DNA of 64,000 bases, taken from positions 129,501-193,500 of the forward strand of contig CANKZM010000004.1 in assembly GCA_947488305.1 (NCBI GenBank). The letters are read 5' to 3'. Source of the stretch: an uncultured Roseobacter sp. (lineage in GTDB: Bacteria; Pseudomonadota; Alphaproteobacteria; Rhodobacterales; Rhodobacteraceae). Positions 1-64,000 of the stretch are shown here, piece after piece (position 1 is the stretch's first letter; every line of letters begins with the position of its first letter). The position numbers were made by a program, and so were the translations under genes. The notes under the pieces were generated by a model. The model searched no databases. It was not told where the DNA came from and saw only the letters and a program-made list of their open reading frames with translations.

Positions 1-914
1 TGCCGCATGTGTACGCGCCGCTGGAACCGACGATGGCCAAGGTAAGCCGCCAGCACGCCACGTCCTGGCGCCAGCAGCAGCGACACCAAAAAAAGCGTAA
101 ATCCGACAAGAACGATGATCGGTCCGGTCGGCATATCCGGCACGACCGCTGAGAGACAAGCGCCGACATAGGCCGCGACGCCGCCAACCAAACCAGAGAT
201 GATCACAACGTGATCCGTTCGTTCCGTCCAAAAACGCGCGGTCACTGGCGGAATGATAAGCAATGCAACAATCAGGATAAGCCCGACGATTTTCATGCCC
301 ACGACTGTCACGGCAAGCACCAGACCCATCATGGCGAGATCGGTTCTGGGCACGTTTTGGCCGGTCGCTGCCGCGAACTCCGGATCGAAGGACGCCAGAG
401 TCAACGGACGTCGTAACAGCAGCACCAGCGCCAGCGTCAACGCCGCGGAAAGCGCGATAGTGACAGCGTCAGCGCGCAACATCCCCGCGGTCGATCCCAA
501 CAGGAACCCTTCAAGCCCCGCCTGCCGACCTGCGGTCATGGATTGCACCACGGTCAAAAGCACGATCCCAAACCCAAAGAACACCGACAGAACCGCACCA
601 ATCGCTGCATCTTCTGCCAGACGTGTTCGGGTACTGAGCCAATGCACCACCAGCAGGCCCAGCCCTGCGGAAAGTGCTGCACCCAGTAACAGCCCGATCA
701 GGTTACGCCCATCCCCGCCGAAAGCCACCATCACCATGAATGCAATACCAACACCGGGTAGGGTTGCATGCGAGATCGCATCGCTGACCAAGGCCCGCTT
801 GCGCAGAAACAAAAAGGTGCCGCCGACCCCCGCTGCCATTCCAAGTAGCGTGGCACCAACCGTCACAAGGGTTGCGTTGTACCCAAGCTGCAATGACAGA
901 GCCTCGAGAAACAT
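1..914 (-). CDS. Metal ABC transporter permease (Mn/Zn type), 3' end cut by window
   Basis: This is the membrane subunit of a divalent-metal ABC importer (ZnuB/MntC/SitC family). I translated it from the minus strand: it begins MFLEALSLQLGYNATLVTVG at the ATG at 914 and stays open for 304 codons to the window edge. It shows alternating hydrophobic segments and the family's conserved region RKRALVSDAISHATLPGVG near residue 38, which contacts the ATPase. The start lies 2 bases after the ATPase stop codon, so the two are co-translated. Most family members are about 280-300 residues, so this one is at least that long and may carry a C-terminal extension like MntC; the end is not visible. Manganese is favoured over zinc only because of the Mur-like site before the first gene of the operon. 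Confidence 0.88.
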   Translation of the reverse strand, partial: MFLEALSLQLGYNATLVTVGATLLGMAAGVGGTFLFLRKRALVSDAISHATLPGVGIAFMVMVAFGGDGRNLIGLLLGAALSAGLGLLVVHWLSTRTRLAEDAAIGAVLSVFFGFGIVLLTVVQSMTAGRQAGLEGFLLGSTAGMLRADAVTIALSAALTLALVLLLRRPLTLASFDPEFAAATGQNVPRTDLAMMGLVLAVTVVGMKIVGLILIVALLIIPPVTARFWTERTDHVVIISGLVGGVAAYVGACLSAVVPDMPTGPIIVLVGFTLFLVSLLLAPGRGVLAAYLGHRRFQRRVHMR

Positions 915-916
915 TG

Positions 917-1723
917 TTATCCCAGCGTGGCGTGTAGCTGGTCTGTCTGTGCCGTTGCGAGGCGACCGCCATAAGCGGCTTGCAGGTTGTCCGTTGTGAA
1001 GACGTCCCGAACCGGACCTTCCGCAACCTTGCGCGTGTTTATCAGGAAGACGTGGTCGAAATATTCGGTCACCGTCGTCAGGTCATGATGGACAGCCACA
1101 ACGGTCTTACCTTCATCCCGCAATTCTTTCAGGACCGAAATGATTGCTTTTTCCGTAGCGGCGTCAACACCTGCAAAAGGTTCGTCCAGCAGGTAAAGAT
1201 CTGCGTCTTGCGCAAGCGCGCGCGCCAGAAATACACGTTGTTGCTGGCCGCCGGAAAGCTGGCCGATCTGGCGCGCTTCAAAATCCTCCATGCCGACACG
1301 ACGGAGACAATCGGCGGCCCTGTCCCGATGGCACTGGCGCACACGCCCCAGCAGGCCAAGTTGCGGGTACATGCCCATCAGAACAACATCGACCACACGC
1401 GTCGGAAAGTCCCAGTCAACACTCGCGCGCTGCGGGACATAAGCGATCCGGTCACGCATTCTGGAAATAGGTTTACCGAAGACCTCAGTCGTCCCGGCTA
1501 GTGGTTTCAGAATGCCCAGGGCCGCCTTGAGTAGTGTCGATTTTCCAGCGCCATTCGGTCCAATAATGGCCGTCATGGAGCCGGCAGCTACGCACATGTC
1601 GACGGAGAAAACAGCGGGTTTCTGCCCATAAGACACGGTCATGCCCCGCACTTGCAAAGGTGACTGTGCAGCCGAGCTGCGGTCTTCGGAGGCGCCATCC
1701 TTTGCGGCCAGAACCAGTGTCAT
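917..1723 (-). CDS. Metal ABC transporter ATP-binding protein
   Basis: This is the cytoplasmic ATPase (268 aa) that powers import of a divalent metal, probably Mn2+. Visible motifs in order: Walker A GPNGAGKST (about residues 55-63), Q-loop VPQRA (about 97), ABC signature LSGGQQQR (156-163), Walker B LYLLDEP (176-182) and the switch histidine in VAVHHDL. All are intact, so it should be active. Length fits the ZnuC/MntB/SitB group. It sits between the binding-protein gene (5-bp gap upstream) and the permease gene (2-bp gap downstream), which gives the order binding protein, ATPase, permease. The metal cannot be read from the ATPase itself. Confidence 0.93.
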   Translation of the reverse strand: MTLVLAAKDGASEDRSSAAQSPLQVRGMTVSYGQKPAVFSVDMCVAAGSMTAIIGPNGAGKSTLLKAALGILKPLAGTTEVFGKPISRMRDRIAYVPQRASVDWDFPTRVVDVVLMGMYPQLGLLGRVRQCHRDRAADCLRRVGMEDFEARQIGQLSGGQQQRVFLARALAQDADLYLLDEPFAGVDAATEKAIISVLKELRDEGKTVVAVHHDLTTVTEYFDHVFLINTRKVAEGPVRDVFTTDNLQAAYGGRLATAQTDQLHATLG

Positions 1724-1728
1724 AAGCG

Positions 1729-2697
1729 TCAGGCACCCATTCCAAGTTTTCCAAGACGACCGCCGGCAGGCAATTCCGCCCCCAATGCCCGAGCAATGGT
1801 CGTGACGTTGTGATCGATCATTCCCAGATAAGTACCTTCGTAGGTTCCTTCAGGCCCCATGGCGTCACTGAAAAGCGCCCCACCGATCATCACATCATGG
1901 CCTTTTGAAGCTGCTCCTTCGATCAAGGCGCGCATATTGCGATCAGAGACAGAAGTCTCAACAAAGACGGCGCGAATGTCACGCGCGACAAGCATTTCCA
2001 CAAGGTCGGAGATACGATTCAACCCGGCTTCGCTTTCGGTGGAAATCCCCTGGATGCCAAGCACCTCAAAGTCATACGCCGCGCCAAAATAACCAAAAGC
2101 ATCATGGGCTGTGACCAAAACGCGCTGTTCTCTGGAGAGTTTCTCCAACGCGCGGCGGGTATATCCATCCAAAGCGTCCAGCTCAGATTTGAAGGCGGCC
2201 GCATTTTCCGCAAAAACATCCGAAGCTTCAGGACGCGCATCAGACAATGCTGACGCCACTTCATCAACCACAAGGGACCACAGCTTGGCGTCCATCCAGA
2301 CGTGCGGGTCGAACCTGCCCTCATAGTCTTCGTGGCTCAACAGCATATCGCGCGGCAAGCCTTCGGCGACAGGCGTCACAGGCATTTTGCGCGCAAGGTC
2401 TTCAAGGAAGCTCTCCATTTGCGCTTCGAGATAGAGGCCATGCCAAAGAACGGTGTCAGCGCGCGTCATCGCGACAATGTCGCTACGTGTCTGGCGATAA
2501 GCATGCGGGTCCACACCCGCCCCCATCAAACCCTTCACCGAGACGAGATCACCACCAACCATGCGAACCGCATCCGCGATCATACCCGTCGTCGCAACCA
2601 CATCGAGCTGAGCCGTTGCCAATGCGCGAGGTGCAGTTGAGCCCAGAGAAACCGCCGCCGCGAGACCGCCCAATAGGCTACGTCTTGAGAGAGTCAT
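1729..2697 (-). CDS. Metal ABC transporter substrate-binding protein, probably Mn2+
   Basis: This is a periplasmic cluster A-I (ZnuA/MntA/SitA) solute-binding protein of 322 aa. The four metal ligands expected of the family are visible: His in GVDPHAY (about 65), His in FDPHVWMD (about 133), His in VTAHDAFGYF (about 199) and Asp in GGALFSDAM (about 279). There is no long His-rich loop of the kind common in zinc-specific ZnuA, which mildly favours manganese. The N-terminus MTLSRRSLLGGLAAAVSLGS looks like a Tat-type signal. An open frame runs up to 2781, but that extension contains the palindrome and promoter at 2726-2775, so I place the start at the ATG at 2697; the ATG at 2718 is the alternative. 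Confidence 0.92.
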   Translation of the reverse strand: MTLSRRSLLGGLAAAVSLGSTAPRALATAQLDVVATTGMIADAVRMVGGDLVSVKGLMGAGVDPHAYRQTRSDIVAMTRADTVLWHGLYLEAQMESFLEDLARKMPVTPVAEGLPRDMLLSHEDYEGRFDPHVWMDAKLWSLVVDEVASALSDARPEASDVFAENAAAFKSELDALDGYTRRALEKLSREQRVLVTAHDAFGYFGAAYDFEVLGIQGISTESEAGLNRISDLVEMLVARDIRAVFVETSVSDRNMRALIEGAASKGHDVMIGGALFSDAMGPEGTYEGTYLGMIDHNVTTIARALGAELPAGGRLGKLGMGA

Positions 2698-2725
2698 GGA
2701 TGAATCGTTTGCTGTCATGAAATTG

Positions 2726-2753
2726 AATATGAGAGCCATTCGCAAGAAGTCAA
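2726..2753 (-). promoter_or_regulatory. Predicted promoter of the metal uptake operon
   Basis: On the minus strand a -35 TTGACT (2753-2748) is followed after 16 bases by a -10 CATATT (2731-2726). This would start RNA near 2719, about 20 nt before the ATG at 2697. A single half-site TTGCGAAT lies inside the spacer and a full palindrome lies just upstream of the -35. This geometry would let a bound repressor block polymerase. It is predicted from sequence only. Confidence 0.5.
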
Positions 2754-2758
2754 CTAAA

Positions 2759-2775
2759 TTGCGAATAATTCGCAA
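2759..2775 (-). promoter_or_regulatory. Mur-box-like operator (TTGCGAA-TAA-TTCGCAA)
   Basis: This is a perfect 7-3-7 inverted repeat immediately upstream of the predicted -35 of the metal importer. It resembles the manganese-responsive sites bound by Mur, the Fur-family manganese regulator of alphaproteobacteria, whose sites are AT-rich palindromes with TGCRAAT-type arms (recalled, not searched). An extra half-site ATTCGCAA is repeated at 2738-2745, between the -35 and -10. If the assignment is right the operon is a Mn2+ importer repressed when Mn2+ is plentiful. A Zur or other Fur-family site is the main alternative. Confidence 0.55.
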
Positions 2776-2894
2776 ATTCAAACAGCGCGATAACGGCTAA
2801 ATGGGATGTTTTCCGAATTTGACGGCACGGCAGGCAGCTTGCCAAGGGCACAAAGCCGTGCGAATTTCGGTCACTCTGCCCAAGGACAAGCCAT

Positions 2895-3899
2895 ATGCAA
2901 ACGCTCGGCACTTCCGATCTCTCACATGCCCCGGCAAACCAGCTGCCGCAGATCACTGAACCCCGTAATCCCGGGATGGCGTTGGATATGGATTGGGTAA
3001 TGCGCCTTCAGGCGAATACCTCGGCCATCGAGCGACGCGCGGGCACCCTGCCTGCCCGACGGTCTGTGAAGAAGACCCATCAGGCCGCTTGGCTTTTGAG
3101 GGCGGTCTCCTGCATTGATCTGACCACCCTCTCGGGTGATGACACCGAACGGCGCGTTGCGCGGCTGTGCGCCAAAGCGCGCCAGCCGATATCCGCAGAT
3201 TTGCTTTCGGTTTTGGGTATCAGCGGGCTCACGACCGGGGCCGTTTGTGTCTACCATGACATGATCCCGTCCGCAGTACGCGCGCTTGATGGAAGCGGCA
3301 TACCAGTTGCCGCTGTCAGCACGGGTTTTCCCGCTGGTCTCTCGCCCTTCCATCTGCGTATTGCGGAGATCGACGAAAGCGTGAAAGCAGGTGCGGCAGA
3401 AATTGACATTGTGATCTCTCGGCGCCACGTCCTAACCGGGAACTGGCAAGCGCTTTACGACGAAATGCGTGCGTTCCGAAAAGCCTGCGGCGACGCGCAT
3501 GTCAAAGCCATCCTTGCCACTGGAGAGTTGGGCAGTTTGCGAAATGTCGCGCGGGCCTCATTGGTCTGCATGATGGCAGGTGCAGATTTCATCAAAACGT
3601 CGACCGGCAAGGAAACCGTCAACGCGACGCTGCCGGTAAGCCTTGTCATGATACGCGCTATTCGTGACTATTTTGACCGTACCGGTTACCGCGTCGGCTA
3701 TAAACCGGCTGGTGGAATCTCCAAGGCGAAGGATTCGATTACGTATCTGGCGCTGATTAAGGAAGAGCTTGGTGATCGGTGGCTGCGGCCCGATCTATTT
3801 CGATTTGGGGCATCATCGTTGCTGAACGACATCGAACGGCAGTTGGAACACCATGTGACTGGGTCCTACTCTGCCAGCTATCGCCATCCCACAAGCTAA
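2895..3899 (+). CDS. deoC: Deoxyribose-phosphate aldolase
   Basis: The enzyme cleaves 2-deoxyribose 5-phosphate to glyceraldehyde 3-phosphate and acetaldehyde in the cytoplasm, the last step of deoxynucleoside breakdown. The 334-aa product is the long (eukaryotic-like) DeoC form. The Schiff-base lysine is in DFIKTSTGK (about K234), the second active-site lysine in GYKPAGGI (about K270), and the acid/base aspartate in AAEIDIVIS (about D171). The first 70 residues are an N-terminal extension relative to the short E. coli form. AAGGAC lies 7 bases before the ATG. An aldehyde dehydrogenase gene follows 29 bases downstream and could oxidise the acetaldehyde, so the pair reads as one operon. It diverges from the metal importer. 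Confidence 0.95.
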   Translation: MQTLGTSDLSHAPANQLPQITEPRNPGMALDMDWVMRLQANTSAIERRAGTLPARRSVKKTHQAAWLLRAVSCIDLTTLSGDDTERRVARLCAKARQPISADLLSVLGISGLTTGAVCVYHDMIPSAVRALDGSGIPVAAVSTGFPAGLSPFHLRIAEIDESVKAGAAEIDIVISRRHVLTGNWQALYDEMRAFRKACGDAHVKAILATGELGSLRNVARASLVCMMAGADFIKTSTGKETVNATLPVSLVMIRAIRDYFDRTGYRVGYKPAGGISKAKDSITYLALIKEELGDRWLRPDLFRFGASSLLNDIERQLEHHVTGSYSASYRHPTS

Positions 3900-3928
3900 A
3901 AGCCGCATTTTGAAAAGAAGTGAGCACC

Positions 3929-6271
3929 ATGACCGTTTCTGAGATCTTCGACACCATGGAATATGGCGCGGCCCCGGAAAGCGCATCCGAAGCGCTCCGC
4001 TGGCTTGACGGCAAGGGCAAAGTACTTGGCCATTTCATCGATGGTGACTTTACTGTACCGGGAAAGACCTTCGAAAGCCGCAATCCTGCCAACAACGAAG
4101 TGCTGGCAAAGATCACACAAGCCTCGCAAGACGACGTGACTGCGGCCGTTGCCGCCGCCCGGAAAGCGCAACCGAAGTGGGAGAAATCAGGCGGCCATGC
4201 TAGGGCACGCTACCTCTACGCGCTGGCGCGGCTCTTGCAGAAACACAGCAGGCTATTTGCGGTTCTGGAGTCACTTGATAACGGCAAACCGATCCGCGAA
4301 GCGCGTGACATCGACGTCCCACTCGCCCAACGCCACTTCTACTACCACGCTGGCATGGCTCAGTTGATGGAAGAAGAGCTGCCGGACAGAGCGGCTTTGG
4401 GTGTCTGCGGGCAGGTTATCCCTTGGAACTTCCCTCTTCTCATGCTGGCCTGGAAAATCGCGCCGGCACTGGCCATGGGCAACACGGTAGTCCTGAAACC
4501 GGCCGAATACACATCGCTGACCGCTTTGCTTTTTGCTGACATTTGCCAACAAGCGGGCCTTCCAAAAGGCGTCGTCAACATCGTCACAGGGGACGGCGCG
4601 GTGGGAGAGATGATCGTTGATGCCGAGGTGGACAAGGTGGCCTTTACCGGCTCCACCGCCGTTGGCCGTCGTATCCGCGAGGCAACTGCAGGAAGCGGCA
4701 AGGCGCTGACCCTCGAACTCGGGGGAAAATCACCATACATCGTCTTTGATGACGCCGATCTCGACAGCGCCGTGGAAGGGCTGGTCGATGCTATCTGGTT
4801 CAATCAAGGGCAGGTTTGCTGTGCAGGGTCTCGGCTCTTGGTGCATGAACCCATCGCGGATGTTTTTCACGCCAAGCTGAAAGCCCGCATGGACAAACTG
4901 CGCATCGGGGACCCACTGGACAAAAGCATCGATATCGGCGCCATCGTGGATCCTAAACAGCTCAAGCAGATCACGGAATTGGTCCAGGCGAACACTGCCG
5001 GAGAAACTCATGTCGCCGCATGCGCCGTCCCTGAAAACGGCTGCTACTATCCGCCGACGCTGATTTCCGACCTGCAGCCTGCGGATACCTTGATGCAGGA
5101 GGAGATCTTTGGGCCTGTGCTCGTCTCCACGTCGTTCCGGACACCTGCTGAAGCTGTGCAACTGGCCAATAATACCCGCTATGGATTGGCCGCGACGGTT
5201 TGGAGCGAAAATATCAACCTCGCGCTCGACATTGCCCCCAAACTTGCAACCGGCATCGTCTGGATCAACGGCACCAACATGATGGACGCTGCTGCCGGAT
5301 TTGGTGGCGTTCGCGAAAGCGGATTTGGACGTGAGGGGGGATGGGAAGGGCTTAACGCCTACACCAAACCCAAAACCAAGACGCACGCATTGAAACCCGT
5401 GCGTGCGTTTGGCGGTGCTGATGCTCCTACAGACCCCATCGACCGAACAGCGAAGCTTTACATCGGCGGCAAACAGGCACGGCCCGACAGCGGCTATTCC
5501 CGCCCTGTCCGCGGCAAATCAGGTGCTTTGTTGGGGCATGTGTCGCTGGCCAATCGCAAGGATGTACGCAACGCGGTCGAAGCCGCACAAACTGCGAAAG
5601 GCTGGTCCAAGACCACGGGCCATCAGCGGGCGCAAATTCTCTACTATGTCGCGGAAAACCTTGCCGCACGCGCCCAGGAAATTGTCGCACGGCTGGATGC
5701 GCTGCAAGGCGGCAAGTCTGGGGCGGCAGAAGTGGAATCCTCGGTTCAAAGGCTCTTTACCTATGCCGCATGGGCGGACAAATTCGACGGGCAAGTGCAC
5801 GGCGTTCCCATCCGCGGGGTAGCACTTGCCATGAAAGAACCCATTGGCGTGATCGGCGCGATCTGTCCGAATGAAATGCCCCTGCTTGGTCTGATTTCCT
5901 GCATGGCCCCGGCATTCGCGATGGGCAACCGGATCATCCTCGCCGCATCAGAGCCCTTTCCGCTGGCCGCAACGGATTTTGTACAGGTATTGGAAACATC
6001 CGACGTTCCGGGCGGAGTGGTCAACATCCTGACCGGCGATCATGCCGAGCTTGCGGGGCCACTCGCCAGCCACATGGATGTCGACGCGGTCTGGAGCTTT
6101 GGCGATGGCGCTCTTTCAGCGAAAATCGAAAAAGCCTCTGCAAGTAACCTCAAGCGAACCTGGGTCAACAACGGGTTAGCCCGTGATTGGTCAGGGCGCG
6201 AGGGGCAAGGGCGGGCGTTTCTGGATGCGGCGACCGAGGTCAAGAATATCTGGGTGCCCTACGGAGAATAA
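3929..6271 (+). CDS. ALDH16-type aldehyde dehydrogenase with C-terminal pseudodomain
   Basis: The 780-aa protein has two aldehyde dehydrogenase units. The N-terminal unit (about 40-490) is complete: IPWNFPLLM, FTGSTAVGRRI (NAD-binding), the general-base Glu in LELGGK (about 263) and catalytic Cys in GQVCCAGSR (about 297). The C-terminal unit (about 510-770) keeps the fold signature around GVIGAICPNEMPLL but lacks ELGGK and the catalytic Cys, and is shorter. That is the architecture of the ALDH16 family, in which the second domain is a non-catalytic pseudodomain (established for the family). Next to deoC, acetaldehyde is a natural substrate, but this is inferred. A GTG at 3920 is also in frame; the ATG at 3929 has AAGAAG well placed before it. 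Confidence 0.93.
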   Translation: MTVSEIFDTMEYGAAPESASEALRWLDGKGKVLGHFIDGDFTVPGKTFESRNPANNEVLAKITQASQDDVTAAVAAARKAQPKWEKSGGHARARYLYALARLLQKHSRLFAVLESLDNGKPIREARDIDVPLAQRHFYYHAGMAQLMEEELPDRAALGVCGQVIPWNFPLLMLAWKIAPALAMGNTVVLKPAEYTSLTALLFADICQQAGLPKGVVNIVTGDGAVGEMIVDAEVDKVAFTGSTAVGRRIREATAGSGKALTLELGGKSPYIVFDDADLDSAVEGLVDAIWFNQGQVCCAGSRLLVHEPIADVFHAKLKARMDKLRIGDPLDKSIDIGAIVDPKQLKQITELVQANTAGETHVAACAVPENGCYYPPTLISDLQPADTLMQEEIFGPVLVSTSFRTPAEAVQLANNTRYGLAATVWSENINLALDIAPKLATGIVWINGTNMMDAAAGFGGVRESGFGREGGWEGLNAYTKPKTKTHALKPVRAFGGADAPTDPIDRTAKLYIGGKQARPDSGYSRPVRGKSGALLGHVSLANRKDVRNAVEAAQTAKGWSKTTGHQRAQILYYVAENLAARAQEIVARLDALQGGKSGAAEVESSVQRLFTYAAWADKFDGQVHGVPIRGVALAMKEPIGVIGAICPNEMPLLGLISCMAPAFAMGNRIILAASEPFPLAATDFVQVLETSDVPGGVVNILTGDHAELAGPLASHMDVDAVWSFGDGALSAKIEKASASNLKRTWVNNGLARDWSGREGQGRAFLDAATEVKNIWVPYGE

Positions 6272-6297
6272 GACCTTCCAAACTGCCGCCTCTCGCG

Positions 6298-7620
6298 TCA
6301 GTTCGCAGGTGTCGACTCCAATCCAACCGGCCGACCAACAACGACAAACTGCAGACCTTCCGGATCGAGCAGTTCACCCGCGACACGTTTCACATCCTCA
6401 ACGGTCACCGCTTCGACGCGGTCGTTGCGCGTCGCGATATAGTCGATAGGCAAGCCCAGCATCTGCATACCGACCATGATATTCGCAATCGGCCCATTTC
6501 CGTCAAATCGCAGGGGATAAGCACCTGTGAGGTACGTCTTGGCGTTGGCGACTTCTTCTGCCGTCACGCCCTCCTTGGCCGCTTTCGACCATTCAGCGCG
6601 AATGACTTCAATCGCCTCAGCGATCCGATCATTCGCAGAACTCACAGATCCGATATAAATCTCGGCCAGGTCTTTGCCCGCCAGATACGAATAGACGCCA
6701 TAGGTCAGACCACGTTTTGCCCGCACTTCATCCATCAACCGGCTTTCAAAAGAACCTCCGCCCAAGGCGTGATTGAGCACGATTGCGGTAAAATAATCCG
6801 GATGATCCTGCTTGATACCCTTTTGGGCAAAGCGTGCGACAGACTGCGGAGTATCAAAAGGAACAACGGTTACGCCACCAGGAATGTCCACGGTCGCGCG
6901 CGGCGGCATTGCCGCGCCCGTTGCGGGCAATTCACCCAAAAGATCGTCCAGCAACGCGGCAAGTTCGTCTTCGCTGATGTCACCAACCGCGCCAATATAG
7001 ATACGATCCCGCGCAAGAACCTTGCCATGTGCAGCCACCAGATCGTCGCGGGTCAGGGCGTTGACAGACTCGACTGTGCCGTTGAGGGGCGTGGCATAAG
7101 GATGATCCCCAAAGGCGATACGATCCATCGCCTGACTGGCAAGCGAATCCGGGTCTTTGGCGTCGGATTCGATGCCGCTGACCACTTGCTCCCGCACCCG
7201 GTCAATCGCGTCCTGATCGAAGCGGGGTTCGATCAAGGCCGCCCGCAGCAGCGCCACGGCTTCCTCCCGGTTCTCTGTCAGAAAACGCGCGGAAACAGAC
7301 AGCGCGTCGTCGTCCACGTCAAATCCGATTGAGGTCGCAAGGCTTTCGGCCTGTCGCGCGAATTCACGCGCATCCATGTCAGCCGCGCCTTCTTCCAACA
7401 GACCGGTCATGAGGTTGATTGCCCCCCGCTTCCCGGGCGCATCCAACGACGCACCACCTCGGAACCGTATTTCCAACGCCATGAAGGGGATTGAATGATC
7501 TTCAACCAACCAGGCCGTCAATCCACCTGGTGTCTTGACCTCCTTGATGTCGACAGTTGCCGCTGCAGGTAGTGCGAGGCACACAAGGGCGGCCAGAGCT
7601 ACAGCAAAACGCATCATCAT
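6298..7620 (-). CDS. M16 family peptidase-like protein, non-catalytic partner
   Basis: This 440-aa exported protein belongs to the M16 (insulinase/pitrilysin) family but lacks the zinc-binding HxxEH: the equivalent position reads MTGLLEEGA. It begins with a signal peptide ending near LALPAAA. Paired M16 proteins in which one partner has the zinc site and the other does not are known (for example the processing peptidase subunits). The gene overlaps the stop of the catalytic M16 gene upstream by 4 bases, with AGGAGG 8 bases before the first ATG, so the two proteins are probably made together and form a heterodimer in the periplasm. The substrate is unknown. Confidence 0.9.
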   Translation of the reverse strand: MMMRFAVALAALVCLALPAAATVDIKEVKTPGGLTAWLVEDHSIPFMALEIRFRGGASLDAPGKRGAINLMTGLLEEGAADMDAREFARQAESLATSIGFDVDDDALSVSARFLTENREEAVALLRAALIEPRFDQDAIDRVREQVVSGIESDAKDPDSLASQAMDRIAFGDHPYATPLNGTVESVNALTRDDLVAAHGKVLARDRIYIGAVGDISEDELAALLDDLLGELPATGAAMPPRATVDIPGGVTVVPFDTPQSVARFAQKGIKQDHPDYFTAIVLNHALGGGSFESRLMDEVRAKRGLTYGVYSYLAGKDLAEIYIGSVSSANDRIAEAIEVIRAEWSKAAKEGVTAEEVANAKTYLTGAYPLRFDGNGPIANIMVGMQMLGLPIDYIATRNDRVEAVTVEDVKRVAGELLDPEGLQFVVVGRPVGLESTPAN

Positions 7621-8951
7621 TGTGTGACCTCCTCACGCATTATCCAACCCGTGACCGAGCTGCGCCGGTCGAGCACTTCGCGCGCGGCGGCCATGATGTC
7701 CTCTTCGGTGACCGCTTGCAGAACATCTGGCCAGGTTTGGACGTCTTCAACCGTCAGCCCAGAAGTCAGCGCCTGCCCATAGCGATTGGCGATGCGATCT
7801 ACGTCATCGCGGGCATAGATCTGTTCTGCTCGTATCTGGAACTTGATTCGTTCAAGTTGTTCGGCGTCGACACCGGTTTCCATGAATTTCGCCAGAGCAG
7901 CGTCCATCGCATCTTCAGCTTCTTGCAGGCTGACATCCGGACGCGGAACAACGATCAGGTTGAACGTCGAATCATCCAGAGCCACTGGCCGATAAAAACC
8001 GGCCGTGTAAGTGGCGATTTGCGCATTGAATTGAAGCTCTTCAGCCAGAAAAGAGGTCGTGCCACCCCCCAGTATTTCGGAAAGGAAGATTAGTGCCGCT
8101 GCTTTTTCCTGCGCGCCAGCATCGCGCTCTGGCGCCAGATAAGACCGCCGAACGTAAGGCTGCGCTACACGTGCATCGCGGTAAACAAGGCGTCGCTCTG
8201 CAATCTGAGGAGGCTCTTCGGTGCGGAGCCGCTCTGGCAAGTCGGGATTGGCCGGGATCACGCCATAATGCTTTTCGGCCAGCGTGCGCACCTCTTCGGG
8301 CGTGACGTCGCCCGACACCACCAACACGGCATTGTTGGGCGAATAATAGATATCGTAAAAACTCAGCGCGTCTTCCATATCGAGCGTTTCCATCTCGTGC
8401 ATCCAGCCGATGATTGGCACGCCGTAACGGTGGTTGAGATACTGTGCTGCGTTGATTTGTTCTCCGAACAACGCGCCGGGATTGTTTTCCGTGCGCTGAT
8501 TGCGTTCTTCGATGATGACATCGCGCTCTGTCAGGATGTTCTGCTCGGTCAGGCGGATATTCTTCATCCGGTCAGCTTCCATCTGCATCATCAACCCCAG
8601 ACGATCAGAGGCCACACGCTGGAAGTAGGCGGTATAGTCATAAGATGTGAAGGCGTTGTCCCGGCCACCGTTGCGCGCCACTGTGGCAGACAGTTCACCG
8701 TCTTCAAGCGTATCCGTCGCTTTGAACAACAGGTGCTCTAGGAAATGGGCGACGCCTGACGACCCTTTGGGTTCATCAGCGGATCCCGCCCTGTACCAGA
8801 CCATGTGCTGAACGACCGGGGCGCGATGATCCTCGACCACAACCACCTGCATGCCGTTATCCAGCACGAAGGTTGTGACGGCTTCCTCGTCTGCCGACCC
8901 CGCCACGGGAAGGAGCGCCATCAGCGCAGCAAAGACTGTCAGTCGCAGCAT
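7617..8951 (-). CDS. M16 family zinc peptidase, catalytic partner
   Basis: This is a 444-aa exported zinc metallopeptidase. The inverted zinc motif is intact as HFLEH (about residues 69-73), with the downstream glutamates in the ERDVIIEERNQR region that supplies the third ligand. A signal peptide (MLRLTVFAALMALLPVAGSA) sends it to the periplasm. Typical bacterial M16B proteins are 420-460 aa, so the length is normal. AAAGGA precedes the ATG. The non-catalytic partner gene follows with a 4-base overlap. The natural substrate is not evident from the sequence; turnover of small peptides is the family expectation. Confidence 0.93.
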   Translation of the reverse strand: MLRLTVFAALMALLPVAGSADEEAVTTFVLDNGMQVVVVEDHRAPVVQHMVWYRAGSADEPKGSSGVAHFLEHLLFKATDTLEDGELSATVARNGGRDNAFTSYDYTAYFQRVASDRLGLMMQMEADRMKNIRLTEQNILTERDVIIEERNQRTENNPGALFGEQINAAQYLNHRYGVPIIGWMHEMETLDMEDALSFYDIYYSPNNAVLVVSGDVTPEEVRTLAEKHYGVIPANPDLPERLRTEEPPQIAERRLVYRDARVAQPYVRRSYLAPERDAGAQEKAAALIFLSEILGGGTTSFLAEELQFNAQIATYTAGFYRPVALDDSTFNLIVVPRPDVSLQEAEDAMDAALAKFMETGVDAEQLERIKFQIRAEQIYARDDVDRIANRYGQALTSGLTVEDVQTWPDVLQAVTEEDIMAAAREVLDRRSSVTGWIMREEVTQ

Positions 8952-9068
8952 GTATCATCCTTTCGGAAATGAGCGTTCGTGTCGCGGTTGTGCAGAAAGT
9001 ACGTTGATCAAGCCGCCATTCAAGACGTCCTGTCACGAAAGTGAGGGCTCATTCGCCTAAAATACGGC

Positions 9069-9569
9069 TCATTCCGGTGGATAGCTCGGCAGTCGGGCAC
9101 CAGAGCGACGCCAGGCTTCTGCCGTCGCGCGCTGATCCAGCGCTTGTGAGCTATAGACATCGTTGTAGAGGTTTTCCGGGAAGAGCTTGAACTGCGTGAA
9201 ACGAGATTGCCCTCTTCGGAATGCCGCATCCTCTTCCGCCAACGCCTGCCTGATATTTGGTGTCACGCCAAACCGGCTGGCCGCCGTCACAAGTGCGCCA
9301 TCGGAATTTGGTATCGGCGCACTCGCATCCCCCGCTCGCCCACCAAGTGAGGTAACCATGGTTGCTTCAGGATCAATGTCCGCCCGGTTTGCCTGACCCG
9401 GCGTCGGCGCCGGCAGCTCCGCCAGATTATCGGGGATAACCAGCTCTGACTTTGGATCAACGATGAACTCATCCGGTCCACGCGAATTGGACGTCACCTG
9501 TTGCAAGCCTTCCGACGAACAGGCGCTCAGAGTGGTTGCAATAAGGATCAGGGCCAAGGTACGGCGCAT
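9069..9569 (-). CDS. bamF: DUF3035 lipoprotein, putative BAM complex subunit BamF
   Basis: This is a 166-aa predicted outer-membrane lipoprotein. MRRTLALILIATTLSAC ends in a lipobox (LSAC) with the acylated cysteine at 17. The rest is hydrophilic with a proline-rich stretch (LAELPAPTPG) and a conserved-looking C-terminal half with RFTQFKLFPENLYND. The family (DUF3035) is described in alphaproteobacteria as BamF, an accessory lipoprotein of the beta-barrel assembly machine. An in-frame extension reaches 9623, but the lipobox spacing requires the ATG at 9569. The preceding gene is lspA, the peptidase that matures such lipoproteins, with 50 bases between them. Confidence 0.85.
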   Translation of the reverse strand: MRRTLALILIATTLSACSSEGLQQVTSNSRGPDEFIVDPKSELVIPDNLAELPAPTPGQANRADIDPEATMVTSLGGRAGDASAPIPNSDGALVTAASRFGVTPNIRQALAEEDAAFRRGQSRFTQFKLFPENLYNDVYSSQALDQRATAEAWRRSGARLPSYPPE

Positions 9570-9619
9570 TTCGTGTCTCCTCGCGTTTGTCTTTAGATAC
9601 GCCAGAGCGGCAGGCAATG

Positions 9620-10105
9620 TCACTGACCTTTTTCTGTTTGGGCTTTGCTGTCCGGGGACAGAAACACGAGGCCGATGGCACCTGCAAATATGAATACGTC
9701 GGCGAGATTGAACACAAACGGGTTATTGATCCCACAACAGGACATGTTCAAGAAGTCCAGAACATAGCCAAAAATCAGGCGATCGAGCACATTTGCCAAC
9801 GCTCCACCGATCAGCAATCCCGCCGATGCGTAAGCCCAGACGCCCATCGGGGTGCGGCGGACCCAAACGAAGACGGCAAGGCAAATCACCAGTGCCATCC
9901 CGATCAGGAACCAGCGCGACGTGTCGGAGCCCCCGTCAAACAGGCCAAAGTTTATGCCCCTGTTCTCGCCATACCGGAAATTCAGCAGGGGCGGCAGTAC
10001 ATCGATTGTCCTGATGCGCCACAACTCCAGCCCAAAAATCACAACATACTTGCTGGCTTGATCAATCAAAAAGGCAATTGCCGCGGCGAGATAGAGCGAT
10101 CGCAT
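9620..10105 (-). CDS. lspA: Lipoprotein signal peptidase II
   Basis: This inner-membrane aspartyl protease removes the signal peptide of diacylated prolipoproteins. The 161-aa protein has four hydrophobic segments. Both catalytic aspartates are present in their usual contexts: ALANVLDRL (about D108) and VFNLADVFI (about D136). Length matches the family. GGGGG precedes the ATG at 10105, and purH ends 9 bases upstream. The lipoprotein gene bamF follows. Confidence 0.96.
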   Translation of the reverse strand: MRSLYLAAAIAFLIDQASKYVVIFGLELWRIRTIDVLPPLLNFRYGENRGINFGLFDGGSDTSRWFLIGMALVICLAVFVWVRRTPMGVWAYASAGLLIGGALANVLDRLIFGYVLDFLNMSCCGINNPFVFNLADVFIFAGAIGLVFLSPDSKAQTEKGQ

Positions 10106-10114
10106 GAGGCCCCC

Positions 10115-11701
10115 TTAGTGGCGGAAGTGCCGCATGCCAGTGAAGACCATGGCAAGGCCGGCCTCATCCGCAGCGGCGATCACTTCGTCATCCCGCATAG
10201 ATCCACCTGGCTGGATCAACGCCGTTGCACCAGCTTCCGCCGCAGTCACGAGACCGTCCGCAAAGGGGAAGAACGCATCTGATGCCACCACTGATCCTTG
10301 GGTAAGGGGTTCAGGCAGGCCCATCACCTCTGCCATATCCCGTGCCTTGCGCGCCGCGATGCGGGTGCTGTCCACCCGGCTCATTTGCCCGGCACCTACA
10401 CCAACAGTTGCGCCGTCCTTGACGTAAATGATTGCATTCGATTTCACATGTTTCGCCACTGTCCATGCAAAGAGCAGATCCGCAAGTTCCTGCTCGCTCG
10501 GAGCGCGTTTGGTCACGACCTTCAGATCTTCCGCATCAATCCGGCCAGTATCTTTGTCCTGAACAAGATACCCACCGGATACCTGACGTATCGCCAATGC
10601 AGCGGCAGTGGGGTCCGCCAACCCTTCCGTTGTCAGCAGGCGCAAGTTCTTCTTGCGCGCAAACAATTCGCGGGCACCGTCATCTGCGCCTGGCGCGATG
10701 ACGACCTCGGTGAAAATACCGGTGATCTCTTCAGCCGTTGCAGCGTCCAAAGGTTGATTCAATGCGATGATCCCACCAAAGGCAGATGTCCGGTCGCAGT
10801 CGAAAGCACGCACATAGGCTTCTTTCAGGCTCGCGCCCCTGGCGACACCACAGGGGTTGGCGTGTTTGATGATCGCGCAGGCCGGACCTAGTACGGGGTC
10901 AAACTCAGAGACCAGTTCAAAGGCGGCGTCAGTGTCGTTGATGTTGTTATAGCTGAGTTCTTTGCCCTGATGCTGCTTTGCGGTGGCCACGCCTGGTCGA
11001 TCCGAGCCATCGGTATAAAAAGCCGCGTTCTGATGCGGATTCTCACCGTACCTCAGCGTCTGGGCCAAGCCGCCACCGACGTTGCGACGCCGGGGGGTCC
11101 CTCCGACTTGCGCGGCCATCCACGTACTTACTGCCGTGTCATAGGCAGCGGTCCGCGCGTAGGCCGTCTGCGCCAGACTCTGGCGCAGGGCGTAGGTCGT
11201 CTGCCCATCATTCGCTTCGAGCTCTGCGATAACTGCATCGTAATCTTCGACATCGACAACGACGGTGACGAAGCCATGGTTCTTGGCGGCAGATCGGATC
11301 ATCGCAGGTCCGCCGATGTCGATGTTCTCGATCGCTTGGGCATATTCCGCGCCTTTGGCAACGGTTTCCTCAAAAGGATAAAGGTTCACAACCACCAGAT
11401 CGATGGGGCCGATATTATGGTCGCTCATCGCTGTGACGTGGTCAGCATTGTCCCGCAATGCTAGCAGCCCACCATGCACAGCGGGATGGAGGGTCTTCAC
11501 CCGTCCGTCCATCATCTCAGGAAAGCCCGTCACGTCAGAGACGTCTTTTACATCAAGTCCAGCGTCGCGCAGCGCTTTCGCCGTCCCCCCGGTCGAGAGC
11601 AATTCGACACCCCGCGCAGCCAGCGCTTTGCCCAGATCGACCAACCCAGTTTTGTCAGAAACGGAAAGCAAGGCGCGGCGCATCGGGGCGAGGTCAGTCA
11701 T
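10115..11701 (-). CDS. purH: Bifunctional AICAR formyltransferase / IMP cyclohydrolase
   Basis: This enzyme catalyses the last two steps of de novo purine synthesis: formyl transfer from 10-formyl-THF to AICAR, then ring closure to IMP. The 528-aa length is standard. The N-terminal MGS-like cyclohydrolase domain ([18 protein letters not shown], with [14 protein letters not shown]) is followed by the transformylase domain (from about 200), which has the [11 protein letters not shown] active-site motif, with the catalytic Lys-His pair, and ends in [20 protein letters not shown] precedes the ATG. It lies 21 bases after the heparinase-like gene and 9 bases before lspA, in one minus-strand run. 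Confidence 0.98.
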
Positions 11702-11722
11702 GGGTGAGGTCCTTTGGGCAGT

Positions 11723-13468
11723 CTAATCGGTCAAATCTGGTATGTCGTAGCTCAGATCCCGCACGCCAATTGCAGTTTCCTGCGCTTTGGACAAGGACCA
11801 GCGGACACGCGTGGCGTATGACATAGCACGACCCGAAAGGACAATCTGATTTGATGCCCGGGGCTTCAATCTGCCCGTTTCAAGATAGACTGATGGCTCG
11901 AGATGCAGTTTTTGCCCGCCATCATGGCGAAAGACCCAGATTTCACCGCTTTTCAAAGCCATCGAAACCGCTGTTCCGCCCAAATCCAACGCTGCGTCTA
12001 CATCAGGGTGAAGGTGGAAACGGATGTCGAAAGCGATCCCGGCAAGTTTTGACGCCTCCAGCGCCCGGTCGAACCGCCTTTTGTCCCCATCCGCCATGGC
12101 AATCAGCATATCTTCGCCAGCAACCCCACGACCATCAACCGTCATTTCCAGCGACCGTGCATGCGTCAACCCGTGCGTTGGCACGAATCCGTCATGTCCG
12201 CCCTGAAAGCGCCAGCCATCAGAGGCGGTGCCCATCTCAAAAGGAACATGTGCGGGGCCCTCCACCAACGGCTCGCCACCGGTCGCCGGGTCAACCGGAC
12301 CAAGTCGCGCGCTGGAGTAGCCCCCGAGTGACAGGGTAGAATGCGATGGGGTAGCACGCCCGGCACGACGCCAGTCAGGACCAAATGTGCGCCCGGAGCC
12401 GCAGTTCACAACTAAAGGCCTGCGCCCGGAGGTAAGCTCAAATGCAAGCGTCGACGCGTGGGCGTTGAATGACGCTCTTGCCACTGGCGGCAAGCTCGCA
12501 TCAATGACAAGGCTTGTGCGCCCCGCAGACATCCGCGCAAAACCCATCGATAGCCCGTCAGGCTGCCGTCCCTTGGCGCGCGACTGAGCGAGAGCGTGAT
12601 CAAGCCACCCCTCATGGCCACGTCCCCCCCCATGGAACCGCGCCAGCCCGCCATCCGCATGGCGCAGCGTCCGCAGTGTCGGCGCGATTCTTTCTATCGC
12701 CTGCAAATGGTCGGTGGGCGGCGCATACCCCGCTTCAGACAGCGCCGCGGCGGTCCAGGTCAAGAGCATGAACACTTCCAACAGGTCTTCAGGATTGCGC
12801 GATGGTACCCCGCCCTGAGCATCGATCTGCTCCTGACATTCCTTCGCCAATGCCCTGACCGCTGGCATTGCCAAAGGTTGCAGCCCCTCCAACGCAAGAC
12901 TGGCGTAAATCAAACCGGTAAGCGCTTCAAAGCGCGCTAATCCATGTGCCGCACCCTGCCAGCGCTTAGCCAGAAAATGGGTTTGTCGGTACAGGCTTTG
13001 GTAAAAGGCATCGCTGTCCGGCCCGTCATGTCCGCGCAACAGGAAGAGCGCGTGGTTTATCCAACGGATCAAACGTCGCCCCGTCAGGTCGGGCGTCCAC
13101 CCCGATCCACGCCCCTGTCCGTAACGCTCGATCCAACTCCACAGCCATTGCTGCGCCAAATCACGCGCTTGCGTGTCTCCGACCGCCGCAAGGTCATCGA
13201 GCCATTGGAACCCGTGCTGTTCCAGTTCAAAGTCAGGTGTCGGCGGTGACAAATCCCAAACATCAGCGTCCTTGCGTTCGACCAGATGACCGGCAAACAG
13301 GAAATTCCCGGCCAGCAATTGCCGTCCGCGAGCAAAACTGCCGATCGTGCGCGGCTCAGGCGACGAAACAAATCCGACCGCCCGCGCCTTCATGCGCCCT
13401 GCCCGGGCCGCATGCCACCGGTTCAGAAAATGCACCTTTCGGGCCGCAAAACTTGATTTTTTGGACAT
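11723..13468 (-). CDS. Heparinase II/III family protein
   Basis: This 581-aa protein matches the heparinase II/III-like family common in Rhodobacterales. The N-terminal half (about 60-300) is the helical toroid with WLDDLAAVGDT and WIERYGQGRG-type segments. The C-terminal half (about 300-570) is the beta-rich lyase-like domain with DASLPPVA and HADGGLARFHG. There is no clear signal peptide; the N-terminus is basic. In several alphaproteobacteria this gene sits between an rsmB-like gene and purH, as here. Its substrate is unknown: a polysaccharide lyase role in envelope or capsule turnover is a family-level guess, and I cannot confirm the catalytic residues by eye. Confidence 0.85.
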   Translation of the reverse strand: MSKKSSFAARKVHFLNRWHAARAGRMKARAVGFVSSPEPRTIGSFARGRQLLAGNFLFAGHLVERKDADVWDLSPPTPDFELEQHGFQWLDDLAAVGDTQARDLAQQWLWSWIERYGQGRGSGWTPDLTGRRLIRWINHALFLLRGHDGPDSDAFYQSLYRQTHFLAKRWQGAAHGLARFEALTGLIYASLALEGLQPLAMPAVRALAKECQEQIDAQGGVPSRNPEDLLEVFMLLTWTAAALSEAGYAPPTDHLQAIERIAPTLRTLRHADGGLARFHGGGRGHEGWLDHALAQSRAKGRQPDGLSMGFARMSAGRTSLVIDASLPPVARASFNAHASTLAFELTSGRRPLVVNCGSGRTFGPDWRRAGRATPSHSTLSLGGYSSARLGPVDPATGGEPLVEGPAHVPFEMGTASDGWRFQGGHDGFVPTHGLTHARSLEMTVDGRGVAGEDMLIAMADGDKRRFDRALEASKLAGIAFDIRFHLHPDVDAALDLGGTAVSMALKSGEIWVFRHDGGQKLHLEPSVYLETGRLKPRASNQIVLSGRAMSYATRVRWSLSKAQETAIGVRDLSYDIPDLTD

Positions 13469-13574
13469 GTCACTCTCTGCCTAGCGCGATCTTGCGTCGC
13501 TTTGGCGCGATGATAACCGCAGGCAGAAGGCAAGTCACCGTTCTTTGTCTGAAACACATGGTTTTGTGCTAACG

Positions 13575-14846
13575 TCAGCCCGCTTTGCGCAGGCACGCGA
13601 TATAGAAGCCATCCATTCCGCCTTGTGCTGTCCAGAAGTCGGGTCGCAATCGAATACCACCTTCCGAACTGAACCACTCGGGCTCCACGCCCGGCACATC
13701 TCGCGCCGCCGTATCCACCGACATGTCCTTGTGGCGCGACAATGCCTCTTCGATCTGTACCTCGCCCTCATCTGGCAAAAGGGAGCATGTGCAGAAAACC
13801 ATGCGCCCTCCCGGTTTTACCCGAGCGCAGGCATGATCGAGCAATTCAGCCTGGAGCGCGATGAGATCCCCGAAATCCGACCCGTCCTTGGCATGCGGCA
13901 GATCTGGATGCCTGCGGATGGTACCAGTTGCCGAGCACGGTGCATCCAGCAACACCGCATCGAAACTGCCACTGGTTTTGCGGGCGTCTTCGACCTTTAG
14001 CGTTGCGGTGAGCCCGGTACGTTTCAGGTTCTCCTGAACCCGGGTCATGCGGGTTTCTGAATCGTCCACGGCAGTCACCACGGCCCCCGCCGCCGCCAGT
14101 TGCATCGTCTTGCCGCCCGGTGCCGCGCAAAGGTCGAGCACTGTCTCGCCCTCGCATGGCGCCAAAACCCGAACTGGCAGGGCTGCGGCCACATCCTGAA
14201 CCCACCAAGCCCCCTCGGCATAGCCCGGCATGGCGGAAACCTGACCTGCGCCCTCGACCCGAACGGAACCGGTAGGCAGTAACGTGCCGCCAGTCATGGC
14301 GGCCACAGCCTGCGCATCAGCCTTCGCCGTCAAATCCAGCGAGGCGCCCCCAAAATGCGCGCTTTCCATTGCGGACATTGCGTCAGGGCCCCATGCTTCC
14401 ACCAAGGGTCGCCGCAGCCATTTGGGCATGCGTGGCGCCCGCAGGTTGGGCCATGTTTCCGGTCCATCCTGCGCGACCTTGCGCAATACAGCATTTGTCA
14501 GCCCCTTGAGATGTCCAAGCTTTTTGTGGCGCGACACGATTTCAACCATGTCGTTCACCACGCCATGGGCCGCTGTTCCGGTACACAACTCTACGGTCCC
14601 AAGCCTGAGCACGTTGCGGACTGTCAACGGAGGATATTTGGACAGGTGCTTTTGTAGGATGCGATCCGCGCGCTCCAACCCGCGCAAGGTATCGGTCGCC
14701 AGTCGTGCGGCGCGAGCACGATCTTCAACAGGTAATTTATCGAAGACCCCGGCGGCCAGCAATTCGGACATCAGCCTGCCTTCACCCAATACCTGATCCA
14801 GCACATATACCGCGCTGCGACGCGCCGGAATTCCGGTATCTGCCAT
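13575..14846 (-). CDS. RsmB/NOP family RNA (cytosine-C5) methyltransferase
   Basis: This is a 423-aa SAM-dependent RNA m5C methyltransferase. The N-terminal about 130 residues are the NusB-like RNA-binding domain of RsmB (RRSAVYVLDQVLGEGRL...). The methyltransferase domain has the SAM motif LDLCAAPGGKT (about 237-247), the motif IV cysteine in LLDAPCSATGT (about C304), and the catalytic cysteine in FCTCSLLPDEGE (about 372). The two-cysteine arrangement is diagnostic of the NOL1/NOP2/Sun family. The likely target is 16S rRNA, as for E. coli RsmB (C967), but target specificity is inferred. It diverges from the SDH assembly factor gene, 86 bases away. Confidence 0.94.
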   Translation of the reverse strand: MADTGIPARRSAVYVLDQVLGEGRLMSELLAAGVFDKLPVEDRARAARLATDTLRGLERADRILQKHLSKYPPLTVRNVLRLGTVELCTGTAAHGVVNDMVEIVSRHKKLGHLKGLTNAVLRKVAQDGPETWPNLRAPRMPKWLRRPLVEAWGPDAMSAMESAHFGGASLDLTAKADAQAVAAMTGGTLLPTGSVRVEGAGQVSAMPGYAEGAWWVQDVAAALPVRVLAPCEGETVLDLCAAPGGKTMQLAAAGAVVTAVDDSETRMTRVQENLKRTGLTATLKVEDARKTSGSFDAVLLDAPCSATGTIRRHPDLPHAKDGSDFGDLIALQAELLDHACARVKPGGRMVFCTCSLLPDEGEVQIEEALSRHKDMSVDTAARDVPGVEPEWFSSEGGIRLRPDFWTAQGGMDGFYIACLRKAG

Positions 14847-14877
14847 GAGAGTCGATGCTCCTGTGTCCGCTGACGGC

Positions 14878-14905
14878 TTGTCCCGTCCCCTCGGGGACGT
14901 ATATC
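14878..14905 (+). promoter_or_regulatory. Promoter with a palindrome filling the -35/-10 spacer
   Basis: A -35 TTGTCC (14878-14883) and a -10 TATATC (14900-14905) are separated by exactly 16 bases, and those 16 bases form the palindrome CGTCCCC-TC-GGGGACG (14884-14899). RNA would start near 14912, leaving a ~21-nt leader with AGAGGA before the ATG at 14933. A protein bound to such a palindrome would sit squarely between the promoter elements. The regulator is unknown. The GC-rich palindrome could also be chance. Confidence 0.45.
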
Positions 14906-14932
14906 AATGCGGTAGCCAGAGGATAGTGCCAA

Positions 14933-15127
14933 ATGAATGACACAGCTGACGAGACAAAAATCCAGGATGATCTGCCGCCAGCAGCCAAGCGCGCGTTGCA
15001 GGAAGCTGAGGAACGCCGGCGTGCCGCGCAAGAGCTTGAGTTACCGCCTGAACTGGGTGGACGCGACGGACCTGAGCCCGTCCGCTACGGTGATTGGGAG
15101 AAAAAGGGAATCGCAGTCGACTTCTGA
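14933..15127 (+). CDS. DUF1674 protein, succinate dehydrogenase assembly factor 4 homologue
   Basis: This small (64 aa) soluble protein has the conserved C-terminal signature of DUF1674/SDHAF4: GGRDGPEPVRYGDWEKKGIA followed by VDF at the very end. In mitochondria SDHAF4 binds the flavinylated SdhA subunit and promotes assembly of succinate dehydrogenase; alphaproteobacterial homologues are presumed to do the same. The N-terminal half is charged and helical (ALQEAEERRRAAQELE). AGAGGA lies 8 bases before the ATG. No sdh genes are in the window. It is transcribed from its own predicted promoter (14878-14905). Confidence 0.88.
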   Translation: MNDTADETKIQDDLPPAAKRALQEAEERRRAAQELELPPELGGRDGPEPVRYGDWEKKGIAVDF

Positions 15128-15137
15128 AAGCGCTTGA

Positions 15138-15497
15138 TCAGCGCAGCCGGAATTCCGCCGAATCGCCAGTGCCCTTGTCGGATGTAAACCGGATACGATC
15201 GCCCGCCGCCTGCACTTCCTGACAGTTATAGCCCAGCGGATCACCATCCCAGTACAGGTCGCGGCAAAAATAGCCATCGCTCCATGTCCATTCACCGGTG
15301 ACGGGCCACGCAGCACCATAGCCAGTGATTTCCCCGTTTGGCTCAACCTCAAGCTTTACGAAAGGACGCTTGAGTTCTTTGCCCTGCACCAATTTCACAA
15401 ACTCGCCCTGGTCTTCGACTTTGGAGAACTCTGCCAGTGCTGGCGTTGCCAGTGCGACGACCGCCGCAGCAATTAAAAAACCGCTGTATGTGCGCAT
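15138..15497 (-). CDS. Unknown exported protein, 119 aa
   Basis: The protein begins with a signal peptide (MRTYSGFLIAAAVVALATPALA), leaving a mature domain of about 97 residues. It contains a pair of cysteines in YFCRDLYWDGDPLGYNCQEV that could form a disulfide in the periplasm, and aromatic-rich beta-like segments (WPVTGEWTWSDGYF). I know similar uncharacterised proteins from Rhodobacterales but no function or named domain. CGGAG lies about 12 bases before the ATG. It converges with the SDH assembly factor gene, with 10 bases between the stops, and is not obviously part of an operon. Confidence 0.75.
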   Translation of the reverse strand: MRTYSGFLIAAAVVALATPALAEFSKVEDQGEFVKLVQGKELKRPFVKLEVEPNGEITGYGAAWPVTGEWTWSDGYFCRDLYWDGDPLGYNCQEVQAAGDRIRFTSDKGTGDSAEFRLR

Positions 15498-15575
15498 GTC
15501 AAAAGGCTCCGAAATTGCTCGTACAGTTCAGATACGCAGCAAAATCACCATCGGATCAAAATTTCCCGGTTTTTG

Positions 15576-16394
15576 TCAATTTTCTTTCAAGCCGAGAACA
15601 TCAAGCATATCGTAGGCACCCGGTGCGCGCCCGCGCGCCCAGAGTGCCGCTTTGATGGCACCACGTGCAAAGACGGATCGGTCCGACGCCACATGGCGCA
15701 AGACTATCCGTTCGCCTGCCGCTGCAAACATCACGTCATGCTCGCCAATAATGTCTCCCCCACGGATCGCCGAGAACCCGATATCTCCCTTGCGACGTGC
15801 ACCTGTGATGCCGTCACGCGCCCGGTCAGACGCGGTTTCCAGCGACACACCTCTTCCTTCGGCCGCAGCTTCACCGAGCATCAGGGCAGTACCAGAAGGT
15901 GCGTCTACCTTTTGACCATGGTGCGCTTCGATGACCTCGATATCGTAGTCATCATCAAGGGCAGCGGCGACGCGCTTTGTGAGTTGCACCAACAGATTGA
16001 CGCCCAGGCTCATATTACCGGCCCGTACGATGACCGCATGCTTCGAAGGGGTTTCAAGCTGCGCGATTTCATCCGTGGTCATGCCCGTCGTTCCAATGAC
16101 GTGAACCTTCCCTGCCGCCGCCGCAGCTTGCGCAAAGGAGATGGATGCAGCAGGCGCGGTAAAGTCGATGACCGCATCGGAAACCTCCAACGCGTCATCG
16201 ATGTTGTCCGTGACAGTCACCCCACGCGGAGGCGCGCCCATCGCTTCGCCTAGGTCCCGGCCTATCCAATCGTGGCCGCTGCGCTCCACTGCGGCGCTTA
16301 CCTCTGCCAAGGCATTGGCATCGATCGTATCGACCAGCATGCGGCCCATCCGGCCCGATACTCCGGTTATCGCGATTTTCATCGGCGTGTTCAT
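15576..16394 (-). CDS. dapB: 4-hydroxy-tetrahydrodipicolinate reductase
   Basis: This enzyme uses NAD(P)H to reduce hydroxy-tetrahydrodipicolinate in the diaminopimelate/lysine pathway. The 272-aa protein has the N-terminal nucleotide-binding motif [12 protein letters not shown], the dinucleotide/substrate segment [12 protein letters not shown], the substrate-binding active-site motif [16 protein letters not shown] (catalytic His and Lys), and a C-terminal return to the Rossmann fold. An open frame extends upstream to 16454, but AGGAGG lies 6 bases before the ATG at 16394, which decides the start. An ATG at 16382 is also possible. It is divergent from rbfA. Confidence 0.96.
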
Positions 16395-16482
16395 GCCCGA
16401 CCTCCTGTGCCACCGTTGACGCTGCGTCTTAGCGTGCGAAGCGCTGCTTGGCAAAGGGCCTGCGACCGCTTAGATGGAACTT

Positions 16483-16905
16483 ATGGGAAAGAACAAGTTT
16501 CACGACGGTCCGGGGCCATCTCAACGCCAATTGCGTGTGGGAGAAACCATCAGACGCGCATTGTCGGATGTTCTGGCACGCGGGGACGTGCACGACACGG
16601 ACCTGAACCGTTTGTCGATCACGGTGGGCGAAGTGCGTGTTTCACCGGATCTAAAGATCGCCACGGCCTATGTGCTGCCACTTGGCGGCCAGGGTCAGGA
16701 CGAATTGATCGGCCTGCTGGCCCGGAACAAGGGCGAGTTGCGGCGTCAGGTTGCCAAGAAACTGACTCTGAAGTTTGCCCCTGATCTGCGGTTCCAGCTG
16801 GATGAAACCTTCGACCGCATGGATGAGACCCGCGAAATGCTGAACCGTGCAGATGTCCGACGGGACACCGGCAAAGCGGCAGCGGGGGAAAGCGGCACCG
16901 GATGA
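16483..16905 (+). CDS. rbfA: 30S ribosome-binding factor RbfA
   Basis: RbfA binds the 30S precursor and helps mature the 5' end of 16S rRNA. The protein (140 aa) shows the family N-terminus [19 protein letters not shown], the KH-like domain core [19 protein letters not shown] and the C-terminal [14 protein letters not shown]. An ATG at 16474 in the same frame would add three residues; I prefer 16483 because homologues commonly start [13 protein letters not shown] (recalled). The last bases overlap the next gene by 4, so the glycosidase-like gene is translationally coupled. truB follows soon after, as in many bacteria. Confidence 0.94.
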
Positions 16906-17642
16906 TCCGCTATGCCGTTGCCTTGTCCGTACTTATGACTTGGTCCGCCACCGCAAACGCGCTCACCTGCGCAGAAGTCGAATTTGATGGCACCGACTAC
17001 ACAGTGTGCGAAGTCGACCCACGCACCGAACAGCTGTCTCTGTTTTTGCGCGATGACACGGGTGAGGTGTTTGGCCAATTCCTCCAGATCAACCGCGCTT
17101 TGCAGGAAGAGGGAAAAGCACTCGCCTTCGCTATGAATGCGGGCATGTATCACGAAGACAGAGCGCCTGTCGGACATTACGTAGAGGATGGTGTCGAAGT
17201 GCAGCGCGTGATCCCGAATGCGGGGCCAGGGAACTTCGGGCTGTTGCCGAACGGCATTTTGTGCCTGCGTCCGGGGCGCGCCGACGTTTTCGAGACCCTG
17301 CGCTATGTCGGGGAAAGCCCGCAGTGCGATCATGCCACCCAATCAGGTCCAATGCTTGTAATAGACGGCGCGCTTCACCCCCGGTTCCTGCCAGAAAGTA
17401 CATCCAAATTCATCCGCAACGGTGTTGGCACGTCAGATGACGGGACCCGCGCCGTTTTCGCAATCTCGGATGAACCCGTCAATTTTCACAGTTTTGGCAG
17501 GCTCTTTCGGGATCACCTGAAAGTGCCGAACGCGCTGTATTTCGACGGCAAGGTCTCTCGGCTTTATGCACCGACCCTGGGGCGCAGCGACTTTGGTTTT
17601 GCCTTGGGTCCGATTGTCGGCGTGGTCGCGCCGCTGGAATAG
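16902..17642 (+). CDS. Phosphodiester glycosidase family protein (NAGPA-like, DUF2233)
   Basis: This 246-aa protein has a signal peptide ([20 protein letters not shown]) and a single NAGPA/phosphodiester glycosidase domain. Family landmarks visible are the early [19 protein letters not shown] segment, a SGPMLVIDG segment, and a C-terminal [13 protein letters not shown] block (NALYFDGG-like in relatives). Mammalian NAGPA removes GlcNAc from a phosphodiester; bacterial substrates are mostly unknown, possibly cell-wall or exopolysaccharide phosphodiesters. The start ATG overlaps the rbfA stop (ATGA), an odd functional partner for a ribosome factor. Localisation is probably periplasmic. Confidence 0.86.
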
Positions 17643-17738
17643 CGGTGCTACATGAGAAGACTTAACTTGCAAAAAGGGCTGGGCACCGAAGACCTGCCGC
17701 GCTAAGAGCGCGCTTCTTTTACTCGGGAGGGGGTCAGG

Positions 17739-18650
17739 ATGGGACGCAGACGCAAGGGACGCGACATTTCGGGGTGGGTTGTCGTGGACAAACCAGCTGG
17801 CATGACCTCGACCTCAGTGGTCAACAAGGTGCGTTGGGCACTGGATGCCCGCAAGGCTGGCCACGCAGGTACGCTTGACCCAGAGGCAACGGGCGTGCTG
17901 GCGGTGGCCCTTGGCGAGGCGACCAAAACTGTTCCCTACGTCACCGAGGCACTGAAAGCCTACGAATTCACAGTGCGCCTTGGTCAGTCCACAAAGACCG
18001 ACGACGCAGAAGGTGAAGTAATTGCCGAAAGCAATAAGCGCCCCAATGATGAAGAAATCAAGCAAGCGCTCAGCGGATTTGTCGGCGACATTGAACAGGT
18101 GCCGCCGCAATTCTCCGCCGTGAAAATCGACGGAGAACGCGCCTACAAACGGGCCCGTGACGGCGAAAGCATGGAGATCGCCGCGCGCCCGTTGTACGTG
18201 GAAAGCCTTTTGCTGATTGACCGCCCCGACCCCGATCACGTGACGCTGGAGATGGTCTGCGGCAAAGGCGGCTATGTGCGCTCTATCGCGCGCGATCTGG
18301 GCGAAGCGCTGGGATGTTTGGGACATGTGCGCCAGTTGCGACGTACCTGGTCCGGCCCTTTCGATGCGACCGACGGATTGACGGTGGAACAGATCGACGC
18401 GCTTGCCAAAACGCCAGACCTTGACGCCCACATCCTGCCGCTTGAGGTTGCGCTAAACGGGCTGCCCGAAGTGCGATGCACCGAACAGGGGGCGACCCGC
18501 CTGCGCAATGGCAACCCCGGGATGGTCCTTGCTGACGGAATTGAGTACGGCGACACCTGTTGGGCCTCGCAGGACGGACGCGCTGTAGCGATCGGACTCT
18601 ATAAGGCCGGTGAATTACATCCCGCACGGGTTCTCAATCAAGCCGGCTGA
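17739..18650 (+). CDS. truB: tRNA pseudouridine(55) synthase
   Basis: TruB isomerises U55 to pseudouridine in the T loop of tRNAs. The 303-aa protein has the N-terminal [15 protein letters not shown], the catalytic aspartate in [12 protein letters not shown] (about D47), the tyrosine motif AYEFTVRLG, the KRARDGE loop, and the [15 protein letters not shown] motif. The C-terminal region contains a degenerate PUA-like tail ([15 protein letters not shown]). A GGGAGGGGG stretch precedes the ATG. The rbfA-truB-rpsO-pnp order typical of bacteria is kept, but with unrelated genes inserted between truB and rpsO. Confidence 0.97.
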
Positions 18651-18833
18651 CCGCCTGAATTATTTCAAAATGATGCAATCCTCGCGGGTTTGTCATCGAA
18701 TAACCGCCATTGTTTCAAGCTTTGTTTCAACGCATTGCCCTGTCGTCATGGTTGCGTGAAGGCGCTTCAAACCGGGCCCGCATCTCCCGACATCTAACTC
18801 ATCCAAGACCCCTGACCCGATGAGGACCATGAC

Positions 18834-19322
18834 ATGAAAAACACCATCTTCACTATCGCCGCCGCAGGCGCCTTCGCCACAATCGCCTTTGACGTATTTG
18901 GCCAGGCATTAAGTCCGATGTTCGGCTATGCAAAGCTTGCGCCCGTCGGACTTGCCGGCGCCACGCTAAAGTCCACCTTTGGTGTCAACCCACCGGGCGC
19001 GGCATATCTTCTGCACAGCATGACCGGGCTGATCTTTTATGTTGTTGGTTATTTCGCGGTCGCCCGCCCGATCCAACGCACAGTACTGCCGCAGCTTCAC
19101 TGGAGCATTACCGCTGCTCTTTACGGTGTCGCTCTGTGGGTCTTCGCCCTTTATGGCATGGCACACCTCGTCGCAGGCATGAAGCCATTCCTTGGGTTCA
19201 CGGGCATCACATGGGTCGCATTGTGGGGTCACGTCCTTTACGCGCTGCTCGCTGCAGCGGTGCTTGAAAGCCGGGGCGTGGTTATGGAACTGCCCCAAAG
19301 ACGCGAAGTCGCCATCGGATAA
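18834..19322 (+). CDS. Unknown integral membrane protein, 162 aa
   Basis: The product has four predicted hydrophobic helices (about residues 5-22, 60-80, 92-112 and 120-148) joined by short loops and ends in a charged tail (ELPQRREVAIG). GAGGA sits 8 bases before the ATG. I do not recognise a characterised family. The glycine-rich second part of the first segment (LAPVGLAGATLKSTFGVNPPG) faces a loop. It has its own 183-bp upstream gap and a hairpin terminator after it, so it is probably a single-gene unit. Function unknown. Confidence 0.75.
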   Translation: MKNTIFTIAAAGAFATIAFDVFGQALSPMFGYAKLAPVGLAGATLKSTFGVNPPGAAYLLHSMTGLIFYVVGYFAVARPIQRTVLPQLHWSITAALYGVALWVFALYGMAHLVAGMKPFLGFTGITWVALWGHVLYALLAAAVLESRGVVMELPQRREVAIG

Positions 19323-19352
19323 CCCCAATCCGTTTTTGGAGAGCACTGCTTG

Positions 19353-19375
19353 AGCCGCCCCAACCGGGCGGCTCA
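19353..19375 (+). terminator. Rho-independent terminator-like hairpin after the membrane protein gene
   Basis: GAGCCGCCC pairs perfectly with GGGCGGCTC around a 5-base loop, 31 bases after the stop. The following tract (AACTTTGTGTT) is only weakly T-rich, so termination may be inefficient. It could lie in the leader of the DUF1643 gene that follows. Confidence 0.5.
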
Positions 19376-19422
19376 ACTTTGTGTTCTTGAACTGTACCAA
19401 ACAGGCTGGCATCAGACAGCCC

Positions 19423-19929
19423 ATGGAGATCAGAAGACATCAAACATCACAGATCGCTTCCGAAGCCGTGTATTCGGACTGCATGGCCTACCGTTACAAA
19501 CTGACGCGCCGCTGGGCACCGGGAGGGTTGTTGAACTTCATCATGCTAAATCCCTCTGTTGCAGATGAGCTGCACAATGATCCAACGGTGGAGCGTTGTG
19601 AAAGACGGGCGAGGCAACTTGGATTTGGGGCGTTCAACGTCACCAACATCTTCGCATGGCGCGACACTGACCCCTTTGCCATGCGCCGCGCTACTGAACC
19701 CGATGGGCCCGAGAACGAAAAAGTTCTAATCGAGGCGGCTCAGCAGGCGGATCAAGTGATTGCCGCCTGGGGCACGCATGGTGCGCATCGCGGGCGCGGA
19801 CCGGAAGTGGCGGCGTTGCTGCATTCAAAACGCATCCAGCTGTATCATCTTGGTTTGTCCAAGCAGGGACACCCACGCCATCCGCTCTATTTACCGTACA
19901 CGCGCCAACCGGAGCCTTGGCACATTTGA
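19423..19929 (+). CDS. DUF1643 family protein
   Basis: The 168-aa cytoplasmic protein has the DUF1643 features: an N-terminal SDCMAYRYKLTRRW, the conserved LLNFIMLNPSVADELHNDPTVERC block, NVTNIFAWRDTDP, AWGTHG, and the C-terminal LGLSKQGHPRHPLYLPY. Function is unknown for the family; the predicted fold and the conserved Asn, Asp and His residues look enzyme-like, but I will not assign a reaction. An upstream GTG at 19381 is in frame, but the sequence before the ATG at 19423 does not look conserved. It is found in phage-linked and chromosomal settings elsewhere; nothing here suggests mobility. Confidence 0.84.
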   Translation: MEIRRHQTSQIASEAVYSDCMAYRYKLTRRWAPGGLLNFIMLNPSVADELHNDPTVERCERRARQLGFGAFNVTNIFAWRDTDPFAMRRATEPDGPENEKVLIEAAQQADQVIAAWGTHGAHRGRGPEVAALLHSKRIQLYHLGLSKQGHPRHPLYLPYTRQPEPWHI

Positions 19930-20011
19930 ATTTCGTTAACCCGGTGGTGACTTTTTTTGGATAGCTCTCGCCACAGTAGCTGGTTTCAGAGTGTTCAAAA
20001 GGAGGTCGCGC

Positions 20012-20638
20012 GTGCTTTGGTTAGCTAGTTTGATAGGTTTAGCAGGTGCAGGCGCGGCCTCTCTTGTCGTCCCGCAAACGCAACCTGATGACGAAGATCC
20101 AAATCACGATGACAACTATCATCAGCCGGATCAGGATTTAGAAGGCGCAGGCAACCTTCTGGATTTTGACTTTAAGCAAGAACAGACCACCGACGAGGCT
20201 TCGCCGTTTTACTTGCACGAAGACTTCCTGACGCAGGAATTTGCAAGCGCCGACAGTGCCGAAGCAGCTCAGCACCAGACCGACGAGGGCGCATTCTACG
20301 GCGCTGACTTTGGCGACGAGGTTTCCTTGCCGAAATTTGATGAACTGCAAATGGAACCCGTCGCATTAGGCGATTGGGTTCTGCAGGGTCCTCCAGCGGA
20401 AATGATCGAATACGAGGCTGAAAAAGAAAGCCTCATGCTGGTCTGGGATGATCTGGCCGACGGTGCGGACGAGCCAGAGGTACGTGTCGAACATGATCCA
20501 GACGATGCCGAAGTGATGCACGTCGTCATGAACGATTACAGCATCGCCGAAGTCCACGGCGACCCCAACCTCAGCGCGCAAGACGTGACGGTCATTCCCT
20601 TAAGTTCCGCTCTTATCGTTGGGTTGGAACCGGCCTAG
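20012..20638 (+). CDS. Unknown acidic protein with N-terminal hydrophobic segment
   Basis: The product (208 aa) starts with one hydrophobic helix (about residues 1-19, VLWLASLIGLAGAGAASLVV) and is then very acidic, rich in Asp, Glu and Gln, with an HDDNYHQPDQD stretch. It is likely anchored or exported, with the acidic part outside; the low complexity resembles N-terminal parts of Ca2+-binding exported proteins in this family of bacteria, but no repeat motif is present. I place the start at the GTG at 20012 because AAGGAGG lies 6 bases before it; the longer in-frame GTG at 19991 would put that ribosome-binding site inside the gene. No recognised domain. Confidence 0.7.
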   Translation: MLWLASLIGLAGAGAASLVVPQTQPDDEDPNHDDNYHQPDQDLEGAGNLLDFDFKQEQTTDEASPFYLHEDFLTQEFASADSAEAAQHQTDEGAFYGADFGDEVSLPKFDELQMEPVALGDWVLQGPPAEMIEYEAEKESLMLVWDDLADGADEPEVRVEHDPDDAEVMHVVMNDYSIAEVHGDPNLSAQDVTVIPLSSALIVGLEPA

Positions 20639-20683
20639 AATTTACTTCACCGTCAGCAAATGGCGGGTGAAGCGATTCTGCAT

Positions 20684-20712
20684 TTGCCTTCGCCAGCATT
20701 CCCGCTTATACG
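20684..20712 (+). promoter_or_regulatory. Predicted rpsO promoter
   Basis: TTGCCT (20684-20689) and TATACG (20707-20712) are separated by 17 bases, close to the sigma-70 consensus. RNA would start near 20719, giving a leader of about 94 nt before rpsO. Within that leader GGGCAG-AAT-CTGCCC (20724-20738) can form a hairpin. Confidence 0.5.
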
Positions 20713-20812
20713 CGCGCATCCATGGGCAGAATCTGCCCTTACCCTCCATGGGCCTGTGCTGGACGACATCCCGGCCTGTGCCTTACCGAAACCTTTAAGA
20801 CAGGAGACCCCG

Positions 20813-21082
20813 ATGTCGATAACTGCTGAAGACAAGTCACGCCTCATGAAAGAGTTTGCAACCAAGGAAGGCGACACAGGTTCGCCGGAAGTCCAGGTTG
20901 CCATCCTAAGCTCGCGCATCGCGACGCTGACAGAGCATTTCAAGACGCACAAAAAAGACAACCACGGTCGCCGTGGGCTGCTGAAAATGGTTGCCACGCG
21001 CCGTAAACTTCTGGATTACGTTAAAGGCAAAGACGAGGCCCGTTATCAGGACCTCATCAAGCGCTTGGGCCTGCGTCGCTAA
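20813..21082 (+). CDS. rpsO: 30S ribosomal protein S15
   Basis: S15 binds the central domain of 16S rRNA early in 30S assembly. The 89-aa product is the standard length and shows the family pattern: [38 protein letters not shown], then [13 protein letters not shown] and a C-terminal LIKRLGLRR. The start is the ATG with AGGAG 8 bases upstream; an open frame reaches 20660 but has no homology. A strong terminator follows at once, so the gene is mostly transcribed alone rather than as a simple rpsO-pnp message. In E. coli S15 represses its own translation through a leader structure. Confidence 0.98.
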
Positions 21083-21110
21083 GACAGGGCTTCCAGAGTT
21101 TGTCGTCAGA

Positions 21111-21137
21111 ACGCACCCGTTTCGGGTGCGTTTTTTT
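21111..21137 (+). terminator. Rho-independent terminator of rpsO
   Basis: ACGCACCCG pairs perfectly with CGGGTGCGT around a 3-base loop and runs into seven T residues, 28 bases after the rpsO stop. This is a textbook strong terminator. Confidence 0.93.
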
Positions 21138-21213
21138 GTCCAGGTCTTCGGTCACAGGAGTTTCATGCGTTATGGTACCTTTTCCAGTGAACCTGACGGC
21201 TTAACTCACCCAG

Positions 21214-21804
21214 ATGTTAATTTTCGCAACCGCAGTCTTTTTTCTGATCATAACCCCGGGTCCGGGCGTTCTTTCAACCGCGGGTGTCGGCGCAGCTTAC
21301 GGTTCCAGAGCAGGAACGCGATACGTGTGCGGGCTGTTCATTGGAACGAACCTGGTCAGTTTGGCCGTTGTGAGCGGCTTGACCGCCGCGCTTCTGGCCA
21401 ATGAGCACCTGCGAACACTCCTGTTTGTCGCCTCAATCGCCTATCTCACCTACCTTGCCACACGGATTGCCTTCGCCGGATCGAAACTCGCCTTCATCGA
21501 ACGCGCGTCTGCGCCAGGTATTCTGGGCGGCATTACTCTGCAGGCCATCAATCCCAAGGCATATGCAGTCAATACAGCGCTCTTTACCGGCTTCGGCTTC
21601 ATGCCACAGAACTACGCGCTCGAAATCCTTTTGAAGTTTCTGATCATGAATGCGATTTGGATTCCCATTCATTTTGCCTGGCTCTGGCTGGGAATTGCAG
21701 TGCGGCGCATGAACCTGAGCCCACGTCGCCAACGGGTGATAAATGGCTTCATGGCAGCCTCGATGATGATCGTCGTATTGCTTGCTGCAGCTGCCGAATT
21801 TTGA
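21214..21804 (+). CDS. LysE/RhtB family amino-acid exporter
   Basis: This 196-aa inner-membrane protein of the LysE superfamily has about six hydrophobic helices and the family N-terminal motif FLIITPGPGVLSTAGVGAAYG followed by a GLFIGTNL-type segment. The second conserved patch GITLQAINPKAYAVNTALF is the usual GxxxxxxNPK signature. These proteins export amino acids or their analogues, and the substrate is not readable from sequence. No clear ribosome-binding site precedes the ATG. It lies downstream of the rpsO terminator and is not linked to an Lrp-type regulator here. Confidence 0.9.
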   Translation: MLIFATAVFFLIITPGPGVLSTAGVGAAYGSRAGTRYVCGLFIGTNLVSLAVVSGLTAALLANEHLRTLLFVASIAYLTYLATRIAFAGSKLAFIERASAPGILGGITLQAINPKAYAVNTALFTGFGFMPQNYALEILLKFLIMNAIWIPIHFAWLWLGIAVRRMNLSPRRQRVINGFMAASMMIVVLLAAAAEF

Positions 21805-21932
21805 AGATCGAGGCCATGCCAGACCCGTGAACGGCGCGCACGACATGAGGCGTTAAGCCACGAGAACTGAACAATTTTACCGCACAAGACGGCAATAACA
21901 GTCCGATTTCCCGTGCAATCGGCAAAAAAAGG

Positions 21933-21960
21933 TTAAAACTTTCTGAAGTTGTTCTATCAT
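21933..21960 (+). promoter_or_regulatory. Predicted promoter of the usp-symporter unit
   Basis: TTAAAA (21933-21938) and TATCAT (21955-21960) are spaced by 16 bases; the -10 matches consensus at five of six positions. RNA would start near 21967, about 110 nt before usp, with a short open frame in between. Confidence 0.45.
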
Positions 21961-21980
21961 GGGTTGCGAGGGGCAAAATA

Positions 21981-22061
21981 ATGTACCTGCCATTCGTTTG
22001 CGACCGGCTGCCTCCTTGGGCAAGCCTCTCCCGGCCTCAAACTAATTTAATGGTAGGCTGA
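21981..22061 (+). CDS. Possible leader peptide, 26 aa
   Basis: This short frame (MYLPFVCDRLPPWASLSRPQ then TNLMVG) starts at an ATG with GAGGGG 7 bases before it and ends 15 bases before the usp start codon. It lies just downstream of a predicted promoter, so it would be the first frame on the message. It contains a Pro-Pro pair, which slows ribosomes. No regulated structure is obvious; it may be chance. Confidence 0.25.
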   Translation: MYLPFVCDRLPPWASLSRPQTNLMVG

Positions 22062-22076
22062 CAGGAGAACTAAATT

Positions 22077-22514
22077 ATGACAACGAAACTGCTAGTGGGC
22101 CTTGATGGCCACAGCTCGGGTGAGCGGGCACTGGCATATGGCGAAGAGATGGCCAAACTGATCGGAAGCTGCTCGCTTCTACTCGTTTACGTCATCGAAT
22201 GGTCACCATATTCCTTCCAGACGGCCGAAGAAAACGCCCAACGCCACAAGCGTCGGGAAGAAGAGATCACGACGGCCATGTCTCGTGTCGTGCAGCCCGC
22301 GCTTGATGCGCTCAAGGAGCGGGGACTGGCAGCTGAAGGCATCGTCAAACACGGCAATGTTGCTGACACGCTGAACTCAATCGCAAAAAATGAAGGTGCA
22401 CAGCAGATCATCGTCGGACGTTCCGCAGAAACAGGGCTATCCCAACGTATTTTCGGAAGCTCAACGGCGAACCTTGTGATGCAGGCCCATGTGCCCGTGA
22501 CCGTTGTCGGATAG
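22077..22514 (+). CDS. Universal stress protein (UspA family)
   Basis: This is a 145-aa cytoplasmic Usp domain. It has the N-terminal [19 protein letters not shown] and the C-terminal ATP-binding signature G-x2-G-x9-G-S/T, seen here as [17 protein letters not shown], followed by VPVTVVG. An ATP-binding Usp is therefore expected. AGGAG precedes the ATG by 8 bases. The alanine-type symporter gene starts 10 bases after the stop, so the two are co-transcribed. Usp proteins encoded beside a transporter can regulate it (TeaD with the TeaABC ectoine transporter is the known case); a similar role here is inferred. Confidence 0.93.
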
Positions 22515-22524
22515 GAATGACATA

Positions 22525-24078
22525 ATGAAAATGAAAACTCGAATACTTGCGGCATCGACCGCACTGGCGGCATCTGTTTCGCCCGCTCTGGCACAAGAAG
22601 CCAGCTCGCTTGATGCGCGCGTCAATGAAGCCTTTGCAAATTTCACCGGACCCTTTGTAAGCCTGATCTTTGCGCCATTCCCGGGAACCAGCTTTCCATG
22701 GATTGTGATGTGGCTGGTGATCGCGGCCACCATCTTCACGCTCTACTTCGGATTTGTTCAGTTCCGGTTCTTTGGTCACGCCATCGGTCTGGTCAAAGGC
22801 GACTATTCCGACCCGAACGACGCGGGCGAGGTCAGTCACTTTCAGGCGCTTGCCACGGCCCTTTCGGGTACGGTCGGTCTGGGGAACATCGCGGGTGTCG
22901 CTGTCGCTGTCGGTATCGGCGGGCCGGGTGCAACCTTCTGGATGATCCTTGCGGGCTTGCTTGGTATGGCCTCGAAGTTCACCGAATGCACCCTTGGTGT
23001 GAAATACCGCAACGAATACCCCGATGGTACCGTCTCTGGTGGCCCGATGTACTATATGTCTAAGGGCTTTGACGAACTGGGACTGCCGGGTGGCAAGATC
23101 CTTGCTGTCCTCTTCTCGGTGTTCTGTATTCTTGGAGCACTTGGTGGAGGCAACATGTTCCAGGCCAACCAGGCACACGCGCAAATCACGCAGCTCACGG
23201 GCGACTACCCTGGATGGATCACAGGCATCCTCTTTGCAGCAGTCGTGTTCGCAGTGATCGTTGGCGGGATCAAATCAATCGCCAAGGTCACGGAAAAAGT
23301 CGTGCCGTTCATGGGTATCATGTATGTCGGCGCTGCGCTGATCATCCTGATCGTGAACTTCGACATGATCGGCTGGGCCTTTGGACAGATCTTTGCAGGC
23401 GCCTTCACCGGTTTGGGCGTTGCTGGCGGTTTTGTAGGAGCTTTGATTCAAGGCTTCAAACGGGCCGCGTTTTCCAACGAGGCGGGCGTCGGTTCGGCAG
23501 CAATTGCACACTCGGCTGTTCGGACCAAAGAACCCATAACGGAAGGCTTCGTCTCGCTGCTTGAGCCGCTGATCGACACGGTTGTCATCTGCACGATGAC
23601 CGCTCTTGTGATCATCATCTCGCAGCAGCTCATCATCGACGAGGCAACTGGCAATTACGTACTGAACGAAGCTGGAAGCGCGATTGCGACGGTCGACGGC
23701 AACTCGGGCGTGGCACTGACGTCGGCGGCCTTTGCCTCCGGGATCAGTTGGTTCCCGTTCATTCTGGCGATTGCGGTGGTTCTTTTTGCCTTCTCGACAA
23801 TGATCTCGTGGTCCTACTACGGGCTGAAAGCCTGGACCTACCTTTTTGGTGAGGGCAAGACGGCAGAACTGACGTTCAAGGTCATCTTCTGCGTCTTCGT
23901 GGTGATTGGCGCTGCGGCAAACCTTGGTCCGGTCATCGACTTCTCGGACGCCGCGATCTTTGCCATGGCCGTGGTCAACATCTTTGCGCTCTACTTCCTG
24001 ATGAAGATCGTCCGCAAAGAGCTGCATAGCTACGCGGCACGGCTGAAATCAGGCGAGATCAAGAAGTTCAGCCACTAA
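22525..24078 (+). CDS. AGCS family sodium:alanine/glycine symporter
   Basis: This 517-aa inner-membrane Na+-coupled amino-acid importer has about 11 hydrophobic helices. The family signature is [20 protein letters not shown] followed by PGATFWM (about 110-135), and the conserved [19 protein letters not shown] motif is near residue 320. The N-terminal [24 protein letters not shown] segment looks like a signal sequence preceding the first transmembrane helix, an unusual but recurrent feature in Rhodobacterales. AGGAA lies 7 bases before the ATG at 22525. It is paired with usp upstream and followed by a terminator. Confidence 0.94.
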
Positions 24079-24085
24079 CACAATG

Positions 24086-24113
24086 CAAGAGGGCGGCTAA
24101 GGTCGCCCTCTTG
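24086..24113 (+). terminator. Rho-independent terminator after the symporter gene
   Basis: CAAGAGGGCG pairs perfectly with CGCCCTCTTG around an 8-base loop, 7 bases after the stop. The T-tract is short, so release may be partly Rho-dependent. It separates the usp-symporter unit from pnp. Confidence 0.7.
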
Positions 24114-24307
24114 ACCTCTGACACCCTGTTCGGGTCAGTGTCTTGCGCATGTTCGGGCCAAAGAATTTTGTAGCGCCGATTCATGCTTTGCTCGCAGTCT
24201 TTCGCGCATAAACCATCCCTTTCCAAAGCAGCGCTTCTCGTGTATGCCCGCGCAATCTGAAAGCCGGCGCCCGGACCTCAGCGCCGCCAAAAGAAGATAT
24301 CGGGGTC

Positions 24308-24325
24308 AGGGGGAATTCGCCCCCT
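24308..24325 (+). other. Hairpin in the pnp leader
   Basis: AGGGGG-AATTCG-CCCCCT forms a 6-bp GC-rich stem 35 bases before the pnp start codon. In E. coli, RNase III cuts a leader stem and PNPase then destabilises its own mRNA. This short stem could serve a similar control, but it is much smaller than the E. coli one. Apart from this hairpin I see no other feature in the 247-bp gap before pnp. Confidence 0.3.
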
Positions 24326-24360
24326 ATGCAATGGCCAATGGGCCGAAACAGGAAACGTAG

Positions 24361-26496
24361 ATGTTTAACGAAACGAAAAAATCGATTGAGTGGGGCGAAG
24401 AAACGCTGACACTCGAAACAGGAAAAGTGGCCCGTCAAGCGGATGGGTCGGTGATTGCAACGCTTGGTGAGACCAGCGTCATGGCAAACGTCACCTTTGC
24501 GAAAAAGCAAAAACCCGGTCAGGATTTCTTTCCGCTGACCGTTCACTACCAAGAGAAATACTACGCAGCAGGCAAAGTGCCTGGCGGGTTCTTCAAGCGC
24601 GAGGCGCGCCCCACCGAGAAAGAGACACTGACGGCCCGTCTGATTGACCGTCCAATCCGTCCACTGTTCGTCCCCGGCTTCAAGAATGAAGTGCTGGTGA
24701 TGTGCACTGTGCTCTCCCATGATCTGGTAAACGATCCAGATATGGTCGCGATGATTGCGGCGTCGGCAGCACTGACCATTTCCGGCGCACCCTTCATGGG
24801 CCCGATTGCCGGTGCCCGCGTTGGATTTGAGGATGGCGAATACATCCTGAACCCAACCGTTGATGACATGCAGGACCTGCGCCTGAACCCGGACCAGCGT
24901 CTGGACCTCGTTGTTGCAGGCACAAAAGACGCCGTCATGATGGTTGAATCCGAAGCCTATGAGCTGACCGAAGAGGAAATGTTGGGTGCGGTGAAATTTG
25001 CACATGAGCAAATCCAGCCGGTCATCGACTTGATTATCTCGCTCGCGGAAGATGCCGCCAAAGAGCCGTTTGATTTCCAGCCTGCCGATTACTCCGAGCT
25101 TTCCGCAGCCATCGCTGCAGCGGGCGAAACGGCCATGCGCGCCGCTTTTGCGATCTCTGACAAACAGGAGCGTACAACAGCAGTCGCTGCGGCCCGTGAA
25201 ACCATCATGGAAGCGCTGACAGACGAGCAGAAAGAGGATCCAAACCTCGGGTCCGCGATGAAAGGTCTTGAAGCCTCCATCCTGCGTGGCGACGTGGTGA
25301 AAACCGGCAAGCGGATCGATGGTCGCAAAACGGATGAAATCCGTGACATCGTCTGCGAAACGGGCCTCTTGCCCCGGACCCACGGCTCTGCGCTCTTTAC
25401 CCGCGGTGAGACACAAGGTCTGGTCGTGACCACGCTGGGCACCGGCGATGATGAGCAATTCATTGACGCGCTGCACGGCAACTTCAAATCCAACTTCCTG
25501 CTGCACTATAACTTCCCGCCCTATTCGGTTGGCGAAGCAGGACGCGTGGGCCCTCCCGGACGTCGTGAGATTGGTCACGGTAAACTGGCATGGCGTGCGC
25601 TGCAGGCGGTGCTGCCCGCAGCAACTGACTTCCCCTATACTGTGCGCGTGGTCTCTGAGATCACCGAATCCAACGGTTCGTCTTCGATGGCGTCCGTTTG
25701 CGGTGGCTCCTTGTCGATGATGGACGCAGGCGTTCCGCTGAAGTCTGCCGTTGCTGGTGTGGCCATGGGTCTGATCTTGGAAGAAGACGGCTCCTACGCG
25801 ATCCTGTCCGACATTCTGGGTGACGAAGACCACCTCGGTGACATGGATTTCAAGGTCGCGGGCACCGAGAACGGCATCACCTCGCTGCAGATGGACATCA
25901 AGGTCGCGGGCATCACGCCTGAGATCATGGAGAAAGCTCTGGCGCAGGCGAAAGACGGCCGGATGCATATCCTCGGCGAGATGGGCAAGGCGATCACGGG
26001 TGCGGCGGACTTCTCCGTGCACGCTCCGCGCATCGAGACCATGCAAATCCCGACCGACAAGATCCGTGAAGTCATCGGTTCCGGCGGCAAGGTCATCCGC
26101 GAGATCGTCGAAGTCTCCGGCGCGAAAGTGGACATCAATGACGAAGGCACCATCAAGATCGCAAGCCCGAACGGCGACTCGATCAAGAAAGCCTACGACA
26201 TGATCCACTCCATCGTGGCAGAGCCGGAAGAAGGCCAAGTCTACACCGGCACGGTCGTCAAGATCGTCGACTTCGGTGCCTTCGTGAACTTCTTCGGTAA
26301 GCGTGACGGTCTAGTGCACGTTTCTCAGATCGAGAACCGCCGCCTGAACCACCCCTCAGATGTTCTGAAGGAAGGTCAGGAAGTGAAGGTCAAATTGCTT
26401 GGCTTTGATGATCGCGGCAAGGTTCGCCTGTCGATGAAGGTCGTCGATCAGGAAACCGGCGAAGAGATCAAGAAAGAAGAAAAAAGCGACGCCTGA
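24361..26496 (+). CDS. pnp: Polyribonucleotide nucleotidyltransferase (PNPase)
   Basis: PNPase degrades RNA 3' to 5' using phosphate and is part of the degradosome. The 711-aa protein is full length: first RNase PH domain (about 10-140) with [20 protein letters not shown], helical linker, second catalytic RNase PH domain (about 310-540) with [24 protein letters not shown] and the active-site aspartates in the [19 protein letters not shown] segment, then a KH domain ([15 protein letters not shown]) and an S1 domain ([24 protein letters not shown]). It ends with an acidic/lysine-rich tail. It has its own 247-bp leader downstream of the symporter terminator. Confidence 0.98.
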
Positions 26497-26517
26497 TAAG
26501 GGTTGCTTTATGATCAC

Positions 26518-26541
26518 GCCCCTTCCCATGCGGGGAGGGGC
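26518..26541 (+). terminator. Terminator-like hairpin after pnp
   Basis: GCCCCTTCCC pairs with GGGGAGGGGC (one G-U pair) around the loop ATGC, 21 bases after the pnp stop. The following tract is AT-rich but has no immediate run of T, so termination strength is uncertain. Confidence 0.6.
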
Positions 26542-26572
26542 AGCCAAAATATTGTTTTAGCGGGCGACCCCG

Positions 26573-27559
26573 ATGACTGAAGATCGCGCCAACGCACATT
26601 TGAAGGTTACGGTCGCGGCGCTTACGCGAAAACGACCCGAAATGGTGAGCAATCTTCTTGAGTCCTGGCGAGACATGCAGCTGCCAGAGAACTGTTCGGT
26701 CTCGTGTCTAATTGTCGAAAACGACGAGACACCCGTCGCGCAGGATGTTGTTGAGCGCAACGCGCCACTCCACGACAACCTGCCCCTTTACTATGTGCTC
26801 GAAGTCGAGGCTGGCATTCCGTTTGGCCGAAATCGTGCGGCGAAAGAGGCGATTGCCCTTGGGTCGGATTTGCTCATTTTTGTCGATGACGATGAGATTG
26901 TGGCAAACGACTGGCTGGTCGAACTGATTGCAGCCTATCGCCAGAGCAAAGCTGTCTTGATCGGCGGACCGTTGCGGGTGAAGAAGACCGACCGGAAGCT
27001 ATCAGTTCTGGACAGTCTGATGGACGCTTGTATCGAGCGACGTTACCTGCGCAAGGAAACCCGCGCCGCCCGCCGGGCGGATTTGAATGGCACCCCGGGC
27101 GTTACCATCGTCACGAACAACTGGCTGGGCGAAACGGCGCTATTTGAAGAACACGGCATTTGGTTCGATGAAAAAATGCGCTTCACAGGCGGCACAGATT
27201 CAAAACTATGTGCCGAAGTAAAGTCCGCTGGATTTCCGACAGCCTGGGCGGCAAATGCAGCCGTCTACGAAGAAATACCGTTGGAACGATTGGCCGTCAG
27301 CTACCAGTTCAAGCGCGGGCGTGATCAATCCTCTACGAATTATCACCGTAAGCTCGAAAAAACGCCCGCCGCCAAATTCAATGTTCTGGTGAGCGTCCCG
27401 ATCAAAATCGTTATCGTTGCCGGCTTGCTGGTGGCGTTGCCCTTTACCGGCGGGCGCACCCTTCTTGATGCGGTGCGGACAAGTGGATGGATCGCAGGCA
27501 GGATCGACGCCTTGATGGGTCGCCGGTCAGATCTCTACAAGACCATAACCGGCGACTGA
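26573..27559 (+). CDS. Family 2 glycosyltransferase
   Basis: The 328-aa protein has a GT-A fold glycosyltransferase family 2 domain: KVTVAALTRKRPEMVSNLL at the start, the sugar-nucleotide-binding GIPFGRNRAAKEAI, the metal-binding DDD in LLIFVDDDEIVANDW (about 103-105) and the later FTGGTDSKLCAEVK block. A hydrophobic segment near residues 275-290 (IKIVIVAGLLVALPF) could tether it to the membrane. GT2 enzymes build polysaccharides or glycolipids; donor and acceptor are unknown here and no other glycan genes are adjacent. It follows the pnp terminator and converges with the peroxiredoxin gene (4-base gap). Confidence 0.88.
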   Translation: MTEDRANAHLKVTVAALTRKRPEMVSNLLESWRDMQLPENCSVSCLIVENDETPVAQDVVERNAPLHDNLPLYYVLEVEAGIPFGRNRAAKEAIALGSDLLIFVDDDEIVANDWLVELIAAYRQSKAVLIGGPLRVKKTDRKLSVLDSLMDACIERRYLRKETRAARRADLNGTPGVTIVTNNWLGETALFEEHGIWFDEKMRFTGGTDSKLCAEVKSAGFPTAWAANAAVYEEIPLERLAVSYQFKRGRDQSSTNYHRKLEKTPAAKFNVLVSVPIKIVIVAGLLVALPFTGGRTLLDAVRTSGWIAGRIDALMGRRSDLYKTITGD

Positions 27560-27563
27560 CCCT

Positions 27564-28217
27564 TTAGTCGGGCTGCTTGGTCATCCGCAGGTATGGCAGG
27601 ACGGTTTCAAATTCTCCGAACTTTGCTTTGGCATCCTCGTTTGACACGGTGGGCGGGATGACCACATCCTGCCCTACCTGCCAGTTTGCTGGCGTCGCCA
27701 CACCCTTGCCAATCGACACCTGCAACGCGTCAAGTGCTCGAAGAACTTCGGCAAAATTTCGGCCAACGGTCATCGGATAGGTCATCGACAGTTTCAACTG
27801 CTTGTCTGGCCCGATGATGAAAACCGACCGAACCGTTGCGCTATCAGCTGGTGTTCGGCCATCGGGCAAATAGGCTTCGGCTGGCAACATGTCGAAGGCT
27901 TTCGATATAGCAAGCCCGTCATCGGCAATGATCGGGAACCCTGCCGTCGCACCGCCCACTTTTTCGATGTCGCCCTTCCACTTCTTGTGATCTTCGACAC
28001 CGTCCACGGACACGCCGATCACCTTGGTGTTGCGTTTTTCCCATTCGGCGGCCAACTGCGCCACGGCCCCGAACTCTGTCGTGCAGACGGGCGTGAAATC
28101 CTTGGGGTGAGAAAAGAGAATGGCCCAGCTATCACCGATCCAGTCATGGAACTGAATCGTCCCATGGTCGGTCTCGGCTGTAAAATCGGGAACGATGTCG
28201 TTAATGCGCAAGCCCAT
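27564..28217 (-). CDS. 1-Cys peroxiredoxin (Prx6 type)
   Basis: This cytoplasmic peroxidase reduces H2O2 and organic peroxides. The 217-aa protein carries the peroxidatic Cys in the motif HPKDFTPVCTTEFG (about C45) and no other cysteine at all, which makes it a true 1-Cys enzyme that must be re-reduced by an external thiol such as glutathione. The C-terminal extension from about 160 (PANWQVGQDVVIPPTVSNED) is typical of the Prx6 subfamily. CGGAGGATACT precedes the ATG. It diverges from an aldehyde dehydrogenase gene, 148 bases away; I see no clear OxyR-type site in that gap. Confidence 0.95.
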   Translation of the reverse strand: MGLRINDIVPDFTAETDHGTIQFHDWIGDSWAILFSHPKDFTPVCTTEFGAVAQLAAEWEKRNTKVIGVSVDGVEDHKKWKGDIEKVGGATAGFPIIADDGLAISKAFDMLPAEAYLPDGRTPADSATVRSVFIIGPDKQLKLSMTYPMTVGRNFAEVLRALDALQVSIGKGVATPANWQVGQDVVIPPTVSNEDAKAKFGEFETVLPYLRMTKQPD

Positions 28218-28365
28218 AGTATCCTCCGGTGCAATGTAGCGGTCAGTTTTCCATAATGCGTACCAAGCGAATTACCTTGCAAGCTCTCGCTTGTCCATCT
28301 AGCAGCGCGAGACGTGCGCACCAAATAAGGTCGCGCACCAACAGCACCTGAAAGGAGATAGCCCC

Positions 28366-29793
28366 ATGCAGGAAAAACGAGATTTTTATATCAACGGTGA
28401 ATGGGTCGCCCCGGCGCAAGCGCTTGACTTTGCAGTCATCGACCCTTCAACGGAAGAACAATGTGCGGTTATCTCCCTCGGGGGTCAAAGTGATACGGAT
28501 GCGGCTGTGTCCGCTGCGCGCAAGGCATTCCCGGCTTGGTCGCGCACATCCAAACAAGAACGAACTGAGCTGATCAAGAGCCTTGGGCAAGTCTACAATG
28601 ACCGCGCCGAAGAAATGGCGCAGGCAATGTCTTTGGAAATGGGCGCGCCCATCGACATGAGCCGGGCACAGCAAGTCGGCGCGGGAAGCTGGCATATCGA
28701 AGGCTTTCTGGAAGCCTTTGAGGGTTTTGAATTTGAAAGCGATTTCACGGCCTCGGAGCGGACCATAAAAGAGCCGATTGGGGTCTGCGCGCTGATCACG
28801 CCCTGGAACTGGCCCATGAACCAGATCATCCTGAAAACCGTCGCGGCGATGGCAGCAGGGTGCACGATGGTTCTGAAACCTTCGGAAATCGCGCCGCTTT
28901 CCGGCATCCTGTTTTCCGAAATCGTGGATCAGGCAGGCTTTCCACCCGGCGTTTTCAACATGGTGAATGGCGATGGTGTCGGCGTGGGCAGCCAGCTCTC
29001 GGCCCACCCGGATGTTGATATGGTCAGCTTCACCGGGTCGACCCGTGCCGGCATTCTGATTTCAAAAGCGGCTGCGGATACCCTGAAACGCGTCAGTCTG
29101 GAATTAGGCGGCAAGGGCGCAAACATCATCTTTGCGGATGCGTGCGAAAAAGCGGTTAAACAAGGTGCGCAGCGGTGTTTCCGCAATACTGGGCAGTCGT
29201 GCAATGCACCGACCCGAATGCTGGTCGAAAAATCTCGTTACGATGACGCTGTTCGTGAAGCCGCCGAAGTCGCTAATACGACGCGCGTTGCACCTGCAAA
29301 GGAAGAAGGACGTCACATTGGCCCGGTCGTCTCCGAAACCCAATTCGACAAGATCCAGCGGCTGATTGAAATTGGCATGTCCGAAGCCCGCCTCGTTGCA
29401 GGCGGTCTTGGTCGGCCTGAAGGATTGAACCGCGGCTACTATGTGAAGCCCACAGTCTTTGCGGATGTGAACAACGACATGACCATTGCGCGTGAGGAGA
29501 TCTTTGGTCCGGTCTTGTCGATCATTCCGTTTGAAACCGAAGAGGAAGCAATCGAGATTGCCAACGATACACCTTACGGGCTGACCAACTACGTTCAGAC
29601 CGAAGATACCGAGAAACGCAGGCGGGTGGCGCGTCAACTTCGATCCGGCATGGTCGAGACAAATGGCGTTGGGCTGGCCAAAGGCTCACCCTTTGGAGGT
29701 TACAAGCAGTCGGGGAATGGGCGTGAAGGCGGCCTGTTCGGCATTGAAGAATTCCTTGAGGTCAAAGCAGTGTCCGGCTGGGCAGCTGAATAA
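28366..29793 (+). CDS. Aldehyde dehydrogenase family protein
   Basis: This is a single-domain NAD(P)-dependent aldehyde dehydrogenase of 475 aa. It shows LITPWNWPMNQI, the nucleotide-binding FTGSTRAGILISKAA, general-base Glu in LELGGKGAN (about 247), catalytic Cys in GQSCNAPTR (about 280), and the C-terminal FGGYKQSGNGREGG. All catalytic residues are in place. The substrate is not determinable; the family includes many broad-range aldehyde oxidisers. AAAGGAGATA lies before the ATG. It is unrelated in sequence order to the two-domain ALDH at 3.9-6.3 kb and ends in its own terminator. Confidence 0.93.
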   Translation: MQEKRDFYINGEWVAPAQALDFAVIDPSTEEQCAVISLGGQSDTDAAVSAARKAFPAWSRTSKQERTELIKSLGQVYNDRAEEMAQAMSLEMGAPIDMSRAQQVGAGSWHIEGFLEAFEGFEFESDFTASERTIKEPIGVCALITPWNWPMNQIILKTVAAMAAGCTMVLKPSEIAPLSGILFSEIVDQAGFPPGVFNMVNGDGVGVGSQLSAHPDVDMVSFTGSTRAGILISKAAADTLKRVSLELGGKGANIIFADACEKAVKQGAQRCFRNTGQSCNAPTRMLVEKSRYDDAVREAAEVANTTRVAPAKEEGRHIGPVVSETQFDKIQRLIEIGMSEARLVAGGLGRPEGLNRGYYVKPTVFADVNNDMTIAREEIFGPVLSIIPFETEEEAIEIANDTPYGLTNYVQTEDTEKRRRVARQLRSGMVETNGVGLAKGSPFGGYKQSGNGREGGLFGIEEFLEVKAVSGWAAE

Positions 29794-29814
29794 TCGCTGT
29801 ACCTTCAGAAATTG

Positions 29815-29840
29815 AAAAAGCCGCTTCACTGCGGCTTTTT
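29815..29840. terminator. Bidirectional rho-independent terminator
   Basis: AAAAAGCCGC pairs perfectly with GCGGCTTTTT around a 6-base loop (TTCACT), 21 bases after the aldehyde dehydrogenase stop. The symmetric A and T tracts let it serve both that gene and the convergent SRPBCC gene, which ends 30 bases on. Confidence 0.92.
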
Positions 29841-29869
29841 TGATTTAATATCAATGCCTAACGGCGTGT

Positions 29870-30292
29870 TTAGGCTGGGACGGTATGCAAAGCTTCGCGC
29901 ATTTGGATGAAGTGTTTGTCCCATCCGTTGTCCAGCGCAAGGATGAGGTCAAAGGCTTCGGCGCTGGCGGGCAAGCCTTCATGTTCCAAAGAGAGTTTTG
30001 TGCCTCCGGGCATCTCGGAAAGTGTCCATTTCACTAGGCTTTTTGCATCCCCCATCGGTTTGACCGTGAAGGTGTATTCCAGGTACTCAGGTCTGCGGGC
30101 GGCGAGAACGTCACCCCAAATCAACAGGTCACCACTTTCGGTTCCGAAAAGCTCCAGTTTGTCGCCCTGCTTCAACGTTGCTTTGGGCGCATGAAACCAT
30201 TTGGCAAGTTTGTCCGGTTCGGTCAGGAAGGCCCAAACCTCGTCTCGAGAGGCCCGGAGAAAGATGGTCTTACTTAATGTCGGAGTGGTCAT
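29870..30292 (-). CDS. SRPBCC / AHSA1-like domain protein
   Basis: The 140-aa cytoplasmic protein has the START-like fold of the activator-of-Hsp90-like (AHSA1) group: TLSKTIFLRASRDEVWAFLTEPDKLAKWF at the N-terminus and a C-terminal helix region WDKHFIQMREALH. Such proteins bind hydrophobic ligands; small bacterial ones are very often encoded directly after an ArsR-type regulator, as here. The ATG overlaps the regulator's stop by 4 bases, so both are made from one message. The ligand or role is unknown. Confidence 0.9.
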   Translation of the reverse strand: MTTPTLSKTIFLRASRDEVWAFLTEPDKLAKWFHAPKATLKQGDKLELFGTESGDLLIWGDVLAARRPEYLEYTFTVKPMGDAKSLVKWTLSEMPGGTKLSLEHEGLPASAEAFDLILALDNGWDKHFIQMREALHTVPA

Positions 30293-30606
30293 TTGGTGTC
30301 CTTTTCAATTGCGGTTTTCAGTGCGGTCAAGCGGTCGTCCCAGAAGCTGTCAAAATAGCCCAACCAGTCGAGTACGGGTTTGATCCCTTTAGGGCTGAGG
30401 GAATTGATGCGTTCGCGGCCCCGCGTTTTCACGGTGATCAGACCACCATCTGACAAAACGGTCAGGTGTTTCTTGACGGCAGCGCGAGTCATATCGAAGT
30501 TCTCGGAGACCTCGGCGATGGTCAGATCGCGGCGTCGGAGCATCAGCAGAATTTCGCGTCGCGTAGGATCCGCGAGAGCGCGAAAGGTAGGTTGTTCAAC
30601 GGGCAT
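30289..30606 (-). CDS. ArsR-family transcriptional regulator
   Basis: This is a 105-aa winged-helix DNA-binding protein: ALADPTRREILLMLRRRDLTIAEVSENFDMTRAAVKKHL is the helix-turn-helix, followed by the wing (LSDGGLITVKTRGRERINSL). It lacks the CxC metal motif of classical ArsR/SmtB proteins and has no cysteine, so it is the metal-free type that pairs with SRPBCC proteins. Two 18-bp operator-like repeats overlie its promoter, so autoregulation is expected. GGAGG is 5 bases before the ATG. Confidence 0.93.
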   Translation of the reverse strand: MPVEQPTFRALADPTRREILLMLRRRDLTIAEVSENFDMTRAAVKKHLTVLSDGGLITVKTRGRERINSLSPKGIKPVLDWLGYFDSFWDDRLTALKTAIEKDTK

Positions 30607-30618
30607 GTCACCTCCATT

Positions 30619-30660
30619 ATGAAACCATTTGGTATCCCTTTTATGAAACCAAACGGTATC
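30619..30660 (-). promoter_or_regulatory. Tandem ArsR operators over the regulator's promoter
   Basis: Two copies of an 18-bp element, GATACC-N4-GGTTTCAT on the minus strand, occupy 30660-30643 and 30636-30619, 24 bp apart start to start. Their inner parts are inverted repeats (ACC-N4-GGT). The first copy covers the spacer and -10 of a promoter with a perfect -35 TTGACA (30667-30662) and -10 CATAAA (30645-30640). The second sits between the -10 and the ribosome-binding site. Binding there would repress the operon strongly. Confidence 0.6.
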
Positions 30661-30691
30661 ATGTCAAGCATGAATTGAATGAAAAGGGCAA

Positions 30692-31339
30692 TCAGAACGG
30701 TGCGGGCGCTCGAATTTTCATGGATCGGCCACCGTTTGGGTGCTTGAAGCGCAGCTCTTCCGAATGCAGCATCAGGCGCGGAAAATCCCGGGCAGGGCCG
30801 GTTGCATAGAAGGGATCTCCAAGGATCGGATGACCCAGTGCCAGCATATGGACCCTGAGCTGGTGGCTGCGTCCGGTGCGAGGGTGCAAACGGATACGAG
30901 TGGTCTCACCGTCCGTTTTCAGCACTCGCCAGTCCGTTTGCGCGGGTTTCCCGGTCTCGTGACAGACCATCTGCCGCGGCCGGTTAGGCCAGTCAACGAT
31001 CAAAGGCAGATCAACAGTTCCCGTTTTCTCGGACGGGACACCCCATATGCGCGCGACATATGTTTTTCGTGTCATGCGCTTTTCAAACTGCAATCCAAGA
31101 TGCCGTTGCGCATGGGGTGTCAAAGCAAAGATCATCACACCGCTGGTATCTCGGTCCAGCCGATGTACCAGCAAGGCGTCAGGGAAGGCTGCCTGCACCC
31201 GGGCCATCAGGCAGTCGGCCAAATCCGGCCCCTTGCCCGGCACCGATAATAAGCCCGCAGGTTTATCAACCAACAGGACTTCAGCGTCTTCGTGGAGCAC
31301 GACCAAAGGATCGTCAGGCGGGGCGTATTCTGCACTCAT
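30692..31339 (-). CDS. RluA-family pseudouridine synthase
   Basis: This is a 215-aa RNA pseudouridine synthase of the RluA/RluC/RluD superfamily. It has the catalytic aspartate in LVHRLDRDTSGVMIFAL (HRLDRDTSG is the family motif, about D65), plus VDKPAGLLSVPG upstream and TGRSHQLRVHMLALGHPILGD downstream. There is no S4 domain, and the length matches the short RluA type that modifies 23S U746 and tRNA U32, but specificity cannot be proven by eye. A longer frame extends to 31603; I use the ATG at 31339 because homology begins there and AGGCGGG precedes it. It ends a long minus-strand run and may be co-transcribed with the upstream catabolic genes. Confidence 0.9.
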   Translation of the reverse strand: MSAEYAPPDDPLVVLHEDAEVLLVDKPAGLLSVPGKGPDLADCLMARVQAAFPDALLVHRLDRDTSGVMIFALTPHAQRHLGLQFEKRMTRKTYVARIWGVPSEKTGTVDLPLIVDWPNRPRQMVCHETGKPAQTDWRVLKTDGETTRIRLHPRTGRSHQLRVHMLALGHPILGDPFYATGPARDFPRLMLHSEELRFKHPNGGRSMKIRAPAPF

Positions 31340-31376
31340 CCCGCCTGATCTCAGATGTAACGCCCAAGCGCAAGCG

Positions 31377-33821
31377 TCAGGCTTTGACGCGTTCTGACTT
31401 CGGATCGTACATCGGTTTGAGCGATACCTCGGCTTGAACACGCGTGCCGGCGACGTCGATCTCGTAGTTGGAGGCCAGCACTTCGGCCGCTGTTTCGCCC
31501 TTGCAAGGCACGTATCCCAGACCCATGGCAGCCCCAAGGCTGTGACCATAGGCGCCGGAGGCCAGATAACCGACAAGCTCACCGTTTCGCAGAACCGGTT
31601 CATTGTGATAGAGCAGCGGTTCGCGATCGGTCAGTTTGAATTGCAGAAGCCGTTTCTCCAGCCCGGTTTCCTTTTTCCGCAGTACAGCGTCTCGCCCGAT
31701 GAAATCGGGTTTGTCCGTCTTGACCGCGAAACCAAGCCCGGCCTCAAGGACATGATCCTCACAGGTGATATCGTGGCCGAAGTGGCGAAAGCCTTTTTCA
31801 ATGCGGGCGCTATCCATCATATGCATGCCGCAAAGCTTCAGATCCATATCCTGGCCCGCAGCGTGTAAGACCTCAAACGCGTGGGCGGCCATATCCGACG
31901 AGACATAAACTTCCCAACCCAGCTCTCCGACGTAAGTGACCCGGTGCACACGGGCGAGGCCCATGCCCAACTCAATCTCCTGAGCAGTACCAAAGGGGTT
32001 TACTTCATTGCCAAAATCCGCAGGTGAGACTTTCTGCAACAATTCGCGTGCGTTCGGGCCCATGATCGCCAAAACACCTTCGCCAGCAGTGACATCGGTG
32101 ATGACCACATTGAAGTCACCAACATGGCGCTGCATCCAAGTCTGATCCGCAAGCCGCGTGGCGGCCGGGGTGACCACAAGGAAAGCAGTTTCCGACACTC
32201 GTGTGACCGTCACATCGGCCTCGATCCCGCCGGTTGAATTCAGAAACTGCGTGTAGACGATCTTGCCCACGGCGACGTCATACTGACCGCCGCCGACATA
32301 GTTCATGAAAGCAACTGCATCACGTCCCTCAACCCGGATCTTGCCGAAGGAGGACATGTCATACATGCCAACATTGTTTCGGATCGCGGTGACTTCCTCG
32401 GCGACGTTGTCAAAGAAATTCTGACGTTTCCAGGTATATTCGTAGACCGACTCCTGCGTGGGTTTGGCAAACCAATTGGCCCGTTCCCATCCCGCAAGCT
32501 CGCCCATGACTGCGCCATTGTCCAACAGGTGCTGGTGGAACGGCGTGCGACGGACACCACGTGCGGTCTCTTTCTGGCGGAACGGGAAATGGTCAGCGTA
32601 GAGCAGGCCCAGCGTTTCCTTGGCGCGTTCAAAGAGATAGGTTTTATTCCCTTGAAAAGGTTGCATGCGGCTGATGTCCACATCCCCCAGGTCAAAGGGT
32701 TTTTCACCAGCTTCCATCCACTGAGCCAACGCCATGCCCGCGCCGCCAGCGGACTGAATCCCGATCGAGTTAAAGCCAGCCGCAACCCAGAAGTTATCCA
32801 GCTCAGGTGCAAGACCGAGGTGGTAGGCGTCATCAGGTGTAAAGCTTTCGGGCCCGTTAAAGAATGTATGGATGCCAGCCTCAGCCAACATCGGCAATCG
32901 TTCAACAGCGGCCTCCAGAATCGGCTCAAAATGATCGAAGTCTTCCGGCAACTGATCAAACTCGAAATCACCGGGGATACCCTCCATACCCCAGGGCTTG
33001 GCGTTCGGTTCAAAGGCGCCCAGCAGCATCTTGCCTGCGTCTTCCTTATAGTAGGCACATTCGTCCGGCACCCGAAGCACCGGCAGCTGTTTCAGCCCGG
33101 CGATGGCTTCGGTCACGATGTAAAAATGTTCGCAGGCCTGAAGCGGAACATTAACGCCTGCCATGCGGCCGACTTCATGACCCCACATGCCACCGCAGTT
33201 GACGACCATATCGGCTTTGATGTGTCCGTTTTCGCCACCTTGCTCCCAATCGACACCCGTGACCCTGCGACCTTCACGAATAATCTTTGTCACCCGGGTC
33301 CGCTCGATAACCTGCGCGCCGTTCTGACGTGCGCCCTTTGCCAATGCCAGCGCGATATTGGCAGGATCACCCTGCCCGTCCTTATCCAGATAAACCGCAC
33401 CTGTAACACCATCGATGTTGAGATGCTCGTACCGCTCCTTGACCTCTTGCGGTGAGATTTCCTCCACCTCTACGCCGAACGCGCGGGCCATGGCGGCTTG
33501 GCGATAAATCTCTTCCCGGCGCTCGTCGGTCAGCGCAACCGTGACCGAGCCGCATCGCTTAAAACCGGTTGCGACGCCCGTTTCCGCTTCAAGGTTGCCG
33601 TAGAGTTCCTGGCTGTACTTGGCGAGCTTGGTCATGTTGGCCGTGGCGCGCAATTGAGCGATCAAGCCCGCAGCATGCCATGTGGTGCCAGATGTCAGCT
33701 GCTTGCGTTCCAGCAAGACGATATCTTTCCAACCCTGCTTCGCAAGGTGGTATGCAACCGAGCAGCCGATCACGCCGCCGCCAATGATGACGACCCGTGC
33801 TTGGGATGGGGGAAGTGCCAT
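31377..33821 (-). CDS. FAD-dependent dimethylglycine/sarcosine dehydrogenase-like protein with GcvT domain
   Basis: The 814-aa protein combines an N-terminal FAD oxidoreductase (DAO fold, GGGVIGCSVAYHLAKQGW at about 14) with a C-terminal tetrahydrofolate-binding aminomethyltransferase (GcvT) domain from about 430. The TSGTTWHAAG segment holds the histidine that covalently carries FAD in dimethylglycine dehydrogenase. Enzymes of this type demethylate dimethylglycine or sarcosine and pass the one-carbon unit to THF, or release formaldehyde. It has no export signal. The true start is the ATG at 33821; a frame to 33902 lacks homology. It lies downstream of the homocysteine methyltransferase, 31 bases away. 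Confidence 0.92.
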   Translation of the reverse strand: MALPPSQARVVIIGGGVIGCSVAYHLAKQGWKDIVLLERKQLTSGTTWHAAGLIAQLRATANMTKLAKYSQELYGNLEAETGVATGFKRCGSVTVALTDERREEIYRQAAMARAFGVEVEEISPQEVKERYEHLNIDGVTGAVYLDKDGQGDPANIALALAKGARQNGAQVIERTRVTKIIREGRRVTGVDWEQGGENGHIKADMVVNCGGMWGHEVGRMAGVNVPLQACEHFYIVTEAIAGLKQLPVLRVPDECAYYKEDAGKMLLGAFEPNAKPWGMEGIPGDFEFDQLPEDFDHFEPILEAAVERLPMLAEAGIHTFFNGPESFTPDDAYHLGLAPELDNFWVAAGFNSIGIQSAGGAGMALAQWMEAGEKPFDLGDVDISRMQPFQGNKTYLFERAKETLGLLYADHFPFRQKETARGVRRTPFHQHLLDNGAVMGELAGWERANWFAKPTQESVYEYTWKRQNFFDNVAEEVTAIRNNVGMYDMSSFGKIRVEGRDAVAFMNYVGGGQYDVAVGKIVYTQFLNSTGGIEADVTVTRVSETAFLVVTPAATRLADQTWMQRHVGDFNVVITDVTAGEGVLAIMGPNARELLQKVSPADFGNEVNPFGTAQEIELGMGLARVHRVTYVGELGWEVYVSSDMAAHAFEVLHAAGQDMDLKLCGMHMMDSARIEKGFRHFGHDITCEDHVLEAGLGFAVKTDKPDFIGRDAVLRKKETGLEKRLLQFKLTDREPLLYHNEPVLRNGELVGYLASGAYGHSLGAAMGLGYVPCKGETAAEVLASNYEIDVAGTRVQAEVSLKPMYDPKSERVKA

Positions 33822-33852
33822 GTGTTGTCTCCGTTCGGAAAAGAGCGTTCGC

Positions 33853-34743
33853 TCAAATGATGGAATGTCCCGCGGCCAGCAGCCGCGATTTGATCTCAGC
33901 AATATGTTTTGGGCCTACTTCGCAGCAGCCACCGACGATCGTAGCCCCGGCCGCCACCCACTCCATGACGTATCCGGCATAGGCACGCGGTCCCATGTCA
34001 CGGCGCGCTTCAAGCGTATCCACCGTCGGCTTTTCCTTGAGGAAGTCGTCGGTGATCTGCACAAACCCGTTCGCATAGCCGCCAAAGGGTTTTCCGACCC
34101 GCGCAAGGATCGGCAGCGCTTTGGTCACGGCCTCAGGAGCCGAGCAGTTGATGAGCACCGCATCCGCTTGTCCTGCAACGCCCAACGCATCTTCGAGAGG
34201 CTCTCCCGACCTCAATTGCGTCCCGTCCCGATCAGACACGGTCAGCGATAACCAGACCGGCAAATCAGTTTCACGCGCGCCCGCCAAAGCATCCCGGGCG
34301 TGCGCCACAGAGGACACAGTTTCCAGCAGCAGAAGATCACAGGATGGAGCGAGCAGCCTGGCAATTTCCGCAAACAACGGCACCGCCACCTCAGGCGTTG
34401 GGTGCAGATCGGGGCGATAACTTGCCCCCAAAGGACCAATTGCACCTGCAATTCTTCCAGCCCCGTGGGCCTCGCGCGCCTGCGTCGCCTCACTCAATGC
34501 GCTCTTGTGTAGCGTCTCGAACGCAGTTTCCATTCCGGTGCCCGCCAAACGGTCATGATGGATCGCATAGGTATTGGCCGTGGCAATTGTGGCGCCCGCG
34601 TTGAAGAAATCCGTGTGAACGGCTTGGACCAGACCGGGGTGGTCGATCATCACTTGCGTGGACCAGAGGGGCGTGGGGCGATCCCCGGCGCGACGCACCA
34701 GCTCCTGCCCCATTCCGCCATCCAGAAGGATCACATCGCTCAT
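33853..34743 (-). CDS. Homocysteine S-methyltransferase family protein (betaine-type)
   Basis: The 296-aa protein has the Pfam S-methyltrans barrel: N-terminal ILLDGGMGQELVRRAG, the first Zn-binding cysteine in VLINCSAPEAV (about 204) and the second pair in TIVGGCCEVGPKHIAEI (about 272-273). These three cysteines bind the zinc that activates homocysteine. The family includes betaine-homocysteine and S-methylmethionine-homocysteine methyltransferases. Placement between two dimethylglycine/sarcosine dehydrogenase-like genes makes glycine betaine (giving dimethylglycine) the likeliest methyl donor, an inference. The ATG overlaps the upstream gene's stop by 4 bases. Confidence 0.92.
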   Translation of the reverse strand: MSDVILLDGGMGQELVRRAGDRPTPLWSTQVMIDHPGLVQAVHTDFFNAGATIATANTYAIHHDRLAGTGMETAFETLHKSALSEATQAREAHGAGRIAGAIGPLGASYRPDLHPTPEVAVPLFAEIARLLAPSCDLLLLETVSSVAHARDALAGARETDLPVWLSLTVSDRDGTQLRSGEPLEDALGVAGQADAVLINCSAPEAVTKALPILARVGKPFGGYANGFVQITDDFLKEKPTVDTLEARRDMGPRAYAGYVMEWVAAGATIVGGCCEVGPKHIAEIKSRLLAAGHSII

Positions 34744-37190
34744 GCACGCAGTCTTTCGTTCTGCGGATCCCAGAGCGGTTGATCGGGTTGCACGGTCGCG
34801 GCATGGCGCTGGCCATAGATCTCGACCTCGATCTGAGTGCCCGGTTCGGTCAGATCCTTGCGCAACATACCCAGAGCGATGGATTTGCCTACCCTGTAGC
34901 CCCAATCGCCCGAAGTTGTCTCGCCCACCACTTCACCGTTGTGGAACAGCGGCGCCATATAGGGGGCGTCCTGATCGCCTGCCTCCACAACCAGCATGAC
35001 AAATTGCTTTTTCACGCCCTGTTGTTTTTCGTTCTGCAGCGCGGCCTTTCCGGGGAAGTCCTGCGGCTTGTCGAGTTTCACGAACCGATCTAGCCCGCCT
35101 TCGAACAGGGAATAATCGGAGGAGAGATCGCCTTTCCACGCGCGGTATCCTTTTTCGATCCGCATGGAGTTCAGCGCATACATGCCGAAGGGCGTAGCGC
35201 CCGCATTGAGGATGGCGTCATACATGGCCGGAATATGTGCGTTCTCAGCGTGCACTTCCCACCCAAGCTCGCCCGCGAAGGAAACGCGAAGCAGCGCCGC
35301 CCAACCGCCCGCGATTTCAGTTTCCTGAAAACTGAGCCAGGGCAAGGTCAAATCGGCATCGCAGAGCTTGTCCAGAAGGGCGCGTGATTCCGGACCGGTG
35401 ACGATCAGGGTCGACATCCGGTTGGTCCAGTCTTCCAGCGTGAAGGCGCAGTCTTGCGGCATTTGCCGTTCAAGCCAGTCGCGGTCATGCCATTGTGCCA
35501 GCGCCGCCGTCACCAGCACAAAGTCGTCCTCTGCCACCCGCGTGACCGACATTTCGGTCAGAATACGACCGCGGCTGTCGGCAAAGTACAAAAGGCCGAC
35601 ACGACCGATCTTGGGCAACGCGCCTGCCGCCAGACCGCGCAACCATTCGTCAGCCCCCGGCCCCTGCACCTTGAACCGCGAAAAGCCCGGCAGGTCGAGC
35701 ACGCCGACACCATCCCGCACGGCCTCGACCTCGTCCTTGACCCGCGCCGCCCATGGCCCGTTACGGTCCCACGTGTGGGTTGCTTCCTCCGAAGTATCAT
35801 CGCCGGGTTTTGCAAACCAATTGGCGCGTTCCCACCCGTTGTAGGCGCCCATCTGGCCGCCCTGTTCCACGATCTTGTCATGCACAGGCGACAGCTTCTT
35901 ATTGCGCCCGGCAGGCCATTCGTGATGCGGAAAGTGCATCGCGTACTCATGGCCATAGGTTTCGAGCGCCTTGGACAGGCAGTAATCATGGTCGGTGTAA
36001 TCGGTGTAACGGCGCGGATCGACGGCCCACATGTCCAGTTCGGTCTCGCCGTGCATGATCCATTCCGAAAGCACTTTTCCTGCCCCGCCGCCCTGCGCGA
36101 TCCCGAAGGTAAAGCTATGGCCTTCAAATGCGTTCTTCACACCGGGCATCGGCCCGATCATGGGGAGCCCGTCCGGCGCATAGGGAATGGGCCCGTTGAT
36201 GTTGCGCCCGACACCAGAGGTGCCCAGCAGCGGCATCCTCTCCATGGCATCTTCGATGTAGTATTCCAGCCGTTCGAGATCGTCGGGATAAAGCTGGAAG
36301 GAAAAGTCCTCGGGCATGGGATCGTCGGGCGTGACCCAATGGGCTTTGCAGTTGCGCTCGTACGGTCCAAGGTTCAGACCGGTTTTCTCCTGCCGCAGGT
36401 AGTAGGACGTGTCCACGTCACGGATCATCGCGACCTTCTTGCCGTTCTCTTTGGTCCAGGCTTCCAGTTCCGGGATCGGCTCGGTCAGGAAATACTGGTG
36501 GGACATGACGACCATCGGCACGGTGCGCCCGCCGAAAGGCTTGAACATCTCGCCCACGCGCTGCGCGTAGTAGCCAGCGCAATTCACCACTTTCTCGCAG
36601 CGGATATCACCTTTTTCAGTTTTCACAATCCATTCGTCGCCATCACGATCAATGCCTGTGACCGGGCAGAAACGTTCGATCCGCCCCCCCGCGTCGCGAG
36701 CCCCTTTCGCCAATGCCTGTGTTAGCTGAGCAGGGTCAATATCGCCGTCCAGCGGGTCCCACATTCCACCCGCCAAATCATGGGTTTCCATGAAGGGGTT
36801 GTACTGTTTCAACTCTTCGGGCGTGCAGATATCCATCTGCAAACCTTGTGCCCGGCCCATGCCCGCGACCTTCTCGAACTCCTGCATCCGTTCCTTCGAA
36901 TGAGCGAGGCGGATAGCACCGGTGACGTGGTAGTTCATCGGGTAGTCCACATCGTCCCCAAGCGTGCGGTACATTGCAGCAGAGTAGCGCTGCATGTTCA
37001 TCACGGCCCAAGACCCCGCAAAATTCGGTACGTTGCCTGCGGCATGCCATGTCGACCCGGCAGTAAGCTCATTCTTTTCCAGTAGGATGCAGTCTTTCCA
37101 CCCGGCTTTCGCAAGATGATAGAGTGTCGAGGTCCCCACGACCCCGCCTCCAATGATTACGACCCGTGCCGTTGTTGGAAAGTCAGCCAT
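34740..37190 (-). CDS. FAD-dependent dimethylglycine/sarcosine dehydrogenase-like protein with GcvT domain (second copy)
   Basis: This 816-aa paralogue has the same layout: FAD domain with VVIIGGGVVGTSTLYHLAKA at the N-terminus, TAGSTWHAAGNVPNF holding the likely FAD-linked His, and a GcvT/aminomethyltransferase C-terminal domain (LRVSFAGELGWEVHAE, then GMYALNSMRIEKGYRAW). It differs clearly from the other copy, so the two probably take different substrates (for example dimethylglycine versus sarcosine). GGGAG lies 9 bases before the ATG at 37190. The GFA gene ends 1 base upstream and the methyltransferase starts within its stop, so the three are co-translated. Confidence 0.92.
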   Translation of the reverse strand: MADFPTTARVVIIGGGVVGTSTLYHLAKAGWKDCILLEKNELTAGSTWHAAGNVPNFAGSWAVMNMQRYSAAMYRTLGDDVDYPMNYHVTGAIRLAHSKERMQEFEKVAGMGRAQGLQMDICTPEELKQYNPFMETHDLAGGMWDPLDGDIDPAQLTQALAKGARDAGGRIERFCPVTGIDRDGDEWIVKTEKGDIRCEKVVNCAGYYAQRVGEMFKPFGGRTVPMVVMSHQYFLTEPIPELEAWTKENGKKVAMIRDVDTSYYLRQEKTGLNLGPYERNCKAHWVTPDDPMPEDFSFQLYPDDLERLEYYIEDAMERMPLLGTSGVGRNINGPIPYAPDGLPMIGPMPGVKNAFEGHSFTFGIAQGGGAGKVLSEWIMHGETELDMWAVDPRRYTDYTDHDYCLSKALETYGHEYAMHFPHHEWPAGRNKKLSPVHDKIVEQGGQMGAYNGWERANWFAKPGDDTSEEATHTWDRNGPWAARVKDEVEAVRDGVGVLDLPGFSRFKVQGPGADEWLRGLAAGALPKIGRVGLLYFADSRGRILTEMSVTRVAEDDFVLVTAALAQWHDRDWLERQMPQDCAFTLEDWTNRMSTLIVTGPESRALLDKLCDADLTLPWLSFQETEIAGGWAALLRVSFAGELGWEVHAENAHIPAMYDAILNAGATPFGMYALNSMRIEKGYRAWKGDLSSDYSLFEGGLDRFVKLDKPQDFPGKAALQNEKQQGVKKQFVMLVVEAGDQDAPYMAPLFHNGEVVGETTSGDWGYRVGKSIALGMLRKDLTEPGTQIEVEIYGQRHAATVQPDQPLWDPQNERLRA

Positions 37191-37191
37191 G

Positions 37192-37566
37192 TCAATTCTC
37201 CCTTTGCGGCTCATCGGCCGAGATTGTGTAGTAATCGCCTTTGTCGGCGGTATGGATGTGGCCGCGCAGCTGCAGCCCGGTCGGCCCGTCAATCGAGCCG
37301 GTTGAAAAGCACGTGAAACTGTCGTCGTCATGTTCCCAGAACAGCGCCGACCCGCAGGTAGGGCAGAAACCACGTCTGGCTTTCTCCGACGATTGGTACC
37401 AGCGGACATCACCAGAGATCTTCAGCGTTCCCTCAGCTACATAAGATGACGCCCAGACGTGACCGGATTGCTTGCGGCATTGGTTGCAATGGCAAGCCGC
37501 AGGTGCACCCGGTTCCCCGTGAACCTCATATGTGACTGCCCCGCACAGGCAACTCCCTTTCAGCAT
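37192..37566 (-). CDS. GFA family (glutathione-dependent formaldehyde-activating-like) protein
   Basis: This 124-aa zinc protein has the GFA signature cysteines: GSCLCGAVTYEV, ACHCNQCRKQSG and GFCPTCGSALFWEH. Gfa proteins speed the formation of S-hydroxymethylglutathione from formaldehyde in some bacteria, although many relatives are uncharacterised. Here it directly precedes a demethylating FAD/GcvT enzyme that can release formaldehyde, which fits a detoxifying role; this is inferred. A longer frame to 37653 has no homology, so I use the ATG at 37566. The LysE exporter stop is 1 base upstream. Confidence 0.88.
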   Translation of the reverse strand: MLKGSCLCGAVTYEVHGEPGAPAACHCNQCRKQSGHVWASSYVAEGTLKISGDVRWYQSSEKARRGFCPTCGSALFWEHDDDSFTCFSTGSIDGPTGLQLRGHIHTADKGDYYTISADEPQREN

Positions 37567-37567
37567 T

Positions 37568-38188
37568 TCAAGCCCTCCCCGGCGTGGTCGCAGCGCCCAG
37601 AAGAACGCCATAAACCACAAAACATGCGGCCAATATTCGGCGCACCCAGACATGGAAAACAGCCCCCAATGCGGCCCGACCCAACCCGGCTCCTAAGGCG
37701 GTAAACCCGGTGTAGCTCAGCGCAGTGAGGGTCAGTGCGGTAGGCACGATCACCAACATTTGTTCCCAAATCGGCACATCCGGTAGAACGAATTGCGAAA
37801 AAGCTGCGAGATAGCCGGCCACACTTTTGGGATTGATCGTAGCGATGGCCAGCGCATGAAAGTAGACGGATTTTGCGGGCTTTTCCTCGATTTTCACCGG
37901 CTTTCTTGCAGTGATCCAACCGCGAACTCCGAGGTAGATGAGGAAGGCCGCTCCGATCAGTTTTGCGATGAGGAACCCAGTGGGTGACGCCGCGATCAAT
38001 GCAGTTATGCCCAGCGCGGACAAGGTGAGAAACGCGGTTGCCTGGGTCAGAATCGCCAATACACCAACCATGGCTTTTGGAAATCCGAGGTACATGCCGT
38101 TCTGGATACAATTCACGGCGTTCGGCCCTGGCGTTGTCACAAAGACCACCCAAAACAGCGCGAATATGATCCATGCCTCAAAACTCAT
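37568..38188 (-). CDS. LysE family translocator
   Basis: This 206-aa LysE-superfamily exporter has about six hydrophobic helices. The N-terminus FWVVFVTTPGPNAVNCIQNGM is the family's conserved first helix, and the ATINPKSVAGYLAAF patch is the NPK signature. The start codon overlaps the regulator's stop (TGATG), so the pair is translationally coupled, and the GFA gene follows after 1 base. In this setting it may export an amino acid made by demethylation (glycine or sarcosine-like) or a related amine; this is inferred from location. It is distinct from the LysE protein at 21.2 kb. Confidence 0.88.
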   Translation of the reverse strand: MSFEAWIIFALFWVVFVTTPGPNAVNCIQNGMYLGFPKAMVGVLAILTQATAFLTLSALGITALIAASPTGFLIAKLIGAAFLIYLGVRGWITARKPVKIEEKPAKSVYFHALAIATINPKSVAGYLAAFSQFVLPDVPIWEQMLVIVPTALTLTALSYTGFTALGAGLGRAALGAVFHVWVRRILAACFVVYGVLLGAATTPGRA

Positions 38189-38760
38189 CAGTAGACCGGC
38201 GGTGCGATAACCCAAATCGCAACAGCGGGTACGTCATATGGATTGGCCCAACGAAAGGCTTCGCCGCGAATGCGGAAACTGTCGCCCGGATTGATTGTGT
38301 GAGTTCTGCCGGCAATTTCGATATCAATTTGACCGGACAGAAGGTAACCGACCTCCTGAGTAGGACGGCAGACCGCTTCGGTAATACGGCTGCCCGGTGC
38401 AAAGGTTGAATGAACCATCTCGAAATCATCCGTCAGGTCAGGAGATAAAAGCTCCTCTACCAGTCCTTCGATTGACGACCCGATCGGGCGGCGCGTTGTA
38501 TGTCGAACGACATATCCCGCTTCATGGGCAGGTGCCGCAGAATGTCGGAATAACATGGAAATTGAGACGCCAAGCAGTGCTGCAATCTTGCGCAGGTCCG
38601 CAATCGATGGATCGGATTTGTCCCGCTCAACCTGGCTAAGCCACCCGACCGAACGTCCAAGTTGGTCTGCCATATCGACGAGTGTCAGCCCACGCGCCTT
38701 CCGAAGCGCGCGCAAGTCCGCGCCCAAGGTTTTTGGCTGATCTGGCTGGCTGTGCTGCAT
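38188..38760 (-). CDS. XRE-cupin transcriptional regulator
   Basis: The 190-aa protein has an N-terminal Xre/Cro helix-turn-helix (LRALRKARGLTLVDMADQLGRSVGWLSQVERD, about 15-46) and a C-terminal cupin effector domain (about 110-185, GYLLSGQIDIEIAGRTHTINPGDSFRI). This architecture is common for regulators of amine, polyamine and amino-acid catabolism; the cupin senses the small molecule. Two TGAAA-N13-TTTCA palindromes lie just upstream and are probably its operators, implying autoregulation and control of the whole run to about 31 kb. No good ribosome-binding site is close to the ATG (a GGGAG lies ~14 bases away). Confidence 0.93.
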   Translation of the reverse strand: MQHSQPDQPKTLGADLRALRKARGLTLVDMADQLGRSVGWLSQVERDKSDPSIADLRKIAALLGVSISMLFRHSAAPAHEAGYVVRHTTRRPIGSSIEGLVEELLSPDLTDDFEMVHSTFAPGSRITEAVCRPTQEVGYLLSGQIDIEIAGRTHTINPGDSFRIRGEAFRWANPYDVPAVAIWVIAPPVY

Positions 38761-38764
38761 CGAA

Positions 38765-38787
38765 TGAAAAAACTCCCGCTTTTTTCA
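38765..38787. promoter_or_regulatory. Operator-like palindrome 1 (TGAAA-N13-TTTCA)
   Basis: A 23-bp inverted repeat: TGAAAAAA and TTTTTTCA flank a 7-base centre, so eight bases pair on each side. It ends 4 bp before the regulator's start codon, within the leader. It has the same outer arms and same length as the second palindrome 39 bp upstream, centre to centre, which argues that one protein binds both. Confidence 0.55.
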
Positions 38788-38803
38788 CGATGCCTGAGTC
38801 GTG

Positions 38804-38826
38804 TGAAAAATACCAGAATAATTTCA
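38804..38826. promoter_or_regulatory. Operator-like palindrome 2 (TGAAA-N13-TTTCA)
   Basis: A second 23-bp site with arms (G)TGAAA and TTTCA(C) and a 13-base centre, matching the first in geometry. It lies 44-66 bp before the regulator start, where the promoter should be. Arms only match the first site at the outer five bases, so the centre is not conserved. Confidence 0.5.
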
Positions 38827-38898
38827 CTTAGGAGGTACAATTTTTGCGGACTTGCGTGGCGGCTTTTTGCGCTCGCCCACATACGGCAGAGATCACAA

Positions 38899-39354
38899 TC
38901 ACACCCGGCCGAATACCTCAGACAAGATCGTGGAAAGAGCTTCTGCATCAGACGGTTCAAACGCATCAACCTGATCGCTGTCGATGTCAAAGACACCCAG
39001 TAGCGTACCTGATGCATCCTCTACCGGCAGCACCAGTTCAGATCGAGTGGACGATGAGCATGCGATGTGACCTTCAAAAGCTTCGACATCCGGGACGATC
39101 TGAATTTCGCGCGTGCGTGCTGCGGCGCCGCACACGCCGCGCGAGAACGGAATGACCAGACAGCCATGCCCGCCCTGATATGGCCCGATTTTAAGCGTCT
39201 CCGGTGCCGTCACACGGTAGAAGCCGGTCCAGTCAAAGCGGTCATCAGAATGGTGAACCTCACAAGCGACGGTGGCCATCAACGAGACAATATCGTCTTC
39301 ACCGGCGGTCAACGCGGACACCGACTTACTCAATGCCTCATAATCAGCTTTCAC
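38899..39354 (-). CDS. msrC: Free methionine-R-sulfoxide reductase (GAF domain)
   Basis: This cytoplasmic enzyme reduces free methionine-R-sulfoxide. The 151-aa protein is a single GAF domain with the fRMsr signature: GPYQGGHGCLVIPFSRGVCGAAA and HIACSSSTRSELVLPV. The three redox cysteines of the family (equivalent to E. coli Cys84, Cys94 and Cys118) are all present. I take the GTG at 39354 as start (AAAGGGG 5 bases before); a TTG at 39384 is in frame but less likely. The gene precedes the XRE-cupin regulator by 138 bp, which holds the regulator's operators. Confidence 0.92.
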   Translation of the reverse strand: MKADYEALSKSVSALTAGEDDIVSLMATVACEVHHSDDRFDWTGFYRVTAPETLKIGPYQGGHGCLVIPFSRGVCGAAARTREIQIVPDVEAFEGHIACSSSTRSELVLPVEDASGTLLGVFDIDSDQVDAFEPSDAEALSTILSEVFGRV

Positions 39355-39426
39355 AGCGACCCCTTTCCATTCAAATCGCAACACAGAACCGGCTATTTTG
39401 ATTTTGACAGTTTTGTCGGTGCGGAT

Positions 39427-40599
39427 TCAATCGCGTTCAAGGGCAATGGCAGTCGCTTCACCACCTCCGATGCATATCGCCGCGACACCTCTTTTGGCGT
39501 CCCGTCGTTCCATGGCATTCAAGAGCGTCACCATGATCCGCGCGCCCGATGCGCCGATGGGATGCCCCAAAGCGCATGCACCGCCATTCACATTCATGAT
39601 ATCATGCGCAATTCTCATTTCATGCATGAACGCCATCGGCACGACGGCGAATGCCTCATTCACTTCCCAGAGGTCGACGCTGTCCACCTCCCAGCCGATC
39701 TTTTGCAAGAGTTTTTGCGTCGCTGGAACAGGTGCTGTTGTGAATAGCCCCGGTTTTTGTGCGTGGCTCGCATGACCGACAATTCGGGCGCGCACATCTG
39801 CGCCTTGGGCCTTAGCACCTTCTTCTGTTGTCAGGAGAAGCGCCGCGGCACCATCAGAAATCGATGACGAATTGGCCGCGGTCACTGTCCCATCCTTGCG
39901 AAAAGCGGGCCTGAGTTGGGGAATCTTGTCCGGACGTGCAGAGGCAGGTTGTTCATCTGCACTTACAGATACTGTCGTTTTTCGGGTTTCCACTTTTACC
40001 GGGGTAATCTCGCGGTCGAATGCGCCGCGTTCCTGCGCGTCGATCGCGCGTGCCAAGGAGGCCAGCGCATATTCATCTTGCCGTTCCCGCGTGAACTGGA
40101 ATGCTTCCGCGCAATCTTCCGCATAGGTGCCCATTAGGCGACCGGGTTCATAAGCATCCTCCAACCCGTCGAGGAACATGTGATCCACAACAGCACCATG
40201 GCCCAACCGGGCTCCGCCCCGCATTTTGGGCAACAGATAAGGCGCGTTGGTCATGCTTTCCATGCCGCCGGCAATCATGGTGTCGCATTGTCCAAGAGCG
40301 ATCTGATCAAAGGCGTTCATCGCCGCTTTCATCCCCGAGCCGCACATCTTGTTGAGCGTCGTTGCGGGCACGTCCTCGCCCAGCCCGCCTGCAAATCCCG
40401 CCTGTCTTGCGGGTGCCTGCCCTTGCCCAGCTGGCAGGACACAGCCCATGACCACCTCATCGACCGTCTCAACCTGCGCTTCCGCAAGCGCTTGACGGAT
40501 CGCATGCCCGCCCAATTGTGCCGCCGTCTGAGAGGTAAAAAACCCTTGGAAACCACCCATTGGGGTGCGTGCCGCGCCTGTAATTACCACTTCTCGCAT
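39427..40599 (-). CDS. Acetyl-CoA acetyltransferase (thiolase)
   Basis: This 390-aa thiolase condenses or cleaves acyl-CoA units, most likely acetoacetyl-CoA. Active-site residues are all visible: the nucleophilic Cys in NKMCGSGMKAAM (about 88), the His in NVNGGACALGHPIGASGAR (about 346) and the second Cys in AICIGGGEATA (about 376). Length is typical. An open frame reaches 40884, but homology starts at MREVVITGAARTPMGGF (ATG 40599), with CCGGAG about 7 bases upstream. It is divergent from the STAS gene. No polyhydroxybutyrate genes are adjacent. Confidence 0.95.
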   Translation of the reverse strand: MREVVITGAARTPMGGFQGFFTSQTAAQLGGHAIRQALAEAQVETVDEVVMGCVLPAGQGQAPARQAGFAGGLGEDVPATTLNKMCGSGMKAAMNAFDQIALGQCDTMIAGGMESMTNAPYLLPKMRGGARLGHGAVVDHMFLDGLEDAYEPGRLMGTYAEDCAEAFQFTRERQDEYALASLARAIDAQERGAFDREITPVKVETRKTTVSVSADEQPASARPDKIPQLRPAFRKDGTVTAANSSSISDGAAALLLTTEEGAKAQGADVRARIVGHASHAQKPGLFTTAPVPATQKLLQKIGWEVDSVDLWEVNEAFAVVPMAFMHEMRIAHDIMNVNGGACALGHPIGASGARIMVTLLNAMERRDAKRGVAAICIGGGEATAIALERD

Positions 40600-40680
40600 G
40601 GGTATACTCCGGAATAATTCAATCAATTCGTAAGGTTTGCCGACTACGGATGACTGTGTATCAGTATTCCGGAGTTTATA

Positions 40681-41022
40681 ATGGAACTTGCTAGCAAAAC
40701 AGAAGAGCAGTTGCGCATCGTTTCCGTAGAAGGCTCTCGCATTGACGCTGCCGTTGCGATTGAGTTCAAGGATGCCATGCGAGTGCAAACGGACAGCGGG
40801 CCGGATCTCGTAGTGTTGGATCTGAGCAAGGTCGACTTTATCGATTCCAGCGGTCTGGGGGCTATCGTCGCCGCGATGAAACATATGGGCCAGGATCGCA
40901 AACTAGCCCTTGCTGGACTGACCCCAACGGTGGAGCGGGTATTCAAACTCACGCGCATGGACTCCGTTTTCAGTGTTTTTCCAACCTTGGAAGGCGCGTT
41001 GGCGGAGCTAAAAGCACAATGA
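40681..41022 (+). CDS. STAS-domain anti-sigma-factor antagonist (RsbV/SpoIIAA-like)
   Basis: This is a 113-aa single STAS domain. The phosphorylatable serine is in VDFIDSSGLGAIVAA (second Ser of DSSGLG, about 57). In partner-switching systems the dephosphorylated form binds the anti-sigma kinase. The kinase-like ATP-binding gene overlaps the stop by 4 bases, so the two proteins are made together. No sigma factor or PP2C phosphatase is in the window; both would need to be elsewhere. CCGGAG precedes the ATG by about 8 bases. Confidence 0.93.
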   Translation: MELASKTEEQLRIVSVEGSRIDAAVAIEFKDAMRVQTDSGPDLVVLDLSKVDFIDSSGLGAIVAAMKHMGQDRKLALAGLTPTVERVFKLTRMDSVFSVFPTLEGALAELKAQ

Positions 41023-41492
41023 TAAAACCTGAAGAGGCCTCGGGATCAGGTACCATGCAATTATCCCCGTTTGGTTTCGTAATCCAAAGTGGCCAGTTGG
41101 CCGTACGGGAAGCCCTAAGTAAGTTCCTTGAGCAATTGGGCCCGCTCAACCTCGATGTTGAGGAAACAGGGACAGTGGAATTGGTCCTGGCAGAGGTGCT
41201 GAACAACATCGTCGAGCATGCCTACCCCCAACCCGATCAGTCAGGTCCGATCAGCGTGGATTGCGCACATCAGGCTGATGGGTTGATCGTGAACATAAAG
41301 GACCAGGGACGTGCAATGCCCGACGGGCAAATGCCAATAGGTCAATTGACATCTCTTGATGTCGAGATGGATGATCTGCCGGAGGGCGGCTTTGGCTGGT
41401 TCCTCATCCAGCATCTGGCAAAAGACGTGACTTATGACCGTGTCGGCAACGAAAACCATCTGCGCATGCGTCTTGCCATCGGTTTCTTTTGA
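41019..41492 (+). CDS. RsbW-like anti-sigma regulatory kinase (HATPase_c)
   Basis: The 157-aa protein is a GHKL-fold ATP-binding domain of the RsbW/SpoIIAB type: N-box VLAEVLNNIVEHAYP (about 62-76), G1 box VNIKDQGRAMPDGQ (about 92), and a GGFGWFLIQHLAKDV G2-like block. It should bind or phosphorylate the STAS protein encoded just upstream. Whether its client is a sigma factor or a PP2C-linked signalling protein is not visible. The ~30 N-terminal residues before the domain are not conserved-looking. Confidence 0.9.
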   Translation: MIKPEEASGSGTMQLSPFGFVIQSGQLAVREALSKFLEQLGPLNLDVEETGTVELVLAEVLNNIVEHAYPQPDQSGPISVDCAHQADGLIVNIKDQGRAMPDGQMPIGQLTSLDVEMDDLPEGGFGWFLIQHLAKDVTYDRVGNENHLRMRLAIGFF

Positions 41493-41769
41493 CAATCTTT
41501 TGTTAAGTCCGCGGACATCTCAGCCTTATAAATTCCCCATTCTACCCACAAAGCGCCAAGAAGCGATCATATTGCCGCCTTCTTCGACCTGCATACACGG
41601 TCTTGTAGCTGCATATAGCTTCCCTCGGCGCTGCGTGTAATAGCCCCCACCCAGTGCGCGGCGTCGAGGACTTCTCCCCCCATCTTATGTCAATGAAACC
41701 CCAGCGTGGACATTTCCGTTCAAGCCGCTAGGTTTCCGGAAATCCAGATCTCCGGTACAAGGTTTCAAA
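41493..41769. other. Intergenic gap, no feature recognised
   Basis: This 277-bp gap lies between the RsbW-like gene and the gamma-glutamyltransferase gene. It contains short open frames with no resemblance to known proteins, no clear stem-loop with a T-tract, and no palindrome of note. It probably carries the promoter of the gamma-glutamyltransferase gene, whose ATG is preceded by AAGG. Confidence 0.4.
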
Positions 41770-43347
41770 ATGCGCGACTTCCACCTGCCAGGGCGCTCAC
41801 CTGTCTTTGCGACAAATGGCCTCTGCGCCACATCCCACCCGCTTGCGGCCAAGACGGCCATCGACATCCTTGAACGTGGCGGAAACGCGATGGATGCGGC
41901 CATCGCAGGCGCTGTGCTTTTGGGCCTCTGCGAACCAGCGATGACCGGGATTGGCGGCGACTGCTTTGTCCTTTGGTCAGAGGTGGATCGCAAAACCGTG
42001 CACGCCCTGAATGGGTCCGGCCGCGCGCCGATGGCATTGGATGCCAGCTTCTTACGCGAAGCGGGCCACGCCACCGTCCCCACATTCGATGCACATGCGG
42101 TCACGATACCAACTGCGGTCGCTGCTTTTGCGCGTCTCGCGGAAGACGTCGGAAAATTGGGCCTTGATACCCTGCTCGCTCCGTCCATTCACTATGCCGA
42201 AGCGGGCATTCCCGTTGCCCCGAGAGCAGCATTTGACTGGGCTGGCTACGCGCATAACCTGCAAGGAAGTGCGCGCGAAAAATACCTCCAGAACGACCAG
42301 GCCCTAAAGCAAGGAAGCATGTTTCGCGCGCCCGGGCAGGCTGAAGTGTTGCGCCGGATTGCCAAGAGCGGACCGGACGCCTTTTACACAGGTGAGGTCG
42401 CCGAAGACATGGTCGCCACGCTGAACGCAGCCGGTGGGCTGCACTCGATGGAGGACTTCGCCGCTGCCAAATGCGACCGCACCAATCCGGTTTCGGGCAC
42501 CTACAAAGATATCGAGATCGTGGAGCATCCGCCAAACGGGCAAGGTGCGACAGCAATCTTGATGCTCAACATCTTGGCGCAGTTCGATCTTGCAGCGATG
42601 GATCGCTTCGGCACCGAGCGGGCCCATATCGAAGCGGAAGCGGCAAAACTGGCCTATGACGCGCGCAACCGTTTTCTGGCTGATCCTGATTACATGACAA
42701 GGCTGGATCACATGCTCGACATGGATCTGGCCAAACAGCTTGCCAGTCTGATCGACCCTAACAAAGCGATGAAATCGGCCGCCGCCCTCACGGAGGAAGT
42801 GCATAAGGAAACGATCTATATCACTGTCGTGGACCGTGATGGCATGGCCGTGTCGTTGATCTATTCTATTTTCAAGGATTTCGGATCAGGCATAGCGTCG
42901 GACAAATTCGGCATCTTGTTTCAGAACCGCGGTGCTGGCTTTACACTTGAGGAAGGGCACCCCAATGAGCTGAAGGGCGGGAAGCGCCCGATGCATACGA
43001 TCATCCCGGCCATGTTGCGAAAAAACGGCAAGGTCGTAATGCCTTTCGGCGTCATGGGAGGGGCTTATCAGCCTAATGGACATGCTCGCTTTGTGACGAA
43101 CATGGTCGATTTTGGCATGGACCCCCAGACGGCAATTGACGCTCCTCGGGCGTTCTCAGACATGGGTGAAATGCTTGTGGAGCGAGGATACTCTGACACC
43201 GTGCGCCAAGAACTGGCTGATATGGGGCACAAAGTCAGCATTCCCGAAACTGCTATCGGCGGCGCTCAAGCGATTCTGATGCATGACAGTGGCGTGCTGG
43301 AAGGTGCAAGCGATCCCCGCAAGGACGGTTGTGCCTTGGGCTATTGA
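41770..43347 (+). CDS. Gamma-glutamyltransferase family protein
   Basis: This 525-aa Ntn-hydrolase family protein resembles gamma-glutamyl transpeptidase: ATSHPLAAKTAIDILERGGNAMDAAIAG at the N-terminus, then GIGGDCF, GSGRAP, and the small-subunit start KETIYITVVDRDGMAVSLIY. The nucleophile threonine is present (about T348) but the usual TTHxSVVD is TIYITVVD here. The oxyanion/active-site loop RPMHTIIPAM and the terminal GVMGGAYQPNGHARF block are conserved. No signal peptide is present, unlike E. coli Ggt, so it is cytoplasmic. Such cytoplasmic forms often act on other gamma-glutamyl compounds or are acylases; the substrate is unknown. Confidence 0.9.
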   Translation: MRDFHLPGRSPVFATNGLCATSHPLAAKTAIDILERGGNAMDAAIAGAVLLGLCEPAMTGIGGDCFVLWSEVDRKTVHALNGSGRAPMALDASFLREAGHATVPTFDAHAVTIPTAVAAFARLAEDVGKLGLDTLLAPSIHYAEAGIPVAPRAAFDWAGYAHNLQGSAREKYLQNDQALKQGSMFRAPGQAEVLRRIAKSGPDAFYTGEVAEDMVATLNAAGGLHSMEDFAAAKCDRTNPVSGTYKDIEIVEHPPNGQGATAILMLNILAQFDLAAMDRFGTERAHIEAEAAKLAYDARNRFLADPDYMTRLDHMLDMDLAKQLASLIDPNKAMKSAAALTEEVHKETIYITVVDRDGMAVSLIYSIFKDFGSGIASDKFGILFQNRGAGFTLEEGHPNELKGGKRPMHTIIPAMLRKNGKVVMPFGVMGGAYQPNGHARFVTNMVDFGMDPQTAIDAPRAFSDMGEMLVERGYSDTVRQELADMGHKVSIPETAIGGAQAILMHDSGVLEGASDPRKDGCALGY

Positions 43348-43359
43348 CAGGCGGCCTTA

Positions 43360-43686
43360 TCAGTTCAGCTGAAAATGCAGTGGGTACGTCCCGTTTTGGA
43401 ACGGTCCAAACAGGTCTGGTATGTCCGGATGATCCACAGGTTCGCCGGAATAATCCGCGACCAGGTTCTGCTCAGAAACATAGGCGACATAGTAACTTTG
43501 ATCGTTTTCAGCGAGCAAATGGTAAAACGGCTGTTCCTTCACGGGGCGGCTATCCTCGGGGATCGCCTCATACCATTCATCGGTATTTGCAAATTCCGGA
43601 TCGACATCAAAAATCACCCCGCGAAACGGGTGTTTCTTATGTCTGACCACCTGGCCTAGATGATATTTTGCGCGCGTACGTATCAT
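43360..43686 (-). CDS. hspQ: Heat shock protein HspQ
   Basis: HspQ is a small hemimethylated-DNA-binding-like protein that modulates Lon-type proteolysis in E. coli. The 108-aa protein has the family core RAKYHLGQVVRHKKHPFRGVIFDVDPEFANTDEWYEAIP and PFYHLLAENDQSYYVAYVSEQNL. A longer frame runs to 43953, but homology begins at the ATG at 43686. It converges with the gamma-glutamyltransferase gene (12-base gap) and is divergent from the AEC transporter. A promoter-like pair lies just upstream. Confidence 0.95.
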   Translation of the reverse strand: MIRTRAKYHLGQVVRHKKHPFRGVIFDVDPEFANTDEWYEAIPEDSRPVKEQPFYHLLAENDQSYYVAYVSEQNLVADYSGEPVDHPDIPDLFGPFQNGTYPLHFQLN

Positions 43687-43711
43687 TACATTGCAGCCCC
43701 TTACCTGCGTT

Positions 43712-43740
43712 AGTAGACGTTTCGGGGCACCTTTGTCCAA
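43712..43740 (-). promoter_or_regulatory. Predicted hspQ promoter
   Basis: On the minus strand TTGGAC (43740-43735) and TCTACT (43717-43712) are spaced by 17 bases, giving a start near 43705, 19 nt before the hspQ ATG. It does not clearly match the alternative heat-shock consensus, so sigma-70-like use is assumed. Confidence 0.4.
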
Positions 43741-43771
43741 CCCTTGGGCGCTAAAAAAGAGGAAACAAACT

Positions 43772-44653
43772 GTGAACCTTGCGCTGACAGTGCTGGAAAT
43801 TGTCGCACCGGTGTTCTTGTTGGCGGCAGTCGGTTTCACATGGGTGAAATGCGGGATCGAATACCGCATGGCGTTCGTCACGCAACTGGCGATGACCTTG
43901 TCACTCCCCTGCCTCGTCTTTGTATCGCTTATGCAAACCGAGATCGAACGCACGGCACTTGCAGCGCTCTCTTTTGCAAGTATTGCAGCCTACGGAGCGA
44001 TCACTTTGGTCATGCTGGGCCTGGTGAAAATCTTCCGCCTGAACCGCCAGACATACGCGGCGCCGTTGATTTTCGGGAATACCGGCAATCTCGGATTGCC
44101 ATTGGCCCTCTTCGCTTTCGGCGACGTCGGTCTCAGCTATGCCATCGTCGTCTTTGCCATTATGGCGATCTGGTCTTTCACGTTTGGGGTCTGGCTGGTC
44201 GCTGGTGCGGGATCTTTTGGCAAAGTGCTACGCGAACCGCTTGTCGGGGCGACCCTTTTAGGCGCGCTATTCTTGTGGCAGGGATGGAAAACGCCGGTTT
44301 TCCTGACCAACACACTTGAGCTGATTGGACAGATGGTCATTCCTCTCATGCTGATCACCCTTGGCGTTGCGGTCGCACGGCTGAAAGCTGGTGGGCTCAT
44401 CCGGGCCACCGGCCTGAGTTTTGTGAAACTGGTCATCTGCGTTGGCATCGCCTGGCTTGCAGGCGATGCGTTTGAACTTGAGCCGGTTGCATTTGGCGTT
44501 CTGTTGCTGCAGGTCGCCACGCCCGTTGCTGTGACCTCATATATGCTGGCCGAGAAATATGGTGCGAAGGCGGAGGATGTAGCGGGGCTCGTCGTTGCTT
44601 CCACGTTGATGTCGGTCGCCGCCTTGCCCGGACTTTTGGCAATCGTTTTGTAG
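43772..44653 (+). CDS. AEC family transporter (auxin efflux carrier-like)
   Basis: This 293-aa inner-membrane carrier of the AEC/BART superfamily has about ten hydrophobic helices in two halves separated by a short loop near residue 145. Conserved features are the NTGNLGLPLALFAFG segment in the first half and LLLQVATPVAVTSYMLAEKYG in the second. AEC proteins export or exchange dicarboxylates and related acids (malate efflux is known); the substrate is not evident. I take the GTG at 43772 (AGAGGA 9 bases upstream); an in-frame ATG at 43691 precedes it with no such signal. Confidence 0.9.
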   Translation: MNLALTVLEIVAPVFLLAAVGFTWVKCGIEYRMAFVTQLAMTLSLPCLVFVSLMQTEIERTALAALSFASIAAYGAITLVMLGLVKIFRLNRQTYAAPLIFGNTGNLGLPLALFAFGDVGLSYAIVVFAIMAIWSFTFGVWLVAGAGSFGKVLREPLVGATLLGALFLWQGWKTPVFLTNTLELIGQMVIPLMLITLGVAVARLKAGGLIRATGLSFVKLVICVGIAWLAGDAFELEPVAFGVLLLQVATPVAVTSYMLAEKYGAKAEDVAGLVVASTLMSVAALPGLLAIVL

Positions 44654-44727
44654 AAATCGTGAATTCCCAAGGCAGTCAAATTGCGCTATCATTTGCCAAA
44701 ATAAAAAACAAAATAAGCGAGAGGCAG

Positions 44728-45312
44728 ATGAGCAGAACTCTTCGCGCTATGGCAATTGTGCTTTTGGTGGCTTCCTGTGGGGGCGGATCAGGCACGGCAC
44801 CACGCAATCTGAATGATGCGTGCAGCATTGCCAAACAGCGCCCGGAATACATCAAGGCGTTCCAGCGTACCGAACGGAAATGGGGCGTGCCTGTGCATGT
44901 CCAGATGGCGACGATGCATCAGGAAAGCCGTTTTGTAAGCAATGCAAAGACACCCCACAAATACGCCCTTGGCGTCATTCCGATGGGCCGCGTTTCAAGC
45001 GCCTATGGATATTCGCAAGCGCTCGACGGCACATGGGATGACTATCAGCGGTCGACGGGTAAGCGTTTTGCCAAACGGGATCGCATCCGCGATGCGTCTG
45101 ACTTCATGGGCTGGTATATGAACATCAGCCGTGAGCGGAACGGCATTCCCCTGCATGATGCACGCAATCAGTACCTTGCATACCATGAAGGCCACACAGG
45201 TTATGCTCGTGGGACCTACAACCGAAAGTCATGGTTGTTGAACGTGGCAAACAAGGTGGATGCCCGCGCAGATCTTTATCAGGCGCAGCTGGCGACCTGT
45301 AATCTGCGGTAG
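44728..45312 (+). CDS. Transglycosylase SLT-domain lipoprotein
   Basis: The 194-aa product is a predicted lipoprotein (lipobox LLVASC, Cys about 18) with a lysozyme-like SLT domain. The catalytic glutamate lies in MATMHQESRFVSN (about E68), followed by YGYSQALDGTWDDYQR and the C-terminal YLAYHEGHTGYARGTYNRK. It probably cleaves the glycan strands of peptidoglycan in the periplasm. The start is the ATG at 44728 with GAGGCAG before it. It converges with lolA (2-base gap). Confidence 0.9.
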   Translation: MSRTLRAMAIVLLVASCGGGSGTAPRNLNDACSIAKQRPEYIKAFQRTERKWGVPVHVQMATMHQESRFVSNAKTPHKYALGVIPMGRVSSAYGYSQALDGTWDDYQRSTGKRFAKRDRIRDASDFMGWYMNISRERNGIPLHDARNQYLAYHEGHTGYARGTYNRKSWLLNVANKVDARADLYQAQLATCNLR

Positions 45313-45314
45313 GC

Positions 45315-45917
45315 TTAGCGGTCGCTGTTTCTTTCGCGGTCCGGATTGAACAGGGAACTGGGCAGGGACATGCCCGTCTCGAACGTGCCCAGCTCCACTT
45401 TGGTCTGCCCGCCCGCTGCATCATAGATCACCCACTCGCGCAGTTGCGTGGGGTTATCGGTGAATGTCAGCTCAATGAATCCAGTGTCCGGGTTGTCTGG
45501 ATCAGCAGCGGTGACGATTGTGGCCGTGCCGTCAAACTGTGCCTGACGCACCATGTTGGCCCGCGTGAGGTCGATGTTGCGTCCCAGGATCAGCGACAAA
45601 GGCGTACGCCGCAGAGGATAGGTCTCCGGCAATTGGTTCGATTTACGGTCAATTATGTAGACAGCAGAGGCCGATGCAATGACCAATGCTTGCTCGGGTG
45701 GATCATACTCAAACCGCATCCGACCGGGGCGATGGATATAGAGCGTGCCAGTGCTGACAGACCGGTCGTCATTGGTTTGACGAAAGTCTGATTTCAACGT
45801 TGTAAGGCTGTTGAGATATGTTGAAATCTCGGCCAGGGACAATTGCTCGGCGGCAGTTGCCGCACCTGACCAGAGACACATGCAAAGAAACATGACACGA
45901 CGCGCGATAGTGCTCAC
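45315..45917 (-). CDS. lolA: Outer-membrane lipoprotein carrier LolA
   Basis: LolA shuttles lipoproteins across the periplasm to the outer membrane. The 200-aa protein has a signal peptide (MFLCMCLWSGAATA) and the LolA-type half-barrel: YLNSLTTLKSDFRQTNDDRSVSTGTLYIHRPGRMRFEYDPP, then VYIIDRKSNQLPETYPLRRTPLSLIL. The start is GTG at 45917 with GAGG upstream. It lies 98 bases downstream of ftsK, the common ftsK-lolA order. Confidence 0.94.
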   Translation of the reverse strand: MSTIARRVMFLCMCLWSGAATAAEQLSLAEISTYLNSLTTLKSDFRQTNDDRSVSTGTLYIHRPGRMRFEYDPPEQALVIASASAVYIIDRKSNQLPETYPLRRTPLSLILGRNIDLTRANMVRQAQFDGTATIVTAADPDNPDTGFIELTFTDNPTQLREWVIYDAAGGQTKVELGTFETGMSLPSSLFNPDRERNSDR

Positions 45918-46014
45918 GGCGGAACCTCATTCTGTTATTCTTGCATATGCACATAGGCATATCAGGCGCGCTATGCGATATCACACGGCGCGTCCGACAT
46001 GGTTTTTGCTGGTT

Positions 46015-48792
46015 TTATTGCTCCGGAACCAGGATTTCTCGCTTACCTACGTGGTTTGCCTGCGACACCAGACCCTGATCTTCCATCTGTTCGACAAGAC
46101 GGGCCGCCTTGTTGTAGCCAATCGCGAGCTTACGCTGAATGTAGCTGGTAGAGCATTTGCGGTCCTTCAGTACGACCTGCACGGCTTGATCATAGAGCGC
46201 GTCTTCGCCGTCGGTATTACCCCCCAGCCCAAGCACTGCGTCGATGTTTGTTTCCGCCTCTTCCGAGGGCCCTTCAACCACGCCGTTCACGTAGTCCGGC
46301 TCGCCAAAGGCTTTCAGGTGGTTCACGATCTCTTCGACTTCCTCATCGGAAACAAACGGTCCATGGCAGCGGGTGATCTTGGCGCCCCCGGCCATATAGA
46401 GCATGTCGCCCATGCCCAGCAGTTGCTCCGCTCCCATCTCGCCCAGAATTGTACGGCTGTCGATTTTCGACGTCACTTGGAACGAAATCCGTGTGGGGAA
46501 GTTCGCCTTGATCGTACCGGTGATGACGTCCACCGAGGGGCGTTGTGTTGCCATGATAAGATGGATGCCGGACGCCCGGGCCATCTGCGCAAGCCGCTGA
46601 ATGCATGCTTCGATCTCTTTGCCAGCGACCATCATCAGGTCGGCCATCTCGTCCACGATGACAACGATGTAGGGCAGAGCCACGGGTGTGTTTTCTTCTG
46701 TCTCGAAAACCGGTTCGCCAGTGTCTTCGTCAAATCCGGTCTGGACAGTGCGCGTAAACAACTCACCCTTGGAGAGCGCGTCGCGCACCCTGCCGTTGTA
46801 GCCTTCTATGTTACGCACGCCCATTTTGGACATCTTGCGATAACGTTCCTCCATCTCGCCCACGACCCATTTCAGCGCCACAACCGCCTTTTTGGGATCC
46901 GTCACAACGGGGGAGAGGAGATGCGGAATGCCGTCATAAACGGAAAGTTCCAGCATCTTGGGGTCAATCATGATCATCCGGCACTCTTCTGGCGTCAGCT
47001 TGTAAAGCAGTGACAGGATCATTGTATTGATGGCCACCGACTTACCGGAGCCGGTGGTGCCCGCGATCAGCAGGTGAGGCATCTTTGCGAGGTTTGCGAC
47101 GACCGGGTCACCGCCAATATCCTTACCCAGAGCCAACGGCAGACGCATGTTGCTGTCGCCAAAGTCACGCGCAGAAAGGATTTCGCGCAGGACGACCTTT
47201 TCCCGCGTGTCATTTGGCAGTTCGATCCCGATGACCGAGCGGCCCGGCACCGTTGAAACACGGGCGGAAAGTGCCGCCATGGACCGGGCAATGTCGTCCG
47301 CCAGACCAATCACACGGCTGGCTTTCAGGCCGGGCGCGGGTTCAAGTTCGTACATGGTGACGACCGGGCCAGGGCGCACTGCAACGATTTCCCCTTTGAC
47401 ACCGTAATCATCCAAGACGGATTCAAGCATCCGCGCGTTTTCTTCCAGTGCCTCATCACTCAAATGCAGGCGTGGGATATTGATCGGGTTTTCGAGCAGG
47501 TTCAGGGGCGGAAGCTCGAAACCGGGGTGCGTATCATCGAATGACAAGGCGGGCTGTGCTTCTGCTTGCGCCCGGCGTGATGGCTGAACCGGTTTGCGGG
47601 CGGGCTGCTGGACCACCCGCTTGGGTTCCGCGACCGGGATGTCCGGCGCATCGAGCGTTGCTTCCGACTCAATCAGCATTTCTTGCGGCGCAGGCTCAAT
47701 TTGTTCCGGCATTTCTTCGTGCACATGCCCCGCCGTCAATGGTGGTTCAGCGCGCAGGCCTGACGTTGTATCCAACACCAGCGGATCTGGCCCGCGCCCG
47801 CGACCACGGGTCAGGGGGGCTGTTGTTTGGGTATGCACCGCAGTGCTGCTGCGCACGCGAGACTTTATGACATCGGCGATGCGGGCCTTTATCCGATCTT
47901 CGCCGGGCGCTTCCTCGTCGAAATCGTCGGAAAATTCGGGCTCTACCAACTCGGATTCCAAGGGCGGCTCGGCCCGGCGCACCAGCGAAGGCATCCGCGC
48001 AAAAAGCCCCTGTTTCGTCTCTTTTTCCGGGCTTTGGAACATATGTTCTTCGGGGACAGGGTCAGGATCGGCGACCGCCTGCGCACGGCGCTCCGCATGG
48101 CGCGCGGAAATCGACTGTGCACCCGAGACCGCAGTTTGCGCACCACGACCAATCAATTGCATCAAAAGCGCATAAACCATCACGAGACCCATCACCAGAA
48201 AACGCCCAATGCGCGCTACCTCCGGGCGGGTAAAACCCATCACAAAAGCACCAAAAACGATGATCCCCAGAGCCATCAACAAAGACATGATCTTGACCGT
48301 TACAGCGGACCCAACGGGCAAGAGCGTCAGCAAGGCGCCCATGACTGTGTCGCCGAAAAGTCCGCCCAAACCAAAGCTGTGCGTGTCCAGCCAGTTACCG
48401 GCAGGAGTGAGAGTCGCCGCGTAAATCGACCCGAAGGCGATGGCGATCGGCGCGAAAATCAGCCGGCCCAAAGCACGCTCTTCACCAACATGCAGGGTAA
48501 AACGCACTCCCCAGGCCAAAAGAATGATGCCAAGTCCCCAGGCGCCCCAACCTACGATCATAAAGAGTGGTGCTGCCAGCGAAGCCCCGATCCGGCCCAT
48601 CCAATTCTGCGCCAGCATATCGGTAGAGACCATCCAATTCGGATCATCCGGAGTATAAGAGGCAATCATCGCACAAGCCATGATTCCGAGCGCGATGAGA
48701 ACAAGGCCGATCAACTCCTTGCCCCGTTTCTCCATCGCTTCAGCCATGTTGCTGTCGAACAGTGGATCGCGACCACGCGTCTGATATGCCAT
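46015..48792 (-). CDS. ftsK: DNA translocase FtsK
   Basis: FtsK coordinates chromosome segregation with division. The 925-aa protein has four N-terminal transmembrane helices (about 20-180), a disordered linker rich in Glu, Pro and Arg (about 200-430), then the motor: FtsK alpha/beta domains with Walker [18 protein letters not shown], Walker [15 protein letters not shown], and [20 protein letters not shown]. The C-terminal gamma winged-helix ([30 protein letters not shown]) reads KOPS sequences. I use the ATG at 48792; starts up to 48834 are in frame. An aminotransferase gene ends 8 bases upstream. Confidence 0.97.
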
Positions 48793-48799
48793 ACTCTTT

Positions 48800-49996
48800 T
48801 TACCCTTCATTTTTATCGCGATAGAGACAGTCACGGATCAATTCGATGCCCCGTTCCGTCTCCGCTTTTGGAGCCACCATCGCGGCCCTGATATACCCTT
48901 GCCCGGGATTCACACCGTTCCAGTCCTGCGCAAGATACCCACCCGGCAGGACCCGAACCCCAGTCTCGCGCCACAGCTTCACCGCTGCCTCTTCGTCGTT
49001 TTCAACCGGCAACCACAGAAAGAAACCCGCCTCGGGGCTCGCATACCCCGGCACATTCCCAAGGATGCGGTCAGCGATTTCGTATTTCTCTACGTAAAGG
49101 GCGCGATTTTCGTGAACATGGGCCTCGTCGTTCCACACGGCCGTCGCGGCCATCTGCAATGGCAAAGGCAGGGGTGCGCCCGCGTAGTTGCGAAGCTGCT
49201 TGATCTCAGCAATGCTCTTTGATCCGCTGGCGACGAAACCTGACCGCAGCCCCGGAAGGTTTGACCGTTTGGAGAGAGAATGGAAGATAAAGACGCGGTC
49301 CGGGTCAGCCCCCATTTCATGGGCGACCTGCAGCGCACCGACAGGCGGTGTACCCCGGTAAATCTCGGAATAACACTCATCTGCAAAGATCTTGAAATCG
49401 TATTTTTCCGCAAGCGCAATCAAATCCTGCCAATACGCGCGGGTCGCCACTGCGCCTTGCGGGTTAGCTGGCGAGCAGATGTAGGCTGCCGTTGTCCGGT
49501 TCAACACATCTACAGGTAAATCGGCGAAGTCGGGCAGGTGGTTTGTTTCGACCGTAGCCGGCACCATAATGGGGTCGGCAGTGACCGAAAGCGCGGCGAT
49601 CATATAGACCTGATAGAAGGGGTTTGGCATCAAAATAGCCGGTTTTGCGCCATTTTTCGTCTCCGGGCAGAGCGCCATCACGGCATTATACAGCCCTTCG
49701 CGGGTGCCATTCAGCGCCATGACCTGCTTTTCCGGATCAAGGCGGACGCCGTATCTGCGCCCAACGAACCCCGCAATCGCCTCTTTCAACTCAGGCGCGC
49801 CGTCGTTTGGCGGATAGCTATTGAACCCAGCTGCATGCTCGGCAATGACGTCCGTAACCCGTTGAGGAAAAAGGTGTTTCGGTTCCCCAATTGTCATGTG
49901 GATGGTCGGCCCACCCCCTTCGTGCACGTCCAGAAGAGCGCGCAAACGCGGCCATGCGTGAGCCGGGAGGTTGGAAAACCGCTCAGGAAACATCAT
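48800..49996 (-). CDS. Class I/II PLP-dependent aminotransferase
   Basis: This 398-aa fold-type I aminotransferase shows the SIGEP-like [11 protein letters not shown] near residue 35, the Asn/Pro [10 protein letters not shown], the Asp-Tyr [11 protein letters not shown] and the PLP lysine in [17 protein letters not shown] (about K243). A conserved Arg lies near the end ([10 protein letters not shown]). Closest relatives I recall are the DapC-like N-succinyldiaminopimelate aminotransferases, but methionine/tyrosine-type activities cannot be excluded. The first in-frame codon at 49999 is TTG; GAGG precedes the ATG at 49996. ftsK starts 7 bases downstream, so they may be co-transcribed. Confidence 0.9.
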
Positions 49997-50102
49997 CAAA
50001 AACTGCCTCAGTCGGGATCATTCACGTCCCGTTGGCTCCAAAGTACCCAAGCCGATGGCTTGCGTCCACAAAAAGGCGCAGTTTTGAGGAGAAATGTGGC
50101 TT

Positions 50103-51431
50103 TTAAGCCAATGCTCTTTCTGCTGCCACACCGAGACGCAACAAAGCGGCTTCGCCATGCGGCGGAGCCATCATCATGACGCCGCAACTGGGTACACCCG
50201 TCGGCAAAGTGAGCGCGCAAACACCCATAAGGTTCCCAATCCGCGTATTGCGCAACGCCATCAGATTTTCCGTGACATAGTAGTCAGGATCGGAATTGAG
50301 CCGTTCCAGATCAGGCGGCATTATCGGGGCGGTCGGCAGCAAAATAGCATCATATCCGGCAGTTGCGCGGTCATATGCCACCCGGGCGGCGTCCAGCTTG
50401 GCCCATGCTGCCACATAGTCAGGGCCCGAATGTTCCCGGCCCAATTCGAAACGCTTTCGAATTTCATCATACATTGCATCGGGGTTGGCTTCGATCACAT
50501 CCCGCCACAACCCATAAGCTTCTGCGGTGTAAAGGCAGCCACTAAGCGGCATCGCCGTATGAATTTCCGGTACATCGATTTCATGTATCTCGACGCCCAT
50601 TTCAGATAGTTTCGTAACGGCTTGTTCAAAGGCTTGCATTGGTCGATCACGCACGTCGTCCATCGCAACCGTCTGGAGAATTGCCATGCGTTTGCCTTCA
50701 AGGGACGCTCCTTCAAGGTCCACCGCCTTGCCCTGCTCAAGAGCCGACAACACCAAAGCCGCATCTTCCACAGACCGACAGAGAGGACCCACCGTATCAA
50801 AGCGCAAAGACAACGGGACGACGCCTTCAAGGCTCAGGCGACCTGAAGTTGTTTTTAAGCCCACCAGATCGTTCCAGGCGGAGGGAATACGCACGGATCC
50901 GCCCGTATCAGATCCGATCCCGATTGCCGCGAGGTTGAAGGCGACGGAGGCCGCAGCCCCAGAAGAGGATCCACCCGGCACAGCTTTGTCGCCGTTTACG
51001 CAGGGTGGTGTTGCCGTGCTTGGGTTATAACCCAAGCCGGAAAATGCAAGTTCGCTCATATGGGTTTTGCCAAGGCAGATCAGACCTGCCGCCGTGGCGT
51101 TTCCAACCACCCGCGCATCGCGCTCTGGCACACGCCCCGCCAGAAGGCGCGAGCCAGCTTCGGTTCCTGCGCCACCGGTATCAAAAAGATCTTTCCAGCT
51201 GATGGGCACACCATCCAAAGGCGACAGCCGGTTACCTTGAGCCGCCCTGCGAGCTGCTGCCTGGGCCTCAGCGCGAGCACGGTCCGCCGTGACACGCGCA
51301 TAAATACGGTCCCGAAGCGGGTGGTTTGCAATGGCATCCAGATAAGTTTCCGTCAGCGCAACCGGATCAATATCACCGGCTCCAATCCCTCGACCCAAAT
51401 CCGCCGCAGTCATCTTCAACCATTCTTGCAT
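50103..51431 (-). CDS. Amidase (amidase signature family)
   Basis: The 442-aa enzyme has the Ser-cisSer-Lys triad of the amidase signature family: Lys in PISWKDLFDTGG (about K80), cis-Ser in PGGSSSGAAASVA (about S155) and nucleophilic Ser in GSDTGGSVRIPS (about S179). It lacks the companion genes of a GatCAB amidotransferase, so it is a stand-alone hydrolase of an unknown amide. GGGAGG precedes the ATG at 51431; in-frame codons up to 51530 are not conserved. It is divergent from the UbiH-type hydroxylase gene (85-base gap). Confidence 0.92.
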   Translation of the reverse strand: MQEWLKMTAADLGRGIGAGDIDPVALTETYLDAIANHPLRDRIYARVTADRARAEAQAAARRAAQGNRLSPLDGVPISWKDLFDTGGAGTEAGSRLLAGRVPERDARVVGNATAAGLICLGKTHMSELAFSGLGYNPSTATPPCVNGDKAVPGGSSSGAAASVAFNLAAIGIGSDTGGSVRIPSAWNDLVGLKTTSGRLSLEGVVPLSLRFDTVGPLCRSVEDAALVLSALEQGKAVDLEGASLEGKRMAILQTVAMDDVRDRPMQAFEQAVTKLSEMGVEIHEIDVPEIHTAMPLSGCLYTAEAYGLWRDVIEANPDAMYDEIRKRFELGREHSGPDYVAAWAKLDAARVAYDRATAGYDAILLPTAPIMPPDLERLNSDPDYYVTENLMALRNTRIGNLMGVCALTLPTGVPSCGVMMMAPPHGEAALLRLGVAAERALA

Positions 51432-51516
51432 AACACCTCCCGAAACCTCGCAAGAATGGACGGTAGCGACGCAAGCGCGCATGGACAATCCCCTCGCCCC
51501 CGCCATATTCACAAGC

Positions 51517-52743
51517 ATGACGTTTGACACGGATCTTCTGATTGTAGGCGGCGGGCTAAACGGTCCGGCTCTTGCCTTGGCACTGGCTGCAACTGGGCAA
51601 CGCGTGACGATCGTCGATGCCCGACCACTAAAGACGCTGAAGAAGGCTGGGTTTGACGGACGCTCCTACGCGATGGCTTTGACCTCGACCAGGCTGTTGC
51701 AAGGGATCGGCGTATGGGATGCGCTCGAAGAGCACGCGCAGCCGATGCTGGAAATCAAAGTAACGGACGGGCGTGCTGGTGAAGGACCCTCGCCATTCTT
51801 CATGCACTTTGATCATGCCGAGATCGAAGAAGGCCCGATGGGCTATATGATCGAAGATCGCCATCTGCGGGTCGAGCTTCTTAATGCCATGAAGCAAAAA
51901 GATAATATCACTCAAATAAATGGTCTTGAAGTGGTGGCGCAGGACGTGGACCCGACGGGTGTTACGGCGACGTTGGAGGATGGGAAGCAGTTGCGCGCGA
52001 GACTGCTTGTGGGATGTGATGGGCGTGGATCGGGAACCGCCAGCCGCGCAGGAATAACCCGCACGGGCTGGGACTATGGCCAGACCGCATTGGTCTGCGC
52101 GATCACACATGAAAAACCACATGGTGGGGTGGCGCATCAGTTCTTTATGCCACCGGGGCCATTGGCCATTCTCCCACTCACTGGAAACCGTTCCTCAATC
52201 GTATGGACAGAGGCAACGGCACAAGCCTCCGAGATAAACGCAATGAGTGCTTCGGACTATCTTGATGTATTGCGCCCGCGCTTTGGCAGTTTTCTGGGCG
52301 AGATTTCACTGACAGGCGCGCGCTTTACTTACCCCTTGTCGTTGTCGTTAGCCAACCAGCTTGTAGCACCGCGGGTGGCATTGGTGGGTGATGCCGCACA
52401 CGGGGTACATCCAATTGCAGGACAAGGACTAAACGCCGGTATTCGCGACGTCGCGGCGTTGGCCGAAGTTCTCGCGGATGCGGCGCGTCGCGGTGAAGAC
52501 ATTGGGACGTCGTCGGTTCTGAGCCGCTATCAGGAATGGCGCAGGTTCGACAACACGACGCTGGCGCTGGCCACTGATGCATTCAACCGGCTATTTTCTA
52601 ACGATAATACGCTGATCCGGACACTTCGAGATGTCGGGATGGGCATCGTTGGGCACCTGCCCGGGCTACGCCGTAGTTTCATCCGCGAAGCCGCAGGCCT
52701 GACCGGAGATCTGCCAAAGCTTATGAAAGGCAAGCGCCTCTAG
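51517..52743 (+). CDS. UbiH/COQ6-type FAD-dependent hydroxylase
   Basis: This 408-aa flavoprotein monooxygenase hydroxylates the aromatic ring during ubiquinone biosynthesis. It has the GxGxxG FAD motif [19 protein letters not shown] near residue 10, the second motif [12 protein letters not shown], and the family signature [21 protein letters not shown] (about 287-307). Which ring position it modifies is not predictable. I use the ATG at 51517; an upstream ATG at 51481 is in frame. It converges with the Trm112 gene with a 4-base overlap of ends. Confidence 0.92.
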
Positions 52744-52925
52744 TCCAACACGCGCGCTTCGTCTGTCAGCATTACAGGAATGCCGTTTCGGATTGGATAG
52801 GCGAGATTGGCGGCCGTCGAAATCAACTCTTGAGCCTGCGCATCATATTGCAGAACCGTGTGCGATCTTGGGCAGATAAGGGCTTCAAGCATCCTGCGGT
52901 CAAAGACTTGTTCGCTTCCGCTCAT
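52740..52925 (-). CDS. Trm112 family protein
   Basis: This 61-aa protein has the conserved Trm112 core: [25 protein letters not shown] and a C-terminal [18 protein letters not shown]. Eukaryotic Trm112 is the zinc-finger partner of several methyltransferases; bacterial versions are mostly uncharacterised but may serve similar enzymes. The usual second cysteine pair is reduced here. Its start overlaps the stop of the Lon-substrate-domain gene by 4 bases. Confidence 0.9.
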
Positions 52926-53566
52926 TGCATGACCTCACTTTCTTGCCCACCGCGCAGCTGATATTCCAGCAACGTCACGAGAGTTTCGCGCCGGGTTGAT
53001 AAGGATGGGGCTTCCAGCAAAGCCTGTTTATCCTCGGGGTCGAAATCGAGCATCATGGATAGGGAATTCACAAGCAATTCGTCGTCTGCGTCGCGCAGCG
53101 TTTCCCAATCCGCAGATAACTCGCGGGCATCAAAGTAACGTTCCAGCAGCTTGAGAAACTCGGTACGCACAAACCCGGTGTCTTTTTCCTCTGGTCCAAG
53201 GTCGCGGTCAAATCCAGCCCAGGTGACATCACATCGCCGATAGGGTGTGAAACCGTCAACTTCCTGAGCGACCCGGAAACGAGAAACACCGCCCAAAGTG
53301 ATCAGATAACGCCCATCCTCTGTTTCGGAAAACTGCATGATGCGGCCGGCACATCCTATCGCATGAAGCCCTGACCCGCCCCGCCCGGGAACCTCATTGG
53401 GTTGGATCATACCGATCAGTCGAGTCGGCGTTTTAAGCGAGTCTTCTAACATTTGCAGGTATCTTGGCTCAAAGATATGGAGCGGTAACCGGGAGCGCGG
53501 TAGCAACAGCGCTCCTGGCAAAGGAAATATCGGAAGTGTGTCAGGCAGCTCTGCGGCTTTTATCAT
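52922..53566 (-). CDS. LON peptidase substrate-binding domain protein
   Basis: The 214-aa protein is a stand-alone N-terminal domain of Lon (LAN): [29 protein letters not shown] is the typical start, followed by [18 protein letters not shown]. There is no AAA or protease domain. Such proteins may regulate or adapt Lon but lack a firm function. It lies 27 bases after cnoX and is coupled to the Trm112 gene by a 4-base overlap. No ribosome-binding site is evident before the ATG. Confidence 0.92.
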
Positions 53567-53593
53567 ATATTTCGACTTAGCCCGGTGCCCGCG

Positions 53594-54511
53594 TCAGGCA
53601 AATATCATTGAACTCAGCTTCCGCCGACCATTCAGCATGATCGGATCGTCCGGCTTAAGAGCATCAAAAATCGTGAAGAGTTGCGCCTTCGCCGCACCCT
53701 CGTTCCATTCGCGATCACGTCGGAAGAGCTCAAGCAGTTGCTCTACCGCTCCCTGCACGTCCCCGTTCGCATGCATCGCTTGCGCAAGGTCAAACCGAGC
53801 CTGATGGTTGTCAGGGTCACCCTCTACCGCTGACTTAAGCTCGTCGAGCGGTCCCGCTCCTTCGGCTTGCCGTGCTAGTTCAAGTTGTGCAAAGGCAGCC
53901 TCAAGTTCAGCCGACTTTGAAATCTCGGCAGGGGCACCGTTGAGAATTGCTTCCGCCTGATCCAATTCCCCCAATGCGATATGGGCCCGGACAAGACCGC
54001 CGTAAGCACCCGCGTGCTGTGCGTCTTCGCCCAGAACCGCCGCAAAGGTTTGCGCAGCATCCGTTGCTGCGCCCTCGCTGAGCATGTCTTCTGCCGCGGC
54101 GACAGCATCATCCAGCCCGTCACCGGGTGCTTCGCCACCGCTGGCCTTGATGACCTTTTCAACGAACGCCTTGATCTCGGACTCGGGCTGCGCGCCCTGA
54201 AACCCGTCAATCGGCTGTCCTTTGAAAAAGGCATAAACGGTCGGGATAGACTGGATCTGCAGTTGTCCCGCGATCATTTGCGCCTGATCCACGTCGATCT
54301 TGACCATTTTCACGGCGCCTTTTGCCGCGCGTACCGCGTTTTCCAGCATCGGTCCCAGCGTCTTGCAAGGTCCACACCAAGGTGCCCAGAAATCAACGAT
54401 CACCGGAATCGTTTGCGAGGCTTCGACCACGTCAGCCATGAAAGTGGCCTCGGTTGTGTCTTTAATCAGATCATCTTCCGCCGGGCCCGCCCCGAGATTG
54501 AGATCCATCAT
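53594..54511 (-). CDS. Thioredoxin-domain co-chaperone (CnoX/YbbN-like)
   Basis: The 305-aa protein joins an N-terminal thioredoxin domain with the active-site motif FWAPWCGPCKTLGPML (about 47-54) to a C-terminal TPR-like helical region (about 140-300). E. coli CnoX (YbbN) has this layout and protects chlorine-oxidised proteins as a chaperone partner of GroEL, but its thioredoxin site is not CxxC; here the intact CGPC suggests real oxidoreductase activity. I use the ATG at 54511 (AAGGA 7 bases before it). The Lon-substrate-domain gene follows. Confidence 0.9.
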   Translation of the reverse strand: MMDLNLGAGPAEDDLIKDTTEATFMADVVEASQTIPVIVDFWAPWCGPCKTLGPMLENAVRAAKGAVKMVKIDVDQAQMIAGQLQIQSIPTVYAFFKGQPIDGFQGAQPESEIKAFVEKVIKASGGEAPGDGLDDAVAAAEDMLSEGAATDAAQTFAAVLGEDAQHAGAYGGLVRAHIALGELDQAEAILNGAPAEISKSAELEAAFAQLELARQAEGAGPLDELKSAVEGDPDNHQARFDLAQAMHANGDVQGAVEQLLELFRRDREWNEGAAKAQLFTIFDALKPDDPIMLNGRRKLSSMIFA

Positions 54512-54565
54512 GTCATTATCCTTCCGCATAAGCGCTTGGAGTTATATGGGAGGTGACCCGTTTTT

Positions 54566-55354
54566 TCAAAGGTCAAAAGTCGCAAAAACCGGAGCATGAT
54601 CGCTGGGTTTTTCCCAACCGCGCACGTCTCGTAGAATCCGGCTGTTGTGGCCTGCGTTCGCGATATCAGGCGTGGCCCAGATATGATCGAGCCTGCGGCC
54701 CTTGTCCGCCGCATCCCAATCGCGCGCGCGATAGGACCACCAGCTGTAAAGACGCCCTTCGGGTATATCTTTGCGCGTGATATCAACCCAACCACCGGCA
54801 TCCTGAGTTTCGGCCAGATGTTCAACCTCAATGGGTGTGTGGCTGACCACTTTCAACAGTTTCTTGTGATCCCAAACATCGTCCTCACGAGGTGCGATGT
54901 TCAAATCCCCGACCAGGATCGAGCTTTTCATCTGTTGCGCGTGAAACCAGTCCCGCATGCCGGTGAGGTAGTCCAACTTCTGCCCAAATTTCTCGTTTAC
55001 GGTGCGATCCGCGACATCGCCCCCAGCCGGAACATAGAAGTTATGCACCGTGACACCGTTCTCGAGCCGTCCCGCAATATGGCGGGCATGCCCCAAATCA
55101 GCAAAATCCTCTGAGGCCGCTTCTTCCATCGGAATCTTCGACAGGATTGCCACGCCGTTGTAGCCCTTTTGGCCCCTCGCCACGACATGACTGTATCCCG
55201 CAGCGGCAAATGCATCGAGTGGCATTTTCTCGACCGGGCTCTTGCATTCCTGCAGGCACAGAACGTCAGGCGCTTCCTCAGACATGAGCTTGAGCACGAT
55301 GCCTTCGCGCAGTCGCACCGAATTGATGTTCCATGTGGCCAATGAAAACGCCAT
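54566..55354 (-). CDS. xthA: Exodeoxyribonuclease III
   Basis: Exonuclease III repairs abasic sites and removes 3' nucleotides from duplex DNA. The 262-aa enzyme has the family motifs in order: LATWNINSVR, LCLQECKSPVEKMP, GVAILSK, GDLNIAPREDDVWDHKKL, RLDHIWATPDI and the final SDHAPVFATFDL with the catalytic His. The metal-binding Glu and Asp residues are intact. It is preceded by a ~250-bp gap that contains a candidate sRNA. Confidence 0.96.
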   Translation of the reverse strand: MAFSLATWNINSVRLREGIVLKLMSEEAPDVLCLQECKSPVEKMPLDAFAAAGYSHVVARGQKGYNGVAILSKIPMEEAASEDFADLGHARHIAGRLENGVTVHNFYVPAGGDVADRTVNEKFGQKLDYLTGMRDWFHAQQMKSSILVGDLNIAPREDDVWDHKKLLKVVSHTPIEVEHLAETQDAGGWVDITRKDIPEGRLYSWWSYRARDWDAADKGRRLDHIWATPDIANAGHNSRILRDVRGWEKPSDHAPVFATFDL

Positions 55355-55469
55355 GAAGCCCCCCGCAGATCAGTTTCAGCGGCACAGTAACCAGCCCGGG
55401 CAAAAGGTACCATGGGCAGAACACCGTTACAGGCGCGAAATTCCAAAAAAACAAAGCGTGCTGGACGAC

Positions 55470-55497
55470 AAAAAAAGACCGGGCACGAGGCCCGGCC
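55470..55497 (-). terminator. Rho-independent terminator on the minus strand
   Basis: On the minus strand GGCCGGGC pairs with GCCCGGTC (one G-U pair) around CTCGT and is followed by seven T residues. It lies 110 bases after the response-regulator stop and 116 bases before xthA, so it fits best as the end of the candidate small RNA. Confidence 0.85.
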
Positions 55498-55542
55498 AAG
55501 TCCAACAGGGAGGTGCATGTCATAACCCGGACATGCGCGGGT
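55470..55542 (-). ncRNA. Candidate FNR-regulated small RNA with anti-Shine-Dalgarno motif, ~73 nt
   Basis: A predicted transcript starts near 55542 (A on the minus strand) and ends at the U-tract at 55470. It folds into a first stem (GCATGTC / GACATGC, 55536-55515), a single-stranded linker carrying ACCTCCC (anti-Shine-Dalgarno, 55514-55508), and a terminator stem. A -10-like TAGATT lies at 55554-55549 and an FNR-type box is centred 41.5 nt before the start. No conserved protein lies in this frame. Rhodobacterales are known to encode small RNAs with exposed CCUCC-type loops (CcsR family). This gene is a prediction without any expression data. Confidence 0.5.
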
Positions 55543-55576
55543 ACTGTAAATCTACCTAGATATGGTTAATTTAGTC

Positions 55577-55590
55577 TTGATTTGGGTCAA
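55577..55590 (-). promoter_or_regulatory. FNR/Crp-type box (TTGAC-CCAA-ATCAA)
   Basis: The 14-bp site TTGACCCAAATCAA on the minus strand matches the FNR-family half-sites TTGAY-N4-RTCAA completely. Its centre (55583.5) is 41.5 nt from the predicted RNA start at 55542, the standard position for activation as a class II site. It lies downstream of the response-regulator stop. In Rhodobacterales the FnrL and Dnr-type regulators use this motif. Whether this site is bound is not known. Confidence 0.5.
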
Positions 55591-55606
55591 GAACATTAAA
55601 AAACCA

Positions 55607-56293
55607 TCACGCCATTAACCTATATCCACCAGATTCGGTCACAAGAAGGCGGGCATTGGACGGATCTGGTTCTATTTTCTGGCGCAAGCGGTAAATATGT
55701 GTTTCCAGCGTGTGGGTCGTTACGCCGGCATTATACCCCCAGACTTCATGTAAGAGGACATCGCGCGGCACCACACCTTCGGTCGAACGATAAAGAAACT
55801 TCAGAATGTTGGTCTCTTTTTCGGTCAGCCGGATTTTCTTGTCATCTTCGGTAATCAAAGTCTTCATGGACGGCTTGAAGGTGTATGGCCCAAGCTGGAA
55901 AACGGCATCTTCGGATTGTTCATGTTGGCGCAATTGCGCGCGAATACGCGCCAAAAGAACCGGAAACTTGAAAGGTTTGCTCACATAATCGTTGGCGCCA
56001 GCATCAAGGCCAAGGATCGTATCCGCGTCACTATCATGCCCGGTCAGCATCAAGATCGGGCTTTTGACCCCTTGTTTGCGCATCAAGCGGCAAAGTTCGC
56101 GCCCATCGGTATCAGGCAGTCCAACGTCCAGTATGACAAGGTCGTAAATGGCCTCTTTGGCGCGAACCATGGCGTCCGACCCATTGGCCGCTTCAAAGAC
56201 ATCGAAGTCTTCGGTCATGATCAACTGTTCGCTCAGCGCGTCCCGCAGATCATCATCATCGTCAACCAGCAGGATTTTCTTCATCTGTGCCAT
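55607..56293 (-). CDS. OmpR/PhoB family response regulator
   Basis: This 228-aa two-component response regulator has an N-terminal receiver domain with KKILLVDDDDDLRDAL (acidic cluster), the phosphorylated Asp in DLVILDVGLPDTDG (about D54), the Thr in ILMLTGHD and the Lys in DYVSKPF. The C-terminal winged-helix (LTEKETNILKFLYR, VVPRDVLLHEVWGYNAGVTTHTLETHIYRLRQKI) binds DNA. No sensor kinase gene is adjacent. GGGAG lies 9 bases before the ATG. It is divergent from ribA. Confidence 0.94.
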   Translation of the reverse strand: MAQMKKILLVDDDDDLRDALSEQLIMTEDFDVFEAANGSDAMVRAKEAIYDLVILDVGLPDTDGRELCRLMRKQGVKSPILMLTGHDSDADTILGLDAGANDYVSKPFKFPVLLARIRAQLRQHEQSEDAVFQLGPYTFKPSMKTLITEDDKKIRLTEKETNILKFLYRSTEGVVPRDVLLHEVWGYNAGVTTHTLETHIYRLRQKIEPDPSNARLLVTESGGYRLMA

Positions 56294-56455
56294 AGGTTCG
56301 CTCCCTTTTGTGACACAACAGATGTGCATTCAGAGCCAGCGCGGCAAGCAAACAGGGCGCTGGCTCACAGCCTCGTGTTACCAGACCGTCCAAATGTTTC
56401 AATTCCGCTCCAAATGCCCTAGATCAGGACGGGAATTGTTAGGCATTGTAACATC

Positions 56456-57544
56456 ATGAGTTTCGCACCCGACCAGAATGAACGGCTTGCCCGCGCCCGC
56501 GCTGACCTGCGCATGGGTGTTCCGGTGGTCATTGACGGGCCGCAACCGCTTGTAATTGCCGCCGCAGAGACGCTTGATCCCGCTCGACTGGCTGACATGA
56601 GTGCGCTTTCAAATGATGCACATCTTGTTGTTACAGAACGGCGGGCTTCGACACTCAAGGCGCGTGCCTATGACGGTGACTTGGCGCGATTGATTCTGCC
56701 CGCGGATGTCGATCTGGCTTGGCTGCAGGGCGTTGCCGACCCGGCAAGCGATCTGATGCACCCGATGAAGGGGCCATTGAACGCCCTGCGGGGCGGGGAT
56801 GTGGCGACACAACGGGTTGGCATTCAATTGGTCAAGTCTGCGCGCCTTTTGCCGGCAGTCATAGCAGTACCGATTGAAAACCCTGGTGAGTTCGCCGGGC
56901 GTCATCAACTGGTCTACCTCCCAGCGCCAGACGTTGCGCCATTGCTGTCAGAACGCAGCCCTTTGCATCCTGTCATAAGCGCACGTTTGCCGCTTGAAGT
57001 GTCTGAAGCTGGGCGCCTGCATATTTTCCGCCCTGATGACGGTGGGGAAGAGCACTACGCCATTGAGATCGGGCGACCGGACCGCGCACTCCCCGTGCTG
57101 ACACGGCTGCATTCAGCCTGTTTCACTGGCGATCTGATGGGGTCGCTCAAATGCGATTGCGGCCCCCAGCTTCGGGCGGCGCTGGCCCACATGGGAGCAG
57201 AGGGCGCGGGCGTCTTGCTCTACATGAATCAGGAAGGGCGCGGCATTGGGCTTGCCAACAAGATGCGGGCCTACGCGCTGCAGGATCAGGGGTTCGACAC
57301 GGTCGAAGCCAACCACCGGCTCGGATTTGAGGACGACGAACGTGACTTCCGGCTGGGATCAGACATTCTGCGCAGCATGGGCTTTTCGAAGGCACGGTTG
57401 TTGACCAACAACCCCCGCAAGGTCGAGATGATGCAGCTCAGCGGTATCGAAGTCACCGAACGGGTGCCGCTTCATGTGGGCGAAAACCACCACAATGCTG
57501 CCTATTTAGCGACTAAAATTGCCAAGTCCGGGCATCTGAAATGA
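56456..57544 (+). CDS. ribA: GTP cyclohydrolase II with divergent N-terminal domain
   Basis: The 362-aa protein carries the RibA domain (about 200-340) with the Zn ligands in HSACFTGDLMGSLKCDCGPQL (three Cys), the GTP-binding NQEGRGIGLANKMRAYALQ, and the LLTNNPRKVEMMQLSGIE end. It makes the first committed precursor of riboflavin from GTP. The ~190 N-terminal residues are in the position of the RibB (DHBP synthase) domain but show none of its usual motifs, so that half is probably a degenerate or unrelated domain. The L,D-transpeptidase gene overlaps the stop by 4 bases. Confidence 0.93.
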   Translation: MSFAPDQNERLARARADLRMGVPVVIDGPQPLVIAAAETLDPARLADMSALSNDAHLVVTERRASTLKARAYDGDLARLILPADVDLAWLQGVADPASDLMHPMKGPLNALRGGDVATQRVGIQLVKSARLLPAVIAVPIENPGEFAGRHQLVYLPAPDVAPLLSERSPLHPVISARLPLEVSEAGRLHIFRPDDGGEEHYAIEIGRPDRALPVLTRLHSACFTGDLMGSLKCDCGPQLRAALAHMGAEGAGVLLYMNQEGRGIGLANKMRAYALQDQGFDTVEANHRLGFEDDERDFRLGSDILRSMGFSKARLLTNNPRKVEMMQLSGIEVTERVPLHVGENHHNAAYLATKIAKSGHLK

Positions 57545-58035
57545 CACCGGACGATCTGGTTCTGACACCGATTGGGTTGCGGTTTCAGGGCGTGATCTAC
57601 CCCTGCACAGTTGGTAAGACCGGCGTCACGGGGCGCAAGCGCGAGGGAGATGGGGCAACGCCGCGCGGTGTGCACCGGCTCGTCGGCATGTTGTACCGAC
57701 CCGATCGCATCGCTCGCCCGGCGCCGTGGGCCGTGCCAATCAGGCCCGGCGATCTTTGGTCGGATGACGCCAGTCATGAAGACTACAACATGATGGTGCG
57801 TGCCCCTTACCCCTACAGCCATGAAGTATTGCGACGTGCAGACCCGTTATATGATCTGATCTTGCTGACCGATTGGAACTGGCCCTATGCGGTCAAGGGA
57901 CGTGGGTCTGCGATTTTCATCCACCAGTTTCGGCGACCAGGATACCCGACGGAAGGGTGTATTGCGCTATCCCGCACCAATCTGCATCGGATAGCACCCC
58001 GCATCACTTTGCGGACAAGGTTGATTGTGCCCTGA
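57541..58035 (+). CDS. L,D-transpeptidase (YkuD) family protein
   Basis: The 164-aa protein has the YkuD catalytic block FIHQFRRPGYPTEGCIALS with the His and the active-site Cys (about C140) of L,D-transpeptidases, which cross-link peptidoglycan or attach lipoproteins. No signal peptide or membrane anchor is visible, which is unusual for an enzyme of the periplasm. Its start overlaps the ribA stop (ATGA), so it depends on ribA translation. Function in the cell wall is by family only. Confidence 0.88.
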   Translation: MTPDDLVLTPIGLRFQGVIYPCTVGKTGVTGRKREGDGATPRGVHRLVGMLYRPDRIARPAPWAVPIRPGDLWSDDASHEDYNMMVRAPYPYSHEVLRRADPLYDLILLTDWNWPYAVKGRGSAIFIHQFRRPGYPTEGCIALSRTNLHRIAPRITLRTRLIVP

Positions 58036-58041
58036 TCGCAG

Positions 58042-58695
58042 CTATGCGGTTACGCGGGCACCAAAAATCGCTGAGCCTACGCGTATGTGTGTCGCGCCAA
58101 ATGAAATGGCTTTCTCGAAATCGTTGCTCATCCCCATACTGAGGCCTTTCAGCCCGTTTCGCTCTGCAATCTTCGCCAGCAGCGCAAAATGAAGCGAGGC
58201 TTCCTCATTCACAGGTGGAATGCACATCAATCCGCGCAGAGGTAAATCCAATGCGCGCGCTTCGGCTATGAAGGCATCTGCGTCTTCTGGGAGAACACCT
58301 GCCTTCTGGGGCTCCTCGCCAGTGTTTACCTGCACAAACATCTCGGGGCAGTGCCCCATTTCCTGCGCCAGACGCGCAAACGTCTTGGCAAGTTTTGGCC
58401 GGTCCAGCGTGTGAACGGACTGGAAAAGTTCGAACGCCTGTCGTGCCTTGTTGGTTTGCAACGGACCAATGAGGTGCAGGTCGATACCGTCATAGGTTTC
58501 GCGAAAATCCGGCCACTTTCCGGCAGCCTCCTGCACACGGTTTTCGCCAAAGCACCGATGGCCCTGTGCAAGAACCGCGTCGACCCGCTCATTCGGCTGT
58601 ACCTTTGAAACGGCAATCAGGTGAACCGATCCCGCCGGAGCACCTTTTTCGCGCTCAGCGGCCCTTACCCTGTCCGATATGTCTTGAAGGCTCAT
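58042..58695 (-). CDS. YggS/PROSC family PLP-homeostasis protein
   Basis: This 217-aa PLP-binding protein has an alanine-racemase-like barrel. It shows the N-terminal LIAVSKVQPNERV (PLP Lys, about K36), the conserved HLIGPLQTNKARQAFE, VNTGEEPQKAG and the C-terminal GLSMGMSNDFEKAISFGATHIRVGSAIFG. The family controls pyridoxal phosphate supply (YggS in E. coli, PLPBP in humans). GAGGG lies 9 bases before the ATG. It converges with the L,D-transpeptidase gene (6-base gap). Confidence 0.96.
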   Translation of the reverse strand: MSLQDISDRVRAAEREKGAPAGSVHLIAVSKVQPNERVDAVLAQGHRCFGENRVQEAAGKWPDFRETYDGIDLHLIGPLQTNKARQAFELFQSVHTLDRPKLAKTFARLAQEMGHCPEMFVQVNTGEEPQKAGVLPEDADAFIAEARALDLPLRGLMCIPPVNEEASLHFALLAKIAERNGLKGLSMGMSNDFEKAISFGATHIRVGSAIFGARVTA

Positions 58696-58749
58696 GGTTT
58701 TCCCTCTTGTACCGCCGGGCATTAGATAAAACGTCTGAACAAAAGAAAA

Positions 58750-58773
58750 GGGGCGGACCCGAAGGACCGCCCC
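58750..58773 (-). terminator. Terminator-like hairpin after the porin gene
   Basis: GGGGCGG pairs with CCGCCCC around a 10-base loop, with TTTTC following on the minus strand. It lies 23 bases after the porin stop and should end the porin message before the YggS gene. Confidence 0.75.
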
Positions 58774-58796
58774 AAAATCTGGTCGTAATGATCGAC

Positions 58797-59711
58797 TTAG
58801 AAGTCGAAGATTACACCGAGGTCACCAACACCGTAGCCGGCGTTGTTTTCACCGAAACCACCGCGGAGCGATACGCCGCCGCCGAGGCTGTGGCGGAAAC
58901 CGATACCGTAGGCAGTGTCGTCACCGTCAACACCGTTGTCAGCTACTGCTACACGGATGTCTGTTGCTGCGCCGATTGGAACAACGATGGATGCACCGTA
59001 GGAGGTGTCGTCCTGGTCGTCGCTGTCTGCAACCAACAGGGAGAAGCCAACTGTTCCGATTGTGCCGCCGAAGGAGGCCGCCCAGAAGTCGTTGTCGCCA
59101 GCTGCTGTGTCTGTGCTACCGAATGCTGCGCCTACTGCGTAGTCACCGAATTTGTAGCCAGCACCCAGCTGCCATTCTTCGTTGTCGTCATCGTCTGCGT
59201 CTGTTGTGTAGGACGCAGCAACTGTGAAGTCAGCGATGCCGTAACGTGCTTTGATTGTTGGGTCGACTTCGTCAGCACCGGAGATGCCGGAAGCTGGAAG
59301 TGCGAAACCGCTGGACTGTTCCAAGAACGATGTCAGACCAACACCGTAGCCGTAGTAGTCAACAACGTCACCGGAGTCGAGTACGTCGGATGTGTTACCA
59401 ACGTCGAGGCGGAAGCCGCCAGCTTGTACGTTGAATTCAGGTGCGCGAGCTTTAGTTGCTTCGCCTTCGCCTTCGGAGTTGTCGTTTGTTTCGATACGCA
59501 TACGAGCACCGAACTTAACACCACCGTCTGTTTCGGCTGTGCCAACAACGTTCAAGCGGAAACGCTGCTCGAGACGTGTCTCGTCAACAGCGGCGCCTTC
59601 ATTGCCTTCGTAGAAAAGACCAAAACGACCAAAGCCGTTGAAGGTCAGGTCAGCGGCAGCCATGCCGCCGGTCGCGATTAGCATCGTGGATGCAAGGAGA
59701 ACTTTTTTCAT
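58797..59711 (-). CDS. Outer-membrane porin, Rhodobacter type
   Basis: The 304-aa protein is a predicted 16-stranded beta-barrel porin: MKKVLLASTMLIATGGMAAA is the signal peptide, then DLTFNGFGRFGLFYEG begins the barrel, and the last residues GVGDLGVIFDF end in phenylalanine, as outer-membrane proteins do. Gly and Asp content is high, with Asp-rich loops (TTDADDDDNEEW) that may bind cations. Length and shape match the R. capsulatus general porin family. TTAGGGA precedes the ATG at 59711. It is followed by a terminator. Confidence 0.92.
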   Translation of the reverse strand: MKKVLLASTMLIATGGMAAADLTFNGFGRFGLFYEGNEGAAVDETRLEQRFRLNVVGTAETDGGVKFGARMRIETNDNSEGEGEATKARAPEFNVQAGGFRLDVGNTSDVLDSGDVVDYYGYGVGLTSFLEQSSGFALPASGISGADEVDPTIKARYGIADFTVAASYTTDADDDDNEEWQLGAGYKFGDYAVGAAFGSTDTAAGDNDFWAASFGGTIGTVGFSLLVADSDDQDDTSYGASIVVPIGAATDIRVAVADNGVDGDDTAYGIGFRHSLGGGVSLRGGFGENNAGYGVGDLGVIFDF

Positions 59712-59957
59712 GTCATTGTCCCTAAGGTTCATATAGCTTCCTAGGCTGTCTTCGCATCCCAGGCGTGATGGTGTAATGTCTGACCAGCGCTCGTATCTCA
59801 AGCATCGTCGGCAAAACAGTCTCGGATTTCAGGAATATGGTGCTTGATTGCCACACCCGGTTTTGCTGCCTGGAATCGCCCCTTCAGATGGCCACCGCTT
59901 GCGACGCTCACGTTTCTGAAGTAAGCCGAAGAAGAGTAATCTCCAGGCGGGTTTTCG

Positions 59958-60449
59958 ATGCGGAATACAAAGCGTAATTTGACAGTAACTGCATGTGTCG
60001 CAGTATTGCTTGCCGGGTGCGGCGGCAGGTCCCAGCAAAGCACGGAAACTGTGGCAAATAACGACCGGGGTTTCACAAGCGCTCAGGAAGTACAGCAGTC
60101 TACCGGCACCACGATCTGGGAAGCATTTGGTGCAAGCGGGTCGAATGATGTTACCATCAATGTGAACAAGTACCTGTGGGCCGCGTCGCTGGAAGTCCTT
60201 GATTTTCTTCCGGTTCAATCGGTCGACCCTTTCACAGGCGTCATCGTGACCGGATTTGGCACACCACCCGGCAGCGGCAGAGCTTACCGCGCGACAATCC
60301 TGATCGACGATCCGGCACTGGATGCACGATCCCTCAACGTATCGCTCCAGACACGTAACGGACCCGCCAGTGCACCCGCAGTACGCGCCGTGGAAAATGC
60401 CATCCTGAGCCGTGCCCGCCAGTTGCGCATTGCCGACGACGCGCTGTAA
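59958..60449 (+). CDS. DUF3576 lipoprotein
   Basis: The 163-aa product is a predicted lipoprotein: MRNTKRNLTVTACVAVLLAGC ends in a lipobox (LAGC, Cys about 21). The mature part has the DUF3576 features, including VNKYLWAASLEVLDFLPVQSVDPFTGVIVTGF. Function is unknown; members are widespread in alphaproteobacteria and often near leuS-lptE, as here, suggesting a link to envelope biogenesis. It is divergent from the porin gene; I found no firm promoter in the 246-bp gap. Confidence 0.86.
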   Translation: MRNTKRNLTVTACVAVLLAGCGGRSQQSTETVANNDRGFTSAQEVQQSTGTTIWEAFGASGSNDVTINVNKYLWAASLEVLDFLPVQSVDPFTGVIVTGFGTPPGSGRAYRATILIDDPALDARSLNVSLQTRNGPASAPAVRAVENAILSRARQLRIADDAL

Positions 60450-60570
60450 AAGCCAACCGAACTGGGTGCTTTGAAACATCATCCGCCTGAACATTACCAA
60501 ATTGTCGGCGGCGCCGGGGAGCCCGTAAACCAGCGGACCCTTGCGCTCTTACGTGAAGAAGGACGCTGAA

Positions 60571-63126
60571 ATGTCGCGTTACACCCCAGCAGAGATCGAA
60601 GCCCGTTGGCAAGAGGTCTGGAGCCGCGATGAGGTTTTCAAGGCTGTGCGCTCTGCTGACAAGCCCAAGTATTATGTGTTGGAAATGTTCCCCTACCCGT
60701 CGGGGCGCATCCACATGGGGCATGTGCGCAATTACACCATGGGTGACGTGATTGCGCGGTACAAAATGGCCACGGGACATAACGTGCTGCATCCCATGGG
60801 GTGGGACGCCTTCGGCATGCCGGCGGAAAATGCGGCGATGGCCATCGGTGGGCATCCAAAGGATTGGACCTACGGCAACATCAAAGACATGCGCGACCAG
60901 ATGAAGCCGCTTGGCCTCAGCATCGACTGGTCCCGTGAATTTGCCACCTGCGATCCTGAATACTACGGCCAGCAACAGGCTTTGTTCCTCGATTTTCTGT
61001 CTAACGGGCTGGTCTACCGCAAGAACGCGGTTGTGAACTGGGATCCGGTAGACATGACTGTTCTTGCCAACGAGCAGGTGGAGAACGGACGCGGTTGGCG
61101 GTCAGGCGCACTTGTCGAACGACGCGAACTCACTCAATGGTTCTTCAAGATATCCGACCACTCCGAAGAATTGCTCGACGCGCTGGACGGTCTTGAGAAC
61201 TGGCCTGCCAAAGTCCGGCTGATGCAGGAGAACTGGATCGGCAAATCGCGCGGCCTGCAATTTGCGTTCTCGACAGTTGAAGCGCCCGTAGGCCATGACC
61301 GGATCGAGGTCTACACAACGCGCCCCGATACACTCCTCGGGGCGTCCTTTATCGGCATCTCACCCGATCACCCGCTGGCGAAGCTGTTGGAACAAGACAA
61401 TCCGGAGGTCGCGACCTTTTGTGCGGAATGCCGTAAGGGCGGGACCACGGAAGAGGCGATTGAAACCGCCGAGAAACTGGGCTTTGATACCGGCATCACG
61501 GTGCGGCACCCCTTTGATACCGCCCATGAACTGCCGGTCTACATCGCGAATTTCATCCTGATGGATTACGGCACCGGCGCGATCTTCGGCTGCCCGGCGC
61601 ACGATCAGCGCGACTTTGAGTTTGCGACAAAATATGATCTGCCCATTATCTCAACCTACCTGCCGGATGCGGATGCAGACGAGACCCTGAGCGAAGCCTA
61701 TGTACCGCCAAAGACCGAGAAAGTCTTTTACAACAGAGGCTTTGCCGGAGAGGAAAATCAGACGGGCTTTGAAGCGATTGAAGCGGCGATTGAGTTCTGC
61801 GAAGCAAATGGTATCGGCCAGGGCGTTACAAAGTATCGGCTGCGCGACTGGGGCCTGAGTCGCCAGCGGTACTGGGGTTGCCCGATCCCCGTGGTGCATT
61901 GCGATACCTGCGGTGTCGTGCCTGAAAGGAAAGAAAACCTCCCGATTGAGCTGCCGTATGATGTCAGTTTCGACACACCGGGAAATCCGCTGGACCGCCA
62001 TCCAACATGGCGCAGTTGTGCCTGCCCATCCTGTGGCAAGCCAGCGCAGCGCGAGACCGATACGATGGACACATTCGTAGACAGCTCATGGTATTTTGCG
62101 CGCTTCACCGCACCTCGCGCCGAGACGCCAACAGTGATGGAAGATGCCAGCTACTGGATGAACGTGGACCAGTATATCGGCGGGATTGAGCACGCTATTC
62201 TCCACTTGCTCTATTCGCGGTTTTTTGCCCGCGCCATGCACATTTGCGGACATTTGCCAGCCTCGGCGTCTGAACCTTTTGATGCGCTCTTCACACAAGG
62301 CATGGTCACGCATGAAATTTACATGACGCGTGACGAGAATGACCGCCCTGTCTATCATTTACCCGAAGACATCCACTGGACCGAATCCGGCGCACGGCTT
62401 GGCGCGGATGGTCCACTGGTCGAGGTTATCCCCTCGGCGAAGATGTCCAAATCCAAGAAGAACGTCGTTGACCCGGTCAACATCATTTCCGCCTTTGGCG
62501 CCGACACGGCGCGTTGGTTCGTGCTGAGCGACAGCCCACCCGAGCGAGATGTGGAATGGACGGCATCGGGCGCGGAGGCCGCATTCAAGCACTTGTCCCG
62601 AGTATGGGCGCTCAGCGAGAAAATCGCGGAGATGTCAGGCGACGGGCAAGGTGACGATGATTTACTGCGCGCAATGCATGCCTGCATTCGGGACGTGACC
62701 TTGGGTGTGGAATCCTTTGGGTTCAATGCAGCGATTGCCAAGCTTTACGCTTTCACCGCAACATTGCAGAAGTCCAAAGCAGGGGCATCTGCCCAGAAGC
62801 AGGCCATCCTGACGCTTGCAAAGCTCATGTCACCTATGACTCCGCATTTGTCCGAAGATATCTGGGCCCGGCATGGTCAAGAGGGCCTGATTACAACGGC
62901 ACCCTGGCCACAGGCAGATGAGGCCATGCTGGTGTCCGACACTGTCACAATGCCAATTCAAGTCAATGGAAAACGTCGAGCCGAAATCAACGTTCCCGTC
63001 GACATGAGTAAAGACGAGGTCGAAAAGATCGCACTTGCTGATCCTGCCGTGATAAGAACACTGGATGGAGCGTCGCCCAAAAAAGTCATCGTTGTGCCGG
63101 GACGGATTGTGAATGTCGTTGTTTGA
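60571..63126 (+). CDS. leuS: Leucyl-tRNA synthetase
   Basis: LeuRS attaches leucine to tRNA-Leu. The 851-aa class I synthetase has the HIGH motif as [15 protein letters not shown] (about 43-52), the KMSKS loop as [10 protein letters not shown] (about 620), the editing (CP1) domain with a [15 protein letters not shown] region, and a C-terminal anticodon-binding region. Its length is standard. AAGGA lies 8 bases before the ATG at 60571; a GTG-like extension to 60541 is unlikely. lptE overlaps its 3' end by 14 bases. Confidence 0.98.
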
Positions 63127-63592
63127 CCGCCGCGCCTTGCTTTGTCTGCCGCTGGCCCTCGCGGCCTGCGGGTTTCAGCCGGTCTACGGGACTGGTGGTA
63201 CTGGCACCGTGCTGCAAAACAGTATCGAAGTGTCCGAGCCGGACGATGTTGACGGATATTTGTTATCGCGCAGATTGGAAGAACGCCTGGGACGCGCCAC
63301 TATGCCCACGTACCGCCTCACCATCAACGTCGACACCAAGCGTGAGGCCTTGGCGGTGAATACGGACAGCAACACCAACCGGTTCAACCTGATCGGGGAA
63401 GCCAAATACGTGCTGGTCGACACGGCCACGGGCCGGATCCTGACCTCCGGTGAGGTAGATAATTTCACGGGATCTTCCGCGACAGGCACCACTGTTGCCA
63501 CGCTCGCGGCCGAACGGGACGCCCGCGAACGATTGATGACCCTGTTGGCCGATCAAATCGTGACCCGTTTGCTCAGCACCGATCTGACATGA
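63113..63592 (+). CDS. lptE: LPS-assembly lipoprotein LptE
   Basis: The 159-aa protein is a predicted lipoprotein with signal [19 protein letters not shown] (lipobox LAAC, Cys about 19) followed by GFQPVYG, the usual LptE start. LptE plugs the LptD barrel that inserts LPS in the outer membrane. It overlaps leuS by 14 bases and holA by 4, the typical leuS-lptE-holA order. The mature domain has alternating beta-type segments ([16 protein letters not shown]). Confidence 0.92.
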
Positions 63593-64000
63593 AACTGTCG
63601 ACCCGGGACGCAAACAGCTATTTTGCGAAACCTGATGCCAGCAGAACCGGGTTGCTGATTTATGGCAGCGATGCCATGCGTGTCGCCCTCAAACGCCAGC
63701 AAGCCCTGGCTGCATTGCTTGGTGAAGGTGCAGAAGAAGAAATGCGCTTGTCGCGATTGAACGGTAATGACCTTCGAAAAGAACCGGCCCTTTTGCTCGA
63801 TGCGGTCAAGGCGGTTGGTTTCTTTCCAGGGCCGCGAGCTGTCTTTGTTCAGGAAGCAAATGAGAACGCAGCGCCGGCTATTCTCGCCGCATTAGAAGAC
63901 TGGGCACCGGGTGATGCGCAGATCATCGTTACAGCCGGTGCGTTGAAGCCAACATCCAAGCTGCGCAAAGCTTTTGAGGGACATGCCAACGCCTACGCAG
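63589..64000 (+). CDS. holA: DNA polymerase III delta subunit, 3' end cut by window
   Basis: The visible 137 codons start [20 protein letters not shown] and then continue with LLIYGSDAMRVALKRQQAL, a typical HolA N-terminus. HolA is the clamp-loader subunit that opens the beta clamp. The start overlaps the lptE stop by 4 bases (ATGA). The frame stays open to the window edge; the remaining about 200 residues are outside. Confidence 0.9.
   Translation, partial: MKLSTRDANSYFAKPDASRTGLLIYGSDAMRVALKRQQALAALLGEGAEEEMRLSRLNGNDLRKEPALLLDAVKAVGFFPGPRAVFVQEANENAAPAILAALEDWAPGDAQIIVTAGALKPTSKLRKAFEGHANAYA

Follow-up and report, generated by a model that had tools for sequence, protein, structure and literature searches.

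A possible FNR-type promoter at the 5′ end of the small RNA SorX in a Roseobacter-group bacterium, and its recurrence among relatives

The interval between xthA and a response-regulator gene in the window, that is, the whole 64,000-nt stretch of DNA from an uncultured Roseobacter sp. that was analysed here, raises the question of which small RNA it encodes and whether this RNA could be made from a promoter of its own. An earlier note on this DNA had placed a putative new small RNA between the two genes, and the siting is borne out by the gene order on the minus strand, which runs from the response regulator through an FNR-type box, a −10 hexamer and SorX with its terminator to xthA. The features are as follows.

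55607–56293, minus strand: OmpR/PhoB-type response-regulator gene, upstream of SorX; counterpart of RSP_0847, with orthology taken from synteny
55577–55590, minus strand: FNR/Dnr-type box TTGACCCAAATCAA (TTGAC-CCAA-ATCAA), centred at 55583.5
55549–55554, minus strand: −10 hexamer TAGATT, at box start +36, positions −12 to −7
55542, minus strand: transcription start predicted from geometry; the box centre lies 41.5 nt upstream of it and the Rfam 5′ end of SorX 1 nt upstream
55471–55543, minus strand: SorX small RNA, full-length RF02784 match (cmscan)
55538–55541, minus strand: 5′ tail CCCG, which can pair with the loop CGGG (55529–55526) in a possible H-type pseudoknot
55515–55536, minus strand: first hairpin, 7 bp with an 8-nt loop (stem 55536–55530 with 55521–55515)
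55500–55514, minus strand: seed or linker ACCUCCCUGUUGGAC between the two hairpins, from 30 aligned SorX sequences
55470–55497, minus strand: intrinsic terminator, 8-bp G+C-rich stem and U7, from fold and sequence
54566–55354, minus strand: xthA (exodeoxyribonuclease III; TIGR00195, 185.3 bits, cut-off 182.55), downstream of the SorX terminator

Identity and structure of the RNA

The RNA at 55543–55471 (minus strand) is SorX, Rfam family RF02784, with 95 bits against a gathering cut-off of 46.6 and a match over model positions 1–73 of 73, and it is the sole above-threshold Rfam match in the whole window (cmscan). It is the SorX ortholog of a Roseobacter-group alphaproteobacterium. The small RNA of the earlier note is therefore real and conserved but is not new, being already known under this name. 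In Rhodobacter sphaeroides, SorX, formerly RSs2461 (PMC5036791), is described as a 75-nt product of RNase E cleavage in the 3′ UTR of the mRNA for the OmpR-type regulator RSP_0847, with which it is co-transcribed from an RpoHI/HII promoter (PMC3320616); RpoE, RpoHI and RpoHII are all named in connection with it in the literature, and a review counts it among the sRNAs processed from mRNA 3′ UTRs (PMC5502269). The R. sphaeroides RNA resembles that of the window in its full-length covariance-model match, its seed, its hairpins and its site behind an OmpR-type regulator gene. In the window this gene lies upstream on the same strand, and its product matches OmpR/PhoB-type models, none of the 25 models listed being over its own cut-off.

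The window sequence is distinct from SorY (RF02651), reaching 31.5 bits against a gathering cut-off of 111. Exposed CCUCC motifs are a property of the CcsR or cuckoo RNAs as well. SorY shares the ACCUCCCUGUUGGACUU core with the window RNA, differs from it in the hairpins and has a promoter of its own (PMC6238624).

SorX-family matches at E 0.001 or better are present in 282 of the 295 genomes of the window's family, and matches over the cut-off in 232. The source genome of the window holds four, two of them over the cut-off. The second of its SorX-family RNAs (L002, C3:335355-335438, 60 bits) has an identical seed and no FNR box; upstream of it stands CTTGATCG...CACCCTAATT, which recurs as CTTGAT...CACCCTATTT in the genus loci L257 and L259 and is perhaps a stress-sigma promoter. 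In other genomes, paired SorX-family copies lie about 215–640 nt apart from start to start (G283:C5:242070/242285, G022:C183:9526/9749 and G190:C76:17455/18098).

The RNA that the earlier note had described, about 73 nt long with a 7-bp stem, a single-stranded CCUCCC linker and a U7 terminator, is present at 55543–55471 on the minus strand. Its 73-nt strand folds better than shuffled sequences (z −2.05, 6 of 200 as good); the fold of the plus strand at 55530–55630 is no better than chance (z −0.25). The linker ACCUCCCUGUUGGAC contains a 2-bp pair in the minimum-energy fold and is open in the centroid fold, and among 30 aligned SorX sequences it is invariant except for its first and last bases. 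Covariation of both stems, which had been proposed as a check, supports both hairpins in the same alignment, in which 99.6% of cells are paired, 9 of the 15 pairs changed on both sides, and none of 500 shuffles scored as high on any of five measures. Both-side changes occur at all 7 pairs of the first hairpin (30 sequences).

The 5′ tail CCCG may in addition pair with the loop of the first hairpin. The connecting stretches of 1–2, 0 and about 4 nt correspond to the shape of an H-type pseudoknot. At least 4 contiguous tail–loop pairs can form in 124 of 156 distinct sequences, whereas permuted tails gave 87 on average and 98 at most (500 rounds; 10 of 166 sequences lacking the stem were dropped, and the permutation ignores relatedness). 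The single columns, tested after 20 of 151 sequences had been dropped, were not significant, the inner one being paired in 86 of 131 sequences (permutation mean 86.1) and the outer one in 58 of 130 (mean 51.5, maximum 66), and the structure line of the Rfam SorX alignment has no tail–loop pairing. Because only the combined length test is positive, the pseudoknot is possible and the evidence for it suggestive only.

The putative promoter and its recurrence in relatives

The sequence in front of SorX has the layout of a class II FNR promoter, with a box similar to TTGAT-N4-ATCAA centred at −41.5 and a −10 hexamer. The box differs from TTGAT-N4-ATCAA by C for T at its fifth base. The box, the TAGATT hexamer and the start 41.5 nt downstream all lie where the earlier note had put them, on the minus strand, a strand that the note had left unnamed. 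The possibility that TTGAC in the box serves as a −35 hexamer was ruled out because the −10 hexamer would then be 30 nt away. A sigma-70 consensus scan at SorX found no promoter (1.1 expected); this neither supports nor refutes the proposed one, because an activator-dependent promoter without a −35 element would escape such a scan. Counted by itself, the palindrome TTGA-N6-TCAA is not in excess: the 64 kb of the window contain it once, with 1.28 expected. The location of the box and its repeated appearance in relatives, by contrast, go beyond chance.

Recurrence was read at 193 loci in a sample biased towards the best-scoring matches, namely the four SorX-family matches of the source genome with 109 places from the best-scoring part of the family-wide list (L001–L113) and the best 80 among the regulator matches listed (L114–L193); 43 were dropped for want of the core word or of a regulator C-terminus within 350 nt before it. 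Among 147 distinct regulator–SorX intervals from these best matches listed, widened by 20 nt upstream, a strict box is present in 57 (letter shuffles, 0.13) and a strict box with TA at exactly box +36 in 43 (shuffles, 0.015). A further 19 of the 147 have a one-mismatch box, 10 of them with TA at box +36 (shuffles, 3.6 and 0.19), while 71 have no box at 0 or 1 mismatch, and the TA is missing behind 14 of the 57 strict boxes. Unwidened, the count is 56 of 145 intervals, again among the best matches listed, against 0.23 expected and a maximum of 2 in 300 rounds of dinucleotide shuffles, and each of eleven control palindromes built from the same half-site letters occurs in 0 or 1 of the 145. A position-weight scan, which was trained on the same strict boxes, added matches that were one-mismatch or weaker boxes already counted. 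Free of this selection of loci, the whole-genome pattern of a box followed after 52–82 nt by the seed was found in 50 of the 295 family genomes and its reversed control in none, the 50 being pattern matches in which SorX and paralogs are not separated.

The spacing of box and −10 hexamer recurs within the box-bearing intervals (best matches listed). TA at box +36, which corresponds to −12/−11 for a box at −41.5, occurs in 42 of the 56, and every other offset from 25 to 55 in at most 11. The distance from box to seed is 77–96 nt in 51 of the 56 and 50–52, 70 or 75 nt in the other 5; in 38 it is 77–81 nt, which would bring +1 to about 3 nt or less from a 5′ end set 30 nt before the seed. Because the spacing of box and −10 hexamer recurs while the distance to the seed varies, the two appear to form one unit, a class II FNR promoter. 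The class II activator spacing that the earlier note had recognized is supported by this recurrence and by published FnrL ChIP-seq at RSs2461, which is considered below.

The earlier note had also looked to close relatives for conservation of the box together with the CCUCCC linker. The CCUCCC core is conserved, as expected; the strict box holds up less well, since the strict box–seed pattern occurs in only 5 of the 19 genomes of the window's genus, and 11 of the 16 genus genomes in which the regulator–SorX interval was read have no box. Among named organisms, strict boxes are found in Ruegeria, several Roseovarius, a Shimia MAG, Marimonas lutisalis, Aquicoccus and a Paracoccus MAG; Sulfitobacter brevis, Yoonia, Maritimibacter and Haematobacter are without one. 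On a regulator-gene tree of 80 named loci and the window (24 rows with the box, 39 without it and 18 in which no seed was found), box state requires at least 14 changes whether or not the 18 seedless rows are counted; with these rows counted, shuffled labels gave a mean of 20.7 changes and in none of 500 rounds as few. The tree is weak, 28 of its 78 inner branches being well supported and forcing only 5 changes. The label shuffles and the minimum number of changes suggest that the box is clustered on the tree and has probably been gained or lost several times.

Other elements were seen in the same interval. The motif TTAACC, often as TTAACCAT, which we take to resemble a CtrA half-site, lies at 55569–55562 (minus strand) in the window and in 15 of 16 regulator–SorX intervals of the genus (0.23 expected from letter shuffles), compared with 7 of 145 in the wider set. 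The genus loci concerned are L253–L256, L258, L260–L268, L223 and L247. Where an FNR box is present, the motif stands in the promoter spacer (4 of 5), and where the box is absent it stands further upstream. By eye, a sequence similar to TATTGTTGCC-GATTC was noticed behind the regulator stop codon in the box-less intervals L071, L080, L088, L091, L105 and L190, with TATATA after it in some; it is perhaps another SorX promoter. A block like GTAAGGAATACC-GACTTATTTG was likewise noticed by eye soon after the regulator stop codon in L039, L083, L108, L115, L036, L058 and L090, in 4 of these 7 loci directly upstream of a one-mismatch FNR box.

Proposed routes to SorX and candidate regulators of the box

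We consider it likely, on the grounds of sequence and synteny, that this SorX ortholog has two routes of synthesis, mRNA processing and a class II promoter under direct control of FnrL or a Dnr-type regulator. By the first route, SorX would, as in R. sphaeroides, be released from the response-regulator mRNA at its 3′ end, as synteny and RNA identity indicate. By the second, FnrL at low oxygen, or a Dnr-type regulator in the presence of NO, would act from the box at −41.5 between the regulator stop codon and SorX and initiate the transcript no more than about 1 nt from the mature 5′ end. With such a start, the primary transcript would be SorX itself and would need no processing, so that the promoter-born RNA would equal mature SorX. 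In either case the RNA would pair with target mRNAs through its linker.

The direct evidence for an FNR-type protein at SorX comes from R. sphaeroides. By ChIP-seq, Imam et al. (2014) located FnrL at the putative promoters of RSs0019 and RSs2461, adding that their arrays could not establish regulation of these RNAs (PMC4263372). Because RSs2461 is SorX, FnrL binding at the SorX ortholog is already published; in the parts of the literature available to this comparison, which did not extend to Peng et al. (2016), it is reported in PMC4263372 only, and no later SorX paper was found that takes it up. Genome G051 looks like that of R. sphaeroides 2.4.1, with SorX at 2,598,225 against a published mature 5′ end at 2,598,224. 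Its box, TTGCGTGAGATCAA, has one mismatch and lies across the regulator stop codon, with TATAAA at box +36, and the start predicted from it lies about 29 nt upstream of the mature SorX end. The window differs in its perfect box and in a predicted start that coincides with the mature end, and the R. sphaeroides RNA differs in being described as a processing product. The 5′ end of the published 116-nt pre-SorX, at 2,598,182, lies about 14 nt further upstream than the predicted class II start of R. sphaeroides and hence does not confirm it.

Which protein uses the box in the window is a separate matter. The source genome encodes FnrL (NF045989, 455.3 bits, cut-off 300), with an FNR-type box 31 nt before the fnrL ATG and an adjoining frame that resembles HemN/HemZ. 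Two more Crp/Fnr proteins are encoded next to each other, close to frames resembling NorE and ApbE. It is somewhat unlikely, though worth serious consideration, that one of the Crp/Fnr-family proteins other than FnrL (Dnr, responding to NO, or a CrpK-like protein) uses the box, in which case the signal would be NO or something else rather than low oxygen. The presence of the adjacent pair speaks for this, as does the description of the Dnr binding site as indistinguishable from an Anr/Fnr-like box (PMC5398030); the FnrL ChIP-seq site at the R. sphaeroides ortholog (PMC4263372) speaks against it, and RSs2461 is absent among the rows listed of the CrpK table.

A second alternative, which we regard as improbable, is that processing of the regulator mRNA is the sole source of SorX, the box being an evolutionary leftover or a site that is bound without effect. 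It would agree with the published RNase E processing from the RSP_0847 3′ UTR and RpoHI/HII co-transcription (PMC3320616 for the latter), and many relatives keep SorX without a box. A leftover, however, would hardly keep box and −10 hexamer at one spacing in so many relatives, and FnrL is bound at the R. sphaeroides ortholog in vivo (PMC4263372).

That the box instead drives xthA, with SorX merely crossed by that transcript, is very improbable and was rejected. In favour of this reading, xthA follows SorX on the same strand, both in the window and at 20 of the 23 named box loci. Against it, a terminator separates xthA from box and SorX, and the start of xthA is less than 350 nt beyond the regulator stop codon in only 8 of the 23; in 12 it lies at 677–2164 nt, and in 3 no xthA was seen in the flank examined. 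Because box and SorX stay together while this distance varies, the promoter probably belongs to SorX rather than to xthA.

Returning to the two-route proposal, a more far-reaching version of it can be offered tentatively, as possible but short of even chances. SorX would have two independent births that yield nearly the same molecule, one by an RNase E cut and one by an FnrL/Dnr start placed on the processing site. Both routes might keep to one 5′ end because a 5′-terminal pseudoknot would be closed by pairing of the initial CCCG with the hairpin loop. The promoter would turn over quickly, being of FNR type in many genera and accompanied or replaced by the TTAACCAT element in the window's genus, and one conserved RNA would thus be rewired to different signals.

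The proposed arrangement can be compared with other FNR-dependent sRNAs. For NarS of enterobacteria, FNR acts at the promoter of the mRNA, unlike the box of the window's SorX, which lies between the mRNA stop codon and the sRNA; FnrS of Escherichia coli is, to our knowledge, not a processed 3′ end of an mRNA. NarS is similar in being an sRNA at the 3′ end of an mRNA (narK) with FNR-dependent expression (PMC8139620). FnrS resembles the model in being under direct FNR control (PMC8139620, PMC4263372) and is without sequence similarity to RSs2461 (PMC4263372). PcrZ of R. sphaeroides is an sRNA of a related bacterium that depends on FnrL and PrrA (PMC8139620); unlike SorX, it is 136 nt long (PMC6238624) and has photosynthesis targets, and the effect of FnrL on it is perhaps indirect.

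Possible targets and implications

The earlier note had suggested that the CCUCCC linker could pair with ribosome-binding sites of target mRNAs, which would amount to a general anti-Shine-Dalgarno action; the published SorX target in R. sphaeroides is potA, of a polyamine transporter (PMC5502269), which SorX represses there. Ten of 142 potA-like matches were examined against the SorX linker, five of which (the minus-strand loci L208, L210, L211, L213 and L217) gave uninformative rows. Over the ABC ATPase loci, the best duplex energies per start were about −10 to −25 kcal/mol; L209, the only readable one of two matches over the potA cut-off, reached −19.7 and was not singled out by these energies, since of the four remaining readable loci three had lower values (−20.8, −22.7 and −25.2).

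A search for ACAGGGAGG-N3-9-ATG gave matches in 9 of 11 genomes. Of the 51 places listed, 30 were examined; 20 had a frame of at least 40 aa, among which there were two related pairs, one of small-gene copies within G298 and one of L228 with L243. L243 (source genome C4:472731-472748, minus strand) and L228 (G304:C14:61388-61404, from another family) encode small proteins with 31% identity (E 1e-14). In each of the two genes the ATG is preceded by ACAGGGAGG, which is complementary to the SorX seed. A Pfam search with the first 75 aa of the protein encoded at L243 gave no match.

At L225 (source genome C3:504613-504630, minus strand), a cytochrome c′ gene, identified by Pfam PF01322 on the first 75 aa, carries at its Shine-Dalgarno sequence 11 nt that are perfectly complementary to the SorX seed. 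Among 13 cytochrome c′ loci from 8 of the 19 genus genomes, whose start codons are uncertain, no general conservation of the seed complement was seen. Shuffles gave energies as low in 3 of 200 rounds for L274, in 22 of 200 at one start for L276 and in at least 42 of 200 for the others, the source gene (L275) having been scored at wrong starts.

SorX itself is known and its link to FnrL half-reported; what is new is the promoter anatomy, its conservation and turnover, and the possible 5′ pseudoknot. To an RNA that has until now been regarded as a processing product, the analysis adds a putative promoter of its own, of FNR type, that recurs in relatives. It suggests a low-oxygen switch of its own at the start of the mature RNA, common to many relatives, by which SorX may answer to oxygen as well as to damage. 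If this is true, the FnrL ChIP-seq site whose effect could not be established by Imam et al. (2014) would have a basis in sequence, and the oxidative-stress sRNA network would be joined to anaerobic regulation. Relatives with a box, a near-box or no box would form a natural series in which a processed 3′-UTR RNA becomes an independent gene, or the reverse, and, if the FNR promoter works, many of them would make SorX directly in response to low oxygen or NO.
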